Assembly: GCA_021790935.1 (NCBI GenBank)
Contig: JAJYFL010000007.1
Coordinates: 1 to 64,000, forward strand
DNA: 64,000 nucleotides
Reading direction: 5' to 3'
Source of the DNA: a bacterium
Lineage (GTDB): Bacteria > Vulcanimicrobiota > Vulcanimicrobiia > Vulcanimicrobiales > Vulcanimicrobiaceae
Position numbers and translations under genes: made by a program. Positions 1 to 64,000 of the stretch are shown here, piece by piece. The notes under the pieces were generated by a model. The model saw only the letters and a program-made list of their open reading frames with translations. It ran no database searches and was not told the DNA's origin. Position 1 is the first letter of the stretch, and each line of letters begins with the position of its first letter.

Positions 1-3000
1 AGCTTCTCGCGAATGCCGGCTGGTTCGTATCGTAGGGCGCCCTTCTCTTCGGCGAGATACTCGTCGGCATTTGCGGGTCCCATGGCGTCCATCTCCATCG
101 CCGGCTGCACGTGCGCCAGTTCGTAGCGCCCCAGATAGCTGACGGCCAGCTCGCGGAAGATATAGTCGAGTATTGAGGTTGCCATCTTGATGTGATCGTG
201 TCCCGTTACGGGGCCGTTGGGCTCGAAGCGCGTGAACGTGAATGCCTCGACGAACTCGTCGAGTGGGACGCCATGCTGAAGACCCAGGGAGATCGCGATC
301 GCGAAGTTGTTCATCAGCGAACGGAATGCGGCACCTTCCTTGTGCATGTCGATGAAGATCTCGCCAAGTTGGCCGCCTTCGTATTCGCCCGTGCGCAGGT
401 AGACCTTGTGGCCGCCGACGATCGCCTTCTGCGTGTAGCCGCTGCGGCGCTCCGGCAAGCGGCGGCGCTTCGCGATATAGCGGTAGACCATGCGCTCCGC
501 GACTTGCAAAGGCTTCTGAAACGTCTGATTCACGGCTTCGGGCGTTTCGTCGGCGATCTCGCCGCCCAGGTCGTAGGAGGCGGCCAGCGGTTGCGAGAGT
601 TTCGATCCGTCTCGATAGAGCGCCACCGCTTTGATCATCCGCTCCCAGGCGTAGCGGTAGGCTTCCTTGACGTCCGCGACCGTCGCCGATTGCGGCAGAT
701 TGATCGTCTTGCTGATGGCGCCCGAGACGAACGGCTGCGCGGCGGCCATCATATCGATGTGCGCCAGTGGCCGAATGAAGCGCATGCCGTGCTTGCCGCA
801 CGGCGTGGCACAGTCGAAGACGGCGAGGTGCTCGTCTTTGAGGTGCGGCGCGCCCTCGAGCGTCATCCGGCCGCAGATTACGTCGGAGGCCTCCTCGATC
901 TGGGCCGTGGTGAAGCCCAGGGCATCGTGCAGCAGCGAAAAGTTCCAATCGCCGAGTTGCTCGTCGTTCAAACCGAGCTTCTCCTTGCAGAAGTGCTCGC
1001 CGAGAGTGAACCGGTTGAAGGCGAACTGCAGCTCGAAGGCGCCAGGCAAGGCCGCTTCGACGCGCGCGAGCGCCTCGTCGTCGAATCCTTTGGCGCGCAA
1101 GACGGCGCGATTGACGTGCGGCGAGCCTTCGAGCGTTCCAGAACCCTTCGCGAACGCTTCGATTTCGCGGATCTGGGATTCGCTGTAGCCGAGTTTGCGC
1201 AGCGCCGATTCGACGGACTGGTTGACGATCTTGAAGTAACCGCCGCCGGCGAGCTTCTTGAACTTCACGAGCGCGAAATCGGGCTCGATTCCGGTGGTGT
1301 CGCAATCCATCACGAGGCCGATCGTACCCGTGGGAGCTATGACGGTCGTTTGTGCATTGCGGTAGCCCGCCACCTCGCCAATCGCAAGCGCTTCGTCCCA
1401 CATCTCTCGCGCGAGCTTCCACGTCTCTTGCGTGAAGAGGGTCGGCGCGTGCGTTACCGGCGTAATCGTCAGGCCTTCGTAAGCGTCGTCGGGCCCCTGG
1501 TAGGCGGCACGGCGATGGTTGCGAATCACCCGAAGCATCTGGGCCGCATTTGCCGCGTAGCGCGGGAACGAGCCGAGCTGCTGCGCCATCTCGGCCGACG
1601 TGCGATATGCCGCGCCCGTCATCAGAGAGGTGATGGCGCCGCACCAGCCGAGCGACTCCTCCGAGTCGTACGGCAGGCCCATGCGCATGAGCAACGTGCC
1701 GAGGTTTGCGTAGCCGAGGCCGAGCGTGCGGTAGTCGTACGATTTCTGCGCGATTACTCGGCTCGGGAACTGCGCCATGAGTACGCTTATCTCGAGCGTG
1801 AACGTCCAGATACGGCAAGCATCGGCAAAGCGCTTGGCATCGAAGTGTCCGTTCGCGTCCTCAAACGTAACGAGATTGAGGCTCGCGAGATTGCAGGCCG
1901 TGTCGTCCAAGAAGGCATACTCGGAACACGGATTCGTAGCGTTGATCCGTCCGTCGGCCGGACACGTATGCCACTCGTTGAACGTATCGTCGTACTGCAC
2001 GCCGGGATCGGCGCACTGCCATGCCGAGACGGCGATCTGTTCCCAAAGGTCGCGCGCCGGAAGCGAACGCGCGACGCGTCCGTCGGTCCGCTGGATGAGA
2101 TCCCAGTCTGCACCGGCGTCGAGCTTCTCGAAAAACGCGTCGGGGATGCGTACGGAGTTGTTAGAGTTTTGCCCGGAGACCGTGCCGTACGCCTTGCTGT
2201 CCCAGTTCGTATCGTAGGCCTCGATCTCGAGGTGCTTGTAACCTTGTCTCGCAAAGTCGAGCGCGTATTGGATGTTCGCCTGCGGAATGCCCGCGACCAA
2301 AGCCGCGCGCATCGCGGCCTTCAGTCCGGGATTGAGCGCGGGGTCCAACCGGGCGCCCTCGGGAATCCCCTCGTCGTTGGCGGCGCTCATGATGGCGTTG
2401 AGATGCTTCTGGCAGGAGATGGATCCGGCGACGAGGTCGGAGACTTTCTGCTCCTCTTTGACTTTCCACGTGACGAACGCTTCGATGTCCGGATGATCGA
2501 GATCGAGGCACACCATCTTTGCCGCGCGCCGCGTGGTGCCGCCCGACTTGATCGCACCGGCCGCCCGGTCGCCCACGCGCAAGAACGACATCAATCCGCT
2601 CGAGGTGCCGCCGCCCGAAAGCCGCTCTCCCTCGCCGCGAATATGACTGAAGTTCGATCCAGTATTATGGATCACCACGAGACCGTGTTCCCCGGCGAGA
2701 TAGGTGTTGGTCGAGCGCGTGGTCAAATCATTGAACGCGACATCGACCTCAACGGGAGTGACTTCCGTGACAAACGCGACGCCTTCGGCGACGAATCGTA
2801 GTCGCTCGAGGTCAGCATCGATCTCGTTTTCCTGCTTGGCAGCAATCGCCGCCAACACTTTCTGGGGATTTACGATCCCCTCGTAAACCAGGCGGCCCAC
2901 GTGGAACGTAGCGTCCCCCGAGGTTCCGTGCAGGCCGTATTGATCACGGTGCGGGAACAGCTTTTGTGCGAGATCGGGAGCGACGGGAAGGCAATACTTG

Positions 3001-5333
3001 CGGAATCCGCGTTCGTCGTTCCGTTCGAGCGCGGCGATATGTTTGGCCGTACCGAGGTTTGCGATGATGTTGCTCCGCAGGCGCATCGCCGTCGATTTGC
3101 GGACGATCGTTGCCAAGTAGTAGCCGCCGTTGAATACGACACCGCCGCCCAATCCCAAGAGCGACGCCATGCCGGCGATCTCCTCGACGAACGACTTGCA
3201 GACCGACGTATACGTCGCGCGACCACCTTGCACGGTGCCATCGGAGTCGATCAGGCCAGCAAGAAACGCTTCCTGGATGTGAGCAGTCGCTGACTTGATG
3301 AACGAAGGGACTTCCAGGGTTTTTGACTTGCTGCCCGGTGTGTGGATGACCGATGCGAAGAACTCGCACGCTGCAATGCGCGTGCAGGTCAGCGAAAGGC
3401 ACTTTGTTGGAACGGCAGGGCGATCGTCCGCGCGAATTGCCGACTTTGCGCCAAACCGCTCCAGCAGAATCCGGGCGACTTTTTCCAGTGGTTCGCGATC
3501 TTCGTCGTAGAAGCGGAGGCGGAGCTTCCTGTAGTAATACGTTCCGTACGGACGATCCACGCGCGTGCGCCGTTCATCCAGTGAACCATCGCCCAGGAAG
3601 TATCCGACAAGCCATGCAAGATCCTCGTCAATCGTAACCGAGGCGACTTGAGCCGAGCGATAGCGCGTATAGGTGTATGAAATTTGAGGGATTCTCTCGC
3701 GCAGTTCGACCAAGCGGCGCGATGTGCTATTCGGCCCGATCACGGCATCGCCGGCGCGCAACGCATCCGCCCGGCGCTCGCCGATCTTCTCCCCGTCCCA
3801 TACCATGAACGGATGCCAAGCGGATACCGTCGCTCGGGCGCCCGTATCGAACTTCACGGTAATCTTGTCGTCTCTTGCGACATCATAGGACCACACGCGA
3901 TCGATGGTATCTTCAACGATGCGCCCACTCTCGCTATCCAGGGAAAACGTCTTCAAACCAAGATCGCCGATATCGACATATCGGCCTTTCCCGTCGAACT
4001 CGTGGACCGGCCGCATTCGCGACATCTCCGCGAAAAAGTCGCCGATGCGTATGAGTCCGCGCCCGGCTACCGGTACAAGCGAACGTTCCGAAACGCAGCC
4101 GCTGCCGAATTTAAAGATGCGTGCCTCGCGGACCCAAAGGTCCATGATGCCGCCTTCGTTGACGAGATCGTCCTGGACGCTCTGGATGAAGCAGTTGTGT
4201 ACGACGACGCCGTTGGTTAGGAACGTATGGCTCTGGGTTTCGATGTCATAGACGTCCTGGTCGCAGACGTACTCGATCGATGCGATGATTTCATCGTGCA
4301 ATGCGGCTACGTTTCGTTCGGGCATCGCAAGGGGGGGCGCTAGCGGCTTAGGCGAGATGGCACCGGAGGCGACGCCGCTGCTTTGCGGCTGCGCGCAAAC
4401 GAGAACGGAACTCTCTGCTGTCGGGAGTAACGGCGATACGACGGCCGTCTCCGTACGCCGTACCACGCGCATTCCCGGTTGCAAACTCGCTACCGCGCAC
4501 CAGTCCTGCTTGGCATTGCGGTCGCCGGTCGTTAGAACTAAGTGGTCGGCCGTAGCCTCGAAGTAAGCTCCGTTGTTGAGATTGATGCGGTAGACGGATT
4601 TGACGCCGTTATGTTTGACGGCAACGACCTTCGTGATGCCGGTCTTGTCGTAGACTGGCAGGCCGACGAGGTTCCGCGCTACGATGTCGCCGATCGCTAC
4701 GGGGCCGTCGGGCGTCGTGACGAGCGCGCGATACGGCAGGCACGCGTGGGGAGCCGGGTGCTCGTAGGCACTGGTCGAGCGGTTCAGCTCGAGCGTCTTA
4801 GGGTCTACGAAGTAGTGGCCTTGCGGCGGACCGGCGATACCGTACGCCCAGTGCAGACCCGTGTTGAACCATTGGGGCGAGTTCGGCGCGCCGATCTGGC
4901 GCGCGAGCATGGCGCACATCTCGTCGTAATACGTGCGCGCGTCTTCCTCGGTATCGAAATAGCCGTGTTTGAAGCCCCAGTAGGTCCAGCAGCCCGCGAG
5001 CCGGTTGAAGACCTGGCGCGCATCGCGCTCCGCGCCGAACTGCGCGTCACGCGGCAGTACCGCGAGCGCCTCCTCGTCGGGGACGCTGCACGAGAGCCAT
5101 TCCGGTATGCCGGGCTCCGGTACGCGCTTGCAGTGGGTCGGCACGCCCGCCTTGCGGCAATATTTTTGAGCCAGAACGTCGACGGCGACCTGCGACCAGC
5201 CCTTCGGAACCATGACGTCCTGCGCTTCGAAGATCACCGAGCCGTCTGGGTTGACGATGCGGGAGGTGCGCGGCTCGAAGATGACGCCGGCATAGGTATC
5301 GGTGGGCGTGGAATACGTGCGCTGAAACTTCAT
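1..5333 (-). CDS. nrdJ: Adenosylcobalamin-dependent (class II) ribonucleotide reductase precursor with two inteins; 3' end cut by window
   Basis: Reduces ribonucleotides to deoxyribonucleotides using a B12-generated thiyl radical. The reading frame is open from the ATG at 5333 to the window edge (1777 codons seen, C-terminus missing). Removing two inteins (183 and 478 residues) leaves 1116 extein residues. The joined extein reads [12 protein letters not shown] and [19 protein letters not shown], both canonical for the family. The radical-site motif NPCSEY is at about 1920-1937. The stretch [11 protein letters not shown] lies downstream of intein 2. The ATG is preceded by a strong GGAGGAAGGAG ribosome site, 6 nt away. 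The promoter and two NrdR-like boxes lie about 95 nt upstream. I saw no cobalamin riboswitch in the short 5' UTR. No nrdA or nrdB is in the window. Very sure of the identity. Confidence 0.97.
2664..4097 (-). other. Intein 2 of NrdJ, large, with LAGLIDADG homing endonuclease
   Basis: This in-frame insertion of 478 residues begins with Cys1 directly after FKFGSG and ends with His-Asn directly before Thr+1 of [13 protein letters not shown], so precise excision restores the normal NrdJ sequence. Block B has ATVSAWHPF. Two dodecapeptide endonuclease motifs are visible: [13 protein letters not shown] (about 3585-3623) and [13 protein letters not shown] (about 3234-3273), each with an acidic residue in the usual place. 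Block F reads [16 protein letters not shown]. Both splicing and endonuclease parts look intact, so this may be an active homing element. The boundaries come from extein continuity and are firm. Confidence 0.95.
4194..4742 (-). other. Intein 1 of NrdJ, mini-intein without endonuclease
   Basis: This in-frame insertion of 183 residues begins with Cys1 ([10 protein letters not shown], block A), has a block B with [16 protein letters not shown] (the T-x-x-H motif is ADHL-like) and ends with [20 protein letters not shown] followed by Cys+1 of CFIQSVQDD. No dodecapeptide motif is present; the middle is a short Ala/Pro/Ser-rich linker. It therefore looks like a splicing-only mini-intein that lost its endonuclease. 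The +1 residue it needs for splicing is the NrdJ cysteine that corresponds to the redox-active Cys225 of class I enzymes (inferred from family alignment). Confidence 0.94.
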
Positions 5334-5427
5334 TCGGGGCTCCTTCCTCCACGGCGGAGGACCCTGACGATTCGAGAGGCCGGGGGCGAACGCCTGTTCG
5401 ATTTAGTGCCGGGGCTCGGCCGGCGGG

Positions 5428-5443
5428 TGCCATAGATTGTACT
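5428..5443. promoter_or_regulatory. NrdR box 2 (overlaps -10)
   Basis: Read on the reverse strand, AGTACAATCTATGGCA matches the NrdR core at eight of ten positions (CaAtcTaTgG). Its centre is 31 bp from that of box 1, about three helical turns, the arrangement expected for cooperative NrdR binding. It covers the -10 hexamer. Confidence 0.55.
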
Positions 5444-5464
5444 ACCGGGACGGCATTGATACAA
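5436..5464 (-). promoter_or_regulatory. nrdJ promoter (-35 TTGTAT, 17 bp, -10 TACAAT)
   Basis: On the reverse strand, TTGTAT (5464-5459) and TACAAT (5441-5436) are separated by exactly 17 bp, which fits a sigma-70-type promoter. Transcription would start near 5429 and give a 5' UTR of about 95 nt before the nrdJ ATG. Both hexamers lie inside the two NrdR-like boxes. Confidence 0.7.
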
Positions 5465-5474
5465 GATGTAGTGC
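5459..5474. promoter_or_regulatory. NrdR box 1 (overlaps -35)
   Basis: ATACAAGATGTAGTGC fits the NrdR-box pattern around the core CaAtATaTtG at eight of ten core positions, including the central AT. It covers the -35 hexamer of nrdJ. NrdR is the zinc-ribbon/ATP-cone repressor of ribonucleotide reductase genes; its own gene is not in this window. Confidence 0.6.
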
Positions 5475-5609
5475 TTTCGTCCTTGTGGGCAACCTGTTGA
5501 GAAGCCGATATTCCTGCGAATGGCGGGTGGAGAAGCGGATGGCTGGGTGGGCAGCCTGTGGAGATCTCCGAGGATAGTGGGGAGAAGTAGCGCAATCGCT
5601 GCCAGGAGC

Positions 5610-6095
5610 ATGTTGTGGCCCGATCGCTATGCCGTTCGCCTTTACGAGATCTCGCTCGACGAACTCTCGGCCTCCGGGTTTCGGGGGCTGATCGTGGACC
5701 TCGATAATACGCTCTTAGGGTTTCGGCAGACCGAGCTCGCCGAGGAACACCTGGCTTGGGTTCGAGATGCGCGAGCGCGTGGTTTCGCCATCGTGATGGT
5801 CTCGAATAATTTCAACGAGCGGGTTACGGATATCGCAGCTCAGCTGGGTGTCGACTGCGTTCCGAACGCCCTCAAGCCGTTGCCGTTCGGCTTCATCCGA
5901 GCCCTGCGCCGCCTCGGCCTTCCCCGCCGCCAGGTAGCCGTGGTGGGCGACCAGCTCTTTACCGACGTCCTGGGTGCCAAGCTCTGCGGCCTGCACGCCA
6001 TCCTGACCGAGCCTATCGAGAGTCAGGATTTTCCCGTCACCAAGTTCTTCCGCTTCCTCGAGCGCTTGATGCTGCCCGCCAGGCGCGCACCATGA
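5610..6095 (+). CDS. YqeG-family HAD-type phosphatase
   Basis: This 161-residue protein has HAD motif I as VDLDNTLLGF (two catalytic Asp), motif II around IVMVSNNFNERV, and motif III/IV as VVGDQLFTDVLGAKL. That order and the short length fit the YqeG / HAD-IIIA phosphatase family. The substrate is unknown; relatives include mitochondrial phosphatidylglycerophosphate phosphatase (Gep4), so a lipid-phosphate role is possible but not shown. I chose the ATG at 5610 because the typical family start follows; the AGGAG just before it is very close, so TTG at 5613 is an alternative. Its stop overlaps the aroE start as ATGA, so the two are probably translationally coupled. Confidence 0.85.
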   Translation: MLWPDRYAVRLYEISLDELSASGFRGLIVDLDNTLLGFRQTELAEEHLAWVRDARARGFAIVMVSNNFNERVTDIAAQLGVDCVPNALKPLPFGFIRALRRLGLPRRQVAVVGDQLFTDVLGAKLCGLHAILTEPIESQDFPVTKFFRFLERLMLPARRAP

Positions 6096-6874
6096 GGCTG
6101 GCGCTGATCGGCGATCCGGTTGCACATAGCGCGAGCCCGGCAATCCACAGAATGCTGCTGCGGGAGGCGGGCATCGACGACGGCTCGTACGACGCGATCC
6201 GCGTGCCGAAGGGCAACGGCATAGCCGTGGTGCGGCGCATGCGCATCGACGGCTACGCCGGGCTCAACGTGACGACCCCGCTCAAGGAAGAAGTGCTCGC
6301 CGCCTGCGATTATCTGGATGCGGAGGCCGAGATGGCGCAAGCCGTCAACACGCTGTTCCTCGGCCGGCAGATCCGCGGCACGAACACCGACGGCGTCGGA
6401 GCTCGGATGGCGCTCGAGGCCGCTATCGACGAATCGATCGCGCTGAAACGGATCGGCGTGCTCGGCACCGGACCGACCGCGCGGGCGATCCTCGCCCAGT
6501 TGCACGAGAACGATGCGTACGCTTTCGTATGGGGCCGCGACGATCTAAAAGTCCGGGCGCTTTGCGAACGATTCGAGGCGGATGCTTGGCCGGAGAATCC
6601 TCCGGAGATCGTCCTGTCGACGTTGCCGCCCGGGGTGCTGCTGCCGGACGCGCTCGCCGAGGACGTGCGCCGCGCGGACGTCGTGATGGATGCGAATTAC
6701 GGCGATCGGTCGACGCTCGAGCGCAGGCTGCAGCGGCAGGTTCTACGCGGCGACGCGATGCTCGAGGCGCAGGCACGAGCGTCGTTCGAATACTGGCTCG
6801 CGAACCTCGAACCGGCTGCAGAGAGTCTCCTGGAAGACCGGAGAGGGGGAGATTCGAACTCCCGAGACGCTTGA
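6092..6874 (+). CDS. aroE: Shikimate dehydrogenase
   Basis: Reduces 3-dehydroshikimate to shikimate with NADPH in the aromatic amino acid pathway. The shikimate-binding HSASPAIH lies at residues 12-19. NVTTPLKE near residue 55 carries the catalytic Lys. NTDGVGA follows at about residue 92. A dinucleotide-binding GVLGTGPTARAIL begins near residue 122. Length is 260 residues, slightly short of the usual 270-285. It starts in a 4-nt overlap with the upstream phosphatase gene. Its last 12 codons run antisense through the tRNA-Ser gene, so the C-terminal tail (GGDSNSRDA) is encoded by the complement of the tRNA 3' half and is unlikely to be conserved. Confidence 0.92.
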   Translation: MRLALIGDPVAHSASPAIHRMLLREAGIDDGSYDAIRVPKGNGIAVVRRMRIDGYAGLNVTTPLKEEVLAACDYLDAEAEMAQAVNTLFLGRQIRGTNTDGVGARMALEAAIDESIALKRIGVLGTGPTARAILAQLHENDAYAFVWGRDDLKVRALCERFEADAWPENPPEIVLSTLPPGVLLPDALAEDVRRADVVMDANYGDRSTLERRLQRQVLRGDAMLEAQARASFEYWLANLEPAAESLLEDRRGGDSNSRDA

Positions 6875-6926
6875 CACGTCTGCTCGCTTTCCAAGCGAGT
6901 GCATTCAACCGCTCTGCCACCTCTCC
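6840..6926 (-). tRNA. tRNA-Ser (anticodon GGA)
   Basis: The reverse strand folds as a class II tRNA. The acceptor GGAGAGG pairs with CCTCTCC, the anticodon stem is CTCGC/GCGAG with loop TTGGAAA, there is a long variable arm, and the T arm contains GTTCGAA. The length is 87 nt. No CCA is encoded. The gene overlaps the aroE stop region in antisense. Confidence 0.96.
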
Positions 6927-6989
6927 GCGAACGCGCCGCGCTCCACTGCGGTTTGTTTAGGAGAGCCGCCGAGGCCTCCTGGGGCCTCC

Positions 6990-7766
6990 TTAAGAGGTTG
7001 TGAGGAGCTGCTCGCATTCGGAAGGCGGTAGCGGGCGGCTGAACAGAAACCCTTGGGCGAACTCGCAACCGCATTCGCGAAGAAAATCGCGCTGCGGCGC
7101 GGTTTCAACTCCCTCGGCCAGGACCCGCAAGCCCAGCGCGTGCGCCATCGCGATGATGGCCGAAACGATCGCCAAATCGTTGGCGTCTTCGGGGATGTCG
7201 CGGACGAACGACTTGTCGATCTTGAGCACGTCGATGGGAAAGCGCTTCAGATAGCTGAGGGAAGAGTAACCGGTTCCGAAATCGTCGAGCGCGAGGCCGA
7301 TACCCAGCGATTTGAGCTGGCGCATCACGCCGATGCTCTCTTCGGCGTTGTGCATCGCGACGGTCTCGGTAATCTCGAAGTCCAAATCCGTTGCGTCGAA
7401 GCCTGAGAGGTGAAGCGCGTCTTCGATCTGCTTCACGAGGTTGAAGTGCAGGAACTGGCGTCCGGAAAGGTTGACGGCCAGCCGCAGGCGGCGGCCGTAC
7501 TCCTGCTGCCAGCCGCGCATCTGCGCGGTGGCGGCGCGCAGCACCCACTCGCCGAGTTGCACGATAAAACCCGTCGTCTCCGCCTGCCCGATGAAGGTCT
7601 CGGGCATCGCGAAGGTGTTATCGCGCTGCGGCCACCGGCAGAGCGCTTCGAAGCCGACGATGCGTTCGTCCGCCAGCGTCACGACGGGCTGATAATATAC
7701 GAGAAATTCGCCGTAGCTAAGCGCATTCGACATGCGCTGATGCATCGGCATGAGGCGATAACTCAC
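6990..7766 (-). CDS. Stand-alone EAL-domain cyclic-di-GMP phosphodiesterase
   Basis: Predicted to hydrolyse cyclic di-GMP to pGpG. The 258 residues are essentially one EAL domain. FEALCRW carries the EAL signature. ITET, DDFGTGYSSLSYL, KIDKSFV and EGVET supply the metal-binding and catalytic acidic residues and Lys, and AQGF lies near the end. No GGDEF, PAS, receiver or membrane segment is present, so how it is controlled is not visible. The start is taken as the GTG at 7766; the frame stays open further upstream without a better start, so an N-terminal truncation of a larger protein cannot be excluded. Confidence 0.88.
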   Translation of the reverse strand: MSYRLMPMHQRMSNALSYGEFLVYYQPVVTLADERIVGFEALCRWPQRDNTFAMPETFIGQAETTGFIVQLGEWVLRAATAQMRGWQQEYGRRLRLAVNLSGRQFLHFNLVKQIEDALHLSGFDATDLDFEITETVAMHNAEESIGVMRQLKSLGIGLALDDFGTGYSSLSYLKRFPIDVLKIDKSFVRDIPEDANDLAIVSAIIAMAHALGLRVLAEGVETAPQRDFLRECGCEFAQGFLFSRPLPPSECEQLLTTS

Positions 7767-7803
7767 GTCGGGCCTATATGTTTGATGTTTGAGGAGCGTG
7801 GGC

Positions 7804-8406
7804 CTACAAGCGGCGGAACGATTTTTTGAAGTAGGCTAGGTGCGCCTTTCTGAAATAGGCGACGCGCGCTGCCTCTTCGGCGGCATCCGCAAGCACGAAG
7901 GCATGTTCCAGCGTGGAACCAACCGTCGAGAGGCCGTGCGATGCCATCAGGACGGCATCGGTGCCCGTGGCAAATTGCTCGGCGACCGCGTGCGCGAGCT
8001 CTGGAGATCCGGGCGGAAGATACGGCGTCCAGGCGACCGCGCCGAGCGTCTCGCGCGCGCCGACCGTGTCGCACGGCAGAGGGAGGCCATACCGGGACCA
8101 GACGACGCAGAACGTCGGGTGCGCGTGAACGACGGCGCGTGCATCCGGCCGAGCGGCGTATGCCGCAGCGTGCAGCGCGACCTCGCTGCTGGGTCGGAGG
8201 CCGGCCTCGCGCGGCGCACCGCCGGCATCGGTCCGGACGAGCTCGTCTGCACGCAGATCTCGAAGCGAGCGCCCGGACGGCGTTACCAGAAGATCGCCGT
8301 TGCGTAGGCGGACGCTGAGGTTGCCGCTGGTGCCGCTGACGAGGCGCCGCTCCCAAAGCACGCGGCAGTAGGCCGCGATCTCGCGCGCGGCATCGCCATA
8401 CTCCAT
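7804..8406 (-). CDS. Class II aldolase/adducin-family protein
   Basis: A zinc-dependent aldolase of the fuculose-1-phosphate / ribulose-5-phosphate epimerase superfamily, 200 residues. Visible landmarks are SGTSGNLSVR near residue 24 (phosphate-binding loop), TPSGRS, PSSEVALH with the catalytic-type Glu, HAHP with two zinc-binding His at about residues 93-95, and SHGL with the third His near residue 156. The exact substrate cannot be read from sequence. It starts 4 nt after the stop of the short aldehyde dehydrogenase gene, so the pair is probably one operon acting on a phosphorylated or free aldehyde. Confidence 0.85.
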   Translation of the reverse strand: MEYGDAAREIAAYCRVLWERRLVSGTSGNLSVRLRNGDLLVTPSGRSLRDLRADELVRTDAGGAPREAGLRPSSEVALHAAAYAARPDARAVVHAHPTFCVVWSRYGLPLPCDTVGARETLGAVAWTPYLPPGSPELAHAVAEQFATGTDAVLMASHGLSTVGSTLEHAFVLADAAEEAARVAYFRKAHLAYFKKSFRRL

Positions 8407-8410
8407 CGCT

Positions 8411-9295
8411 CTAGATGCCGGCGGGGTGCCAGATCGTCTTTATCTCGCTGTAGGCTGCTATCTCGTCTAGGCTTTGAGCGTGTGGACCGAACCACCAAGG
8501 GCGCCCGCGTTTCTCGAAGAGATGCGTCCGCTTGACGTTCCCGGCGGCCTGCGACTGCAGCTCCTTGGTGAGGGGCGGATCGTCGTCGACAAAGGCGAGC
8601 GCGTCGACGTTCATGTGCTTGGCGAGGACCGGTCCGAGCTCGCTGCGGAAGCCCGTCAAGACGTTCGCGACCCCGGCCGGGACGTCGCTCGTGGCCAGGG
8701 TCTCGGCAAGAGCGATCGCCGTGCGCGGATCGCGTTCCGAGGCGACCAGCACGGCGGCGTTGCCGGCGACCAGCGCCGGCAGAAGCACCGAGACCAAACC
8801 GAGCAGCGCGGGCTGATCGGGAGCCAGCAGCGCTACGACCCCCATCGGTTCCGCGGTCGAAAAGTTCAGATGCGCTCCGCCGACGGGGTTACGCGCCGAG
8901 AGCAGCGCGTTGAACTTGTCGCACCAGCCGGCGTACCATACGACGCGGTCGATTGAAGCCGTCACTTCGGCCTCGGCATCTTCCGGCGTGAGTTCGCAGC
9001 CCTCGGCTACGCGCCGGAGCAGCTCGTCGCGACGAGCCTCCATCATCTCGGCGAGGCGGTAGAGGACGAGGCCGCGGGTCGCGGGGGCGGTCGCCTGCCA
9101 CTTGGGAGCCGCGGCTCGGGCCGCCACGACGGCATCGCGCACGTCCTTTCGCGAGGCGCGGGCGACGTTCGCCGCAAACTCGCGGCCGTTCCAAAGGGGG
9201 TCGCTACGCCCCGATTCGGAACGAACGAACGCGCCGTTGATGAAGAGTTTGTACATCTTACGAACGGCCAGGCGCGCCGATTCTTCCTTTGCCAT
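8411..9295 (-). CDS. Short aldehyde dehydrogenase-like protein lacking the catalytic domain
   Basis: This 294-residue protein aligns with the N-terminal cofactor-binding half of aldehyde dehydrogenases (KLFINGAFVRSESG near residue 16, WYAGWCDKFN, then a degenerate cofactor region with ALLAPDQPALLG). It ends without the catalytic ELGGK Glu and the active-site Cys. No frame continues the missing half downstream, because the aldolase gene begins 4 nt later. The distinctive tail (EIAAYSEIKTIWHPAGI) looks like a real terminus and not a random frameshift end. Full-length enzymes are near 480 residues; one is at 12853-14289. A non-catalytic partner or structural subunit is possible. Activity as a dehydrogenase is unlikely. 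Confidence 0.8.
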   Translation of the reverse strand: MAKEESARLAVRKMYKLFINGAFVRSESGRSDPLWNGREFAANVARASRKDVRDAVVAARAAAPKWQATAPATRGLVLYRLAEMMEARRDELLRRVAEGCELTPEDAEAEVTASIDRVVWYAGWCDKFNALLSARNPVGGAHLNFSTAEPMGVVALLAPDQPALLGLVSVLLPALVAGNAAVLVASERDPRTAIALAETLATSDVPAGVANVLTGFRSELGPVLAKHMNVDALAFVDDDPPLTKELQSQAAGNVKRTHLFEKRGRPWWFGPHAQSLDEIAAYSEIKTIWHPAGI

Positions 9296-9330
9296 GCCTA
9301 CCAGCTACGACGTAGGGTTGGGCCGGACCT

Positions 9331-9359
9331 CGCCTGGGAGGCCGACAGCCTCCTAGGCG
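9331..9359. repeat. Near-perfect 12-bp palindrome between divergent genes
   Basis: Arms 9331-9342 and 9348-9359 pair with a single G-T mismatch around a 5-nt loop. It lies between the divergent short-ALDH and ferritin-like genes, upstream of both, so it fits an operator better than a terminator. The right arm with loop (9343-9356, CGACAGCCTCCTAG) recurs exactly in the inverted repeat upstream of carB. Confidence 0.6.
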
Positions 9360-9407
9360 TGGCTGCGCCCGCAACGGGGTATGCTTCCTGCGAAATGGAG
9401 AGAAGCC

Positions 9408-10016
9408 ATGCCGAAGCAAAGACCCTTTCTGAGCGACGTAGGCGAACTGCGGCGGCGCGCTCGAGCGCACATGGCGCAGGGAGCGGTGACCAGCAGTTAT
9501 GGCGGTGATGTCAAAGAAGTCTGCGACCTGCTCAACCACGCGCTGGCGACTGAGATCGTCTGCGTGCTACGCTACAAGCGTCATTTTTTCATGGCTACGG
9601 GCATCAACAAAGATCCGGTGGCCGCAGAGTTCTTGCAGCACGCGAACGAGGAACAAGCTCATGCCGACCTGATAGCCGCGCGGATCACGCAACTGGGCGG
9701 CGAACCGAACTTCGATCCGGTCGGTCTCGCCACGCGGAGCCATTCCGAGTACGTCGAAGGAAACTCGCTCGTCGAGATGGTGAAAGAGAATCTCGTTGCG
9801 GAACGGATCGCGATCGAATCCTACGGCGAGATGATTCGTTACATCGGCGAGAAGGACGTAACCACCCGCCGGATGCTCGAGGATATTTTGGCGATGGAAG
9901 AAGAGCACGCTAGCGATATGCTCGACCTGCTGGAGACGCACTTTCCCGAAGCGACGGCGGCGGGCGGAGCGGCAAAGGCGACGGCGTCGCGGAAGCCGCG
10001 ACGCCGTTCGAACTGA
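9408..10016 (+). CDS. Ferritin-like diiron protein (bacterioferritin/DPS-like)
   Basis: A four-helix-bundle protein of 202 residues with the expected ligand pattern: HALATEIVC, then NEEQAHAD (E-x-x-H) near residue 80, LVAERIAIESY, and MEEEHASDM (second E-x-x-H). This supports iron binding and ferroxidase-type chemistry; iron storage or oxidative-stress protection are the likely roles. The basic C-terminal tail (ATASRKPRRRSN) could bind nucleic acid. I chose ATG 9408 over an upstream ATG at 9381 because GGAGAG sits 5-6 nt before it. The stop is 12 nt from the convergent isocitrate dehydrogenase stop. Confidence 0.85.
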   Translation: MPKQRPFLSDVGELRRRARAHMAQGAVTSSYGGDVKEVCDLLNHALATEIVCVLRYKRHFFMATGINKDPVAAEFLQHANEEQAHADLIAARITQLGGEPNFDPVGLATRSHSEYVEGNSLVEMVKENLVAERIAIESYGEMIRYIGEKDVTTRRMLEDILAMEEEHASDMLDLLETHFPEATAAGGAAKATASRKPRRRSN

Positions 10017-10028
10017 CGCGGTTTCGGG

Positions 10029-11486
10029 TTACTCGCCCTGCGCCAGCGAGTAACCCCGCGTGCCGTCGAAGGTGTAGAGCCCTTCGGTCTTGACGACATC
10101 CAAACCGGCGCGTACCGCCGCGTCGAGCAGTTGGACGACATGCCGTCCCGCAAACGTGCCGCCGTCGCTCTCGAAGCGAGCGCACCAGTGATCGCTGCAG
10201 AACGTGTCGGGGTTTCCGTTTGGCCACACCTTCGTTCCGCGATTGCTGAGAACCGTGAGTTTGGTACCGGGTACGGCGAGGGCGCGCAGACGCTCTGCCA
10301 GCGCGTCGGGGCTGGTAGCAGGCAAGTCGATGAAGAGATCGACGCCCGCGCGCTCCTTGACCTGAGCGGGTTTGGCGGCGCGCGCTGCGATGTTCATGTG
10401 CACGTTCTTCGCGTATTCGACGGGCTTGAGATGCTGCGGCTTTTCGCCGAGCCGTTCGACTACGGCATCGGCAAACTCCGACGTGCCGACCTTTTGTTTG
10501 CTGGTCCCAGCTTTGTAGATGTCGTAGGTGTGAACGCCGTCTTCGATAGCGCGCAGCCACGCGTTGTGGACGCGCTCGGCGGCCTCGCTCTGCCCGATAT
10601 GCGTGAGCATGAGCAACGCCCCATGCATGAGCCCCGACGGGTTGGCGAGGTTCTGGCCGGCACGCCTCGGAGCCGAACCGTGGATCGCTTCGAACATCGA
10701 GCAGTGATCGCCGATGTTTGCGGAGCCCGCTAGGCCGACCGATCCGGTGATCTGCGCGGCCACGTCCGACAAGACGTCGCCGTAGAGATTCGGCATGACC
10801 AGGACGTCGAAGGTTTCGGGCGTATCGGCCAACTTGGCCGCACCGATATCGACGATCCAATGCTCGTTCTCGATATCGGGATACTCTTGAGCGATCTCAT
10901 CGAAGACTTTGTGGAAGAGCCCATCGGTGATCTTCATGATGTTGTCTTTGGTGAAACAGGTGACTTTCTTGCGCTTGTTCGCGCGCGCGTATTCGAAAGC
11001 GTAGCGAACGATGCGCTCGCTAGCCGGCCGGGAGATGAGTTTCAAGCACTGGGTGACCTGATCGGTTTGGCGGTGCTCGATACCGCCGTAGACGTCTTCC
11101 TCGTTTTCGCGAACGATAACGAGGTCCATGTTCGGGTGTTTGGTCGCCACGTACGGGTGGAGCGACGCGCACGGCCGTACGTTGGCGTACATGCCGAGCG
11201 TCTTGCGAACCGTAACGTTGAGGCTCTTGAAACCACCGCCCTGCGGGGTAGTGATCGGAGCCTTGAGAAAAACCTTGGTGCGCCGCAACGTATCCCACGA
11301 AGCCGGTTCGATGCCGTTGCCGAGACCGCGCTTATAGACGGATTCTCCGATCTCTATGCGCTGGATGTCGAGCTGCGCGCCTGCCCCCAGAATCATGCGC
11401 AGCGTTGCGTCCATGATCTCTGGCCCGATGCCGTCTCCGTAAGCGACGGTAATCGGCGTTTTCTTCGCGGTCTGGATCGTTGTCAC
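10029..11486 (-). CDS. icd: Isocitrate dehydrogenase, long type with C-terminal extension
   Basis: Oxidatively decarboxylates isocitrate to 2-oxoglutarate in the citric acid cycle. AYGDGIGPEIMDATL is at the N-terminus. The substrate-binding SLNVTVRKTLGMYANVRP is near residue 88, the metal-binding NLYGDVLSDVAAQ near 230, and EAIHGSAPRRAG near 265. At 485 residues it is longer than the E. coli enzyme (416) because of an extra C-terminal domain of about 140 residues, as in Thermus and Rickettsia-type enzymes. It begins with GTG preceded by AAGGAG. Cofactor choice (NAD or NADP) is not decided here. It is the last gene of the reverse-strand block starting at 15755. Confidence 0.92.
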   Translation of the reverse strand: MTTIQTAKKTPITVAYGDGIGPEIMDATLRMILGAGAQLDIQRIEIGESVYKRGLGNGIEPASWDTLRRTKVFLKAPITTPQGGGFKSLNVTVRKTLGMYANVRPCASLHPYVATKHPNMDLVIVRENEEDVYGGIEHRQTDQVTQCLKLISRPASERIVRYAFEYARANKRKKVTCFTKDNIMKITDGLFHKVFDEIAQEYPDIENEHWIVDIGAAKLADTPETFDVLVMPNLYGDVLSDVAAQITGSVGLAGSANIGDHCSMFEAIHGSAPRRAGQNLANPSGLMHGALLMLTHIGQSEAAERVHNAWLRAIEDGVHTYDIYKAGTSKQKVGTSEFADAVVERLGEKPQHLKPVEYAKNVHMNIAARAAKPAQVKERAGVDLFIDLPATSPDALAERLRALAVPGTKLTVLSNRGTKVWPNGNPDTFCSDHWCARFESDGGTFAGRHVVQLLDAAVRAGLDVVKTEGLYTFDGTRGYSLAQGE

Positions 11487-11549
11487 CGGGATACTCCTTC
11501 TTACTTACGCGGGAATGACGGCAGGCATTCGTTCTGCGGCCGCAGCGTA

Positions 11550-11572
11550 CCGCCTCGACTTTTGTCGGGCGG
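11550..11572. other. Stem-loop in the gap between the EgtB-like and icd genes
   Basis: Nine-base arms (one mismatch) with a TTTT loop lie just after the EgtB-like stop on the reverse strand. No U-run follows on that strand, so it is a weak candidate terminator or processing site. The remaining 99-nt gap holds the icd ribosome site and no other gene. Confidence 0.3.
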
Positions 11573-11584
11573 TTTGGCGTTCGG

Positions 11585-12856
11585 CTATGCTGCGACGCAG
11601 CGAAACTTGGCGTACGCGTACGGATAGTCCGCATAGAACCAGTTTCTGAAGCTGCGGCGAATGAGATCTCGGCCGGTGACCGGCGATGCGCCCTTGAGCA
11701 CGAAATGGCGACCGTCGAAAAAGTCGCTGGAGTACGGCGGATAGGACGCCATCGCTTCGAACCCTGCGAAGGGTGCAAACGGGGTCGCGGTCCACTCCCA
11801 GCCGTTTCCCACCGTATCGTGCACTCCCCAGTCGCTCGCGCCGGCCGGATGGGCGTCGACCGGTTCCGGATCGTAGCGCGCGAAGTTGAAATTGCCGTGC
11901 CGAGGCTGGGGTGCATCGTCGCCCCACGGGAAGGGGCGTTCAACGCCCGCGCGCGTGCCGTACGCCGCCCGGTGATACTCGGCTTCGGTCGGCAGGCGCG
12001 CGCCGCGCCAGCGAGCGTACGCCTCGGCTTGGTCGTGCGACGCGTAGACCGGCCACGACAAGGGCAGCGGCAGCTCTTCGAAGGCGGCACGCAGTCGCCA
12101 TTGGCCGCCGCGCTCCAGCCAAAATGGCGGTGGGGGAGCGCCGTTGCGCACGAAATCGAGGTAATCGCCGTTGGTTACGGGGTAACGCGAGATAGCGAAC
12201 GCCGGAACGTACGCTTCGTGCCGCGCAAATTCGTTGTCCCATCCGAACGGGACCGCGGCACGGTCCGCTCCGATCGTGGCGATGCCGGCCGCAACGGCGA
12301 CGTATTCGAGGGGTGGGTGCTGCGTCTCGCGTGCTTGCGTCGCGACGAATCGTTTGCGATCGTACGCGAGCTGGTGAACGATGTAGAGCAGCGTCTCGTG
12401 GTGCATCTGTTCGTGCTCGAGCAGGGTATAGACGGCCTGCGCGCCGGCCAGGCGGGGCACGCTCGCATCGTCGATCCGCGCCGACGCGAGCGCGGCGAGG
12501 ACGCGCGCGTCGCAAGCGCGGCCAAACGCGGCCGTCTGCGCGGCGGTGGGCCAGTCGCGTCGCTCGTGACGGGCCGCGTCGTCGAGGCTGCCCGGATCGA
12601 TCCCGCGTTCGAAGAGGCGCTCTAAACGCTCGTCAACCGGGCCCTCACGCAACGCCCGCCGGTTGAGGGTGAGCAGACTGAACGCAGGCATGTGGCCGTC
12701 GTAAAATGCGAAGGGATGCCGCAGCGGGATCGGTTTTTCGTAATACGCGTCTGCCGCCACGAGGGCGAGGATTCCGGCGGTGCGCCTGCGGTTTCTCCGG
12801 TACCAAGCGGCGAGGCGCTCGCGGTCGAGTACGCGTTCTGCGGCTGCGTCCCTCAA
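11585..12856 (-). CDS. EgtB/OvoA/SenA-type non-heme iron sulfoxide synthase (DinB_2 plus FGE-sulfatase domains)
   Basis: Family members join a thiol or selenol to a histidine derivative (ergothioneine, ovothiol or selenoneine routes). The N-terminal DinB-like part has RHPFAFYDGHMPAF and LLEHEQMHHETLLY, giving the three-His iron site. The C-terminal sulfatase-modifying-factor fold includes RLPTEAEYHRAA, GNGWEWT and SFRNWFYADYPYAYAKFRC. RHPFxFYxGH recalls OvoA/SenA more than mycobacterial EgtB, so the product is open. No EgtD methyltransferase is nearby. The start is difficult: no ATG or GTG lies between the ALDH stop and the conserved start. I place it at TTG 12856, which overlaps that stop as TTGA. 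An ATG at 12964 inside the ALDH gene is the alternative. Confidence 0.82.
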   Translation of the reverse strand: MRDAAAERVLDRERLAAWYRRNRRRTAGILALVAADAYYEKPIPLRHPFAFYDGHMPAFSLLTLNRRALREGPVDERLERLFERGIDPGSLDDAARHERRDWPTAAQTAAFGRACDARVLAALASARIDDASVPRLAGAQAVYTLLEHEQMHHETLLYIVHQLAYDRKRFVATQARETQHPPLEYVAVAAGIATIGADRAAVPFGWDNEFARHEAYVPAFAISRYPVTNGDYLDFVRNGAPPPPFWLERGGQWRLRAAFEELPLPLSWPVYASHDQAEAYARWRGARLPTEAEYHRAAYGTRAGVERPFPWGDDAPQPRHGNFNFARYDPEPVDAHPAGASDWGVHDTVGNGWEWTATPFAPFAGFEAMASYPPYSSDFFDGRHFVLKGASPVTGRDLIRRSFRNWFYADYPYAYAKFRCVAA

Positions 12857-14289
12857 TGGGCCAGGTACTCGCGCAGGCCATGGACGCCGCCCTCGCGACC
12901 GAAGCCGGATTCGCGATAACCGCCGAACGGAGAGCTCGGGTCGAAGAGGTTGAACGTGTTGCACCAGACGACGCCCGCGCGCATGCGCTCCGCGACGTAC
13001 ATGTTCTTGCTGCCCTTGTCCGTCCAGATTCCTGCGGAGAGACCGTATGGCGTATTGTTCGCTTTCTCGATCGCCTCGTCCGGGGTGCGGAAGGTCAATA
13101 TCGAGAGTACGGGGCCGAAGATCTCCTCGCGCGCGATTCGGTGCGACTGCTGGACGCCCGTGAAAAACGATGCGGGGAAATAGTATCCGCGCTCCGGGAG
13201 GGTGCAGGACTGCTGTACCAGCGTTGCGCCCTGATCGATGCCGCTGCGCACCAGCTCGCGAATCTTGTCCAGCTGCGCCTTCGAATTGACGGCACCGATG
13301 TCGGTATTCTTATCGAGCGGATCCCCTAAGCGCAGCGTCTGCAGCCGCTCCGTGAGCCGCACGACGATTTCGTCGTGTACGCTCTCCTGCACGAGCAGCC
13401 GCGAACCCGCGCAGCAGACGTGTCCTTGATTGAAGTAGATACCGTTGACGATCCCTTCCACGGCTTGATCCATCGGCGCGTCGTCGAAGACGATGTGCGC
13501 GGCCTTGCCGCCGAGTTCGAGCGTAAGGCGCTTCTTCGTGCCGGCGATCGCGCGGCGGATCGCTTTCCCCACCTCCGTGGAGCCGGTGAAGGCGATCTTG
13601 TCCGTGTCGGGGTGCTCGACTAAGGCGGCGCCGGTGGCGCCGTCGCCGGTCAGCACGTTTACGGTGCCGGGCGGAAGGTCGGCTTCCTGGACGATCTGCG
13701 CGAGTGCGAGCGCCGTCAGGGGCGTCGTCTCCGCCGGTTTGAGGACGACCGTGTTGCCGCATGCGAGCGCCGGTGCGATCTTCCACGCCGCCATGAGCAG
13801 CGGAAAGTTCCAGGGAACGATCTGACCGCAGACGCCGATGGGGCGGGCCTCGCGCCCGGCGCGCATCGCCCACTCCAACTTATCCGCCCAGCCGGCATAG
13901 TAGAAGAAATGCGCGGCGGAGGTTGGGATATCGAAATCGCGGGACTCCTTAATCGGCTTCCCACCGTTCATGGTTTCGAGCACCGCCAGCTCGCGGGAAC
14001 GCTCCGTGATCGCGCGAGCGATGCGGAAGACGTACTTGGCACGCTCGGCCGGCTTCATCTTGGACCAGTATTTTTCGTAGGCTTTGCGCGCCGAGCGCAC
14101 GGCCCGATCGACGTCCGCGGCGCCGGCATAGGCGACCTTTGCGAGGACGCTTTCGTTCGACGGATCGATCGTATCGAAATACCGTTCGCTCTGGGGCGCG
14201 ACCCAGTCGCCGGCGACGAAGAGACCGTAACGTTCGCGTATCTGCGGCTTGGTGGTCTCTGGGGCGGGAGCGTATTCGAGGCTCGTCAT
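12853..14289 (-). CDS. NAD(P)-dependent aldehyde dehydrogenase
   Basis: Oxidises an aldehyde to a carboxylic acid. The protein is full-length at 478 residues. PWNFPLLMAAWK is near residue 159. KPAETTPLTAL is in the cofactor site, FTGSTEVGK follows, and ELGGKAAH near 257 supplies the general-base Glu. GHVCCAGSR near 290 carries the nucleophile Cys. EEIFGPVLS and the C-terminal SPFGGYRESGFGREGG are typical. It lies 18 nt downstream of deoC, so acetaldehyde or another aldehyde released by deoxyribose-phosphate aldolase is a reasonable substrate (inference). Its stop overlaps the proposed start of the next gene. Confidence 0.93.
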   Translation of the reverse strand: MTSLEYAPAPETTKPQIRERYGLFVAGDWVAPQSERYFDTIDPSNESVLAKVAYAGAADVDRAVRSARKAYEKYWSKMKPAERAKYVFRIARAITERSRELAVLETMNGGKPIKESRDFDIPTSAAHFFYYAGWADKLEWAMRAGREARPIGVCGQIVPWNFPLLMAAWKIAPALACGNTVVLKPAETTPLTALALAQIVQEADLPPGTVNVLTGDGATGAALVEHPDTDKIAFTGSTEVGKAIRRAIAGTKKRLTLELGGKAAHIVFDDAPMDQAVEGIVNGIYFNQGHVCCAGSRLLVQESVHDEIVVRLTERLQTLRLGDPLDKNTDIGAVNSKAQLDKIRELVRSGIDQGATLVQQSCTLPERGYYFPASFFTGVQQSHRIAREEIFGPVLSILTFRTPDEAIEKANNTPYGLSAGIWTDKGSKNMYVAERMRAGVVWCNTFNLFDPSSPFGGYRESGFGREGGVHGLREYLAH

Positions 14290-14307
14290 CGCATGCGTAC
14301 CTTTGGG

Positions 14308-15186
14308 TCAATCCTTGGGAAAATAGTCGGGCCCGGCATAGTTTCCGGTAAGCTGTTTTTCGTACTGCATCAGGAGGTCGTCTAGCAGCGAACTCGCCCC
14401 GATTCGGAGACGCTCCGGCGTAAGCCAGGCCTCTCCGAGCGTCTCGTTGACGATGACCAGATAGGTGAGCGCCTGTTTCGTCGTGCGCACGCCTCCAGCG
14501 ACCTTGAGCCCGACCGCGCGGCCGGTACGGCGCGCGTAGTCCCGTATGGCCTCGCACATGACCACGGCTACCGGAAACGTGGCGTTAGTCCCCACCTTTC
14601 CCGTCGAGGTCTTGATGAAATCCGCTCCGGCCTCCAAGGCGAGATCGCTGGCTCGGCGTATCGCATCGTAGCTTCCGAGCTCCCCGGTCTCGAGAATAAC
14701 CTTGAGGTGTAACTCGCCGCAGATGCGCTTCACGGCAACGATCTCGTCGTAGACCGATCGGTCCCTTCCGGAGAGGAAGGCGCCGCGATCGATGACCATG
14801 TCGATCTCGTCCGCCCCGGCCGCGATCGCGGCGCGCACGTCATCCAATCGAACGGCGGGTGAGGAGAGTCCGCTCGGGAAGGCGGTCGCGACGGATGCGA
14901 CCAGCACGCTCGACCCGCGCAGCGCGTCTTTCGCGACCGCTACGAGACTGGGATAGACGCAAACGGCCGCAACGCTGGGGATGTCGGGCAGATGCTGCGC
15001 GGGGCGGATCGCTTTCGCGCAGAGCGATCGCACGCGCCCTTCGGAGTCCTTGCCTTCCAGCGTGGTCAGATCGATGCACGCCACGGCCAAGCGGATTCCC
15101 GCGATCTTAGAAGTGGTCTTGATCGACCGTTTTGCGAGCGCGCCGGCGCGCGCCTCGAGCATGACGGCATCGACGGTTGCGGGCAT
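14308..15186 (-). CDS. deoC: Deoxyribose-phosphate aldolase
   Basis: Cleaves 2-deoxyribose-5-phosphate to glyceraldehyde-3-phosphate and acetaldehyde in deoxynucleoside breakdown. ACIDLTTLEGKD holds the family's N-terminal Asp. ADEIDMVIDRG lies mid-protein. ADFIKTSTGK carries the Schiff-base Lys and GLKVAGGVRT the second active-site Lys. I chose ATG 15186 (MPATVDAVMLEARAG), giving 292 residues; the family usually has 220-260, so the N-terminus is somewhat extended. The frame remains open further upstream but that part is low in family resemblance. It is followed by an aldehyde dehydrogenase that could remove its product. Confidence 0.93.
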   Translation of the reverse strand: MPATVDAVMLEARAGALAKRSIKTTSKIAGIRLAVACIDLTTLEGKDSEGRVRSLCAKAIRPAQHLPDIPSVAAVCVYPSLVAVAKDALRGSSVLVASVATAFPSGLSSPAVRLDDVRAAIAAGADEIDMVIDRGAFLSGRDRSVYDEIVAVKRICGELHLKVILETGELGSYDAIRRASDLALEAGADFIKTSTGKVGTNATFPVAVVMCEAIRDYARRTGRAVGLKVAGGVRTTKQALTYLVIVNETLGEAWLTPERLRIGASSLLDDLLMQYEKQLTGNYAGPDYFPKD

Positions 15187-15293
15187 CAGAGCGCCAGCCG
15201 GTTCGGCTTCGCCGCACTTTGAATGGCCATAGAAGAACCAACTTTGCGGGCCGGTCCAACGGGCCCTTTGAATCTTGAAAGACGCCGGGCGTG

Positions 15294-15542
15294 CTACCCG
15301 CTCAACCTTGGGCGCGCGACAAAGCGGTACTGCCCCGGAGCCCATTCGCAGCGGCTCCCGTCGAGCAGGACGAAGGACTCGTAGCCGTCCACCTCGGGAT
15401 TGAACTCTGCGTTGCACGCCTTAGTCGCCGGCCAGTCGATGCGATCGTCTTTTCGGGCGTGCGCGCGAGCCTTCACGTAGGAAAACTGCGGAGATTTCGC
15501 GAGCGTGTTGAGGTCGTTAGCCAATCGTTGAGCGTCGTTCAT
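15294..15542 (-). CDS. Small conserved-looking hypothetical protein
   Basis: An 82-residue soluble protein that I do not recognise. It starts with MNDAQRLANDLNTL, has a basic middle (YVKARAHARKDDR), one Cys pair far apart, and an aromatic, acidic C-terminal half. The ATG directly abuts the TAG of the CDGSH gene (TAGATG), so the two are almost certainly co-translated. The 107-nt gap downstream before deoC contains a short GGGCC/GGCCC stem and nothing else that I can name. Confidence 0.6.
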   Translation of the reverse strand: MNDAQRLANDLNTLAKSPQFSYVKARAHARKDDRIDWPATKACNAEFNPEVDGYESFVLLDGSRCEWAPGQYRFVARPRLSG

Positions 15543-15755
15543 CTATTCGGCGACCGGCGCGCGCTCGGTGGCGTGGAAGCCGTTGCTGCGATGGCTCCCG
15601 TCGCAAAATGGCTTGGTCGCGGAGCCTCCGCAGCGGCACAACGCGACGTTCTCTCCCGCCGCCGCGTAGACGTTCCCGTCGGCATCGGTCAGCGTTAGCG
15701 GGCCCCTGACCAGGTATGGCCCGCTTTCCCGGACTTTGATGGTCGTTTCGGTCAC
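15543..15755 (-). CDS. CDGSH iron-sulfur domain protein
   Basis: This 70-residue protein has the full [2Fe-2S] cluster motif LCRCGGSATKPFCDGSHRSN, with the three Cys and one His ligands in place. The preceding part, GPYLVRGPLTLTDADG, is typical of bacterial single-CDGSH proteins. The role is unknown in general; redox or cluster-transfer functions have been proposed for the family. I prefer GTG 15755, which has AGGAAGG about 6 nt upstream, over GTG 15788, which has no ribosome site. No membrane anchor is present, unlike animal mitoNEET. Confidence 0.9.
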   Translation of the reverse strand: MTETTIKVRESGPYLVRGPLTLTDADGNVYAAAGENVALCRCGGSATKPFCDGSHRSNGFHATERAPVAE

Positions 15756-15892
15756 GGCGGCTGCCTTCCTCACATCTGGCGGAGTCACGGGTTATCATCG
15801 GTAGGACCCTCCGTATTCGCGGAAGGGAGTGAGATTCCAGCCGCGGTAAGTATGCGGCGACTTCACCAAACGGTTCGCTTTGGAGGTGTAGC

Positions 15893-16936
15893 ATGAAACG
15901 GCCGACCCTTCTTCCGTTGGTTCTTTTCGTTATTGCGGCCATGCTGCCGGCGACGCTGCTGCTCGTTCGCAACGGGCCGCCGCAGCCCGCGGCCGCTGCC
16001 GTGCTCCCGACCCCGACCCCGACCCCCGTCGGCATTGCCTACGACGAAATCACGCGTATGGCTTTTGGTAACGCTACGCCGCCGCCGCCCGGTTCGTTCC
16101 AACCGGATTACCGGCGCATCATCGCCGACATCCCGCCGGCCAACCAACCGGCGCCCGCCGCTCATGGCCTCGGCGGACTGCTCGGCCGAATGATGGGCGG
16201 GCAGAACATGGCGCAGATGGAGAGCGGTCTGAACATGATGCGCGACGGTACGCTCAAGCGCTATACCTTCTACTGGGTGCGCGGGTGGATCCGGGTCGAC
16301 GACCCCGCCGCGCACACGGCTCAGATCGAGAAGTGCAGCGAGCACCAGACCATTCTGCTCGACCTCGCTCGCAAGACGTACCGCATCGTGGAGATGACCG
16401 AAGGCGGGGGTGCACCGCCTCCGCCGCCAGCGCCGCGCTACGGCCCAGCCCCGCCACCGGCGGGACCCGGCACGGGCGTCATGACCGTCTCCAACAAGGT
16501 GCAAGCGCTCGGGCCGAAGACGCTCGAAGGTATTCACACGCGCGGTTACGCCACGACGGCCTCGATGGAGATGTCGAAGGCGACGGGCACCTGCACTAAC
16601 GGCGCCTACGGGGCCGCGACCGTGGAGTATATCTCCGGGATCCACAAGCCGCGGGCATACTGCCCGCTCCCGAGGACGCGGGCGATGGGCATGAACGGAA
16701 TGCCGGGCGCGCGGGGCGGCTGCAAGCCGCGCATGATCGTCCGCAGCAGCGGTCCGGGCAAGCCGTCGGGCTACCTCGCGATGTATCGCCGAACGTCGTT
16801 CAAAGCCGGCAATAGCGCCGGAGCGCACGGAGCCGGCGGCGCGTTCGTGATGGAGCGCGGAAACGTAGACTGGTTCTACAACCCGGACGTCCCAGCGCTC
16901 TTCTCCATCCCGGCCGGTTTCAAACAGATTCGCTAA
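15893..16936 (+). CDS. Secreted or membrane-anchored proline-rich protein of unknown function
   Basis: 347 residues. An N-terminal signal or anchor (PLVLFVIAAMLPATLLLV, residues 7-24) is followed by a Pro/Thr stretch (PTPTPTPV) and a Gly/Met-rich segment (GGLLGRMMGGQNMAQM). A domain with YTFYWVRGWIRVDD follows, then a Pro-rich linker (APPPPPAPRYGPAPPPAGPG) and a C-terminal domain with several Cys. The start ATG has TGGAGGTG 6 nt upstream. I do not recognise the family. The layout of two small domains separated by Pro linkers suggests an exported protein. It is alone on its strand here, and its last 17 nt overlap the convergent M3-like gene. Confidence 0.75.
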   Translation: MKRPTLLPLVLFVIAAMLPATLLLVRNGPPQPAAAAVLPTPTPTPVGIAYDEITRMAFGNATPPPPGSFQPDYRRIIADIPPANQPAPAAHGLGGLLGRMMGGQNMAQMESGLNMMRDGTLKRYTFYWVRGWIRVDDPAAHTAQIEKCSEHQTILLDLARKTYRIVEMTEGGGAPPPPPAPRYGPAPPPAGPGTGVMTVSNKVQALGPKTLEGIHTRGYATTASMEMSKATGTCTNGAYGAATVEYISGIHKPRAYCPLPRTRAMGMNGMPGARGGCKPRMIVRSSGPGKPSGYLAMYRRTSFKAGNSAGAHGAGGAFVMERGNVDWFYNPDVPALFSIPAGFKQIR

Positions 16937-18809
16937 TGCCGAGGTAGTCGTAGAACGGGGCGAGCGTCAACCGATGACCGGTGAAGCGCTCGATCTCCCT
17001 GCGCTGGTCGTGTACGGCGCCCGGCTCCAGGATCTCGCGCCGCAGGTGCATGCCCGTTGCCGGATCGGTCAGCCCGTCCCGTTCGAGAACGCCGAAGATC
17101 TCCTGCGCGTACAAGCGCGACCAAAGGCTGTCGTAACAAGCAACGCCATCGGAATCCATAAGCGCCTGGAACGACGCCTGTGGTTGAGTGGCCGTTGCGG
17201 TATCGACGACCGGCCCGCGCATCTGGTACTCGAGCTCCAGCCTGGCGGTGGAGAGACGCTTCGCCGTAAAGAGCGGCCGATCGACCCGGCTTCGCTCGAT
17301 CGCGGCCTCGACGAGCGCGGCAGGCGGTGAGGCACCAGTCTGCGGATCGACGCCGATCGATTCGAGGATCGCCCTCTGCGCGGCGTAGTTTTCGAAGATC
17401 TGGGCCGGTAGATTTGCCATGTCCCGGTCGGCGGCCACGGCGAGCGTCTCGTACGGCGCGGTCGAGAGCAGCGCCGCTATATTGCTCCCGGCCGCTCCGA
17501 AGAGGCGTACGAGGTCCGCATAACGCAGCAGCGACGGCTTGCCGGGAGCCGCAGGCGGCACGTCACCGAGAATCGCGGTGACCTCCGGCCGGTAGCCTCC
17601 TCCCGGAAGCTTTCGCGCCGGCAAGAGCGTGACATACCTGAAGCCCTGGTAGGAGGCTGGCAGGGCGTGCAGGTCGACGTAGGTCGTTCCAAGCAGGCGC
17701 CCGTCTGTTGCATCGCTGATCTGGTATACCGCCACCCGAGATTCCCACGCAACGGCTGCAGGCAGCCGCACAAAGTCGACGCCCAGCGTTCCGCCCAGCA
17801 GGTCGAACACGGCGGCCAGCGTGTGCCTTGCGGGAAAGTAGGCGCGAAGCGCACCCCGCGCCACGGGGTAGCGCATCGATCTCTCGATCCGGTCGTAGTA
17901 GAAAAGGTCCCACGGTTCGAGTTTGGCTGCCGGGTCTGCCGTTCGTTCGGCCTTAATCGCCGTCAGCGCCGCGAGGTCCGCACGTGCCGCCGGCATCAGC
18001 ACGGCGTCGAGCTCTCCGAGGAGTTTGAGAACGCGGCCGGGCGTCCTCGCCATGCGAGCCGCCAGGCGGTAGTCGTCCCACGTTTCGTAGCCAAGAAGAT
18101 GCGCGATGCGGTCGCGAAGCGCGATCGCGCGTTCCACGAGCTTCGCCTCGCCTGCGGCGCGCTTTTCATAGGCGAGGTAAAAGGCTCGGCGAAGGTGCTC
18201 CTGCGGTTCATGCCGCAGGAACGAGCGCGCCGCCCGGCGGTCCGCCGGCACGTCGCGCAGGACCGCAGCGTGGAGACTTCGTTCAAACTCTAGCCGAACC
18301 GCCTGGAGTTCAACTTCTCGGCGCTGCAGTTCGGCACGGCGTACGGGAGCCGCGGCGGCGCCGGCGCGCCCTGCCCGCCGCAGCCAGCGGGCTACGAGCG
18401 CGCGATGCGCAGCGTTTCGGCCGACTCCGCGGCGCCGTGCTCGGACGAGAGCTGCGTAGAGACGAGGCTTGGAGGCGAGTCCCTGCAGAAACGATGCCAC
18501 ACCATCGCGGCACGCCAACGAGGCAGCACGCACCCGGGCATCGGGCGACACCTCCCGGAGAAACCGATCGACGGCGGTGGCGTCGTGCAGATCGGCCGTA
18601 AGGTCCTCGAGCGGGAGCACGATCGAGGCATATGACGGCGCGCTTTTCGTAGCGAGAAGAAGGCTCGAACGCCTCCGCGCTCCCGAGAGCGCGTGCGTGC
18701 ACGTGCGCGCGATCTGGCCGGCGGAGCGGTGCCAGGGCAGCTGGGACGACGGGGCTCGAGTGGCGGCCAGCAGAAGCACGCAGAGGAGCGAGGGCAGGAT
18801 TCGCGTCAC
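16920..18809 (-). CDS. Secreted M3-family metallopeptidase homologue without zinc ligands (probable pseudoenzyme)
   Basis: 629 residues with an N-terminal signal peptide (ILPSLLCVLLLAAT). Mid-protein LGYETWDDYRLAARMA and WDLFYYDRIERSMRYPVARG, and the C-terminal FTGHRLTLAPFYDYLGI, resemble M3 oligopeptidases. Where active members read PSLL...LFHEFGHALH, this protein reads PSLLRYADLVRLFGAAGSNI, so HExxH is gone. Where they have the third-ligand Glu before PSQ..ENW, it reads DMANLPAQIFENY, with Asn. The open frame is intact over its whole length, so it is not a decayed gene. A peptide-binding or regulatory role is possible. I am fairly sure of the family and sure that the motif is absent. Confidence 0.75.
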   Translation of the reverse strand: MTRILPSLLCVLLLAATRAPSSQLPWHRSAGQIARTCTHALSGARRRSSLLLATKSAPSYASIVLPLEDLTADLHDATAVDRFLREVSPDARVRAASLACRDGVASFLQGLASKPRLYAALVRARRRGVGRNAAHRALVARWLRRAGRAGAAAAPVRRAELQRREVELQAVRLEFERSLHAAVLRDVPADRRAARSFLRHEPQEHLRRAFYLAYEKRAAGEAKLVERAIALRDRIAHLLGYETWDDYRLAARMARTPGRVLKLLGELDAVLMPAARADLAALTAIKAERTADPAAKLEPWDLFYYDRIERSMRYPVARGALRAYFPARHTLAAVFDLLGGTLGVDFVRLPAAVAWESRVAVYQISDATDGRLLGTTYVDLHALPASYQGFRYVTLLPARKLPGGGYRPEVTAILGDVPPAAPGKPSLLRYADLVRLFGAAGSNIAALLSTAPYETLAVAADRDMANLPAQIFENYAAQRAILESIGVDPQTGASPPAALVEAAIERSRVDRPLFTAKRLSTARLELEYQMRGPVVDTATATQPQASFQALMDSDGVACYDSLWSRLYAQEIFGVLERDGLTDPATGMHLRREILEPGAVHDQRREIERFTGHRLTLAPFYDYLGISESV

Positions 18810-18932
18810 GAAAAACCTCGACCGGGATCCGCGAGGAACGATAGGGGTCTCCGATCATTACGCGGTGATGGGGAGAGCCCCTGGAAGGTTTGGCCGCCGG
18901 TCCGGTGGCTGCGGCGCGTGCGCCGCGTATGC

Positions 18933-18938
18933 TATGAT
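18933..18938 (+). promoter_or_regulatory. -10 element of the SRP RNA gene
   Basis: TATGAT lies 6-7 nt before the predicted 5' end of the SRP RNA. No good -35 hexamer is visible. The rest of 18810-18932, upstream of the reverse-strand M3-like gene, shows no gene. Confidence 0.5.
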
Positions 18939-18943
18939 ACCTC

Positions 18944-19063
18944 GGCCACGGCGGGGGTTGGGCTTCGCGCGGCGTAATCTCGTGAACCCCGCCAGGACCG
19001 GGAGGTAGCAACGGTAAGCGAGTCCTTACGGGTGCCGCGAACCACCTATCCTCCGCCGTGGTG
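18944..19063 (+). ncRNA. ffs: Signal recognition particle RNA, small bacterial type (4.5S)
   Basis: The core CAGGACCGGGAGGTAGCAAC (about 18993-19012) matches the universal SRP RNA domain IV, with the asymmetric loop that binds Ffh and the GGTAGCAA side. It is flanked by pairing strands AACCCCGCC and GGGTGCCGCG-type sequence. The ends close with a 9-bp helix, CCACGGCGG (18946-18954) with CCGCCGTGG (19053-19061). The length of about 118 nt fits the small form without an Alu domain. The ends are set by the helix and may shift by a few bases. Confidence 0.9.
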
Positions 19064-19083
19064 CAGAATCTCTAACGATCGAT

Positions 19084-19572
19084 ATGCAGATACTCATCAT
19101 CGCCTCATGCGCCTCGTTCTCGGGCGCGCTCCTCGCCCTGCTCGTCTACCACTTGGCCGTGGTACGCCGGTCGCTTAAGGGCGTGCGCGGCAGCCTTGCC
19201 GTCATCGACGGGCTCCTCGGCGGGAAGGCCGGCACGGCCACGAACCGTCTCTCGGCGCTGGAAGATATCGCCGCGGAAGAGCGGTCCCTCTTGGCGGGTA
19301 TCCAGGCGCGGCTAACCGAACTCGAAGGCCTGGCCCGAACGGATATCTCGCGGATCGGCTTCGAGCGCTACGACGCGTTCGACGATACGGGCTCCGAGCT
19401 ATCGTATGCTTTAGCCTTGCTCAATCGCGAGGGCGACGGGGTCGTGCTGACGAGCATCTACTCTCGCACGGATTCGCGAACGTTCGGCAAAGCCGTAGAG
19501 AAATTCGAGCCGGTCGTACATGCGTCGCCGGAAGAGTTGCGCGCCATAGCCAGTGCGCGCGATCGGAGGTAA
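19084..19572 (+). CDS. DUF4446 family membrane-anchored protein
   Basis: 162 residues. One N-terminal transmembrane helix (LIIASCASFSGALLALLVYHL) is followed by a helical, probably coiled-coil segment (residues about 25-85). The DUF4446 core is IGFERYDAFDDTGSELSYALALLNREGDGVVLTSIYSRTDSRTFGKAVEKF. The function of the family is unknown. It starts 20 nt after the SRP RNA and 10 nt before the start of the M23 peptidase gene, which also has one N-terminal membrane helix and a coiled coil. Cell-envelope work together is possible (inference). Confidence 0.85.
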   Translation: MQILIIASCASFSGALLALLVYHLAVVRRSLKGVRGSLAVIDGLLGGKAGTATNRLSALEDIAAEERSLLAGIQARLTELEGLARTDISRIGFERYDAFDDTGSELSYALALLNREGDGVVLTSIYSRTDSRTFGKAVEKFEPVVHASPEELRAIASARDRR

Positions 19573-19582
19573 CGAGCATTTC

Positions 19583-20542
19583 ATGAACGTCAAACATTTC
19601 ATAAAGGAGCGGTATTTCATTAAAATCGTTCCGGCGCGCGGCGACGCGATCCATCGATTTGAAGTAACCCGCCGGCATATCATCGCCGGCGCGAGCGCCC
19701 TGCTCGTTCTCATGTGCGCCTCCGTCGGGCTCGGCGCTTGGCAGGTCGCCCAAGCGCACGCGCAGGTCGCCGCGCTGCGGTCGCTCACCGTGCGCCAGAG
19801 CTCGCAGCTACGCTCGATAGCGTCGAAGACCTCGGCGATCGGCATGCAGCTCCGGGGCGTGCAAAAGCAAGATCGGGAGATCCAGGAGCTGATCGGCGTG
19901 AAGCCCGCTAGCGCTGCGCCGAGCAGCAAGCACGTGAAGCCCGTGCGCCTAGATGGGCGCAACCCCATCGGACAGGTCACGCGAAATGTAGACAGCCTGC
20001 GGGCGAGCATGGCGCAGACGAGCGCGCTCTCCGATATGCTGCGAACCATGGCGATGCACGTCCTGAACGTCCGGCACATCTACGAACTGGCGCGCGCGAA
20101 GGCGATCGCCGCGATCCCGTCTATCGACCCGGTTGCGGGGGCCACGATCGTAGGCTGTTTCTGCTACCGTACTTACCCGGACGTGGAGTTCCACGAAGGG
20201 GTCGATCTCGCGGCGAACTACGGGGCTCCGGTGCGTGCGGCCGCCGCGGGCACGATCGTGAGTGCAGGGTGGGACGGAGGCTACGGCATCAAAGTCGATA
20301 TCGATCACGGGAACGGGTACCACACGTGGTACGCGCACCTTTCGCGCGTCGACGTACGCGTCGGCCAGCACGTCTTCAAGGGCGAGACGATCGCGCAGGT
20401 TGGATCGACCGGCTTTTCGACCGGGCCGCACGTCCACTATCAGGTGATGCTCGACGGTACCCCCGTCGATCCGACGCCGTATCTGCACGGTATCCCCGCC
20501 GGGATCCTGGCCTCGCTCGCCCCCAAGTCCAGCGGAGCCTAG
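19583..20542 (+). CDS. M23-family murein endopeptidase, membrane-anchored
   Basis: 319 residues. A transmembrane anchor (HIIAGASALLVLMCASVGLGAW, about residues 33-54) is followed by a coiled-coil linker, then an M23/LytM domain near residues 195-305. The zinc ligands are FHEGVDLAANYGAPV (H-x-x-x-D) and GPHVHYQV (H-x-H), and YHTWYAHLSR supplies another conserved His. All catalytic residues are present, so peptidoglycan peptide cleavage or division-linked activation is likely. GGAGGT lies about 12 nt upstream of ATG 19583, further than ideal. Confidence 0.9.
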   Translation: MNVKHFIKERYFIKIVPARGDAIHRFEVTRRHIIAGASALLVLMCASVGLGAWQVAQAHAQVAALRSLTVRQSSQLRSIASKTSAIGMQLRGVQKQDREIQELIGVKPASAAPSSKHVKPVRLDGRNPIGQVTRNVDSLRASMAQTSALSDMLRTMAMHVLNVRHIYELARAKAIAAIPSIDPVAGATIVGCFCYRTYPDVEFHEGVDLAANYGAPVRAAAAGTIVSAGWDGGYGIKVDIDHGNGYHTWYAHLSRVDVRVGQHVFKGETIAQVGSTGFSTGPHVHYQVMLDGTPVDPTPYLHGIPAGILASLAPKSSGA

Positions 20543-20553
20543 CGCCGGCACCC

Positions 20554-20832
20554 GTGAACTCCTTACTGTGCTCCTTCCTCAACGGTCTCCATACCGTCAT
20601 CTGGATCTACACGATCATCATGCTGATCTACGCCGTGCTCTCCTGGATCCCGGATCTTCGTGGGCGTTGGAGCGACGCGATCGGGATGCTCGTCGAGCCG
20701 GTACTGGCGCCGGTGCGGCGTATCATCCCGCCCATGATGGGTCTGGACCTCTCTTTCTTGGTCGTAATCGTGCTGCTCCAACTCGTCGACGGCGTCATCG
20801 GTCGGTACGCGTTCAACGCGTGTTATCTGTAG
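20554..20832 (+). CDS. YggT family membrane protein
   Basis: 92 residues from GTG 20554. Two hydrophobic helices (VIWIYTIIMLIYAVLSWI and LSFLVVIVLLQLVDGVI) flank the typical EPVLAPVRRIIPPMMGLDLS loop. YggT proteins are small inner-membrane proteins of uncertain function, linked in different bacteria to osmotic stress and to septum or thylakoid organisation. It lies between an M23 peptidase and lepA, 3 nt before the lepA start. Confidence 0.9.
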   Translation: MNSLLCSFLNGLHTVIWIYTIIMLIYAVLSWIPDLRGRWSDAIGMLVEPVLAPVRRIIPPMMGLDLSFLVVIVLLQLVDGVIGRYAFNACYL

Positions 20833-20835
20833 GCG

Positions 20836-22668
20836 TTGACGACCGCTAAAGCCGACTCCCTCCATCGCACGGAGGTTGCGGAACGCGTTCGCAACTTCTG
20901 TATCATCGCGCATATCGACCACGGGAAGACGACACTCTCCGACCGTCTGCTGGAACGCACGCGCTTGGCCGGCGGCCGCGATTTCGAAGACCAGGCGCTC
21001 GATGCAATGGACCTCGAACGCGAGCGCGGCATCACCATACGAATGCACCCGGTGACGATCAATTACGTCGCTCGCGACGGCCGGAGTTACCAGCTCAATC
21101 TGATCGACACGCCCGGGCACGTCGACTTCGCGTACGAAGTTTCGCGCTCGCTTGCCGCCTGCGAGGGCGCGATCCTTATTATCGACGCCGCGCAAGGCAT
21201 CGAGGCTCAGACCCTGGCCAACTACCACCTCGCGCTCGAGCACGATCTTACGATCATTCCGGTCATCAACAAGATCGATCTGCCCGCGGCCGACCCCGAG
21301 CGCGTGATGGGCGAGGTGGAGGAGCTACTCGTCATCGAAAAAAGCGACTGCATTTTGGCGAGCGCCAAGAACGGCATAGGGGTCGACGATATCCTCGAAG
21401 CGATCGTAAGCCGCATCCCTCCGCCCGCGGGACACGCCGATCGCCTGCGCGGCCTCGTCTTCAACGCGCAATTCGACGCGTACCGTGGCGTCGTCAGCTA
21501 CGTTCGCGTGGTCGACGGCCGCCTTCGGGCAGGCACGCGGTTCATGTCGATGGCGCACCAGCGCGTATATGAATGTACCGAGGTCGGCATCTTCAGTCCG
21601 CAGATGCAGGCCACCGAGCAACTCGATATGGGCAGCGTCGGCTATGCCATCGCGAATGTGAAGTCGCTCGGCGATATCGACGTCGGCGACACCATTACCG
21701 AAGCAAATCATCCCGCGCACGTACCCCTGCCGGGTTACCGCAAAGCGGTCCCCATGGTCTATTGCGGGCTCTATCCGAACGAAGGTGCGGCTTACGACGA
21801 CCTTCGCGACGCACTCGAAAAACTGAAGCTCAACGATGCGGCGCTGGTCTACGAACCGGAGAGCTCGGTGGCTCTGGGGTTTGGCTTTCGGTGCGGCTTC
21901 TTGGGTCTGCTGCACATGGAGATCGTGCAGGAGCGCTTGGAGCGCAACTACGCCCTCGACCTCATCGCCACGTCGCCTTCGGTCGTTTTCCGCGTAACCA
22001 AGACCGACGGCGACGTGCAAATCGTCGACAACCCGAGCAAACTTCCGGCCGGTAACTTGATCCGGTTGATCGAGGAGCCGTACGTCAAGGCGACGATCAT
22101 GACTCCCCCCGATTACGTCGGGTCCATTATGGAGATCACGCAGTCGCGGCGGGGCACGCTCGGCAACATGGAATATCTGCACGACGGCCGCGTGATTCTC
22201 ACTTACGAAATGCCTCTCGTCGAGGTTATCGTAGACTTCTTCGATCAGCTGAAATCGCGCACGAAAGGGTACGCCTCACTCGACTACGACATGGTCGGAT
22301 ACCGGGAAGGCGACCTCGTCAAGCTCGAGATACTCCTCAACGGCGAGCCGGTGGACGCGCTCTCCTTCATCGTAGCTCGGGAGCGTGCGGCTCATAGAGG
22401 GCGCATTCTCACGGAAAAGTTGAAGGAACTAATACCGCGCCAGATGTTCGAGGTCCCGATTCAAGCTGCGATCGGCGGAAAGATCGTGGCCCGCGAAACC
22501 GTAAGCGCCATACGTAAGAACGTACTTGCCAAATGCTACGGCGGCGACATTACCCGCAAGCGCAAACTCCTGGAGAAACAGAAGGTCGGTAAGGCGCGTA
22601 TGAAGCGGGTCGGCCGCGTCGATTTGCCGCAAGAGGCATTCATGGCCGTGTTGCGACTGGAAGATTGA
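20836..22668 (+). CDS. lepA: Elongation factor 4 (LepA), ribosome-associated GTPase
   Basis: A translational GTPase that remodels ribosomes. 610 residues from TTG 20836. The GTPase motifs are [17 protein letters not shown] (G1), RGITI (G2), [12 protein letters not shown] (G3), NKIDLP (G4) and the SAK region (G5). The unique C-terminal domain ends with [20 protein letters not shown], which contacts tRNA. The length and domain order are normal for the family. The TTG start is 3 nt after the YggT stop. Confidence 0.97.
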
Positions 22669-22681
22669 GCGCGAGAAGATC

Positions 22682-23278
22682 GTGATAACTTTTGTAGCCA
22701 CCAAGAACCTCGGCAAGCTCGACGAGATGCAAGCGATCTTCGCGACATCGGCGTTCGAACTGCGTCCCTACGAGGCCTACGCCGAGGTGCTCGAGGGGGA
22801 GCGCAGTTACGCCGAAAACGCGGAGCTCAAAGCGGCGGCGCTACGCGCGCAGCTGCAAGCCGCAGGCATCCACGCGGCGGTGCTGGCGGACGATTCCGGG
22901 CTAGAAGTGCGGGCGCTTGGCGGGCGTCCCGGAGTGCTTTCGTCGCGCTACGCCGGCTCGGAAGCCGGCTGGCCCGCGCGGCGGGCGAGGCTGCTTGCGG
23001 AGATGGGCGAGGTGCCCTCGGCACGGCGCGGCGCGAAGTTCGTCTGCGCGATGGTGCTCTTGCTTGCCGACGGAAGCGCGTCCACGGGTTATGGGGAGGT
23101 TGCCGGAGAGATCGCCACTGCCGAGCGAGGAGAAGGCGGCTTCGGTTTCGATCCGATTTTCTATTATCCACCCGAGGGCGTGACGTTCGCCGAGCTCTCG
23201 CCGGAGCGCAAGAACGCCGTGAGCCATCGCCGGCGGGCGGCGGAAGCCCTTCTAAGGGCGCTCGCATCGCGTGTTTGA
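22682..23278 (+). CDS. rdgB: XTP/dITP pyrophosphatase (HAM1/RdgB)
   Basis: Hydrolyses non-canonical purine triphosphates (dITP, XTP), keeping them out of DNA and RNA. 198 residues from GTG 22682. FVATKNLGKLDEM is the N-terminal nucleotide site, LADDSGLEVRALGGRPGVLSSRYAG the catalytic core, GGFGFDPIF follows, and KNAVSHRRRA is C-terminal. It overlaps the next gene by 8 nt and follows lepA by 13 nt. Confidence 0.95.
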   Translation: MITFVATKNLGKLDEMQAIFATSAFELRPYEAYAEVLEGERSYAENAELKAAALRAQLQAAGIHAAVLADDSGLEVRALGGRPGVLSSRYAGSEAGWPARRARLLAEMGEVPSARRGAKFVCAMVLLLADGSASTGYGEVAGEIATAERGEGGFGFDPIFYYPPEGVTFAELSPERKNAVSHRRRAAEALLRALASRV

Positions 23279-24131
23279 CGCCCCGGTCACCCTTGCTGCG
23301 CAGGACGACGTGGCGTATTTTTCGCGCCGGCGGCGGCGCGACGAGGGCGGCCGGCAGCTCTACCGCGACCTGGCGGAGGTCGCTCCGTGCGGCGCGTGGA
23401 TCGCTAAGGAAGAGACCGGAACGCCGATAGGCATTGCTTTTCTCCATGCGTCCGAGGATGAGTCATATGTGAGCGAGATCTACGTCGAGCCCGGCTATCG
23501 CAGGCAAGGCATCGCCTGGAAGCTGTTTGCGGCGGCCTCGCGCGATGCCGACGACGTGACGAGCAGCGGGCTCCTCGGAACCGACCCGGTCGCCGCCTTG
23601 GCGTTTTTTCTGCGCCGCGGCTTCTCGCTCCAAACTCCCGTCCTGTGCGTAAGCGGCGCGATTCCGCGCGACGACGATTTGCTCGCAATTGCGGCCGGGG
23701 AGTACCGCTTTGCAACCGAACGGATCGATCCGGTGGCCGACCGTATGGCCGTGGCAGGCCTCGACCGGGAGGTGCGGGGCACAGCCAGGCCCTTGGATCA
23801 CGCCTATTTCGCCGAGCGCGCTCACGGCGTGGCCTTTCGGCTGGAGGGCGAGTTCGTCGGCTATGCATACGTCTGGCCGGATGGGGGCATCGGTCCGCTG
23901 GCGGCCGCATCGGGCGCCTACCTGGTGCAGTTCTTTGCCTACGCGCTGATCGCACTGCGGCGAACGTTGGACGCATCGTGGTGCAAGGCGCTGGTCCCCG
24001 GAACGAACCTACGGATCCTGCGCGTGGCTACGCGCGCGGGGCTGAGCGTCGAGGCCGTGCGCCTGTTCGCGAGCGACGCCGGCGCGAGCGACCTCTCGCG
24101 TTACGTCGGCTTCGACCATCTCCTGTTTTGA
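23271..24131 (+). CDS. GNAT family N-acetyltransferase with extra C-terminal domain
   Basis: 286 residues from GTG 23271. The N-terminal half is a GNAT fold with motif A as YVSEIYVEPGYRRQGIAWKLF (acetyl-CoA pyrophosphate loop R-x-x-G-I/A). The C-terminal 150 residues resemble the second, degenerate half seen in double-GNAT proteins (GVAFRLEGEFVGYAYVWPDG), without a clear CoA loop. The substrate is unknown. It overlaps rdgB by 8 nt, so it is co-transcribed with lepA-rdgB. Confidence 0.8.
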   Translation: MFDAPVTLAAQDDVAYFSRRRRRDEGGRQLYRDLAEVAPCGAWIAKEETGTPIGIAFLHASEDESYVSEIYVEPGYRRQGIAWKLFAAASRDADDVTSSGLLGTDPVAALAFFLRRGFSLQTPVLCVSGAIPRDDDLLAIAAGEYRFATERIDPVADRMAVAGLDREVRGTARPLDHAYFAERAHGVAFRLEGEFVGYAYVWPDGGIGPLAAASGAYLVQFFAYALIALRRTLDASWCKALVPGTNLRILRVATRAGLSVEAVRLFASDAGASDLSRYVGFDHLLF

Positions 24132-24141
24132 TCGGGGGTTT

Positions 24142-24156
24142 CTCCGGCGGCCGGAG
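24142..24156. terminator. Stem-loop after the lepA-rdgB-GNAT operon
   Basis: CTCCGG-CGG-CCGGAG forms a 6-bp GC stem 10 nt after the GNAT stop. No U-run follows, so intrinsic termination is uncertain. The rest of the 63-nt gap leads to tRNA-Pro. Confidence 0.35.
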
Positions 24157-24194
24157 GATTGGCGCAAACAGATGGAAATCTCAGGAGGGTGCAG

Positions 24195-24268
24195 CGGGAC
24201 GTAGCTCAGCTTGGTAGAGCGCTTGCTTTGGGAGCAAGAAGTCGCAGGTTCAAATCCTGTCGTCCCGA
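24195..24268 (+). tRNA. tRNA-Pro (anticodon TGG)
   Basis: 74 nt. The acceptor CGGGACG pairs with CGTCCCG, the anticodon stem is CTTGC/GCAAG with loop TTTGGGA, and the T loop is GTTCAAAT. No CCA is encoded. Confidence 0.97.
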
Positions 24269-24343
24269 TACGACACCGGGAACGAGGCGCTTGCGCGGGC
24301 GTGCTATTCTTGTTGGGGTACCAGCGTCGCCGGGATCGATCGT

Positions 24344-24416
<73 letters not shown>

Positions 24417-24453
24417 CGACTTCGGAATTCCCCTCGGTTCCCGCACGTACATG

Positions 24454-24530
24454 GTGACTGTAGCTCAGCTGGTTAGAGCGCTAGACTGTGACTCTAGAGG
24501 TCGCGGGTTCGACCCCCGTCAGTCACCCCA
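24454..24530 (+). tRNA. tRNA-His (anticodon GTG), CCA encoded
   Basis: The acceptor GTGACTG pairs with CAGTCAC and the anticodon stem is CTAGA/TCTAG with loop CTGTGAC. Discriminator C at 24527 is followed by CCA (24528-24530). A G at 24453 is placed to be the G-1 needed for histidyl-tRNA synthetase. Confidence 0.97.
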
Positions 24531-24567
24531 TCGTACCAACAGTAGACAGTAGAAGGAACGCCGCTGC

Positions 24568-27357
24568 ATGGACCGCCCTCGGCTACGGCCGCGAACGTTG
24601 CGCGAATCTATTGGGACGATCGTTTCTGCAGCGGCCGCGCTCCTGCTCGCGGTATTGGTCGCGAACATCTATCACTTGAACGGTGAAGCAGGCGGAGACC
24701 TCAGCACCCTCAAGCGCGAGCGTATCGCGACGGCATACGTGCTGCCGCTGACGGATCTCCTGCTGGACGTCGAGCGGTACCGCAACAGTATCGCCATCCT
24801 CAAGAACCCGCCGGCCGAACCCGGCTTGCGAGGGCGCATCGACCGCGAGCTGGCCGCACTTCGATCGCGCTCGCGAGGAGCCGCCTCGCTGAAAATAAGT
24901 GCGGATCTTCGCGCGCTGGATTCGAGCTGGGCTCGTGCGCGACGGGATCGCTATCCCACGGGGGATGCCAACGAACGCAGCGTCGTCGGCGCCATAGAGA
25001 ACTTGTTCGGGCAGATCGAGGCGACCTCGGGAATCGAGTACGACCCGAACCAGGACGTACAGAACGTCGGCGACGCCACGTTTGCGAAGATCCCCGATGC
25101 GATAAATGAGATCTATCACTCCGATCTGGTCGCCGAAAACGCGATCGCGCACCTCGGGATGTCCATCAACGACCGGCTCTACCTGGGGTTGCTGCTCTCG
25201 GACAGTCAGTCCGACTTCGATTTGAGCTCGGACGATATTGCCGGCATTCTCGCGCGGCACGCCCGTGCGCCGCGGGTCTCTCGCGGGCGCATTCTGCGGC
25301 TCGAGCGGACGGCCGTAGCCTACACCGCATCGGGGCGCGCCTTTCGGCACCTGGTCGATCGAGCGGTGCTGCGGGTGGAGCGTCCCGCCGTCTCCGCGCC
25401 GGAGGTGCGATCTCTGGTAGCGGCACCGATCGCCCATGCGCTTGCGCTCCAAGAGGGCCTCTCGACGCTCTTGGATCGCAATCTCGTACGCCGAACGAAC
25501 ATCGAAAAGCTGCGTAACCGCTATCTCTACCTGGCCGTGCCGCTTGGGCTCGTCCTGCTCGCCGGGGTGATAATGCTCGCCGCCGAGATCGCAGCGAGGC
25601 GAGGACGCGAGGCGCTACGGCGCGCGCAGCAAGAGTCGGCAATGCTCGCCGCTGAGTTGGCAAGACAGAAAGCCGAGCGGGCGTTGCGCCTTTCGGAGAT
25701 GCAGTTTCGGGCGGTATTCGACGGCGCTGCGCTCGGCATCGCCATCCTCGATCGCACCGGCGCGGTCCTCGACTCGAATCACGTCTTTCGAAGCGTCTTC
25801 GGCGAGAACGCCGCGAGCGTACTCGACGGGCAGGAGGGAGAGTACGCCGCCCTCATGCGCGGCGAGCGCGACCTCTTTGAGTTCGAACAGCACGTCATGA
25901 CGGAAGCGGGGCTGGAGGTCTGGACCGCCTCTACGGTTTCCGTCGTCGCCGACGATGCCGGAAAGCCGCTCTTCGGCATCTGCATGTTTCGCGATCTGAC
26001 GGAGATCAAACGAAACGAACGGCGCGTGTTGCACGATATGACACACGACGCGATAACCGGTCTACCGAACCGCGCGCTCTTCGAAACGAAACTGCGGGAG
26101 CGCTTCGCCGGAACGCGCGAGGCTGCGGGCGCGTACTTTGCCGTTCTATCGGTCGATCTCGACCGTTTCAAGGACATCAACGATAGTTTGGGGCATGCTG
26201 CGGGCGACTTCGTGCTCGCACAGGTTGCTCAGCGCCTGCGCGCCTCGGTAGACCCGGGCGACACCGCAGCTCGGTTCGGCAGCGACGAGTTCGCGGTGCT
26301 CGTCGCCACGCTCTCCGATGTCGCGGAAGTCGAGCTGGCGGCGCGGCGAATCGTTGCAAACCTCGCTAAACCATTGGCGATCGGCAATAGATTCATCTTC
26401 GTCTCCGTAAGCGTCGGCATCGCCGTCGGTTCGTCGACGTACGATCGAGCCGAAGACGTGGTGCGCGATGCCAACATCGCGCTGCGACACGCGAAGCTCG
26501 GTGGGGGATCGCGCTTCGTCACCTTCGATTCCAAGATGCACGCGAACGCCGAGAAGCGGCTGCAGCTAACGACGGATCTGCGGCTGGCGCTCGAGCGCGG
26601 CGAGTTTCACTTGGTCTACCAGCCGATCGTGAAGATCGACGGTGGCGGCCTCGTCGGGGCCGAGGCCCTGCTGCGCTGGACGCATCCGACGGACGGCCCG
26701 ATCGAACCGCTCGCTTTCGTGGGGCTCGCCGAACAGACCGGGATGGCGCCGGCCATCGGCCGCTTCGTCGTGCGAACGGCGTGCGAACAGCTGGCGCGTT
26801 GGAGGCAGGGCAGCGGCGAGGCGCGCGGGTTTGCCATGCACGTGAACGCGTCGGCGGGCCAGATCGTCGATGCGGATTTTGAGGCGACACTCGTGCAGGC
26901 GGCGCACGATTTCCGGATCGATCCACGCGACCTGACGATCGAGATTACCGAAAACGTGATCCTCGACTCGCGCATGCGGCCGAGCGCGATCCTCGAGCGC
27001 ATTCGGGCTCGTGGTTTCAAGGTGTGTATCGACGATTTCGGTACCGGCTACTCCTCGCTACGGTATCTGCAGCAGTTTAGAGTGGACTCGATCAAGATCG
27101 ACCGCTCGTTCGTTGCGGGCTCAGACGGCGAGCTGGCAAGCGAGCCGATCGTCAAGACCCTCATGAGCCTGGCCGACGCCTTCGAGGTCTATGTGGTCGC
27201 CGAAGGCGTCGAGACGCCGCGGCAACGCGATGCGCTGCGCAACCTCGGATGCGCGTACGCGCAGGGTTACTTGTACGCACGGCCGCTGACGGCCGCCGAC
27301 CTGACCAACATGTACCCGGGAGCCTTTGGCCGATCCGCCCGCGCCACGCGCGCTTGA
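24568..27357 (+). CDS. Membrane PAS-GGDEF-EAL protein for cyclic-di-GMP turnover
   Basis: 929 residues. Helix 1 is TIVSAAAALLLAVLVANIY (about 16-34). An extracytoplasmic sensor region of about 270 residues follows, then helix 2, YLYLAVPLGLVLLAGVIMLAAEI (about 315-337). Next come a PAS domain (QFRAVFDGAALGIAILDRTG), a GGDEF domain starting at DAITGLPNRALFE, and an EAL domain. The cyclase signature reads RFGSDEFAVL, GSDEF in place of GGDEF, so cyclase activity is doubtful. The EAL part is complete (EALLRW, ITENV, DDFGTGYSSL, KIDRSFV, EGVET, AQGYLYARPL). Net phosphodiesterase activity controlled by an outside signal is the best guess. It lies alone between tRNA groups. Confidence 0.92.
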   Translation: MDRPRLRPRTLRESIGTIVSAAAALLLAVLVANIYHLNGEAGGDLSTLKRERIATAYVLPLTDLLLDVERYRNSIAILKNPPAEPGLRGRIDRELAALRSRSRGAASLKISADLRALDSSWARARRDRYPTGDANERSVVGAIENLFGQIEATSGIEYDPNQDVQNVGDATFAKIPDAINEIYHSDLVAENAIAHLGMSINDRLYLGLLLSDSQSDFDLSSDDIAGILARHARAPRVSRGRILRLERTAVAYTASGRAFRHLVDRAVLRVERPAVSAPEVRSLVAAPIAHALALQEGLSTLLDRNLVRRTNIEKLRNRYLYLAVPLGLVLLAGVIMLAAEIAARRGREALRRAQQESAMLAAELARQKAERALRLSEMQFRAVFDGAALGIAILDRTGAVLDSNHVFRSVFGENAASVLDGQEGEYAALMRGERDLFEFEQHVMTEAGLEVWTASTVSVVADDAGKPLFGICMFRDLTEIKRNERRVLHDMTHDAITGLPNRALFETKLRERFAGTREAAGAYFAVLSVDLDRFKDINDSLGHAAGDFVLAQVAQRLRASVDPGDTAARFGSDEFAVLVATLSDVAEVELAARRIVANLAKPLAIGNRFIFVSVSVGIAVGSSTYDRAEDVVRDANIALRHAKLGGGSRFVTFDSKMHANAEKRLQLTTDLRLALERGEFHLVYQPIVKIDGGGLVGAEALLRWTHPTDGPIEPLAFVGLAEQTGMAPAIGRFVVRTACEQLARWRQGSGEARGFAMHVNASAGQIVDADFEATLVQAAHDFRIDPRDLTIEITENVILDSRMRPSAILERIRARGFKVCIDDFGTGYSSLRYLQQFRVDSIKIDRSFVAGSDGELASEPIVKTLMSLADAFEVYVVAEGVETPRQRDALRNLGCAYAQGYLYARPLTAADLTNMYPGAFGRSARATRA

Positions 27358-27367
27358 GCAGGACGGT

Positions 27368-27382
27368 CGCCCGCTGCGGGCG
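27368..27382. terminator. Stem-loop after the GGDEF-EAL gene
   Basis: CGCCCG-CTG-CGGGCG forms a perfect 6-bp GC stem 10 nt after the stop codon. No U-run follows; termination strength is uncertain. Confidence 0.4.
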
Positions 27383-27409
27383 TAAGAGATGAATCGCGCC
27401 GCAGGCCGC

Positions 27410-27438
27410 TTGTCAAACGGCTGAAACATCGCTAAACT
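27410..27438 (+). promoter_or_regulatory. Promoter of the tRNA-Lys pair
   Basis: TTGTCA (27410-27415) and TAAACT (27433-27438) are separated by 17 bp, and the first tRNA-Lys begins 10 nt after the -10 element. This is the clearest tRNA promoter in the window. Confidence 0.75.
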
Positions 27439-27447
27439 GAGGCGGCT

Positions 27448-27520
27448 GCGCCTTTAGCTCAGTCGGTAGAGCAGCGGACTTTTAATCCGTTGGTCCTGGG
27501 TTCGAGTCCCAGAGGGCGCA
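27448..27520 (+). tRNA. tRNA-Lys (anticodon TTT)
   Basis: 73 nt. The acceptor GCGCCTT pairs with AGGGCGC, the anticodon stem is GCGGA/TCCGT with loop CTTTTAA, and the T loop is GTTCGAGT. No CCA is encoded. Confidence 0.97.
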
Positions 27521-27527
27521 CGTGCAA

Positions 27528-27602
<75 letters not shown>

Positions 27603-27606
27603 GAGT

Positions 27607-27643
27607 AAAGGCCCGCGAACGCGCGACGTTCCCGGGCCTTTTG
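27607..27643 (+). terminator. Rho-independent terminator of the tRNA-Lys transcript
   Basis: AAAGGCCCG (27607-27615) pairs with CGGGCCTTT (27633-27641). An inner GAAC/GTTC stem lies in the loop, and a short T run (27639-27642) follows. It begins 4 nt after the encoded CCA. Confidence 0.8.
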
Positions 27644-27740
27644 CTCGCTCGCGCACGGCCAAAGATTTGGCGGCGCGAACAGGAATCGAGCGGAAGGCGT
27701 TATATTTAACGGGGTCGCCGAACCGCGTCGGCCGGCCGAT

Positions 27741-27822
27741 GGGCAAGTGGCGGAACTGGCAGACGCGCTGGATTTAGGTTCCAGTGGGGCAACCCTTCAG
27801 AGTTCGAGTCTCTGCTTGCCCA
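27741..27822 (+). tRNA. tRNA-Leu (anticodon TAG)
   Basis: A class II tRNA of 82 nt. The acceptor GGGCAAG pairs with CTTGCCC, the anticodon stem is CTGGA/TCCAG with loop TTTAGGT, a long variable arm (TGGGGCAACCC region) follows, and the T loop is GTTCGAGT. A TATATT at 27701-27706 may be its -10 element. No CCA is encoded. Confidence 0.96.
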
Positions 27823-27843
27823 GAGCCCCGGCACCGCGCAGAT

Positions 27844-27915
27844 GCGGAAGTAGCTCAGTGGTAGAGCATCGCCTTGCCAAGGCGAGGGTCGCGAGTTCGA
27901 ATCTCGTCTTCCGCT
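27844..27915 (+). tRNA. tRNA-Gly (anticodon GCC)
   Basis: 72 nt. The acceptor GCGGAAG pairs with CTTCCGC and the anticodon stem is TCGCC/GGCGA with loop TTGCCAA. Only 10 nt separate it from the trigger factor start, so the tRNA and tig probably share a transcript that must be processed. Confidence 0.97.
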
Positions 27916-27925
27916 AACCCCCACC

Positions 27926-29281
27926 GTGGTGCGGCAGGCTGCCGAGACCCCGCCGTTCGAGGAGAATGCCGCCATTTCGACGTCGACTCTTACCAAACTC
28001 GCGCCTACCAAAGTCGAACTTGAGATCAGCATCGCGCCGGAGGAGATCGAAGCCGCGCGAGAGCGCGCCTTCCGCAAGCTCGTGAAGAAGGCGAAGCTGC
28101 CTGGCTTTCGGCCCGGGAAAGTGCCGCGCGGAATATTCGAACAGGCCTACGGGAGCGAGACCATCGCGAGCCAAGCGATGGACGACGTCGTCCCCGAGGC
28201 CTACGCTCGCGCCGTCTTGGAGCACGGTCTCGAGCCGGTGGACCGGCCCGCGCTGGAACTCTTACCGGTGGAGCCGGATCGGCCGGCGCGGGTCAAGGCC
28301 GTTGTGGACGTTCGGCCCGAGATCGATCTCGGGCAGTACAAGGGCCTAGCGCTGCAAAGCGAGCCTCACATTGTCGAGGACGGGGATGTCGAGCGAAGCC
28401 TTCAAACCCTGGCGCGCGAGCGCGCGACGCTCGTCCCGGTCGATCGTGCCGCGGCCATCGGCGACGTGGTCACGATGGACTACGAAGGGACGATCGACGG
28501 CGTCGCGTTCGAGGGGGGTGCGGCCAACGGGCAGATGACCGAGCTTCGCGAGGACCGGTTCGTTCCGGGCTTCGTCGCGGGCATTGTGGGGATGCAGGCC
28601 GGCGAGCACCGGGACGTCGAGGCCACCTTCCCGGCGGGATACCCGCAGGCGGAGCTGGCCGGGAAGGCGGCGATCTTCAGCGTTCGGGTCCACGAGATCA
28701 AGGAGTTCGAACTCCCCGTCATCGATGACGAGTTTGCCAAAGCCGTCTCGGGCAACCAGACGCTGGACGCGTTGAAAGCCGACGTACGCACGCGGTTGGA
28801 AGCGATTGCGCAGTCGCGGTCGCGCCGGGAGCTCGCCGATCAAGCGATCGGGCAGCTGCTGGAATCTCACGATTTCCCGCTGCCGGAGATTCTCGTCCTG
28901 CGTGAGATAGAGAGCATGCTGGGCGATCTCCGGAGCCGCGCGTCGCGCGCAGCGGTGCCGTTCGAGGAGTATCTCGCGAGCATCGGTAAGAGCGAGGACG
29001 ATCTTCGCGCGGAGTACCGGCCGGACGCCGAGCGTAATGTCAAGAGCATGCTGCTGCTCGAGAAGATCGCGAAGACCGAACGAATCGAGGCGACGCCCGC
29101 CGAGATTGCGGCTGAGTTACAGGCGCTTGCGGAGCAGTACGGGCAACCGGTAGAGCGCGTCCGCGCCGCCCTCGGCAACAGCCTGCCCTCGCTGCGCGAC
29201 GGCATCGTTCGGAACAAGACGGTGGAGTATCTGCTGGAAAACGCCAGCGCGGAGGAAGCAACCACCGGGACTGCGTCGTAG
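27926..29281 (+). CDS. tig: Trigger factor, ribosome-bound chaperone and prolyl isomerase
   Basis: Binds the ribosome exit tunnel and nascent chains. 451 residues. The N-terminal ribosome-binding domain has the signature GFRPGKVPRGIFEQAYG near residue 55. The FKBP-type domain starts around GDVVTMDYEGTIDG (about 167), and a long helical C-terminal domain follows. The chosen start is GTG 27926; no ribosome site is obvious because the tRNA lies just upstream, so the true start may be a few codons later. clpP and clpX follow in the common tig-clpP-clpX order. Confidence 0.95.
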   Translation: MVRQAAETPPFEENAAISTSTLTKLAPTKVELEISIAPEEIEAARERAFRKLVKKAKLPGFRPGKVPRGIFEQAYGSETIASQAMDDVVPEAYARAVLEHGLEPVDRPALELLPVEPDRPARVKAVVDVRPEIDLGQYKGLALQSEPHIVEDGDVERSLQTLARERATLVPVDRAAAIGDVVTMDYEGTIDGVAFEGGAANGQMTELREDRFVPGFVAGIVGMQAGEHRDVEATFPAGYPQAELAGKAAIFSVRVHEIKEFELPVIDDEFAKAVSGNQTLDALKADVRTRLEAIAQSRSRRELADQAIGQLLESHDFPLPEILVLREIESMLGDLRSRASRAAVPFEEYLASIGKSEDDLRAEYRPDAERNVKSMLLLEKIAKTERIEATPAEIAAELQALAEQYGQPVERVRAALGNSLPSLRDGIVRNKTVEYLLENASAEEATTGTAS

Positions 29282-29360
29282 TTAATAGCCACGGCTCGAG
29301 GGGGCCGCGTCAGCGTCTGCTGCCGTAGGGTGTGTGCGAGCACTTCAAGGGGGAAGAGAT

Positions 29361-29969
29361 ATGGGTCACCTGGTCCCGATGGTCGTGGAGCAGAGCGCGC
29401 GGGGTGAACGAGCGTTCGATATTTACTCTCGTCTGCTCAAGGATCGGCTCGTCTTCGTCGGGGGACCGATCGACGACCAGCTGGCCAATCTCGTGATTGC
29501 GCAGCTGCTCTTTCTGGAGAAAGAGGACCCCGAAAAGGACATCGACATGTATATCAACAGCCCGGGCGGGAGCGTAACGGCTGGGCTCGCGATCTTCGAT
29601 ACGATGCGGTACATCAAGCCTGACGTGGCCACGATCTGTGCCGGGATGGCGGCCTCGATGGGGTCGGTGCTCCTAACGGGCGGTGCCCCGGGGAAGCGCA
29701 TGGCCCTTCCCCACTCGAAGATTCTGATCCACCAGCCGTGGGTCAACCAGATCGGAGGGCAGGCCACGGATATCGAGATCCACGCTCGGGACCTCATAGC
29801 GACCCGGCGGACCCTGGCGGCCATCTACGAAGAAACCGTCAAAAAGCCGATAGAACAGATACTGAAGGATATCGAAAGGGATTTCTACATGACCTCGCAG
29901 GAAGCCAAAGAGTACGGTATCATAGACACGATCATCGAGAACCGCCAATCCTTGCCCGCGCCGGCATAG
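29361..29969 (+). CDS. clpP: ATP-dependent Clp protease proteolytic subunit
   Basis: Serine protease barrel that degrades proteins delivered by ClpX. 202 residues from ATG 29361, with GGGGGAAGAG just upstream. The catalytic Ser is in [11 protein letters not shown], the His in [12 protein letters not shown], and the Asp in the helix after DIEIHARDL. No cleavable propeptide is evident. It lies 79 nt after tig and 27 nt before clpX. Confidence 0.97.
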
Positions 29970-29996
29970 CCGCCGGAAGGCACGACAGAGGGACGC

Positions 29997-31256
29997 ATGT
30001 TTCGCTTCGGGGACGAAAAGGGTCAGCTCAAATGCAGTTTCTGCGGGAAATCGCAGGAACAGGTCCGCAAGCTCATTGCGGGCCCGGGCGTCTACATCTG
30101 CGACGAGTGCATCGAGCTCTGCAACGAAATCATCGAGGAAGAGCTCTATAAGAACGTAGACGAGAGCCTTCGGCTTCGCAACATACCGAAGCCCAAGGAC
30201 ATCAATCACATTCTCAACCAATACGTCATCGGCCAGGACCGCGCGAAGAAATCGCTGGCGGTTGCTGTCTACAATCACTACAAGCGCGTCAACATGGGCG
30301 CCACGGCCGACGACGTCGAGCTGCAGAAATCGAACATCCTTCTCGTCGGCCCCACGGGTTCGGGCAAGACCTATCTCGCGCAGACGCTCGCCAAAATTCT
30401 GGACGTGCCGCTCGCTATGGCGGATGCAACGTCGCTGACCGAAGCCGGCTACGTCGGCGAAGACGTCGAGAATATACTGCTGAAGCTGATCCAGGCAGCG
30501 GATTACGATGTCAAACGAGCGGAGAAAGGCATCGTCTATATCGACGAGATCGACAAGATCGCTCGTAAGAGCGAGAACCCGTCGATCACACGAGATGTCT
30601 CCGGCGAAGGCGTGCAGCAAGCCCTGCTCAAGATTCTCGAAGGAACGACGGCGAACGTTCCCCCTCAAGGCGGCCGCAAGCACCCGCATCAAGAGTTCAT
30701 CCAAATAGATACGACCAACGTGCTCTTCATCTGCGGCGGCGCCTTTGACGGATTGGAGCGCATCATCGAGTCCCGCGTCTCGAACAACAACATGGGCTTT
30801 CGCGCGCAACCAGAGGCGAAGCGCGACCAGCACGTCGGGAAGCTCCTCCAGCAGCTCATGCCCGAAGATCTGCTGAAGTTCGGTCTGATCCCGGAATTCA
30901 TCGGCCGCCTCCCGATCGTGGTGACCCTCGACGCCCTCGACGAGCTGGCGTTGCGGCGGATCCTCGTGGAGCCGCGCAACGCGTTGGTGCGCCAGTTCCA
31001 AAAGATCCTGTCGATCGACGGCGTCGATCTTCAGTTCACAAAAGAGGCGCTCATCGCGATTGCGGCTCGCGCCCAAGGCCGCAAGACCGGCGCCCGGGGC
31101 CTGCGTTCGATTCTCGAGGAGACGATGCTCGACGTCATGTACGATCTGCCTTCGCTGCAAGGCGTGAAGAAGTGCATCGTCAACAAAGAGGTCATCGAGA
31201 AGAAGGAACCGCCGACGCTGATCTATAGCGAGCGCCAGAAGGATATGCCGGCGTAG
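29997..31256 (+). CDS. clpX: ClpX ATPase, unfoldase of the Clp protease
   Basis: Unfolds tagged substrates and feeds them to ClpP. 419 residues. The N-terminal zinc-binding domain is [13 protein letters not shown]...CDECIELC with four Cys. Walker A is [12 protein letters not shown] (about 116) and Walker B is [12 protein letters not shown]. The pore loop GYVGED, the sensor [10 protein letters not shown]-type region ([12 protein letters not shown]) and the ClpP-binding IGF-like loop region (NNNMGFRAQ) are visible, though the tripeptide there reads MGF. The 63-nt gap to valS shows no T-box or other leader. Confidence 0.97.
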
Positions 31257-31319
31257 CAGAACGGCCGCGGCGACACAGCCCGAGGTGCAATCCGGCGCCA
31301 TGCTGAACGCAAGCGGACC

Positions 31320-33947
31320 GTGACGCAATCCCAACCGCTCTCCAAGCACTACGATCCCAAGGCCGTAGAGCCGAAACACTACCGCCGTTGGGAAGAGGCG
31401 GGCTATTTTCATGAAGAGCCCGATCCGGCTCGTCCGCCGTTTATCATCTGCATGCCTCCGCCGAACGTTACGGGCCGCGCGCACTTGGGGCACGGATCCA
31501 CCTACGCTCCGATGGATGCGCTGGTGCGGTATCACCGCATGCTTGGCGAGAACGCCGATTGGCTTCCCGGGCTCGACCACGCTGCCATCGCCACCGAAGC
31601 CGTGGTCGTAAGGGACCTTGCGAAAGAGGGCCTGACTCGCGACGCGCTCGGCCGGGAGAAGTTTCTCGAGCGTACCTGGGGCTGGGCGCGCAGATACGGT
31701 GGAACGATCGACGAACAGTTTCGCGCGCTCGGCTTCGGGCCGGACTGGCAGCGGAGCCGCTTTACGATGGACGAGGGGCTCTCGGCTGCAGTCTGCCGGG
31801 CGTTCGTGCAGCTCTACGACGAAGGACTGCTCTATCGCGGAAAGCGCCTGGTCAACTGGGATCCGAAGGCCCGGTCGACGATCTCCGACGCCGAGGTGGA
31901 GCACGTCGAGCGCGACGCGCACCTGTGGACGATACGCTATCCTCTGGAAAAGGACGCTTCGGCTGCCCCCGACTGCATAGAGGTCGCCACGACTCGCCCC
32001 GAAACGATGTTGGGCGACGTTGCGATCGCCGTTCACCCGGAGGACCCGCGCTACGGGCGCTACGTTGGGCGGCGCGCCGTGCTGCCTCCGCTCCTGCAGC
32101 GTACGATCCCGATCGTTGCGGACGAGGCCGTGGAGATGGGCTTCGGCACCGGTGCCGTGAAGGTGACGCCGGCTCACGATGCGACGGACTATGAGATCGG
32201 GCTGCGCCATAACCTACCGATGCCCTCGGTTTTGGACCTGGACGCCTGCGTTACGGCGGCGGAGGTCGAGGTCGGGCGCTACGCCGGAATGCGTCGCGAT
32301 GAGGCACGAGCGGCGGTCGTCGGCGACCTTCGGGCGCTTGGTTTCCTCGTCGAGGAGCGAGCCTACCGGCACGCGGTCGCCGTGAGCGAGCGGACCGGTG
32401 AGGTCGTCGAACCGATGCTCTCCGAGCAGTGGTTCCTCGAGATGAAGGCGCTCGCCGCTCCGGCGCTGCAGGCCTATCGCGACGGGCGGCTTCGCTTCGT
32501 ACCGGAACGCTACGGCCGTACTTACGAACAGTGGCTTGAGAATATTCGCGACTGGAACGTCTCCCGCCAGGTGTGGTGGGGGCATCAGCTTCCGGTGTGG
32601 TATGCGCCCGGCGGGGAGCCGATCGTCGCCGAGAACGAGGCGCAGGCGCGCCGCATCGCACGCGAGCGATACGGAAGCGAAACCATCACGCGCGATCCCG
32701 ACACGCTCGACACGTGGTTCAGCAGCGCGCTGTGGCCCTTCTCGATCCTTGGCTGGCCAGAACCAACGGCCGAACTCGCTCGCTGGTATCCTAGTCAAGT
32801 GCTGATCACCGGGGGGGAGATCATCTTCCTTTGGGTCGCACGCATGGTCATGCTCGGGCTCAAATTTCTCGGCGAGGTGCCCTTCCCGACCGTCTTCGTC
32901 GCACCGCTCGTCTTCGACGCGCAAGGGCGCAAGATGAGCAAGTCGCTTGGGAACGCTATCGACCCGCTCGATCTCGTCGAAGGCTACGGTGCCGACGCAT
33001 TCCGCATGGGCATGATGCGCCAGATGCGCTTGGAGGGACAGGAGGTACGCTTCAACGAGTCTCGGTGTGAGGAAGCGCGCAACTTCAACAACAAGATCTG
33101 GAATGCGACGCGTTACGCGCTGGCGCTGCCGGAGGGCCTTCCACGTGCGCTTGCGCTGCCCGCGGCCGAGCGCTTGACCCTTGCCGACAAGTGGATTCTC
33201 ACCCGCCTGCACGAAACCGTCGCGACGGCTACGCGTTGCCTCGACGCATACGATTTCGGTACGGCGGCAGAGACGCTGTGGCGGTTCACCTGGTACGAAA
33301 TCTGCGACTGGTATCTCGAAGCCACCAAGATCGATACCGCCAAGGCGACGCGCGCGGCCGTACTCTCCTTCGTTCTTAACAACGCGATGCGGTTGCTGCA
33401 TCCGATCGAACCCTTCATCACGGAGGAGGTCTGGCTGGCTCTGCCCCACGATGGGCGGACGATCGTTACTGCCGCTTGGCCCGACCCGCTCGAGATTCCC
33501 AGCTTCCCGGCGGACGCCGCCAACTTCGCAGCGTTGCAGCAGAGTGTCGAGCGCATTCGCAAACTTCGCGCGCACATCGGCCTGCAGCCGAAGCAACCGG
33601 TAACGCTCGACGCCCCCAACCGTATTCCGGGAGAGATTGCCGATCTGCTCGCTCACTACGTAACGGGCCACATTGAAGCGATGGGCGACGGCCAAACGCC
33701 TCTGGCGGAGGCCTTGGCATCGGTCGCTGCCCGGGCACCGGCGAACGTGCTCTGCGAGCGCTACCGCAAGGAGCTCGCGCGCCTTCGCGAGGAGGTCGCG
33801 CGCAGCGAGCGCAAGCTCGCGGACGAAAGCTTCGTAGCGCATGCCAAGCCCGACGTGGTGGCGAAGGAACGCGAGAAAATGGGGAACTATCGCAGCGAGT
33901 TGGCCCGGGTCGGAGCGGCACTCGCCGAGATTGGGGAGATCGCATGA
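31320..33947 (+). CDS. valS: Valyl-tRNA synthetase
   Basis: Charges tRNA-Val. 875 residues from GTG 31320. The class I signatures are HLGHGST (HIGH-type, near residue 57) and KMSKSLGN (near 540). The editing domain (TTRPETMLGDVAIAVHPED) and the anticodon-binding region (WNATRYAL onward) are in order. The C-terminal coiled coil (LARLREEVARSERKLADESF) is the tRNA-binding arm. Its stop overlaps the pyrR ATG (ATGA), so an aminoacyl-tRNA synthetase leads the pyrimidine run. Confidence 0.97.
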   Translation: MTQSQPLSKHYDPKAVEPKHYRRWEEAGYFHEEPDPARPPFIICMPPPNVTGRAHLGHGSTYAPMDALVRYHRMLGENADWLPGLDHAAIATEAVVVRDLAKEGLTRDALGREKFLERTWGWARRYGGTIDEQFRALGFGPDWQRSRFTMDEGLSAAVCRAFVQLYDEGLLYRGKRLVNWDPKARSTISDAEVEHVERDAHLWTIRYPLEKDASAAPDCIEVATTRPETMLGDVAIAVHPEDPRYGRYVGRRAVLPPLLQRTIPIVADEAVEMGFGTGAVKVTPAHDATDYEIGLRHNLPMPSVLDLDACVTAAEVEVGRYAGMRRDEARAAVVGDLRALGFLVEERAYRHAVAVSERTGEVVEPMLSEQWFLEMKALAAPALQAYRDGRLRFVPERYGRTYEQWLENIRDWNVSRQVWWGHQLPVWYAPGGEPIVAENEAQARRIARERYGSETITRDPDTLDTWFSSALWPFSILGWPEPTAELARWYPSQVLITGGEIIFLWVARMVMLGLKFLGEVPFPTVFVAPLVFDAQGRKMSKSLGNAIDPLDLVEGYGADAFRMGMMRQMRLEGQEVRFNESRCEEARNFNNKIWNATRYALALPEGLPRALALPAAERLTLADKWILTRLHETVATATRCLDAYDFGTAAETLWRFTWYEICDWYLEATKIDTAKATRAAVLSFVLNNAMRLLHPIEPFITEEVWLALPHDGRTIVTAAWPDPLEIPSFPADAANFAALQQSVERIRKLRAHIGLQPKQPVTLDAPNRIPGEIADLLAHYVTGHIEAMGDGQTPLAEALASVAARAPANVLCERYRKELARLREEVARSERKLADESFVAHAKPDVVAKEREKMGNYRSELARVGAALAEIGEIA

Positions 33948-34483
33948 AGGCGGCCGTAGCGGCAAAGCGTCAACTGATCGGGGCGGCTGAGATCGAGCGC
34001 ATCATCGCTCGTCTGGCGCACCAAATCCTCGAGCCTGGGGGCACGCCGGAGGGCCTCTATCTCATCGGGATCCGGCGCGGCGGTGAGTCGCTCGCCGGGC
34101 GCATTGCGGCGCAGATCGAGCGCATCGGCGGCCGCAGGCCCGCGCTCGGCTTCGTGAACATCAATCTTTACCGCGACGACGACGTCTCGCGGCAGATACC
34201 CGAGTCGCAGATCCCCGATGAAGTTACGGGAAAGACCGTTGTGATCGTCGACGACGTGCTCTACACTGGGCGTACCGTGCGTTCGGCGCTGGATGCGGTC
34301 ACCGATCTCGGCCGTCCGGCTACGATCCGCCTCTGCGTGCTGGTCGACCGGGGTCTGCGCGAGCTGCCGGTCCAGGCCGACTACGTTGGGCGTTTCATCC
34401 CGACCGCGCGCCGCGAGCGGATCGTCGTGAGCGTCGGCGCGCATCCTACCGAAGACGACGAGGTGGCTCTGCTTGCGGACTAG
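33944..34483 (+). CDS. pyrR: PyrR bifunctional pyrimidine regulator / uracil phosphoribosyltransferase
   Basis: In other bacteria PyrR senses UMP/UTP and binds mRNA leaders of pyr genes to cause attenuation, with weak uracil phosphoribosyltransferase activity. 179 residues. The PRPP loop is TVVIVDDVLYTGRTVRSALDAV (about 97-118). IGIRRGGESLAGRI supplies the substrate-side loop. GLRELPVQADYVGR is typical near the C-terminus. No PyrR-binding leader is visible upstream, because valS overlaps by 4 nt; control may act elsewhere or at the level of valS. Confidence 0.95.
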   Translation: MKAAVAAKRQLIGAAEIERIIARLAHQILEPGGTPEGLYLIGIRRGGESLAGRIAAQIERIGGRRPALGFVNINLYRDDDVSRQIPESQIPDEVTGKTVVIVDDVLYTGRTVRSALDAVTDLGRPATIRLCVLVDRGLRELPVQADYVGRFIPTARRERIVVSVGAHPTEDDEVALLAD

Positions 34484-35387
34484 GCGTAGCCTCATCGACC
34501 TCTCCGATTTGGCCGCCGGCGAGATCGACGAGATCTTCGAGCGGACCAAGTACTTTGAATCCACGCGGCCCAGCCGGTCTCTCGAGGACGTCGCCTGCGT
34601 AAACATGTTCTTCGAGCACAGCACCCGCACGATGACCTCGTTCACGCTTGCCGAGCAACGGCTGGGCGCTAACGTCATTACGATTTGGCCGAGCCAATCG
34701 AGCCTCGCCAAAGGCGAAACGATCGAAGATACCGCCATTACGCTGGGCGCGATGGGTATCCAAGTGCTGGTGATACGCCACCCCGAGGACGGCTTCCCCG
34801 CACGCGTCGCGCTGGCATTCGACGGGCACGTCGTCAACGCCGGGGACGGCACGCATGCCCACCCGACGCAGGCGCTGCTCGATCTCTATACGCTGCGCGA
34901 GGAGTTCGGCGAGCTGAACGGCCGGACGGTAGCCATCGTGGGGGATGTCGAGCACAGCCGGGTCGCACGCTCGAGCGTGCACGGTTTGCAAGCGTTGGGC
35001 GCCGACGTCGTGCTCGTGGGGCCAGCCGGATTTCTTGCAAGCGATTTCATGCCCGGGAAGGCGCGTATCGAGCGCGACTTCGATGCGGTCCTTCGCGTCG
35101 CGGACGCGGTGGTCGTGCTGCGCATCCAGCGCGAGCGTTTCGCGACCATGCCGCTCTCCAACGACGAGTACGTGGCCCGGTACCAACTGAACGGCAAGCG
35201 CTTGAAGACGATGCGTCCGCATGCCATCGTGATGCATCCGGGGCCATACAACCGCGGCGTCGAGATCGACGAGTCCGTCTTGGAGTTCGCCGGCTGGCGC
35301 TATGCAAAGCAGGTCATGCACGGCGTGGGAATACGCATGGCGGTGCTCGATTTCTTGGTGAACCGCGACCGAGCCGTCGCGCGCTGA
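34473..35387 (+). CDS. pyrB: Aspartate carbamoyltransferase catalytic subunit
   Basis: Condenses carbamoyl phosphate with aspartate, the committed step of pyrimidine synthesis. 304 residues from TTG 34473, overlapping pyrR by 11 nt. FFEHSTRTMTSF is the carbamoyl-phosphate loop, KGETIEDT follows, HPTQALLDLYTL carries the conserved His, and MHPGPYNRGVEI is the aspartate loop. No pyrI regulatory-subunit gene is present, so the enzyme is probably of the unregulated trimeric or pyrC-associated type. Confidence 0.96.
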   Translation: MRTRRSLIDLSDLAAGEIDEIFERTKYFESTRPSRSLEDVACVNMFFEHSTRTMTSFTLAEQRLGANVITIWPSQSSLAKGETIEDTAITLGAMGIQVLVIRHPEDGFPARVALAFDGHVVNAGDGTHAHPTQALLDLYTLREEFGELNGRTVAIVGDVEHSRVARSSVHGLQALGADVVLVGPAGFLASDFMPGKARIERDFDAVLRVADAVVVLRIQRERFATMPLSNDEYVARYQLNGKRLKTMRPHAIVMHPGPYNRGVEIDESVLEFAGWRYAKQVMHGVGIRMAVLDFLVNRDRAVAR

Positions 35388-35398
35388 GCCCCTTACAG

Positions 35399-36664
35399 AT
35401 GCTGGTATGCAATGGACGGGTGGTCGACCCTACGCAGCACCTGGACGGGATTCTCGATCTGCGCATTCGCGATGGCCTCATCGCCGAGCTCGGCGAACAT
35501 CTCGCGCCCGATGGAGAAGAAGAGATCCTAGACGCACGCGGCGCCTACGTTGCGCCCGGATTCATCGACATGCACGTCCACTTACGCGATCCGGGCCAGC
35601 CGGAAAAAGAGAGCGTCGCGACGGGGACCGCGGCCGCGCTAGCCGGCGGCTACGCGGCGGTGGCGTGCATGCCGAACACGCTTCCAGCGCTGGACGAGGC
35701 CGCGCTCGTTCGTCGCGTCGCCGCAGACCCGAGAGCTCGCTGTCGAGTCTATCCGATCGCCGCCATTACGCGCGCTCGTAAGGGAACGGAGATCCTCGAT
35801 TACGACGCTCTTGCGCGCGGGGGGGCCGTTGCCTTCAGCGACGACGGCAACACGGTGATGGACGCCGGAGTGCTGAGCACCGCGGCGACGGCTGCGCTCG
35901 GGACTCGCGGCTGCTTCATCTCGCATTGCGAGGACGACCGCCTCAAAGGCAATGGGGTGATGAACGATGGGGCGCTCTCGCACGAGCTTGGGTTCGCCGG
36001 CAGTTGCGCGGCATCCGAGGATATCGTCGTCGCGCGCGATCTCTTGATCGCGGCGGCGACGGGGAAGCGTTGGCATATGGCGCACCTCTCGACGCGCGGA
36101 TCGATCGAACTGATGCGCTGGGCGCGCAGTCGCGGCAACCACGCGACGTGCGAGGTCACGCCGCACCATCTGCTGCTCCAGGAAGATGCGATACGCGAGT
36201 TCGGTTCGGGTGCGAAGGTAAACCCACCGCTGCGCGCGGAGGATGATTCACGCGCGCTGCGAGATGGCGTGCGCGACGGCACCGTCGATGCCTTTGCCAG
36301 CGACCATGCGCCGCACGAACGCTCGGCGAAGACGGTGGCGCTACCCGATGCGGCGGCCGGATTCAGCGGGCTTGAGATCGCCGTGGGCGCGTATGCCGCA
36401 GCGCTGCCGGATCTGCCGGTCGCGCGTTTCGTCGAGCTGCTCTCGTGCAACCCCGCGCGCATCTTGGGGGTAGCCGGCGGCACCCTGGCCGTCGGTGCGC
36501 CTGGTGATGTCACGATTTTTGCAGACCGTCCGTGGGTAGTCGACCCGGATCGTTTCCACTCTAAGGGCAAGAACACCCCATTTGCCGGCCGGCGCCTGCC
36601 CCGCCGGGCGGTCGCGACGATCGTGGGCGGCCGTGTGCGTATGGCGGGCGGGCTGCTGCGATGA
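35399..36664 (+). CDS. pyrC: Dihydroorotase
   Basis: Cyclises carbamoyl aspartate to dihydroorotate. 421 residues from ATG 35399, 11 nt after pyrB. FIDMHVHLRDPGQPEKE carries the two metal-binding His, the stretch ending HMAHLST and CEVTPHHLLL supply further His, and ASDHAPHERS has the catalytic Asp. This is the long type I form that often pairs with PyrB. Its stop overlaps carA (ATGA). Confidence 0.96.
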   Translation: MLVCNGRVVDPTQHLDGILDLRIRDGLIAELGEHLAPDGEEEILDARGAYVAPGFIDMHVHLRDPGQPEKESVATGTAAALAGGYAAVACMPNTLPALDEAALVRRVAADPRARCRVYPIAAITRARKGTEILDYDALARGGAVAFSDDGNTVMDAGVLSTAATAALGTRGCFISHCEDDRLKGNGVMNDGALSHELGFAGSCAASEDIVVARDLLIAAATGKRWHMAHLSTRGSIELMRWARSRGNHATCEVTPHHLLLQEDAIREFGSGAKVNPPLRAEDDSRALRDGVRDGTVDAFASDHAPHERSAKTVALPDAAAGFSGLEIAVGAYAAALPDLPVARFVELLSCNPARILGVAGGTLAVGAPGDVTIFADRPWVVDPDRFHSKGKNTPFAGRRLPRRAVATIVGGRVRMAGGLLR

Positions 36665-37743
36665 AACAAGCGGCGCTCTTTCTCGCGGACGGAACGCGCT
36701 TTGACGGCGGCGGACTCGATTACGAGGGCCTGGCGTTGGGCGAGGCCGTCTTCTATACCGGGATGACGGGTTACGAAGAGGCGCTTACCGATCCGTCCTA
36801 TGCCGGTCAGATATTGACCTTCACGTACCCGATGATCGGTAATTACGGCGTCTCAGGTGCGGCCGCGCAGTACCCGCGTGCCTGCGTCGCGGGTGCGGTA
36901 ATCAAGCGTATCGCACGCCATCCGTCTCACCGCTCTTCGCGTCAGGATCTGCCGAGTTGGCTCGTCGAGCAACGCGTGCCGACGCTGCTCGACGCCGATA
37001 CTCGGGCGATCGCGATTGCGTTACGCGAGCATGGGACGATCTGGGCCGCGCTCGCGGTGGGGGATGCGGCGCTTGCCTCCGCCGAAGCGCGCCTGACGGC
37101 GTTCGCGCGCAGCGCTACGACCAAAGACCTCGTGGCCGGCGTTGCGGCGCGCGCGCAGCGCAGGGAGGGGCCGCCCGATGCGCCGCGCGTGGTGCTGATC
37201 GACTGCGGCGTCAAGCGCGCCATCCTGCGCGACCTCGAGGCCCTTGGGGTTGGCGTCACCGTCGTGCCGTACGATGCGACGGCGCAGGAGATTATGTTGC
37301 ACGAGCCGCAGGCGGTCTTCATCTCCCCCGGGCCGGGAGACCCGACCGATCTCCCGCAGACCATCGAAACGCTGCGTGCGCTGCTCGGAAAGCGGCCGCT
37401 CTTCGGCGTCTGCCTCGGCCACCAACTCATTGCGATCGCTTGCGGAGCCTCAACGTTCAAACTACCGTACGGACACCGCGGCGGCAATCATCCCGTCAAA
37501 GACCTGCTGCGCGGCGACGTCATCATAACGGCGCACAATCATGGGTATGCCGTCGACTCGTCTTCGCTGCCTCCCTCGCTCGAGGAGACGATGGTGAATC
37601 TCAACGACGGCACCAACGAAGGGTTCCGCCATCGCGAGCTGCCGGTCGCCGCCGTACAATTTCATCCGGAGGCGTCGCCGGGACCGTCCGACGCGCGGCT
37701 CGTCTTCGCGCAATGGCTCGCGAGCGTGGGCATCGGCCCGTGA
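36661..37743 (+). CDS. carA: Carbamoyl-phosphate synthase small (glutaminase) subunit
   Basis: Releases ammonia from glutamine for carbamoyl phosphate synthesis. 360 residues. The N-terminal domain has FYTGMTGYEEALTDPSYAGQI. The class I glutaminase domain has SPGPGDP, the nucleophile Cys in FGVCLGHQ, GGNHPVKD, and the His-Glu pair in QFHPEASPGP. The partner carB is not adjacent: it lies 8.7 kb downstream in another run. Confidence 0.96.
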   Translation: MKQAALFLADGTRFDGGGLDYEGLALGEAVFYTGMTGYEEALTDPSYAGQILTFTYPMIGNYGVSGAAAQYPRACVAGAVIKRIARHPSHRSSRQDLPSWLVEQRVPTLLDADTRAIAIALREHGTIWAALAVGDAALASAEARLTAFARSATTKDLVAGVAARAQRREGPPDAPRVVLIDCGVKRAILRDLEALGVGVTVVPYDATAQEIMLHEPQAVFISPGPGDPTDLPQTIETLRALLGKRPLFGVCLGHQLIAIACGASTFKLPYGHRGGNHPVKDLLRGDVIITAHNHGYAVDSSSLPPSLEETMVNLNDGTNEGFRHRELPVAAVQFHPEASPGPSDARLVFAQWLASVGIGP

Positions 37744-38633
37744 CCGGGGCGCGCGCCGCGCTGCGACCGCCGACGGCGTTTGCGCTTGCGCTGCTGCTGT
37801 TGCTCCCCATGGGGCAGGCGCGCGCGCAGAGCCTGCAACGGCTCGACGTGACGAGTTTTACGCTGAGCAGCGACACGGGCGCTCCGCAGTTGGAGCGCCC
37901 GTTCCATCTCATCATCGCCGTGAGCGTCACGGAGAGTGAGTCCAGGCTAGATAACTTGGTACTGCCGTCGTTCTTCGGACTTGAAGAGCTGGGAGACGCG
38001 CGCCGCCTGGTGGCCGGATCGAACGGCACGCGTTATCGCGAAACGATTACGGTCGTCGCTCACCGCAGCGGTACGATTCACGTGACGCCCGCCTATTTGG
38101 ACGCCGTCGACGCGCGCAACGGCCGGCCCACGCGTTTTATCTCCAACGCATTGGTTCTCCATGTGGGGGGCGGTCTGGAGGCGCCGGCCGCGGCCGCGCG
38201 CGGCATCTTCCGGCTGTTGGCGGCCGGCGGCGGTATTGCGGTGCTGCTGCTCCTCGCTGGGGCGCTACTGCTCCTGCTGCTGCTGCGGCGGCCGCGAGTG
38301 CGGGCGCAGCAGCAGCAGGAGCACGAGGGCGGGCCACAGCCGGCGCGGCTGCCGCCCGCTGCGGCACCGGCGAACCGGTTGCACGCCTTCCGCGAGCGCC
38401 TCTCGGCGGATCCAGAACGATCGACGGTCCTCGAACTGCGTAGCTATCTGTGGGCCCTGGCGGGCGCCGGTGCGGGCGAAACGCTGGCCGACGTCCTGCG
38501 CCGGCCGGGCGCGCACGATCTCGCCGTGCGCACCGTCTTGCGAGCGGCGGAACGTGCCGCATTCTGTCCGGAAGCCCACCTGCACCGCGCGATTGGCGAG
38601 GTCCTAGCCTCGTTGGAGCACTACATGCCATGA
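37740..38633 (+). CDS. BatD-like membrane protein of the MoxR/VWA module
   Basis: 297 residues from GTG 37740 (GTGA overlap with carA). A signal peptide (FALALLLLLPMGQARA) precedes an extracytoplasmic beta-rich domain (residues about 28-145). One very hydrophobic helix follows (LLAAGGGIAVLLLLAGALLLLLLL, split here by no charged residue), then a Gln/Pro-rich linker and a cytoplasmic helical domain. I infer a BatD-type role from this layout and from the following MoxR, DUF58 and VWA genes; sequence identity to BatD is not obvious. It could be an unrelated partner of the MoxR complex. Confidence 0.65.
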   Translation: MTGARAALRPPTAFALALLLLLPMGQARAQSLQRLDVTSFTLSSDTGAPQLERPFHLIIAVSVTESESRLDNLVLPSFFGLEELGDARRLVAGSNGTRYRETITVVAHRSGTIHVTPAYLDAVDARNGRPTRFISNALVLHVGGGLEAPAAAARGIFRLLAAGGGIAVLLLLAGALLLLLLLRRPRVRAQQQQEHEGGPQPARLPPAAAPANRLHAFRERLSADPERSTVLELRSYLWALAGAGAGETLADVLRRPGAHDLAVRTVLRAAERAAFCPEAHLHRAIGEVLASLEHYMP

Positions 38634-39583
38634 CCGATCCCAAACGTCCGCAGCAACTCATCGATGCGCTCTCGCAGACCATCGTCGGCCAGCGCGAGGT
38701 CGTCGAGTCCCTCGTGCTCGCCTTGATTGCTGACGGGCACGTCCTGCTCGAGGGGCCGCCGGGGCTGGCGAAAACCTTGGCCTGCCGCGCGCTTGCCGCG
38801 GCGCTGGACGGCCAGTTCAAACGCATACAGTTCACTCCGGATCTCTTGCCGGCGGATATCGTCGGCACGCGGATATTCGACCAGCACGAAAGCGTCTTTA
38901 CGACCGTACCGGGGCCGATATTCGCGAACGTCGTCCTCGCGGACGAGGTGAACCGCGCGCCGGCAAAAGTTCAATCGGCGCTTCTCGAGGCGATGCAGGA
39001 GCGTCAGGTCACGATCGGACTACAGTCGCACGCACTGCCGGATCCGTTCATCGTGCTGGCGACGATGAACCCTCTCGATACCGACGGCACGTACGCCCTG
39101 CCGCTCGCTCAGATGGACCGCTTTCTCCTAAAGGTCAACGTCGGTTATCCATCTCGCGAAGAAGAGGCCGTCATTCTCGAGCGCTTCGCCGTCGACGACA
39201 CGCATTTGATCGAGAGCGCTGCAACGCTCGAGGACGTGCGCGCGTGGCGCGCGCAGGCTCGCGCGGTGCACCTCGACGAAAAGATCAAGGCCTACGTCGT
39301 CGACTTGGTCGCGGCAACGCGCCGCGTCGATGCGGCGCTGGGTGGGGCGACGGCGGCATTGGTCGACTACGGCGCGAGTCCGCGTGCTACGCTCGCGCTC
39401 GCCTTTCTATCGCGTGCGAAGGCCCTCATTCAACAGCGTACCTTCGTGTTGCCCGACGACGTGCGCGGCATCGCTCCACTCGTGCTGCGCCATCGCATCG
39501 GTTTCAACTACCGTTTGGTCACCGAACGCGCCGACCCCGAAGCGATCGTCGCTCGCCTGATAGCCAGCGTACCGGCGCCGTGA
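38630..39583 (+). CDS. MoxR-family AAA+ ATPase
   Basis: 317 residues. Walker A is LLEGPPGLAKTLACRAL (near residue 40) and Walker B is VVLADEVNRAPAKVQSALLEAMQE. Sensor 1 is FIVLATMNPLDTDGTYALPLAQMDRFLL. MoxR proteins act as chaperone-like activators of VWA-domain proteins and metalloenzymes. It overlaps both neighbours by 4 nt and sits upstream of DUF58 and VWA genes, the standard MoxR arrangement. Confidence 0.95.
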   Translation: MTDPKRPQQLIDALSQTIVGQREVVESLVLALIADGHVLLEGPPGLAKTLACRALAAALDGQFKRIQFTPDLLPADIVGTRIFDQHESVFTTVPGPIFANVVLADEVNRAPAKVQSALLEAMQERQVTIGLQSHALPDPFIVLATMNPLDTDGTYALPLAQMDRFLLKVNVGYPSREEEAVILERFAVDDTHLIESAATLEDVRAWRAQARAVHLDEKIKAYVVDLVAATRRVDAALGGATAALVDYGASPRATLALAFLSRAKALIQQRTFVLPDDVRGIAPLVLRHRIGFNYRLVTERADPEAIVARLIASVPAP

Positions 39584-40401
39584 ACTCTTTGCGCAACGCG
39601 CTGCTGAGCGGGCGCAAGCGGCCGCGCCACGCCGGCACCGGTTCGCCGACGCTCTTTCGTGGCGACGGCTACGAGTTCGTCGAACTCCGGGAGTACGTGG
39701 CCGGCGACGACCCGCGGCGCATCGACTGGGCGGCTACGGCGCGCACGGGCGCCTTACAGACGCGCGTCGTTCTCGAAGACGTCGCCCTGACGCTCGCCGC
39801 GATCGTCGACAATTCCGGCTCGATGCGTGTCGGGCGGCGCCGGGAACTCTTGGCTTCTGCCGAAGAGACGCTGCGCGTGTGGTACGGCGCCGCACTTGCG
39901 GACGACCGCTGCGTCCGCCTCAGCCATGAGGGTTTAGTCGTACCGCTTACGCTGCGGGGACCTCGAAGCGCTGCCGCTTGCGCGGCGGCTGCGGTTGCGC
40001 AGATGTCTCCAGGCGATCTCCGGCGCGCGCTCGATATGGCGCTGGCCGCACTTCCCCGTGGCAGCGCGTTGCTGGTGGCGAGCGATTTCTTCGACCTCGA
40101 TACGAAAGACGACCGGATGCTCGGGGAACTCGGGGTCCGTTTCGACTGCACGGCGCTCGTCGCGCGCGATCCGTGGCATGCTGGGTTGCCGTTGGGCGGC
40201 TTCGTGCGCGTAGCCGACGCGGAGACGGGCCGATCGCAGCTGCTCTTTCTCGGGGCACGCGAGCGCGAGCGCTACGCTCGCGCGGTCCGGGAACGCGAGC
40301 GTACTTTGGCGGCTCGCCTCACGTCGCTCGGATGGCGCGTCGGCCAGCTCGAAGAAGGTGACGGCACGCGTGGTCTGTTAGGGGCCTTCGGTCTCATATG
40401 A
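39580..40401 (+). CDS. DUF58 domain protein (MoxR partner)
   Basis: 273 residues from GTG 39580. The DUF58 signature GDGYEFVELREYVAGDDPRRIDWAATARTG lies near residues 27-57. A VWA-like fold follows, with AIVDNSGSM in place of DxSxS and ALLVASDFFDLD. No membrane helix is seen, unlike many DUF58 proteins, which have one or two N-terminal helices. Function is unknown apart from its constant link to MoxR. Confidence 0.92.
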   Translation: MNSLRNALLSGRKRPRHAGTGSPTLFRGDGYEFVELREYVAGDDPRRIDWAATARTGALQTRVVLEDVALTLAAIVDNSGSMRVGRRRELLASAEETLRVWYGAALADDRCVRLSHEGLVVPLTLRGPRSAAACAAAAVAQMSPGDLRRALDMALAALPRGSALLVASDFFDLDTKDDRMLGELGVRFDCTALVARDPWHAGLPLGGFVRVADAETGRSQLLFLGARERERYARAVRERERTLAARLTSLGWRVGQLEEGDGTRGLLGAFGLI

Positions 40402-41318
40402 GCTTCGAGCGCCCGGCTTGGCTGCTGCTCGCCGTGGTCGGCGTGCCGCTGCTCGCGCTCGCCTACGGCGCTCTCGAACGCCGGCGAACGGGGCGCGAGA
40501 TCGCGTACTCGAACCTCCCATTTCTCTTGCGGGCGAGCGGCGCGGGAAGCGGGCCCGCGCACGTACTACGCGCCGGATGGATTCTCGGCGCGCTCCTGCT
40601 GGCGCTGGCGGCCGCGGGCCCGCGGGTCGTCGCCTGGCTTCCGGCGAAGGACGGCGCGGCGTTCATCTGCATCGACACGTCGGGCTCGATGGCGTCGACG
40701 GACGTCTCGCCGACGCGTGCGCAGGCGGCGGTGGACGCCGCGCGGGCGTTCGTTGATGCCGCCCCGGCAGGCACCAAGATCGGAATCATCGCATTCGCCA
40801 GCTCGGCCGGCATCATCGCGCCCCTCACGAGCGACCGGAGGCGGCTGCGAGCGGCACTCGCCGCGCTGCCCCCGCCGAACGGCGCGACGGCCATCGGTGA
40901 GGCCCTGGAGGTAGCGGCGCGCGCGTTGCCGGTTCGTGGAGATCGCGCGGTGGTATTGATCACCGACGGGGTTAACAATCGAGGGAGAGATCCATCGGCG
41001 ATCGCTCGTTATCTCGGAGCGCACCACATTCCGGTCTACACCGTCGGCATCGGCACCAATCACGGTGCCGTCATTCCGGGAACCAGCCAGCCTGCGACGA
41101 TCGACTCTCACGCTCTGCGTGCGTACGCGCGCGAGAGCGGTGGAAGATACGCGCACGCGGCCGATGCCGCGCAACTGCGTGCAGCGCTGAAGCGGCTTGG
41201 AAAGACGACCTCGCTCGAGAAGAAGAGCGTCGATGCGTCGCTGGCGGCCGCCCTGGCTGCCGGCGTGCTGATGATCGCAACGTTTCTTGCAGGTTTTGCA
41301 GCAGGGAGATTGCCATGA
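40398..41318 (+). CDS. VWA-domain membrane protein (BatA/BatB-like)
   Basis: 306 residues. Two N-terminal helices (WLLLAVVGVPLLALAYGAL and WILGALLLALAAAGPRVVAWL) precede a von Willebrand A domain with an intact MIDAS: DTSGSM, then TAIGEAL and ITDGVNN. A final hydrophobic segment (AAALAAGVLMIATFLAGFAAG) anchors the C-terminus. This matches BatA/BatB architecture. Its stop overlaps pdxH as ATGA. Confidence 0.92.
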   Translation: MSFERPAWLLLAVVGVPLLALAYGALERRRTGREIAYSNLPFLLRASGAGSGPAHVLRAGWILGALLLALAAAGPRVVAWLPAKDGAAFICIDTSGSMASTDVSPTRAQAAVDAARAFVDAAPAGTKIGIIAFASSAGIIAPLTSDRRRLRAALAALPPPNGATAIGEALEVAARALPVRGDRAVVLITDGVNNRGRDPSAIARYLGAHHIPVYTVGIGTNHGAVIPGTSQPATIDSHALRAYARESGGRYAHAADAAQLRAALKRLGKTTSLEKKSVDASLAAALAAGVLMIATFLAGFAAGRLP

Positions 41319-41950
41319 ACGCCACCGGAGGCCGCCACCCGTCCGGCCGTGCCGCACTTCACGAGGGTGCGGTCGATCCTGATCCGCTGGTACAGCTGCA
41401 GCGTTGGCTCGACGACGCTTACGCCGCCGCCCTGATCGAACCGACGGCGATGTGCGTGAGCACGGCCGGCGAGGACGGCCAGCCGAGTTCGCGTATCGTC
41501 CTGGCTCGGGGCATGACTTCGCGCGGCCCGGTCTTCTACACCAGCTATTTCAGCCGCAAGGGTCGCGAGCTCGCGCGGAACCCGCGGGTTGCGGCAGCGT
41601 TTTACTGGCCGGAGCTCGAGCGTCAGATCCGCATAACGGGGATCGCCGAGCGCTTGAGTGACGAGGACTCCGATGCGTACTTTGCGACGCGGCCGCGCGG
41701 CCATCAGCTGAGCGCTTGGGCCTCGGAGCAGAGCGAGGCGGTCGCGAGTCGAGATATCCTCGATCAGCGCGTCGAGGACTATGCCGCACGCTTCGAAGGC
41801 GAGCGGGTGCCGCGGCCGCACTCCTGGGGCGGATTCCTGATCGTCGCGGAGCGGGTGGAGTTCTGGCAGGGGCGCGCCGATCGGATGCACGACCGTTTGG
41901 AGTACGCTCGCGAAGGCGCCGCCTGGAGGCTGCGCCGCCTGCAGCCGTAG
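41315..41950 (+). CDS. pdxH: Pyridoxamine/pyridoxine 5'-phosphate oxidase
   Basis: FMN enzyme making pyridoxal 5'-phosphate. 211 residues. SSRIVLARGMTSRGPVFYTSYFSRKGRELARNP is the FMN-binding core and YWPELERQIRITG follows. The C-terminal signature FWQGRADRMHDRLEY...RLQP has the Arg and His of the substrate site. It is the last gene of the run begun by valS. The link to pyrimidine and MoxR genes has no obvious metabolic reason. Confidence 0.96.
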   Translation: MNATGGRHPSGRAALHEGAVDPDPLVQLQRWLDDAYAAALIEPTAMCVSTAGEDGQPSSRIVLARGMTSRGPVFYTSYFSRKGRELARNPRVAAAFYWPELERQIRITGIAERLSDEDSDAYFATRPRGHQLSAWASEQSEAVASRDILDQRVEDYAARFEGERVPRPHSWGGFLIVAERVEFWQGRADRMHDRLEYAREGAAWRLRRLQP

Positions 41951-41984
41951 GAGGCTAATGACGTATGCGCAATGGTTCGGCTAA

Positions 41985-44723
41985 ATGAGCGCTCGCGCGC
42001 CCAGGCTCGTCGACCGGCGACGGGTCCTCGAACGAATCCGCCGCCAGGAGGCGCAGATCGTGGTGCTCGTGGCTCCGGCCGGCTACGGCAAGACGTACAT
42101 CGCGCAGCGCGTCGCTCGGGAGGAGACGTGGGAGTCGATCGACTGCTCGCTACCGGGCGCCGACGCCATCGCCGTCGTCTCGCGCATCCGCACGCTTGCG
42201 CCGGAAAACCGCGACGGCAGCGCCGGGGTGACGGTGGTCCTGGAATCTTGCGACGCACTTGCGGAAGGCGCCGGACAAGCGCGGAACTTGGCCGCGGCTT
42301 TGGCCGATCTCCCGGCACGCACGCGCGTCGTGCTCTGCGCGCGCAGCGACATCGTGCTGCGTTGCGTACAGGGTTTCGCGCCGCACACCGTCACGCTGCT
42401 GCAGCGCGACGATCTCGCGTTTGACGAGAACGAACTGCGGCAGCTCTTTGCGGCGGACCGTTGCGACGATGCAACGTTTCTACGCGTTAACCGGCTGCTG
42501 CAAGGCTGGCCGGCAGCCGCGCTGTTCGTCGATCGCGTTTGGAACGACCTTCCTCCCGATGCGCTGACTCAGCCATCGGAGACGATGGCCTTTGCGGGGC
42601 TGCTCGAGTACGTCTCGGCGGAGATCGTCACGCCACTGGCTGCGCCCCTGCTGCGCGCGCTCGCAAGTTGCGTGGCTGCGGGGGATGCCACCGATGCGGA
42701 TATCGATCGCGGCGGCACGAACCACGCGCGCAGGCTCGTGCGCGACTTGCAGCTCGCGCGGTACGGTGGCGACCGGACGATCCAGGTGCATCCGCTAATC
42801 GCCGAAGCCCTCAAACACGATCGTTACCAACTCCTCGGCGAGCAGTTGGCGGAGGTTGCCGCGCGCGCAGAGGAGGGGGGCGATTACATGCGCGCCGCCC
42901 GTTGTTACGTGCAAGCCGGCAATGCCGAACGCGCCGCAGAATCTCTGCGCAGAGATCCAATGGCGAGCTTCATCGTGCCAAGCCCCGTCTACGAACAGAT
43001 CAACGCGCAGTTTCGGTCCTTGCCATACGTGCGCTATCCGGAGATCTGGGTGGCATTCGCTCCAACCCGCCGGCTGATGGTGCATCCCGAGGTCCTGGCG
43101 CACGAAGGCCGCACGATCATGCAGGTGCTGGAGGTCTCCGAGCCCAGCACGCTCTTCTACCGCGTAGCCGCGCAGACATCGATCGCCCTGCGCGACTGCG
43201 GACGGGTCGCCGATGCCGCACGCGTTCTGGACCGGGCCTCCGAAGGTTCGGCTGCGGCCGGCGACGACGCCGCTTCCATGGAATTGCTCGCCGCGCGCAT
43301 TTCCCTGCAGGCGCACCTCGGCACATTCAGCCGCGGGCCGGATGCGTGGCCCCGGCTGCGGGCGATCTCGGGAGCGTTCCCGCTGCTGGCCGCCGAAGTG
43401 CTCTCGGTCGATATTCGGGCGGCGCGCGCGCGTGGCCGCTGGGAGCTTGAATTCGACGCGATCGAGCAGCTCACCGCGCAAAGCCGGCGCTCCCGTTCGT
43501 ATATGGTCGTTGCCTACGCTTGCGCGGAAGGCGTCTTCGGGTCGTGGATAGCCGGCGACAACGAGGCGTTGGAGACAAATCGTAGCCGCCTGCACGACGT
43601 GCTGCGGCAACAAACGATTCCGGGACTCGTGAATCTCGTGCTGGCCGTCGATAGCCGGCGGCCGAGCGGCGAGCGCGAAGTGGCGCCGCTCTGGGACGCG
43701 AGAGCGTTTCTCATAGCCAGCACGCAATCCGATGCGGCCCGCGATGCCGCGCAGTACGTGCGCCGCGCGCTCGAACTGGCCGATCAGGCAGCCGAAACGT
43801 TCACACGTATCCTCGCTCGCATCGCCATGGCGGAGAAGGTATCGACGACGCGCAAGAAGATGCTGGCCGAAGCGCTCACGCTCTGCGAAGAAGTAGAGTC
43901 TCCGGAGTTGCTGGAGAGCGTACGCAATCTGGCGGAGACGGGCGAGGCGCACGGCTTGCTGGCTCCGCTCGTGAACCGTCTGCGCGCAAGCAGCGGAGAG
44001 ATCGACCGCACCGTCGACGCACCGGTCGAGATTCGGCTGGCGGGCGGATCGGTGCGCCGCGGCGATAACGTGCTGCAGATATCGGTGGGGGGAATGGCGT
44101 TGCTCGTAGCGCTGGCGATCGAATCGCGGCCGCTATCGACGGAGGTCCTCTGCGATCGCCTTTGGCCCGACACGCCGTTCGAGCAGGCCTATAAAGCGTT
44201 GAAGATGTGCGTTCATCGGACGCGTGCGCAGCTGCACGACGCGGCTGCGATCGAAACGACCGAGGGTGGTTACGCGCTGGCCGCTCACGTGGCGGTCGAC
44301 ATTCGCTTTCTGCCGCGTATTCTCGATGCAGTCGCTCGCGGCCACGTAACGGGACCTTTGGACGCACAACTCGATACGATCTTTGCGGACCTGGCCAGCG
44401 GGCGACCGGCGTCGTTCGCCAACTGGGAATGGTTCGAGCGCGCGGAAGCGCTGCTGGAGCGCGCGACGCGCGAGATCGGTGAGTATCTCGGACGGCGTGC
44501 CCTGCGCGGCGGCGATCACGTTCGCGCGCTCGAGGTTGCGCACGAATTGACGCGCGTCGACTCCTTGGACGAAGCCGCTATGGAACTCGTGATTTCGGCC
44601 CATCTGGCCGCAGGGGACCGCAGCGCTGCCATTCTGGAGTTCCGACGCTACCAGCGGCGCCTGGCGGAAGAGATGCACGTCGAGCCGTCACCGCACCTCA
44701 AGAGACTGCTCGACGAAACGTGA
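41985..44723 (+). CDS. STAND-type ATPase transcriptional regulator with winged-helix and BTAD domains
   Basis: 912 residues. The N-terminal P-loop is VLVAPAGYGKTYIAQRV (near residue 28), with STAND/NACHT-type downstream motifs (VVLCARSDI). A long alpha-helical, TPR-like middle follows (about 290-670). Next is an OmpR/SARP-type winged helix (STEVLCDRLWPDTPFEQAYKALKMCVHRTRAQL, near 725-760), and then a bacterial transcriptional activation domain of the BTAD type ending AAGDRSAAILEFRRYQRRLAEEMHVEPSPHLKRLL. MalT-type proteins end in a LuxR HTH; this one ends SARP-style. Target genes are unknown. It has no neighbour in the same transcript, and no signal domain is visible. Confidence 0.85.
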   Translation: MSARAPRLVDRRRVLERIRRQEAQIVVLVAPAGYGKTYIAQRVAREETWESIDCSLPGADAIAVVSRIRTLAPENRDGSAGVTVVLESCDALAEGAGQARNLAAALADLPARTRVVLCARSDIVLRCVQGFAPHTVTLLQRDDLAFDENELRQLFAADRCDDATFLRVNRLLQGWPAAALFVDRVWNDLPPDALTQPSETMAFAGLLEYVSAEIVTPLAAPLLRALASCVAAGDATDADIDRGGTNHARRLVRDLQLARYGGDRTIQVHPLIAEALKHDRYQLLGEQLAEVAARAEEGGDYMRAARCYVQAGNAERAAESLRRDPMASFIVPSPVYEQINAQFRSLPYVRYPEIWVAFAPTRRLMVHPEVLAHEGRTIMQVLEVSEPSTLFYRVAAQTSIALRDCGRVADAARVLDRASEGSAAAGDDAASMELLAARISLQAHLGTFSRGPDAWPRLRAISGAFPLLAAEVLSVDIRAARARGRWELEFDAIEQLTAQSRRSRSYMVVAYACAEGVFGSWIAGDNEALETNRSRLHDVLRQQTIPGLVNLVLAVDSRRPSGEREVAPLWDARAFLIASTQSDAARDAAQYVRRALELADQAAETFTRILARIAMAEKVSTTRKKMLAEALTLCEEVESPELLESVRNLAETGEAHGLLAPLVNRLRASSGEIDRTVDAPVEIRLAGGSVRRGDNVLQISVGGMALLVALAIESRPLSTEVLCDRLWPDTPFEQAYKALKMCVHRTRAQLHDAAAIETTEGGYALAAHVAVDIRFLPRILDAVARGHVTGPLDAQLDTIFADLASGRPASFANWEWFERAEALLERATREIGEYLGRRALRGGDHVRALEVAHELTRVDSLDEAAMELVISAHLAAGDRSAAILEFRRYQRRLAEEMHVEPSPHLKRLLDET

Positions 44724-44726
44724 AGC

Positions 44727-44739
44727 TAGGAGGCTCCTA
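44727..44739. repeat. Perfect TAGGAG/CTCCTA palindrome between convergent stops
   Basis: A 13-bp odd palindrome sits exactly between the regulator stop and the reverse-strand lipoprotein stop. The loop of 1 nt is too tight for an RNA hairpin, so as DNA it may be a protein site or part of the dispersed CTAGGAGGC motif family of this window. Confidence 0.4.
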
Positions 44740-45702
44740 CGGACCGACGGCTATGCTGAAGAGCCCGGCCTGTGGTATTGCGAGCTGGGCGGCCGGGGTG
44801 CTCGTGGCGCTTAGCGGAGGCGCGTAGACGTTGATCTGTTCGGGGCTCGTTCCCGGTACGCCGAGGTTCGTCACGTAGAGGTTGCCCGCAGCGTCGAAGG
44901 CCAAGCCTTCCGGGATATCCATACCGTTGCCGATCGTATATGCCGGCACGCTCGCTGCCGAGAGCGGAAGGTTATAGACCAAAACGTCGCCGCCGGGAAA
45001 ACTTTGGTACTTGTTGTTTGCCTGCGTGACGTTGGCGATGAATGCCTGCGAGCCTTGCACCACGATCGAACGGAGGTCGGCGTTGGGCGGCCCCGGGACG
45101 ACGGTAGGCGTGGCCGCACCGCTTGAGTACCAGTAGATATTGCCATTTTGTTGATCGTCCGCGATGATGTCGCCGCTGCGGTCTTGCGCCACGCCGTAGA
45201 AGGTGGCACCGGGAAGGGAGAGCGATGCGTTGGGCGTGCTCGCATTCGCGTACGGCGCGGCGAAGAAGCGTAGGTTTGCGTCCTGCGCTGCGGCCGCCAG
45301 TTCGCCGTTGTTTAGGAACGCCAACTGACCGCCGTTGGCCCCATTTGAAAACTCCGCTGAGATCGCAGGGCTCGTGAGAGGTGATGGAATGATGGCGATC
45401 TGCCCGTCGAGCAGGCTCGCCGCTAGGACGCCCTGGGCGCTGACGGCTACGCCATCCACCGCCGCAAGCGGGATGGTCGCAACAGGCGTCGACGAGGAGG
45501 CGATTGGCAAAGCGTAGATGCGAATCGTGCCGCTCCCCGGCACGCCGTCACCGACGTAGAGATGCTGTGACGAACTCGATACCGGAGGGTCGATTGGGCT
45601 GCTTCCGATCGACGTGCTTGAAGACGAACCGCCTCCGCCGCATCCGGCAAGCGCAACAACCAGAAGGGCGCCCGCGGCACGGCGCGCCGGATATCTCAAC
45701 AT
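44737..45702 (-). CDS. Lipoprotein with predicted beta-propeller (NHL-like) repeats
   Basis: 321 residues from ATG 45702, with GGAGGG about 9 nt upstream. The signal is lipoprotein-type: GALLVVALAGCGGGGSSSSTS, with the lipid-carrying Cys near residue 20 and a flexible Gly/Ser linker. The rest has several repeats in which a short hydrophobic strand, NA/DG turn and YV pattern recur (for example GLAFDAAGNLYVTNLG and ATFYGVAQDRSGDIIADD), as in extracellular beta-propellers. Substrate or partner is unknown. It follows the Hpt-like gene by 5 nt. Confidence 0.8.
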   Translation of the reverse strand: MLRYPARRAAGALLVVALAGCGGGGSSSSTSIGSSPIDPPVSSSSQHLYVGDGVPGSGTIRIYALPIASSSTPVATIPLAAVDGVAVSAQGVLAASLLDGQIAIIPSPLTSPAISAEFSNGANGGQLAFLNNGELAAAAQDANLRFFAAPYANASTPNASLSLPGATFYGVAQDRSGDIIADDQQNGNIYWYSSGAATPTVVPGPPNADLRSIVVQGSQAFIANVTQANNKYQSFPGGDVLVYNLPLSAASVPAYTIGNGMDIPEGLAFDAAGNLYVTNLGVPGTSPEQINVYAPPLSATSTPAAQLAIPQAGLFSIAVGP

Positions 45703-45707
45703 CTCGC

Positions 45708-46076
45708 TCACCCTCCAGAAGATCGAGCTAAGCTGCTCACGTGCTGGGTAACCTCTTTGAGTTGGTGATTGGCCTCGCGGAAGCGCGAGATCGCCGCATC
45801 CCATCTTCCTCGCGACGCGTATTCGGCGATCGTCTCCATCGCTTCTACGATTTCGCGAGCGTCGCCGATCCTTGCCGCATCGCGAATGCGCCCAGCCAGA
45901 TCGACCGCTCTGCGGGTATCGGTCGCGCGGAGCGCGCTCGCAAGCTCGAGATAGCGGTTCTGCAGGTGGGGAAGCCATAGACCCGCCGCAAAGCGAATCG
46001 CAAGCCCGCGGCTGCAGTTCAATCTCGTTTCCAGACGCTCCAAGCGCGCCGGGGGCGCGTCTGCGAGTATCGCCAT
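45708..46076 (-). CDS. Small all-helical protein, possible Hpt-like domain without the phospho-His
   Basis: 122 residues, no signal peptide. The helical pattern LELASALRATDTRRAVDLAGRIRDAARIGDAREIVEAMETIAEYASRGRWDAAISRFREA resembles a histidine phosphotransfer four-helix bundle. Where Hpt domains read AHxLKGxA, it reads AGRIRDAA, so the phosphorylated His would be Gly. The resemblance is by eye only. ATG 46076 follows GGAG by 7 nt. It is the first gene of a two-gene reverse transcript with the lipoprotein. Confidence 0.6.
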   Translation of the reverse strand: MAILADAPPARLERLETRLNCSRGLAIRFAAGLWLPHLQNRYLELASALRATDTRRAVDLAGRIRDAARIGDAREIVEAMETIAEYASRGRWDAAISRFREANHQLKEVTQHVSSLARSSGG

Positions 46077-46407
46077 CTCTCGACTCCAATTCTCACTGTC
46101 AAGGATAATGAAAGCGGGCGCACTAGGGTGGAGCCGAAAGGCTCAACGCCGCCAGACTTGGGCCCCGTGGGGACGGAGACCCCAGGAGTCCACCGGCAGC
46201 CGCCTAACCCTGGACGCCTAGGAGGCTGTCGCAGTTGAGCCGTTTTCAGATTTGGCGCCGAGTTTTGTTCGGAGACGAGGCGCGAAGAAGCCGCGCCAGC
46301 GCGCATCCTGCGCTGCGCGGCACCTCCGCTTCCGTGCGGAATGGGAGCGAAGCCGTAGCTTCGTGACTGATGAGCAACGAAGTATTCGGGCAAAAGGCGG
46401 CCCAAAG
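46077..46407. other. Non-coding structured leader region between the Hpt-like gene and carB
   Basis: No convincing gene. Reading forward, it holds a GAGCC-GAAA-GGCTC hairpin (about 46131-46144), a GGGG/CCCC hairpin near 46178-46193, and the left arm of a 28-bp inverted repeat (46218-46245). Inside the repeat are a strong CCGCGC/GCGCGG-type stem (about 46301-46331), a TCCGC/GCGGA stem, and a CGAAGC/GCTTCG stem. It may be a carB leader RNA, a free small RNA, or a remnant of a mobile repeat. I could not match it to a known riboswitch class. Confidence 0.5.
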
Positions 46408-46439
46408 ATGGAAACGGCTCAACTGCGACAGCCTCCTAG
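46218..46439. repeat. 28-bp perfect inverted repeat abutting the carB start
   Basis: Arms 46218-46245 and 46412-46439 are perfectly complementary over 28 bp, with about 15 further imperfect positions inward and a 166-nt spacer. The right arm ends one base before ATG 46441 and lies inside the proposed 11-residue N-terminal extension of carB. The outer 14 bp (CTAGGAGGCTGTCG) also occurs at 9343-9356. Confidence 0.9.
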
Positions 46440-49400
46440 AATGCCCCAGCGCAATGTACTCGTCGTAGGCTCCGGCCCGATCGTCATCGGCCAGGCTGCC
46501 GAATTCGACTACGCCGGCGTCCAGGCGTGCCGGGCACTGCACGAAGACGGTCATCGCGTCGTTCTGGTCAACTCGAATCCCGCAACGATCATGACCGACC
46601 CGGAGGTTGCCGACGCCGTCTACCTCGAACCGCTGACGGTCTCGTCGCTCGAGCGGATCATCGAACGCGAGCGTCCGGACGCAATCCTGCCTACGCTCGG
46701 GGGGCAGACCGGATTGAATCTCGCGGTAGAGCTGCACGAAGCCGGCGTACTCGCGCGTTTCGGCGTCGAACTGCTGGGAACGCCGGTCGAGACGATCGAA
46801 CTCGCCGAAGACCGCGAGCGCTTTAAGCTGAAGATGCTGGAGATCGGCGAGCCGGTGCCCGAGAGCACGGTCGTAACGGCCGTCGAGCCCGGCGTCGCCT
46901 TTGCCCGCGTTCGCGGTTATCCGCTGGTCGTGCGCCCGGCGTATACGCTAGGAGGCACCGGCGGCGGTATCGTCCGGAACGAACGCGAACTTCGAGAGAC
47001 CCTTGCGAGCGGGCTCTCCGCGAGTCTGATTCATCAAGTCCTGCTCGAGACGTCGCTACTCGGCTGGAAAGAGATCGAGTACGAAGTCCTGCGCGACGGC
47101 GCCGGAAACTGCATCGTCGTCTGCAACATGGAGAATCTCGACCCGGTCGGCGTGCATACGGGCGACTCGATCGTCGTCGCGCCCTCGCAGACGCTATCCG
47201 ATACGGATTATCACATGCTGCGCACGTCGAGTTTGAACGTTGTCCGAGCCCTAGACGTGCGGGGCGGATGCAACATTCAGTTCGCGCTTCATCCGACGAC
47301 CGGCGAGTACCGCATCATCGAAGTCAACCCGCGCGTCTCGCGCAGCTCCGCGCTCGCGAGTAAAGCGACCGGCTACCCGATCGCCAAGATCAGCACGCGA
47401 ATCGCGCTTGGCGAAACGCTCGATCGGATTCCGAATCCCGTTACCGGCGTAACGAAAGCCGCGTACGAGCCGGCGCTCGACTACGTCGTCGTCAAGATTC
47501 CCCGCTGGCCGTTCGATAAGTTTCCGCTGGCCGATACGCGGCTCGGCACGCAGATGAAATCGACCGGCGAATCGATGGGCATCGGGCGCACGTTTCAGGC
47601 GGCGCTCGTGAAAGCGTTGCGGGGACTCGATCTCAACCGCGAAACGCTCACCGGCAACGGCCACGAGCAGTGGACGGCCGAGGAACTCGACGGCGTCATC
47701 GAGCGCCCAACGCACGAACGCCTTTTCGCGGTGGCGGAGTCGCTGCGCGGAGGTCTCCGACGCGGCGACGCTGATGCGGCAGTCGCACGGATCGCCGGCC
47801 TCTCGGCTATCGATCGCTTCTGGCTTTACGAGATTCTGGAGCTGGTCGCATTTGAGGAAGGTTTGCGCGCCGCGGGCGACGCGCCCGATCTGCCCGGGGC
47901 ACTTCGGAACGGCTACTCGCGCAATGCGGTAGCGCGGCTCTGCGGCTCGGCCGCCGTCTCCCAGGGCACGAGCTTTCGGATGGTCGATACGGCGGCGGCA
48001 GAGTTCCCGGCGAAGTCGCCATACTACTACATGTCCTACGGCGAAGCCGACGATATGCGCCCTACGGCGCGCGAGGCCGTGGTCGTCGTCGGCAGCGGCC
48101 CCATTCGAATCGGTCAGGGCATCGAGTTCGATTACTCGTGCGTGCATGCGGCCTGGGCCCTGCGCGAAGCCGGCTACGCGGCGGCGATCGTCAACAATAA
48201 CCCCGAGACGGTCTCGACCGATTTCGATATCTCGGACCTGCTGGTCTTCGAGCCGCCGGGAGCCGACGAGGTAGAAGCGACGTACCTGGCGACGAAGGCC
48301 CGCGGCGTCATGCTCGCGTTCGGCGGTCAGACGGCGATCAACCTCGCCGAGGAACTCGCCCGGCGCGGCGTTAGGATCCTCGGCAACGACCGAGCGAGCT
48401 TGGATATGGCCGAGGACCGGGAGAAGTTCGATGCCGCGCTGAGCCGCCTGGGTGTCGCGAGGCCGGAGGGGAAGGCGGCGCGTTCGTTTCGCGAAGCGCG
48501 CGCCATCGCACGCGAGCTCGGCTTTCCCGTCCTCGTGCGCCCTTCATACGTGCTGGGCGGCCGCGGTATGGAGATCGTCTACAACGAAGGACAGCTGGCT
48601 TCGTACGCGGAGTCGGCGCCGCCGATCCTCCCCGACGCGCCGCTGCTCGTGGACCGGTACGTCAGAGGGCTCGAAGTGGAGGTCGACGCCGTCTTCGACG
48701 GCGAGGATATCTTGATTCCAGGAATCTTCGAACACATAGAGCGCGCCGGCATTCACTCCGGAGACTCGATCGGCGTCTATCCCGCGCAGACGGTCGGCGA
48801 AGAGATGGAACGACGCATCGTCGATGCGACCGCCGCGATCGCACGCGAACTGCGCATCCGTGGCCCGATCAACATCCAGTTCGTGATCGACGGCGACCGC
48901 CTCTTCATCATCGAAGCCAACCCGCGGGCGAGCCGCACCGTTCCGATCATCCAAAAGGCAACGGGCGTAAACATCGTCGCCGCTGCCGTGCGCATCGCGC
49001 TGGGCGAGCGGCTGCGCGAGATGCCGTACGGCACGGGTCTCGTGGCGCGGGCCCCTTTCGTCGTCGTCAAGATCCCGGTATTTTCTTTTGCAAAGATGCG
49101 CGGAGTAGAGACGATTCTCGGTCCCGAGATGAAATCCACGGGCGAGGTGCTTGGCATAGACACGACCTTCGCCGGCGCGTTGCGCAAAGGGTTTATCGGC
49201 GCGGGAGTGCGCCTCCCCGGCACGGGCGGGAACATCCTGGTCTCCATTGCGGATGAGGAGAAGGACGACTCGATTCCCATTCTCCGCCGCTACAAAGCGC
49301 TCGGACACGCGCTCTACGCGACGCCGGGCACGCGCGAGCACCTCGAATCGGCGGGGATCGTTTGCCGCCCGGTCAATAAGATCGCCGATGGTTCCCCGCA

Positions 49401-49626
49401 CGTGCTCGATCTGATCGCCTCGCGCGGCGTCGACCTCGTGATCAACGACGCCAGCGGGCGGCACGAGCTCTCGGATAATTACAAGATTCGCCGCGCCGCA
49501 GTCGAAGCCAACGTAGCGTGTCTCACAAGTCTCGATACGGCTCGCGCGCTCGCGGAGGCTCTCGAATCCAACGACGGACCGCCGCGGACTCTTCAGGCCT
49601 ACCGGCGCATGCATGCGCTCGCCTGA
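46408..49626 (+). CDS. carB: Carbamoyl-phosphate synthase large subunit
   Basis: Makes carbamoyl phosphate from bicarbonate, ammonia from CarA, and two ATP. The tandem ATP-grasp halves begin VLVVGSGPIVIGQAAEFDY and VVVVGSGPIRIGQGIEFDY. Each has the NSNPATIMTDP or NNNPETVSTDF motif. The C-terminal methylglyoxal-synthase-like regulatory domain is near residues 940-1070. The family N-terminus usually corresponds to ATG 46441 (MPQRNVL), but no ribosome site precedes it. ATG 46408 has AAGGCGG 7 nt upstream and adds 11 residues (METAQLRQPPR), so I chose it with moderate certainty. The next gene starts inside its last codons. Confidence 0.96.
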   Translation: METAQLRQPPRMPQRNVLVVGSGPIVIGQAAEFDYAGVQACRALHEDGHRVVLVNSNPATIMTDPEVADAVYLEPLTVSSLERIIERERPDAILPTLGGQTGLNLAVELHEAGVLARFGVELLGTPVETIELAEDRERFKLKMLEIGEPVPESTVVTAVEPGVAFARVRGYPLVVRPAYTLGGTGGGIVRNERELRETLASGLSASLIHQVLLETSLLGWKEIEYEVLRDGAGNCIVVCNMENLDPVGVHTGDSIVVAPSQTLSDTDYHMLRTSSLNVVRALDVRGGCNIQFALHPTTGEYRIIEVNPRVSRSSALASKATGYPIAKISTRIALGETLDRIPNPVTGVTKAAYEPALDYVVVKIPRWPFDKFPLADTRLGTQMKSTGESMGIGRTFQAALVKALRGLDLNRETLTGNGHEQWTAEELDGVIERPTHERLFAVAESLRGGLRRGDADAAVARIAGLSAIDRFWLYEILELVAFEEGLRAAGDAPDLPGALRNGYSRNAVARLCGSAAVSQGTSFRMVDTAAAEFPAKSPYYYMSYGEADDMRPTAREAVVVVGSGPIRIGQGIEFDYSCVHAAWALREAGYAAAIVNNNPETVSTDFDISDLLVFEPPGADEVEATYLATKARGVMLAFGGQTAINLAEELARRGVRILGNDRASLDMAEDREKFDAALSRLGVARPEGKAARSFREARAIARELGFPVLVRPSYVLGGRGMEIVYNEGQLASYAESAPPILPDAPLLVDRYVRGLEVEVDAVFDGEDILIPGIFEHIERAGIHSGDSIGVYPAQTVGEEMERRIVDATAAIARELRIRGPINIQFVIDGDRLFIIEANPRASRTVPIIQKATGVNIVAAAVRIALGERLREMPYGTGLVARAPFVVVKIPVFSFAKMRGVETILGPEMKSTGEVLGIDTTFAGALRKGFIGAGVRLPGTGGNILVSIADEEKDDSIPILRRYKALGHALYATPGTREHLESAGIVCRPVNKIADGSPHVLDLIASRGVDLVINDASGRHELSDNYKIRRAAVEANVACLTSLDTARALAEALESNDGPPRTLQAYRRMHALA

Positions 49627-50407
49627 GTTGAAAGCGGCGCAGCCCGGGGTGCGCTCCGACGAATCGGAGTGCCGGGCCTTCATACTCGGGGGAAGCGCAA
49701 CCACGCTCGCCTTCGTCAGCAGCTTCCGCGCGGAGAGCGCCAAACACGCGGTCGTCGTTACGCGCCTGGTCCCCTTGGCCCAAACGCCCATCGGCGTGGT
49801 AGTGGGCGATACGTGGCAGAGCGTTACGGTCGCGTCCGCGTCTCTGCTGGATTGGGTGGACCAGACGTTTCCGAGCGACGACGAGCACGCATTCGTCGCA
49901 CCGGCGCGCGAGATCGAACTGCTGGCGCGCGTGCGCTGGCACGCGCCGATGCCCGAGAAGTTGAACGAAGGCACCGTCGTAAATATCGAGGACGTGCCCG
50001 AGGACGTCGCGGAGGCGCTCTTGCACGATGCCGAACCGATCGTGCAATGCGCGGCCTGCCGCCGGTTGTGCGTTCGCGATCATTTCGTTTGGAAAGAGCG
50101 GCAGTTGTGCGCTTGGGATTACCATCAAACGGTCTTTGGCAAACGCGGTCCCTGGCACGGCGGGCCTTACGAGAACCGGCATTTTGAGACGCTCCCCACG
50201 GCAGCCTACGTTGCGCCGGCGCTCGCTGCCGATGCAGGGGCGGACGTGATTCTCGCGGTCGGCGGCATAGATGATGCCGTCGCTCGCGAGGCCATCAATG
50301 CCCTCCTGAGCGCCGACGCGCAGCGCGCGCATATGGCCGTACGGACGCCCGACGGTTATACGCTGCTGCGCGAGAGCGATGGCCGGGAACAACAAAGCGC
50401 GCCGTGA
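49613..50407 (+). CDS. Unknown protein with zinc-ribbon-like Cys cluster
   Basis: 264 residues, no signal or membrane segment. I do not recognise the family. The N-terminal half is predicted alpha/beta. A Cys cluster, CAACRRLCVRDHFVWKERQLC, near residues 143-163 could bind zinc (C-x2-C-x3-C...C with His). The C-terminal part has VILAVGGIDDAVAREAINALL. The start is ATG 49613, overlapping carB by 14 nt, and the stop overlaps the penicillin-binding gene by 4 nt. Its fixed position between them points to a housekeeping or cell-division-linked role, but that is only inference. Confidence 0.8.
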   Translation: MRSPELKAAQPGVRSDESECRAFILGGSATTLAFVSSFRAESAKHAVVVTRLVPLAQTPIGVVVGDTWQSVTVASASLLDWVDQTFPSDDEHAFVAPAREIELLARVRWHAPMPEKLNEGTVVNIEDVPEDVAEALLHDAEPIVQCAACRRLCVRDHFVWKERQLCAWDYHQTVFGKRGPWHGGPYENRHFETLPTAAYVAPALAADAGADVILAVGGIDDAVAREAINALLSADAQRAHMAVRTPDGYTLLRESDGREQQSAP

Positions 50408-51807
50408 GCAATCGCACGATCGCCGGACTCGGGACGCTCTTTTCGTTGTTGTTCCTCGTGCTCGTCGCGCGGCAGTTTTACGTGCAAGTCATTGAGGCGC
50501 CGAGCATAGCGGCGCGCCCGTATAATCCGCGCCGCGGGCTGCTCGCCGGCGGCCGCGGCGAGATTCTCGCGAGCGACGGAGCGGTCCTGGCACGCAGCGT
50601 CTCCGGCAAGCGAATCTATCCGATGGGCCGATCGCTGGCGCAGACGGTCGGTTACGTCTCGGAACGCTACGGTACGAGCGGCATCGAAGCGGCCTACGAC
50701 CGTGCGCTCTCGCCGGCCGAATCGACCGGCGACATCGGCGAGCAGATCCAAGAGATCGTCGATGCATTTCACGGAAAGAGCCCGGCACCGCGGGGGGCGA
50801 ACGTGGTGACGACGATCGATCCGCCGATCCAAGCGGAACTCTTCGCGCAACTCTCGCAGCACGCTCGCGGCGCGGGTGTGGTGCTCGACCCACGAACCGG
50901 CGCGGTGCTGGCCATCGCTAGCGTCCCGAGCTTCGATCCGAATGCCCTCGATGCAGCGTTTCCATCGCTGCGGCAGAATCCCGAGAGCCCGCTGCTGAAC
51001 CGCGCGATCGACGGCCTCTATCCTCCCGGGTCGACCTTCAAATTGGTGACGGCGGGGGCGGCGCTCGACTCGGGCACGTTTACGATGCATTCGAGGTTCT
51101 ACGACCCCGGTTATATCACGATCGGCCGCTTTCGACTCCACAACGCCGGCCACGAGATCACCGGCTGGCAGAGCATCACCGGCGCCTTCGCACTCTCCGT
51201 CAACGTCGATTTCGCGCAGATCGCCTTGAAAATGGGTGCGGATACGTTCTATGAGTACATGCACCGCTGGGGGCTGGGCGATTCCCTCGACTTCCAACTG
51301 CCGACCCAGCGCGACAGCATCCCTCCGAAATCGAGCATCGCGCCCGGGGAACTCGCCCAAATGGGCTTCGGCCAGGGCGCGCTGCTCATGACGCCGCTGC
51401 AGATGGCGCTCATCGCCTCGACGATTGCGAACCGGGGGGTCGAGCCCCGGCCGTATATCGTCCGCGAGGTCCTCCGCACCGGCGGCGGGAGCAGTTTTGG
51501 CCCGGCCACCCTTGCGGAGCCGATATCGGCGGATACGGCGCGCGATGTGAAGAAGATGATGGTCGCAGTCGTGGAGCGAGGAACCGGAACGACCGCGGCG
51601 TTGCCGGGCGTCACCGTTGCGGGTAAGACCGGCACGGCAACCAATCCCTTCGGCGCCCCGCACTCGTGGTTCGTGTGCTTCGCGCCGGCCGACCATCCGC
51701 GGGTGGCCGTCGCGATCGTCGTAGAGAATGCCGGTTACGGTGCGGCCGTGGCGGCACCGATCGCGCGCGACGTGTTGCGCGTAGCATTACAGAGCGTACG
51801 GAGTTGA
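50404..51807 (+). CDS. Class B penicillin-binding protein (PbpA/FtsI-like transpeptidase)
   Basis: Cross-links peptidoglycan. 467 residues from GTG 50404. An N-terminal anchor (LGTLFSLLFLVLVARQF) precedes the N-terminal domain with RRGLLAGGRGEIL. The transpeptidase domain has SxxK as PPGSTFKLV (near residue 214), SxN as SVNVD, and KTG as VAGKTGTAT. It is short for class B enzymes but contains all motifs. The following PASTA kinase gene is typical of PbpA-PknB pairs controlling growth and division. Confidence 0.94.
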   Translation: MSNRTIAGLGTLFSLLFLVLVARQFYVQVIEAPSIAARPYNPRRGLLAGGRGEILASDGAVLARSVSGKRIYPMGRSLAQTVGYVSERYGTSGIEAAYDRALSPAESTGDIGEQIQEIVDAFHGKSPAPRGANVVTTIDPPIQAELFAQLSQHARGAGVVLDPRTGAVLAIASVPSFDPNALDAAFPSLRQNPESPLLNRAIDGLYPPGSTFKLVTAGAALDSGTFTMHSRFYDPGYITIGRFRLHNAGHEITGWQSITGAFALSVNVDFAQIALKMGADTFYEYMHRWGLGDSLDFQLPTQRDSIPPKSSIAPGELAQMGFGQGALLMTPLQMALIASTIANRGVEPRPYIVREVLRTGGGSSFGPATLAEPISADTARDVKKMMVAVVERGTGTTAALPGVTVAGKTGTATNPFGAPHSWFVCFAPADHPRVAVAIVVENAGYGAAVAAPIARDVLRVALQSVRS

Positions 51808-53885
51808 TCGAAGAACAGACTTTCAACAATCGCTACCGGCTCGACCAGAAGCTCGGCGAGGGTGGTATGGCGACCGTGTACTGCGGAACCGACACCGTGC
51901 TGCGGCGGCGGGTCGCGATCAAAGTGCTGCGCCCTCAATATGCGGCCGATGCCGAGTTCGTCCGCCGCTTCTACCAGGAAGCGGAGTCCGCCGCGAAGCT
52001 CAACCACCCGAATATCGTCAATACCTACGACGTAGGCCGCGAGGGCGATACCTACTACATCGTGATGGAGCTGGTCGACGGCCCGACGCTCGCCGAGATT
52101 ATTGCGGCCGACGGCAAGCTCCCCGAACCGGTGGCGATCGATTACGCCGCACAGATTTGCAGCGGGCTGGCGTTCGCCCATCGCGCCGGACTGCTGCACC
52201 GCGACATCAAGCCCGCAAACATCCTTGTCACCAAGGACGACGTCGTCAAACTCTCCGATTTCGGCATCGCCCGCGCCGTCTCGCAGCACACGATGGCCAT
52301 GACGAAGCCCGGGCTCGTGATGGGCAGCATCTACTACCTCTCACCCGAGCAAGCGCAGGGTCAAGAGCTGCACGAAACCTCCGATCTCTACAGCGTGGGC
52401 GTCGTGCTCTATCAGATGCTTACCGGCCGCCTCCCGTACACCGGGGAGTCGCCGGTTACCGTCGCGCTCAAGCACATCGGCGATCCCGTGCCTACCATCG
52501 ACGTAGATTCGATGGGCGTGAGCCCGGCGCTCGCCTCGATCGTCAACAAATTGCTGCAGAAGACGCCCGAGAACCGCTTCCATTCGGCCAGTGACGTTGC
52601 GACGGCATTGCGCGAGGCGCGCGAGCGGCCGACCTTTGCAGCCTACCCCACGATGGACGACGCGCCGTCTGGCTCGCGCACCTCGCCGTCTTCGCCGCCG
52701 CCGCCACGGCCGTCGCGCTACCCGGACCGGCGGTACGACTATCCTGCGGTTTCCGACGCGGAGCCACGACCGGCGCGCGGCGGGGGGCGCCTGGTGCTGC
52801 TCCTGGTGGCCGTTGCGTTGCTGGCGGCCGCTATCGGGTATGCGATCGTCGCTCGCCCATTTCGCGGTGCGTTCTCGCAGCAGATCGTGCTCGGCGACTA
52901 CCGTTCGATGAAGGACTCGCAGGCCCAGCAGGCGATCGCCAATGCGGGTCTTGCGTGGAGGATATATAAAACTCCGAGCGACACGGTACCGGCCAACGAG
53001 GTTATTCGGCAGGCGCCGCAGGCCGGTACCAAAGTCGCCGCCGGGCAGCTCGTCGAGTTGTACGTCAGCAACGGTCTCCCGACCGTGGGCCTGGACGACA
53101 TGCGTGGCTATACGGTCAGAGATGCCACCATGGATCTCAAGCGCCACAAGTTCTTGGTACGGGTGGTGCGCAGGTACGATCCCGCACCGACAGGTTCGGT
53201 CATCGATCAGCGCCCCGCGCCCGGCACCCAGGTACGCCAAGGGTCGCTCGTGACGCTCTACGCGTCCGAAGGGCTCAAGCCGGTAAAGATTCCGAACCTG
53301 GTCGGAATGAAATACAGCGATGCCATCAAGCTCGCCCAGGGGCTCGGCTTCAAAATAGCCCCGGTCAACCAGCCGTTCGATACGATACCGCCGGATGTCA
53401 TTGCGTCGCAGGACGTACCGGCCGGCACGACCGTCCAACCCTATACGGCGACCGTCAACGTCGTCGTCAGTACGGGTGGCAGCCTCACGGTGGTTCCGAG
53501 CGTTATTTCGCAAGATGCCGCTGCCGGGCAGGCAGCATTGCAGCAGGCCGGCTTTAACGTCTCGATCCAGTGGACGGTACAGCCGGGCTCGCAGAGCAAC
53601 GGCTCGATTGTCGATCAGAACCCCGAGCCGAATACGACGCTGCCCAAGGGATCGACGGTGACGGTCGCCGTCTCGGTTCCCGGCGAAGTTCCCGATACCA
53701 ATGGCATGACGATCGTTCAGGCGACCGCCACCCTTCAGGCCGCCGGCTATACCGTCGGGAAGACGCTCTATACCTCTCAGGGAGCCGACGGCAACGTCGT
53801 ACGTACCGATCCGGCGGTTGGAACCACGCTGGCGCCGGGCAGCACCGTCGACCTGCTCGTCAATAACGGTCCGCCCGGGCCGTGA
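51804..53885 (+). CDS. Ser/Thr protein kinase with five PASTA domains (PknB/StkP type)
   Basis: 693 residues from TTG 51804, which overlaps the PBP stop (TTGA). Kinase motifs: GEGGMATVY (glycine loop), VAIKVL (Lys), HRDIKPANIL (catalytic loop), DFGIAR, and SPEQAQG. A Pro/Arg-rich juxtamembrane segment precedes one helix (LVLLLVAVALLAAAIGYAIV, about 332-351). Five extracytoplasmic PASTA repeats of about 65 residues follow; these bind muropeptides in relatives. All catalytic residues are present. It probably senses cell-wall state and phosphorylates division and wall proteins. Confidence 0.95.
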   Translation: MIEEQTFNNRYRLDQKLGEGGMATVYCGTDTVLRRRVAIKVLRPQYAADAEFVRRFYQEAESAAKLNHPNIVNTYDVGREGDTYYIVMELVDGPTLAEIIAADGKLPEPVAIDYAAQICSGLAFAHRAGLLHRDIKPANILVTKDDVVKLSDFGIARAVSQHTMAMTKPGLVMGSIYYLSPEQAQGQELHETSDLYSVGVVLYQMLTGRLPYTGESPVTVALKHIGDPVPTIDVDSMGVSPALASIVNKLLQKTPENRFHSASDVATALREARERPTFAAYPTMDDAPSGSRTSPSSPPPPRPSRYPDRRYDYPAVSDAEPRPARGGGRLVLLLVAVALLAAAIGYAIVARPFRGAFSQQIVLGDYRSMKDSQAQQAIANAGLAWRIYKTPSDTVPANEVIRQAPQAGTKVAAGQLVELYVSNGLPTVGLDDMRGYTVRDATMDLKRHKFLVRVVRRYDPAPTGSVIDQRPAPGTQVRQGSLVTLYASEGLKPVKIPNLVGMKYSDAIKLAQGLGFKIAPVNQPFDTIPPDVIASQDVPAGTTVQPYTATVNVVVSTGGSLTVVPSVISQDAAAGQAALQQAGFNVSIQWTVQPGSQSNGSIVDQNPEPNTTLPKGSTVTVAVSVPGEVPDTNGMTIVQATATLQAAGYTVGKTLYTSQGADGNVVRTDPAVGTTLAPGSTVDLLVNNGPPGP

Positions 53886-54424
53886 GCATGCGCGTGCTCG
53901 GCATCGACCCGGGACTGCGCTCGACGGGTTACGGCACGGTCGAGCAGATCGGCGGACGGCCTCGGCTGATTGAAGCGGGAGTCGTCGCTCCCAATCCTGG
54001 CGGGACCTTGGAGACGCGCTTACGAGAACTGCACGAGGGCATTACGGGCGTCGTCGCGTCGACGCAGCCGGACTGGATCGTCATCGAAGAGCTCTACACG
54101 TCCTACAAGAACCCCTATACCGCCATCCTGATGGGCCACGCGCGCGGGGTTTTGTGTCTGGCAGGCGCGCAGGCGAACGTTCCGGTACGAACGCTCGCCC
54201 ATTCGCTCGTCAAGCGCGCGCTCGTCGGCTCGGGCTCTGCGCGCAAAGAGCAGGTGAGCCACATGGTAACCGACCTGCTCGGCTTGCGCCGCGTACCTGC
54301 GCCGAGCGACGTCTCCGACGCACTCGCGCTCGCGCTGGCGTTCATCAACGTGCGCGAACACGAGGAGCGCTATCCGTTCGCGGTCGCGCTGCGCTCGCCC
54401 AAGCGCGTCCGGCGGCCGGCATAG
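53882..54424 (+). CDS. ruvC: Crossover junction endodeoxyribonuclease RuvC
   Basis: Resolves Holliday junctions. 180 residues from GTG 53882 (or ATG 53888). [13 protein letters not shown] has the first catalytic Asp, [12 protein letters not shown] the Glu, and [11 protein letters not shown] the C-terminal Asp pair. It overlaps the kinase gene by 4 nt and is followed directly by ruvA and ruvB, making a full resolvasome set. Confidence 0.96.
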
Positions 54425-55047
54425 TGTTCTCGCACATTCGCGGAAAGTTGCTCGAGCGAACCGAATCCGGGGTCGTGCTCGAGGCCGGCGGCCTGGCGTA
54501 CGAGATCTTCCTGCCGCCCTGCGTGGCCGAAAAGATGAGTGCGGCGCCCGGCGAAGAGGTTGCGCTCGAGATCCATGCGGTGCTGCACGTCGAAGGCAAC
54601 ACTGGCCGCTTTGGTTTTTACGGTTTCACCAATACCGTCGAGCGCGATTTTTTCGAAGCGCTTCTAAGCGTTGCGTCGATCGGCCCGCGGTCGGCGGCAC
54701 GCGCCTTCTCCGCGCCGATGTCTCGCATCGCGAGCGCGATCGACCGCGGCGACCATGCGTTCCTCAAGACGTTGCCGGGAATCGGCCAGCAAAAGGCGCG
54801 CGATATCGTCGCCAAACTGCAGGGCAAGGTCGCGAAGTTCCTGCTGATTCAAGAGGCGCAGCCGGCGGCCGCGCCGCGCATCCCCGATTTCGCGGACGAA
54901 GCGCTGGCCGTTCTTCTCCAACTAGAATACCGGCGCAGCGAAGCCGAACGGATGATTCGTACCACGCTCGAATCCGCTCCCGAGATCGCCGACCCCGAAA
55001 CGCTGCTTGCCGAAATCTACCGGCAGAAAGCCTCGGCATCCACGTGA
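54424..55047 (+). CDS. ruvA: Holliday junction branch migration protein RuvA
   Basis: Binds four-way junctions and loads RuvB. 207 residues from GTG 54424; the GTG shares a base with the ruvC stop (TAGTG). The N-terminal OB-fold begins [27 protein letters not shown]. Helix-hairpin-helix regions include [13 protein letters not shown] and [19 protein letters not shown]. The C-terminal domain III ([19 protein letters not shown]) contacts RuvB. Confidence 0.95.
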
Positions 55048-56135
55048 GCGACGACCCGCGCAAGCCCCTTCTCGGCCCAGAAGACGCGGTCGATCCGCGC
55101 CCCGGAGTTCGGATCGTCGATCCCACCGACACCGTCGACACGATGGAAGAAGAGATCTACGGGGCGAGCCTGCGCCCGCGCTCGTTCGACGAATACGTCG
55201 GCCAAACGACCGTGGTCGAGAACCTGAAGATCGCCATCGATGCCGCCCGCAAACGCGGCGAGCCCATCGAACATATCTTGTTCTACGGGCCTCCCGGATT
55301 GGGCAAGACGACGCTTGCCTCCCTGATCGCTCGAGACCTCGGGCGCTCTTTTCATCCGACCAGCGGTCCGACGCTCGAGAAGCCGAAGGACCTCGTGGGC
55401 ATCCTTACCTCGCTCGGCGATGGGGACATCCTGTTCATCGACGAGATCCATCGCTTGGGCCGAATCGTCGAAGAGTTCCTGTATCCGGCGATGGAAGACT
55501 TCCAGATCGATTTCGTCGTCGACCGGGGCGCCTACGCGAAAACGCTGAAACTCCCGCTCAAACACTTTACGCTGGTGGGCGCGACGACGCGCGCCGGTAT
55601 GCTGAGCGCACCGCTTCGCGAGCGTTTCGGATTGATGGCGCATCTCGATTACTACGACGTAGAGGAACTACGGCGCATCGTCATGCGTTCTGCCGACGTG
55701 CTGAACGTACCGATCGATCACGACGCAGCCGTCACGATCGCAGCGCGCAGCCGCGGCACGCCGCGCATCGCGAACCGCCTGCTGCGGCGCGTGCGCGACT
55801 ATGCCGAGGTCCGCGCCGGCGGACGCATCACGCAGGCGGTCGCCGACGAAGCGCTCGAGCGCGAAGGCGTCGATCGGCTCGGCCTCGACCGGCTAGACCG
55901 CGCCTTCCTTCGGACCATCATCGAGCAGTACGGCGGCGGCCCGGTCGGCATTGCGGCGATCGCCGCCACGCTGACCGAGGATGCGGAGACGCTCGAAGAC
56001 GTGGTCGAACCATACCTGCTCAAGCGCGCCTTCGTCGTTCGCACGGCCAGCGGCCGCAAGGCAACGGCTGAGGCCTATCGGCACCTCGGTGCCTCCGGCA
56101 TGCCGCAGAGCGCGCAGCAAGAGCGTCTCTTGTGA
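55044..56135 (+). CDS. ruvB: Holliday junction DNA helicase RuvB
   Basis: AAA+ motor for branch migration. 363 residues from GTG 55044. [12 protein letters not shown] is the start of the AAA+ core, Walker A is [15 protein letters not shown], Walker B is [12 protein letters not shown], and sensor 1 is [29 protein letters not shown] is the sensor 2 region, and a winged-helix C-terminus follows. Short overlaps bind it to ruvA and to the SpoIID gene. Confidence 0.97.
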
Positions 56136-57166
56136 TGCGGCGGCGAACGTTCGTCACGTCGTCGCTGGCATTCGCAGCCGTGGGGTTGAGCGTCCGGTCG
56201 CGCGCGGCTTTCGCGGGGCAGAGCGGCGACGAATTCGACCCGGCTTCGGCGACGGCGCGCGGGCAGGCCCTTCGCGTGCTCTTGGGACGCGGTGATGCAC
56301 GCGCGATCGATGGCAGCACGTTTTGGTTTCGGGGCCGCCGCTATCGCGGAACGTTTTCGTATGCCGCCGGCGGGCAAGTCGTGAGCGTGGTCCCGCTCGA
56401 GCAGTATCTCTATAGCGTCGTCCCGCGCGAGATGCCGCCATCCTGGCCGTTCGCCGCTCTCGCCGCGCAGGCGATCGCCGCCCGGACGTACGTTCTACAG
56501 CGCAGTAACCCGCGACGCGAGTACGACGTGGTACCGTCCGAAGCCGACCAGGTCTACACGGGGATCGACGCCGAGAACCCCGCCGCGACGAGCGCCGTAG
56601 ATCGAACGGCCGGAGCGGTCCTGAGGTTCGATGGCGGCTTCGCGCAAGCCGTCTATTCGTCGTGCTGCGGCGGCCATACCGAGTCCAGCGCCGACGCGTG
56701 GGGCGGCGCTCCGCTGTCGTATCTCGGCGGCGTGATATGCCCGTATTGCACGGCTTCTCCATGGTACCGCTGGTCGCGTAGTTTCCGCGCGCGGCGCCTG
56801 CGCGCCGCGTTCGGTGCCAAGATCGCCGCGCTCGGACCGTTGCAAAGCATAAGCATCGCGGAGCGCGATGCGAGCGGTCGCGCGCGCTACGTCGATATTG
56901 CGGGAGCCGATGGGAGCTTCCGATCGGAGGGGAGCGCGTTTCGGCTCGCCGTTGGGCCGCGCATCCTCCCAAGCCTCTTGCTTGGGTCGATCGCGTTTGC
57001 CGGCGACCCCGCGCAGGCCGGTGCCCGCGTGGAGATCGAAGGCGGCGGTCTGGGGCACGGCGTCGGTTTGTGCCAATGGGGGGCGCGTGGCATGGCAGTA
57101 GCCGGCGCCACTGCGGATACGATCCTCAACTTCTATTTTCCGGGCACCCATGTGGGCGATGACTGA
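56132..57166 (+). CDS. SpoIID/LytB-type amidase-enhancer or lytic transglycosylase, secreted
   Basis: 344 residues from GTG 56132 (or ATG 56135). The N-terminus, [20 protein letters not shown], has a twin-arginine-like pattern, so export through Tat is possible. The SpoIID domain shows [36 protein letters not shown] with the conserved Glu, [16 protein letters not shown] and [15 protein letters not shown]. SpoIID proteins cleave glycan strands lacking stem peptides; non-spore-formers use homologues in wall remodelling. It fits the nearby PBP and PASTA kinase genes. Confidence 0.9.
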
Positions 57167-57530
57167 ACGAGACGGCCGCGCCGCGCCCGCAGCGGAGAAG
57201 CGGCTCCACGGAGTGCGGCTGCGCAAGTACATCGACGTGGTCGTTGAGGATCGCTCGTCGTCGATGCTCTTCCGGGGCGCGATAGCCGATATCACGGAGA
57301 GTGGGATGCGCGTCATCGCAGACCAGTATCTCCCCAAAGGGACCAGATACATCTTTACGATGAAGCGCACTCCACATCTTTCGCTGCGAGGCGAGGTGCG
57401 CTGGATTAAGCCGTTCGAACGCGACACGTTCCAGGTCGGCGTGTATTTCGTCGAAATATCCGCCGACGCATCGAAACGGCTCTCCAGCTTCCTTGAAATC
57501 GAACGCGCACGCTTGACGATTCCCGGCTGA
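57150..57530 (+). CDS. PilZ-domain cyclic-di-GMP receptor
   Basis: 126 residues from ATG 57150 (ATG 57159 is an alternative). The PilZ domain is the whole protein: RLRKYIDVVV (R-x-x-x-R-like binding segment) near residue 23, and DITESGMRV (D/N-x-S-x-x-G) near residue 45, then FTMKRTPHLSLRGEVRWIKP. The first motif is R-L-R-K rather than a strict RxxxR, so affinity is uncertain. With the EAL and GGDEF-EAL proteins it gives three cyclic-di-GMP proteins in the window. Confidence 0.85.
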   Translation: MWAMTERDGRAAPAAEKRLHGVRLRKYIDVVVEDRSSSMLFRGAIADITESGMRVIADQYLPKGTRYIFTMKRTPHLSLRGEVRWIKPFERDTFQVGVYFVEISADASKRLSSFLEIERARLTIPG

Positions 57531-58624
57531 CTGCCGCGTACGATTACGACCTGCCCAAGCGGTTGATCGCACAGTTCCCGGCAGAACCGCGCGATGCATC
57601 GCGTCTATTGGTGCTCGAGGGAACTCGCATCTCGCATCGCGCGTTCTCGGATCTGCCGGAGTACCTGCGGGCCGGCGACGTTCTCGTGCTCAACGAAACG
57701 CGCGTGATCGCGGCGCGTCTCTTCGGAAGACTGCTGAGGCCGGGGGCGCCCGATGACGATGCCGGCGCCCGCGTCGAGATTCTGCTGCTCCATCCATCGG
57801 ATCGCATGCGATACGATGCCGGATCGTCTCGTTGGAGCGCTCTCGTAAAACCTGGGCGCAAGTTGCCGGCGGGCGCACGCGTATCCTTTCACGGGCCGGG
57901 CGATGCCTGCGAGCTCTTGGGCACGGCCACGGTCACCCGGGCGCTGGAACGCGGCCTGCGCGACCTCGAGTTCGCCCTCACTCTGCCGTTCGAACGATTC
58001 CTCGAGCGTGCCGGCCGGCTGCCCTTGCCTCCGTACGTCCGCAACGATACGGAGCGTACGCGCGAGCGCTACCAAACGGTCTTCGCGCGCGAACCCGGCA
58101 GCGTTGCGGCACCGACCGCCTCGCTGCATTTCACGACGGCGTTGCTGGAGGCGCTCTGCGCCAAGGGCGTGGAGATCGTGAAATTGGTACTCGACGTGGG
58201 GCTCGGAACGTTCCGGCCGATGCAGACCGAGCGGATAGAAGAGCACGAGATGCACGCCGAGTCCTTCGCGATTCCGCAGGCAACGGCCGGCGCGATAGCG
58301 CGCGCCAAGCACGAAGGCCGCCGCGTCGTGGCAGCCGGAACTACGGTCGTGCGTGCTCTTGAGGGGAGCGCCGCCGGTGCCGGAACGGTCCGGGCCGGAG
58401 AAGGGCGCACGAATCTGTTCGTCACGCCGGGCTTTCGTTTTCAGATCGTGGACGCGCTCATCACGAACTTCCACCTCCCAAGATCGACGCTGCTCGTACT
58501 GGCGAGCGCCTTCGCAGGGCACGACAATATTCGGCGTGCCTATCGAGAGGCCGTCGATCGTGAGTATCGTTTCTTCTCGTTCGGAGATGCCATGTTCATC
58601 GAACCCGCCGGATACGAGCGCTGA
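57527..58624 (+). CDS. queA: tRNA preQ1(34) S-adenosylmethionine ribosyltransferase-isomerase
   Basis: Makes epoxyqueuosine in tRNA by transferring the ribosyl group of SAM to preQ1. The family start (YDYDLPKRLIAQFPAEPRDASRLLVL) is read in frame from 57527, and DVGLGTFRPM, NFHLPRSTLLVLASAFAG and YREAVDREYRFFSFGDAMFI are conserved later. No ATG, GTG or TTG lies between the last in-frame stop and YDYDLP. The best start is CTG 57527, which overlaps the pilZ stop as CTGA; TTG 57563 would remove the conserved N-terminus. From CTG the length is 365 residues. No queC, queD, queE, queF or tgt gene is in the window. Confidence 0.9.
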   Translation: MTAAYDYDLPKRLIAQFPAEPRDASRLLVLEGTRISHRAFSDLPEYLRAGDVLVLNETRVIAARLFGRLLRPGAPDDDAGARVEILLLHPSDRMRYDAGSSRWSALVKPGRKLPAGARVSFHGPGDACELLGTATVTRALERGLRDLEFALTLPFERFLERAGRLPLPPYVRNDTERTRERYQTVFAREPGSVAAPTASLHFTTALLEALCAKGVEIVKLVLDVGLGTFRPMQTERIEEHEMHAESFAIPQATAGAIARAKHEGRRVVAAGTTVVRALEGSAAGAGTVRAGEGRTNLFVTPGFRFQIVDALITNFHLPRSTLLVLASAFAGHDNIRRAYREAVDREYRFFSFGDAMFIEPAGYER

Positions 58625-59610
58625 TGCGCGTCGTCGAGATCGTTTCGTACGGCGAACCTGACGTCTTGCACGTCGTAGAGCGCCCTATTCCCGGGCCGAA
58701 GCCGTTCGAGGTGTTGATTGCCGTCGAGGCGGCAGGCATCTCGCGGGCCGATGTGCTGCAGCGCCGCGGCTCTTATCCGCCTCCGGCAGGCGACTCCGAC
58801 GTTCCGGGGCTCGAGGTCGCCGGAACGGTCGCCGCCGTCGGTGAGTCCGTAACGGAATGGTCCCCCGGCGACCGCGTCTGCGCGCTCGTCAACGGCGGCG
58901 GCTACGCCGAGTACGCGGTGGCAGCCGACGTTGCGGTCCTGCCCATTCCGCAGACGTGGACTGCCGTCGAAGCCGCGACGTTACCGGAAAACACGTTCAC
59001 CGTCTTCGATAACGTCTTCACGCGCGCGCGCCTGGAACCGGGTGAGACGCTTCTCGTGCATGGAGGAACCAGCGGCATCGGTACGATCGCTATCCAGCTC
59101 GCGCGAGCCTTTGGGGCTCGCGTAATCGCCACCGCGGGCAACGCGCGCAAATGCGATGCCTGCTTGGGCCTTGGAGCGCAGTTCGCCATCGACTACCGGA
59201 CGCAGGATTTCGTAGCCGAGGTGATGCGGATCACGGCCGGACGGGGAGCGAACGTCGTGCTCGACATGGTGGGTGGGGATTACATCGATCGCGACCTCGC
59301 AGCACTCGCGCTCGACGGACGGATCGCCTGCATCGGAGCGCAGCGCGGAGCGACGGCATCCATTCATCTTGGCAAACTCCTCGCGCGGCGCGCCGTGGTG
59401 AGCGGGTCCAGTATGCGGCCCCGCAGCCAGAACGAGAAAGGCGCGGTTGCGGCCGCCGTCCGCGCCCGCGTTTGGCCCCTTTTGGCCGCCCGGGATTCAA
59501 TCCGTCCCGTCGTCGACTCGACCTGGCCGCTCGAGGACGCTCCGGCGGCGCACCGGCGTATGGAGAGCGGCGAACACCTCGGCAAGATCGTTCTGACGAC
59601 AAACTCCTAG
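58624..59610 (+). CDS. Zinc-less quinone oxidoreductase (zeta-crystallin/PIG3 type)
   Basis: NADPH-dependent medium-chain reductase, 328 residues. ISRADVLQRRGSYPPPAGDSDVPGLEVAGTV is the substrate-side domain, GDRVCALVNGGGYAEY follows, and the NADPH fold has VHGGTSGIGTIAIQLARAFGARVIATA. The zinc ligands of alcohol dehydrogenases are absent, which is normal for this subgroup. The stop of queA shares a base with its ATG. It probably ends the second long operon; reduction of quinones or reactive carbonyls is the likely job. Confidence 0.9.
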   Translation: MRVVEIVSYGEPDVLHVVERPIPGPKPFEVLIAVEAAGISRADVLQRRGSYPPPAGDSDVPGLEVAGTVAAVGESVTEWSPGDRVCALVNGGGYAEYAVAADVAVLPIPQTWTAVEAATLPENTFTVFDNVFTRARLEPGETLLVHGGTSGIGTIAIQLARAFGARVIATAGNARKCDACLGLGAQFAIDYRTQDFVAEVMRITAGRGANVVLDMVGGDYIDRDLAALALDGRIACIGAQRGATASIHLGKLLARRAVVSGSSMRPRSQNEKGAVAAAVRARVWPLLAARDSIRPVVDSTWPLEDAPAAHRRMESGEHLGKIVLTTNS

Positions 59611-59637
59611 TGCGGCCGCCTCACCCCCCATGGGTTT

Positions 59638-59651
59638 TTCGTTTGAACGAA
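59638..59651. promoter_or_regulatory. TTCGTT-TG-AACGAA palindrome upstream of superoxide dismutase
   Basis: A 6-bp palindrome with a 2-nt centre lies 64 nt before the SOD start, in the 104-nt gap after the quinone oxidoreductase gene. It could be an operator or a very short stem-loop after the operon. I cannot assign a regulator. Confidence 0.35.
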
Positions 59652-59714
59652 GAAGACTACGGGTACGCAAGCATCGCATCAACCGCCGTACGTAACGAAG
59701 GGATCAACGCATCG

Positions 59715-60326
59715 ATGAAATCGTATACGCCCAAGAAATGGGACCTCTCCGGGTTGAAGGGCATCTCGGATAGAACGCTCGAACTGCACTTCGGCCTGTA
59801 CGAAGGATACGTAAAAAATACCAACCTGCTGATCGAACAAACCTCCGAGCTGCGCGAGCGAGGCGAAAACGCCGGCTCCAACCCGAAATTTGCCGAACTC
59901 GTCCGCCGCATGGGGTGGGAGTTCAACGGCATGCGCCTGCACGAACTCTACTTCGACAACCTCACCAAGCATCCGGCGGAGCTTCACACGGGAAGATTGC
60001 GCGAAATCGTCACCGCGAGCTACGGCGACGTCGAAACGTGGAAGAAAGATTTCTTCGCCGTCGGCGGCATGCGCGGCGTAGGTTGGGCGATCGCATACTA
60101 CGACCCGGCGAACGGTCAGATCGGCAACCACTGGATCGAACTCCACCAGGACGGCAACCTGGCCGGCTTCGTGCCGGTCGTTGTAATGGACTGTTGGGAG
60201 CACGCGTTTCTGTTGGACTACAAGCCTTCGGAGCGCGGAAAGTACGTCGAAGCGTTTTACGCGAATCTCAACTGGGCGGCGTGCGAATCCCGCCTTGCGG
60301 GGAGCCTAGCGGCAGCTCGAAGTTAG
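59715..60326 (+). CDS. Iron/manganese superoxide dismutase
   Basis: Converts superoxide to hydrogen peroxide and oxygen. 203 residues from ATG 59715. The metal ligands are His in LELHFGLYEGYVKN (near residue 27), His in MRLHELYFDNL, and Asp and His in VMDCWEHAFLLDY (D-x-W-E-H). The choice between Fe and Mn cannot be made. No signal peptide is seen. Its last 59 nt overlap the convergent 3' end of rqcH. Confidence 0.94.
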   Translation: MKSYTPKKWDLSGLKGISDRTLELHFGLYEGYVKNTNLLIEQTSELRERGENAGSNPKFAELVRRMGWEFNGMRLHELYFDNLTKHPAELHTGRLREIVTASYGDVETWKKDFFAVGGMRGVGWAIAYYDPANGQIGNHWIELHQDGNLAGFVPVVVMDCWEHAFLLDYKPSERGKYVEAFYANLNWAACESRLAGSLAAARS

Positions 60327-61827
60327 CCGGAGCTACGTAGAGCGTGCGAGCGTTCACGTAGAAGACGAGTCCCGGAGGCGCCGCCGGCTGCTTGCGCACG
60401 AACTTGCGCGGCGTGTAGTCGACGGCCGCCTTCGCATTCTTGCCGGCCTTGCTGTGCAGCGCCGCAAGGGACGCTGCGGCGATCAGGTCGCACTCGGGAG
60501 GTTCTCGGCGATCGTCACGTTGGACGATGACGTGCGCTCCCGGCGTTGCCCGTGCGTGAAACCAAAGATCGTTCGGCCGCGCTACGCGGAAGGTAAGGTC
60601 CGCATTCTCGATCGGCGTCCGGCCGACGAGAATGCGCGAGCCTGAATCCGTAACGTACTGGAGCGGCTTGCGCTTGCGCGCGGGCGGGCGCTCTGCGGCC
60701 GGCGCGCGGCGGCGATCCAGCGCCGCGATCGCTTCTGCGACGTCCGTCAGTGCGTCGGCCTCTGCGCGCTCCACTTCCCAGCGCAGATCCTCGATGGTCG
60801 CCTGAAGGCGCTCGAGCTGCGTCCGGCGCGCCTGCAGATGCGCGCGCGCCGCTCCGAGTTTCTTGTATGCCGCGAAAAGCTCGGTCGCGCGCTCTTTCGC
60901 AGCCGCCTGCTCGTCGGGTGGCAGCGCGTGCAGCGTTTCGTATACCGCTTCACCGCGCTCGCGTAAGAGATCGCGCTCCTGCGCGTCGCGAAGCCGGGCC
61001 TCGATCTGCGTGAGTTCGGCGCCGGCCTTGCGCTCGCGCTCGGCGAGTGCCTTCTCCATACCCCGCCGGCGCTTCGCCGCGCTATCGTGCGATGCGTTCC
61101 CCGCGTCTTGAGTGCGCGCTTCGGCGAATATCTCCAGCAGGCCGTCGGCGCTCCCGCAATCCAGCTGCGCGTATTGCGGGAGGGGCACGAGATGTGCCTG
61201 CACGAGGAGACCGTCACGCCGGTAGACGTACAGAGCCGCCGGGGCCTCCTCGTTGCTCAACGTGCGGACCAGGTCTTCCGCATCGGCGCCGGCGTATCCG
61301 TCGCGCAGGATCTTCGGCACCCTTCGCTCGGGGTTTAAGGGCGGCGGCTCGTAGACACGTCCGGCTTCGACCGCTCGCAGGGGGTTTTCGGAGCGCGAGA
61401 ACTCCTTCGCGGCGGCCACGATGGTATGGTCTTTGAGAAGTATTACGTTACCGAAGCGCGGCACCAGCTCGCAGATCAGTGCCGACTCGGCTCGCACGCC
61501 GAAGCGCGACCGCACCACGAAGTCTAGCCGCACGATGCGATCGCCCGTGCGCGCTCGCGCGTCGGAAAAGCTCGTGCCGCGGAGAGCGGCGCCGACCGCG
61601 CGGACGAAGCCCGGTTCGCTTGCGATCGGGAGTTCGCCCTCCTCGATGGTCAAGAGCGGCGTGGGAGCGAAGATATCGACGCACAAGAGTCGCGTTTGAC
61701 CGCGCGACCAGAGGGCAATCGCGATTCGCCCGTCGGAGAGTTGCCCGACGTCGCGGACCTTGGCGCCCCGCAGGCGCGCGCGCAGCTCCTGTGCCGCACG
61801 GCGAACGAGCAGCCAATCGGTCAGCAT
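60268..61827 (-). CDS. rqcH: Ribosome quality control protein RqcH (NFACT family)
   Basis: Recruits tRNA-Ala to stalled 50S subunits and adds C-terminal Ala tails, marking peptides for degradation. 519 residues. The N-terminal NFACT-N region begins DWLLVRRAAQELRARLRGAKV and carries DRIVRLDF. A long coiled coil follows (about 250-390). The C-terminal NFACT-R domain has PNDLWFHARATPGAHVIVQ and YTPRKFVRKQPAAPPGLV. The length is slightly below the usual 560-580. Older annotations call such proteins fibronectin-binding, which is probably not the role here. Confidence 0.93.
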   Translation of the reverse strand: MLTDWLLVRRAAQELRARLRGAKVRDVGQLSDGRIAIALWSRGQTRLLCVDIFAPTPLLTIEEGELPIASEPGFVRAVGAALRGTSFSDARARTGDRIVRLDFVVRSRFGVRAESALICELVPRFGNVILLKDHTIVAAAKEFSRSENPLRAVEAGRVYEPPPLNPERRVPKILRDGYAGADAEDLVRTLSNEEAPAALYVYRRDGLLVQAHLVPLPQYAQLDCGSADGLLEIFAEARTQDAGNASHDSAAKRRRGMEKALAERERKAGAELTQIEARLRDAQERDLLRERGEAVYETLHALPPDEQAAAKERATELFAAYKKLGAARAHLQARRTQLERLQATIEDLRWEVERAEADALTDVAEAIAALDRRRAPAAERPPARKRKPLQYVTDSGSRILVGRTPIENADLTFRVARPNDLWFHARATPGAHVIVQRDDRREPPECDLIAAASLAALHSKAGKNAKAAVDYTPRKFVRKQPAAPPGLVFYVNARTLYVAPANFELPLGSPQGGIRTPPS

Positions 61828-61940
61828 CGGCGCATCGGAGCGAGATCTGAAAGCATGCGTGGCGGCTCTTCGCCGCGTCGCGGTGCGGACTCCGCCCGGA
61901 TGGGTAAGACCGAAAATGCTTTGAGGAAGTCGAGGGGACG

Positions 61941-62441
61941 ATGGGGTCGAGATCGTTGGAATGGCGCCGAAGGTTTCGAATGGGCCTTGCGCCTGCGTTC
62001 GTCGCGCTGGCGTGTTGTGCGGCGGCAGGCTGTAGCGCGCGGGCTCCGGTGTACCCGCCGGGCTACACGCAGCAGCGAAGCGCCGCCGGTTCGTTCTGGG
62101 TACGGACGTTGCCCGGGGGCGGGAGGGAGACCTACCGCGTGCAGAAGCGGCCGTTCACCGGAACGCTCAAGGACCTCGCGTCAAGCGAAACGATCGATAC
62201 CGTCCTGCGCCACAAAGGTGCCCGGTACGTAAGCAGCGATCCATTCCCAGCCTGCCCAGGCGAGGCCGGCATCCTTACGTTTCATATCCGTAGCGCGAAG
62301 GGAAGCGAGATTAGGGAAGAAGCCTTCACGGTTTTCAACCAGCAGTCGATCGCGGTCACGGCGACGCGGCCCGCAACGCAGCCCCTGGATAGGGCCGTCC
62401 GCTCCGCGATGGGGAAAAACGTCTGCAACGTACCTCTGTGA
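61941..62441 (+). CDS. Small lipoprotein of unknown function
   Basis: 166 residues. A lipoprotein signal, LAPAFVALACCAAAGCSARAP, has the lipobox Cys near residue 31. GAGGGG stands 5-6 nt before ATG 61941; a second ATG at residue 14 could also serve. The mature part is beta-rich with KRPFTGTLKDLASSETIDTVL and two Cys (CPGE and the C-terminal CNVPL) that may form a disulfide. I do not recognise the family. It stands alone between divergent rqcH and the convergent acyl-CoA ligase. Confidence 0.7.
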   Translation: MGSRSLEWRRRFRMGLAPAFVALACCAAAGCSARAPVYPPGYTQQRSAAGSFWVRTLPGGGRETYRVQKRPFTGTLKDLASSETIDTVLRHKGARYVSSDPFPACPGEAGILTFHIRSAKGSEIREEAFTVFNQQSIAVTATRPATQPLDRAVRSAMGKNVCNVPL

Positions 62442-62454
62442 GCCGGTTTGCCAA

Positions 62455-63999
62455 TTATCCGAAACGGCGCACCAACTCGCGTTTTAACACCTTTCCGCTA
62501 GGCCCTAGGGGGAAGGCCTCGACGAACTCCACCCGGCGCGGATACTTGTAGCGGGCGAGGTTCTGCTGCGACCAGGCGATGATCTCCTCGGCGCCGGTCT
62601 CGTTCGCGTCTGGAGCGAGCACCACGACCGCGCAGACCTCCTCTCCGTGCAGTGGATCGGGCAATCCTATGACGGCGACTTGGGCGATGGCCGGATGGCG
62701 CAGCAGGACCTCCTCGACCTCGCGCGGGTAGACGTTGTAACCGCCCCGGAGCACCATATCTTTCTTGCGGTCGACGATCGTGATAAACCCGTCGGCGTCC
62801 TGCGTTCCGAGGTCGCCGCTTCTGAACCAGCCGTCAACCATAACCGCTGCCGTCGCCTCGGGGTTGTTCAGGTATCCCTTGAAGACGTCGTGCCCCCGGA
62901 TGACGACCTCGCCGAGTTCGCCGCACGGCAGCAGCTCGATGCGGCCTTCCAAGTCGGCCTTAGCAATCCCAAGGTCGACGCCCCAGACGCCGCGCCCCAC
63001 GGTTCCCGGTTTTCGGCCAAGATCGCGCTGGTTGAAAGAGGCCACCGGCGACGTTTCGGAGAGGCCGTAGCCCTCGTAGATCGGCAGCCCGAAGGTCTTC
63101 TCGAAGGCCTCGAGGACCGTCTGAGGCAGCGAGGCCCCTCCCGAAACGGCGATCTGGAGTTCGGGGCGCCGCGGATCGGTTCGCGCCGCATCGAGCAGGC
63201 TGATGTACATCGTCGGAACGCCGACGAAGACGGTGATGCGCTCCTTAATCAGCAGGTCGAGGGCCGCCGCGCCATCGTAGCGCGGCATGAGCACGACGGT
63301 CGCGCCCACCCGGAATGCGGTATTCATGACGCACGTCTGGCCGAAGGAGTGAAAGAGCGGTAGGCAGCCTAGAAAGACGTCGTCGTCGCGCAAACCGAAG
63401 AGATCGAAGGCGCTGACGGTCGCGTTCATGATCATGTTGAGGTGGCTCAACACCGCGCCCTTCGGCTTGCCGGTCGTGCCGCTCGTATAGAGCACGACCG
63501 CGTCGTCCAGAGGCCCGCGGCGCACGAAAGCGGTGATGGGATCCGCGCTTGCCGCAAACGCGTCCAGCTGCGGAACCTGCGGTCCGGGCTCACCGGGGCC
63601 GGGGGGCGGCACCATTACCGCCAGCAGCGTTACGCCCGCTTTCTCGGCCGCGGCTCTGCCGGCGGCCAAGAAGGGTGCCGCGCAGACGAACGCCTTGACC
63701 CTGGCGTCGGCCAAGACGAAGGCGATCTCCTCGGCCGTGAGCAGCGCGTGAACCGGCACGACGACCGCCCCGAGGGCGAGCGCCCCATAGTACGTCCGCG
63801 GGAAATCCGGTACGTTCGGCAGCATTAGGGCTACGGCGTCGCCCGGGCCGATGCCGTGCGCGCGCAGGACGGCTGCGTAGCGCCGCGCCTGTTCCCAAAG
63901 TTCCGCGTAGGTGACGCGGCTTTCACCGAGCACGACGGCCGCCCGATCCGGGTGGCGGGCCGCCGATTCGGCGAGGATACTCGCAATCGAAAGCTCCAT
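62455..63999 (-). CDS. Long-chain fatty acid-CoA ligase (ANL superfamily)
   Basis: Activates a fatty or other carboxylic acid through an acyl-AMP intermediate to the CoA thioester. 514 residues, complete: ATG 63999-63997 lies at the window edge. The P-loop is VLYTSGTTGKPKGAVLSH (near residue 170). YEGYGLSETSPVASFNQ is the A5 motif. GWFRSGDLGTQDADGFITIVDRKKDMVLRGGYNVYPREVEEVL covers A7 and A8. The C-terminal Lys of the adenylation half is in LGPSGKVLKREL. Chain-length preference is not readable. Upstream partners would lie outside the window. Confidence 0.94.
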   Translation of the reverse strand: MELSIASILAESAARHPDRAAVVLGESRVTYAELWEQARRYAAVLRAHGIGPGDAVALMLPNVPDFPRTYYGALALGAVVVPVHALLTAEEIAFVLADARVKAFVCAAPFLAAGRAAAEKAGVTLLAVMVPPPGPGEPGPQVPQLDAFAASADPITAFVRRGPLDDAVVLYTSGTTGKPKGAVLSHLNMIMNATVSAFDLFGLRDDDVFLGCLPLFHSFGQTCVMNTAFRVGATVVLMPRYDGAAALDLLIKERITVFVGVPTMYISLLDAARTDPRRPELQIAVSGGASLPQTVLEAFEKTFGLPIYEGYGLSETSPVASFNQRDLGRKPGTVGRGVWGVDLGIAKADLEGRIELLPCGELGEVVIRGHDVFKGYLNNPEATAAVMVDGWFRSGDLGTQDADGFITIVDRKKDMVLRGGYNVYPREVEEVLLRHPAIAQVAVIGLPDPLHGEEVCAVVVLAPDANETGAEEIIAWSQQNLARYKYPRRVEFVEAFPLGPSGKVLKRELVRRFG

Positions 64000-64000
64000 A

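Follow-up and report, generated by a model that had tools for sequence, protein, structure and literature searches.

The window, by which we mean the whole analysed stretch of 64,000 nucleotides, carries on its reverse strand a gene for a homologue of the M3 peptidases, next to a conserved gene cluster that includes lepA. Gene content of this sort hints at a host from Eremiobacterota/Vulcanimicrobiota. The features of the locus are the following.

15893–16936, (+) strand: convergent gene for a predicted exported protein, with a 17-bp overlap with the M3 stop; neighbour often but not always present
16920–18809, (−) strand: Peptidase_M3 homologue, predicted exported and, by its residues, catalytically dead (Pfam PF01432, E = 2.3e-49; AlphaFold2/Foldseek)
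17127–17165, (−) strand: residues 549–561, former substrate loop (HLMGGYDAGYYGY in active enzymes; alignment)
17388–17414, (−) strand: residues 466–474, NLPAQIFEN replacing EAPSQMLEN, with the third-ligand Glu changed to Asn (alignment)
17484–17498, (−) strand: residues 438–442, GAAGS replacing HEFGH (alignment with 41 active relatives)
18744–18809, (−) strand: predicted signal peptide, approximately residues 1–22, MTRILPSLLCVLLLAATRAPSS (sequence reading)
18956–19054, (+) strand: SRP RNA (Bacteria_small_SRP), between the M3 gene and the lepA cluster (Rfam RF00169, E = 3.7e-15)
19084–19572, (+) strand: DUF4446 protein, syntenic marker (PF14584, E = 5.6e-26; synteny)
19553–20542, (+) strand: Peptidase_M23 protein, syntenic marker (PF01551, E = 3e-36; synteny)
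20560–20832, (+) strand: YggT-like membrane protein, syntenic marker (named by sequence reading; synteny)
20836–22668, (+) strand: LepA / elongation factor 4, syntenic marker (named by sequence reading; synteny)

Farther downstream in the window three tRNA genes stand in a row (24195–24527, (+) strand, RF00005). The SRP RNA gene lies directly upstream of the M3 gene on the opposite strand, and an SRP-RNA-like stretch can be read by eye upstream of M3 genes in several relatives. The product of the convergent gene has no Pfam family above cut-off; it is conserved near M3 in several genera with 35–45% identity. A link between this neighbour and M3 was dropped after tblastn placed no such gene beside M3 in g33, a genus of the same bacterial family considered below.

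The M3 reading frame fills positions 16920–18809 exactly, starting with GTG and ending in a stop codon at 16920–16922, and encodes 629 amino acids. The Peptidase_M3 profile matches the protein with 169 bits (cut-off 27) over positions 2–453 out of 457, i.e. over its full length, so that the M3 homology claimed in the original prediction holds up in the HMM alignment that it had proposed. Sequence matches in the PDB are to neurolysin and thimet oligopeptidase (E-values 6e-37 to 4e-35). The N-terminus, with a basic residue, a hydrophobic core and small residues, reads as a signal peptide, again as had been predicted, and active M3 orthologues likewise start with a hydrophobic leader. A profile-based annotation would label this protein a peptidase.

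The HExxH motif contributes two zinc ligands, its His residues, and the general base, its Glu. We aligned 49 sequences, 41 of them active relatives, and found that the positions invariant in the active enzymes are substituted in the window protein as H438G, E439A, H442S and E466N. The residues named in the original prediction (G, A and S for H, E and H; Asn for the third Glu) are thus the ones seen in the alignment. Its statement that all three zinc ligands were lost is right as to the ligands (H438G, H442S, E466N), with the correction that the Glu of HExxH is not a ligand; four functional residues of the zinc site are gone, two His ligands, the general-base Glu and the third-ligand Glu. To these losses, which the prediction had listed, we can add the substrate loop, where all four conserved His/Tyr residues are replaced (H549A, Y554D, Y558C and Y561S). 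As judged from its residues, the protein has lost everything needed for holding zinc or for cutting.

A scan of the whole protein for an HExxH elsewhere, the finding that would have spoken against the prediction, returned none. Both other species of the genus in the genome set, whose proteins are 90% and 86% identical to that of the window, show these substitutions too, with the frame unchanged and in separate assemblies, which rules out a sequencing or assembly error.

We searched for further HExxH-less relatives, as had been suggested, and found a group of eight dead proteins in three genera: the window genus, g33 (genomes G034, G095 and G096, all at the same locus) and g10 (G011 at the same locus; G089 on a short contig that does not reach lepA, its locus position being assumed). 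None of the eight keeps either His ligand or the His/Tyr substrate loop, and no HExxH occurs in any of them, which rules out a relocated zinc site.

An AlphaFold2 model of the window protein, built with 49 relatives, has pLDDT 88.3 and pTM 0.88. The top 15 Foldseek matches in the PDB are all M3 enzymes, with thimet oligopeptidase as the best (1s4b: E = 2.2e-31, TMq 0.88). The much more diverged dead protein of G095 (549 aa) is also modelled as M3, with pLDDT 89.1 and E = 9e-23 to 1s4b. The alignments given to AlphaFold2 include active sequences, so the confidence of these models is not independent of the active enzymes. At the level of fold, the dead protein is predicted to keep the M3 clam-shell.

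A fold predicted to remain could in principle house a newly arisen active site, using another metal or none, which would make the protein a different enzyme; pseudoenzymes do occasionally prove to be enzymes (PMC11266112). We think this very improbable: the cleft residues were lost without a common replacement, the motifs found in place of HExxH in the various dead proteins being GAAGS, RLMGR, GDAGR, GDLGG, GSVGS and DELGT.

The gene order SRP RNA–DUF4446–M23–YggT–LepA recurs among related genomes of the bacterial family, in which LepA is present in 85 of 99 genomes. An intact M3 gene occupies the same position in nine genera (G026, G102, G036, G029, G008, G006, G015, G005, G007, G010 and G114). 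Since these relatives carry an intact M3 gene there, the window gene is an in-place orthologue of an active M3 enzyme and not a spare copy. A duplicate of an active copy is likewise ruled out, with no such copy in the genus: the window genome (98.8% complete) and those of the other two species each hold a single other M3, a leaderless HEMGH protein. Many genera (g19, g24, g30, g51, g52 and others) have no M3 gene at the syntenic position, indicating frequent loss. At the loci without M3 (L099–L119) there is a gap between the DUF4446 and CDGSH genes; among the gap ORFs of the five genomes inspected no M3 remnants were recognised.

Inactive paralogues often serve as regulators or dimer partners of active enzymes, a common role of pseudoenzymes (PMC11266112), and this has to be weighed for the dead M3 proteins as well. 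In G011 an active copy exists elsewhere in the genome, and g33 and g10 hold active Dcp-like M3 paralogues. M3 enzymes, on the other hand, are monomeric clam-shells, and regulation of an active twin is unlikely because the window genus keeps only the one other, leaderless HEMGH enzyme, presumably cytoplasmic. We give such a role little credence.

In a tree of M3 proteins the dead proteins of each genus form one clade with 100% bootstrap support. A single clade of all dead proteins is not rejected (AU test, P = 0.21) and g33 is joined with g10 (support 96/99); with branches this long, the M3 tree leaves one or several origins undecided. In a tree of the flanking genes, the window genus groups with active G036, G029, G026 and G102; a single clade of the dead genera is rejected (AU test, P = 1e-6), as is g33 with g10 (P = 6e-5). 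Given this rejection by the flanking genes, three separate inactivations in place are likely, even though the M3 tree alone is compatible with one origin. The latter would mean that one ancient dead M3 reached this locus by transfer in each of the three genera. It could account for the M3 tree, including the union of g33 and g10, but the joins among dead proteins link the longest branches, the flanking genes contradict them, and the dead copies on contigs that reach that far occupy the ancestral site beside lepA. We regard such a transfer as improbable; it would be compatible with any functional explanation.

The trees contain other unusual members. Closely related active M3 proteins with end branches of 0.07–0.12 occur in three genera (L083, G011:C4:5081-7018; L125, G070; L128, G103) and look like a horizontally moving group; the L083-type gene of G011 lies away from the lepA locus and coexists with the dead copy of that genome. 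A protein from a g9 genome (L124, G116:C174:6256-8184) keeps HExxH on a very long branch (1.24) and is possibly another M3 changing function.

Among the three species of the window genus we observed dN/dS values of 0.36 (95% interval 0.25–0.48), 0.31 (0.23–0.41) and 0.35 (0.26–0.47), with no gap, indel or stop over 628–629 codons. The gene is therefore intact, as had been predicted, and it is under purifying selection, which is weak and relaxed in comparison with active relatives and most flanking genes. In active M3 pairs dN/dS (NG86) was 0.04–0.07, with one pair at 0.25; in flanking genes it was mostly 0.02–0.19, with one DUF4446 comparison at 0.36. The selection for a non-catalytic role proposed in the original prediction thus stands as purifying selection, with upper bounds of 0.41–0.48, but it is weaker than the phrase suggests and far more relaxed than in the active enzymes. 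Synonymous sites of the dead genes in g33 and g10 are almost saturated and dN is 0.45–0.58, with all frames open; frames of 503–549 codons in g33 stay open at dN of 0.5–0.6. Judged by branch lengths, the dead M3 evolves ∼7 times faster than its flanks, while the active M3 of sister genera evolves 1.2–1.9 times faster. The dead gene also has a higher GC content at the first and second codon positions (0.74 and 0.52, against 0.59 and 0.43 in an active orthologue), another sign of relaxation.

To see which residues were kept we used as a reference the 157 columns with 90% or more invariance among active enzymes. The window genus has lost 62 of the 157, including all eight catalytic or substrate columns (P = 4e-4); g10 and g33 have lost seven of these eight each (P ∼0.01). 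All three dead lineages retain 19 columns (C37, E68, D76, A96, C100, L138, G150, R232, A236, W244, P326, W355, V359, D366, G374, G441, Y453, E454 and R590), against 7.3 expected under independence, and none of 20,000 random draws was as high. This test assumes equal chances of retention; because structural residues would be kept together in any case, it speaks for a conserved fold better than for a conserved function. Most of the residues that all eight dead proteins retain belong to the N-terminal helical lobe, which has the conserved Cys37/Cys100 pair, or to the beta region. Of ten reference columns in the N-terminal lobe (residues 26–120), nine are kept in the window genus, eight in g33 and six in g10 (P = 0.1); the lobe is kept best in the window genus and g33, with g10 being less clear.

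These data bear on what we consider the main rival explanation, that the gene is a slowly decaying relic: M3 activity would have become dispensable, constraint collapsed, and the present gene would be an intermediate heading for deletion, devoid of any important role. With M3 absent from the locus in many sampled genera, the dead gene could indeed be on its way out, and the contrast in dN/dS with most active relatives, the drift in GC content and the shedding of segments by the g33 copies (frames of 512–578 codons) point the same way. Still, the dN/dS intervals exclude 1, none of the eight proteins of the three genera shows a frameshift or stop even at dN of ∼0.5, the shared retention of 19 columns is not random, and both the hydrophobic leader and the Cys pair are retained. 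We therefore hold decay to be unlikely, while taking it more seriously than the other alternatives.

The absence of catalytic residues, an intact gene and purifying selection (dN/dS of 0.31–0.36) are found here together, as in a pseudopeptidase. Our preferred reading, held with moderate confidence, is that the window gene, orthologous to an exported M3 oligopeptidase and still in place, ceased to encode a zinc-binding, catalytic protein in the ancestor of the genus, and that its product would still be made and exported as a non-catalytic binder. The full-length M3 domain and the M3 fold in the models of two dead proteins argue for this; the clearly relaxed selection and the fast evolution relative to the flanks argue against it. 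Outside the cytoplasm the exported protein would still adopt the M3 clam-shell fold and may bind a partner or a peptide, without cutting, via its remaining lobes. We prefer the lobes to the cleft because the kept residues are mainly in the N-terminal lobe and beta region, the catalytic cleft having been given up. Binding would then be a role that the active ancestor had besides cleavage. More tentatively, we suggest that in this bacterial family the exported M3 orthologue has, besides cleavage, a non-catalytic role that persists after peptidase activity is gone; on this view catalysis would have been lost in place at least three times, in the window genus with no duplicate to take it over, while the N-terminal lobe would have stayed under selection.

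Thimet oligopeptidase and neurolysin (MEROPS M3A; 1s4b, 1i1i) resemble the dead M3 in full-length homology and predicted fold (TMq 0.88–0.90), while the window protein is bacterial, predicted to be exported, and without HExxH, the third Glu ligand and the substrate His/Tyr loop. The active syntenic orthologues (e.g. G026, G036 and G029) share its locus, leader, Cys pair and N-terminal lobe at ∼37–39% identity over the whole protein; they differ in keeping HEFGH...EAPSQMLEN and the Tyr loop. Other peptidase families, too, have characterised members that lost zinc ligands but retained the fold: Gone early of M13, where all key positions are substituted as in the dead M3, AEBP1/CPXM of M14, alpha-MPP of M16 and FtsHi of M41 (PMC11266112). 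Bacterial pseudo-orthocaspases are likewise peptidase homologues without catalytic residues and with a presumed non-catalytic role, though of a cysteine-peptidase family (PMC6426788). A 2024 review of metallo-pseudopeptidases covers M1, M12–M16, M24 and M41, with no M3 member in its table (PMC11266112). Our searches of the open-access literature turned up no article about M3 pseudopeptidases. Unassigned non-peptidase homologues within M3 may be present in MEROPS.

Pseudoenzymes are in most known cases duplicates that exist alongside a functional copy. In the present case it is the sole orthologue whose active site was lost; within one bacterial family this apparently happened three times, and on every occasion the gene was retained. 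This amounts to a natural experiment on which part of an M3 protein is still required once cleavage is gone, and the repeated loss in two other genera suggests an as yet undescribed non-cutting role of the family.
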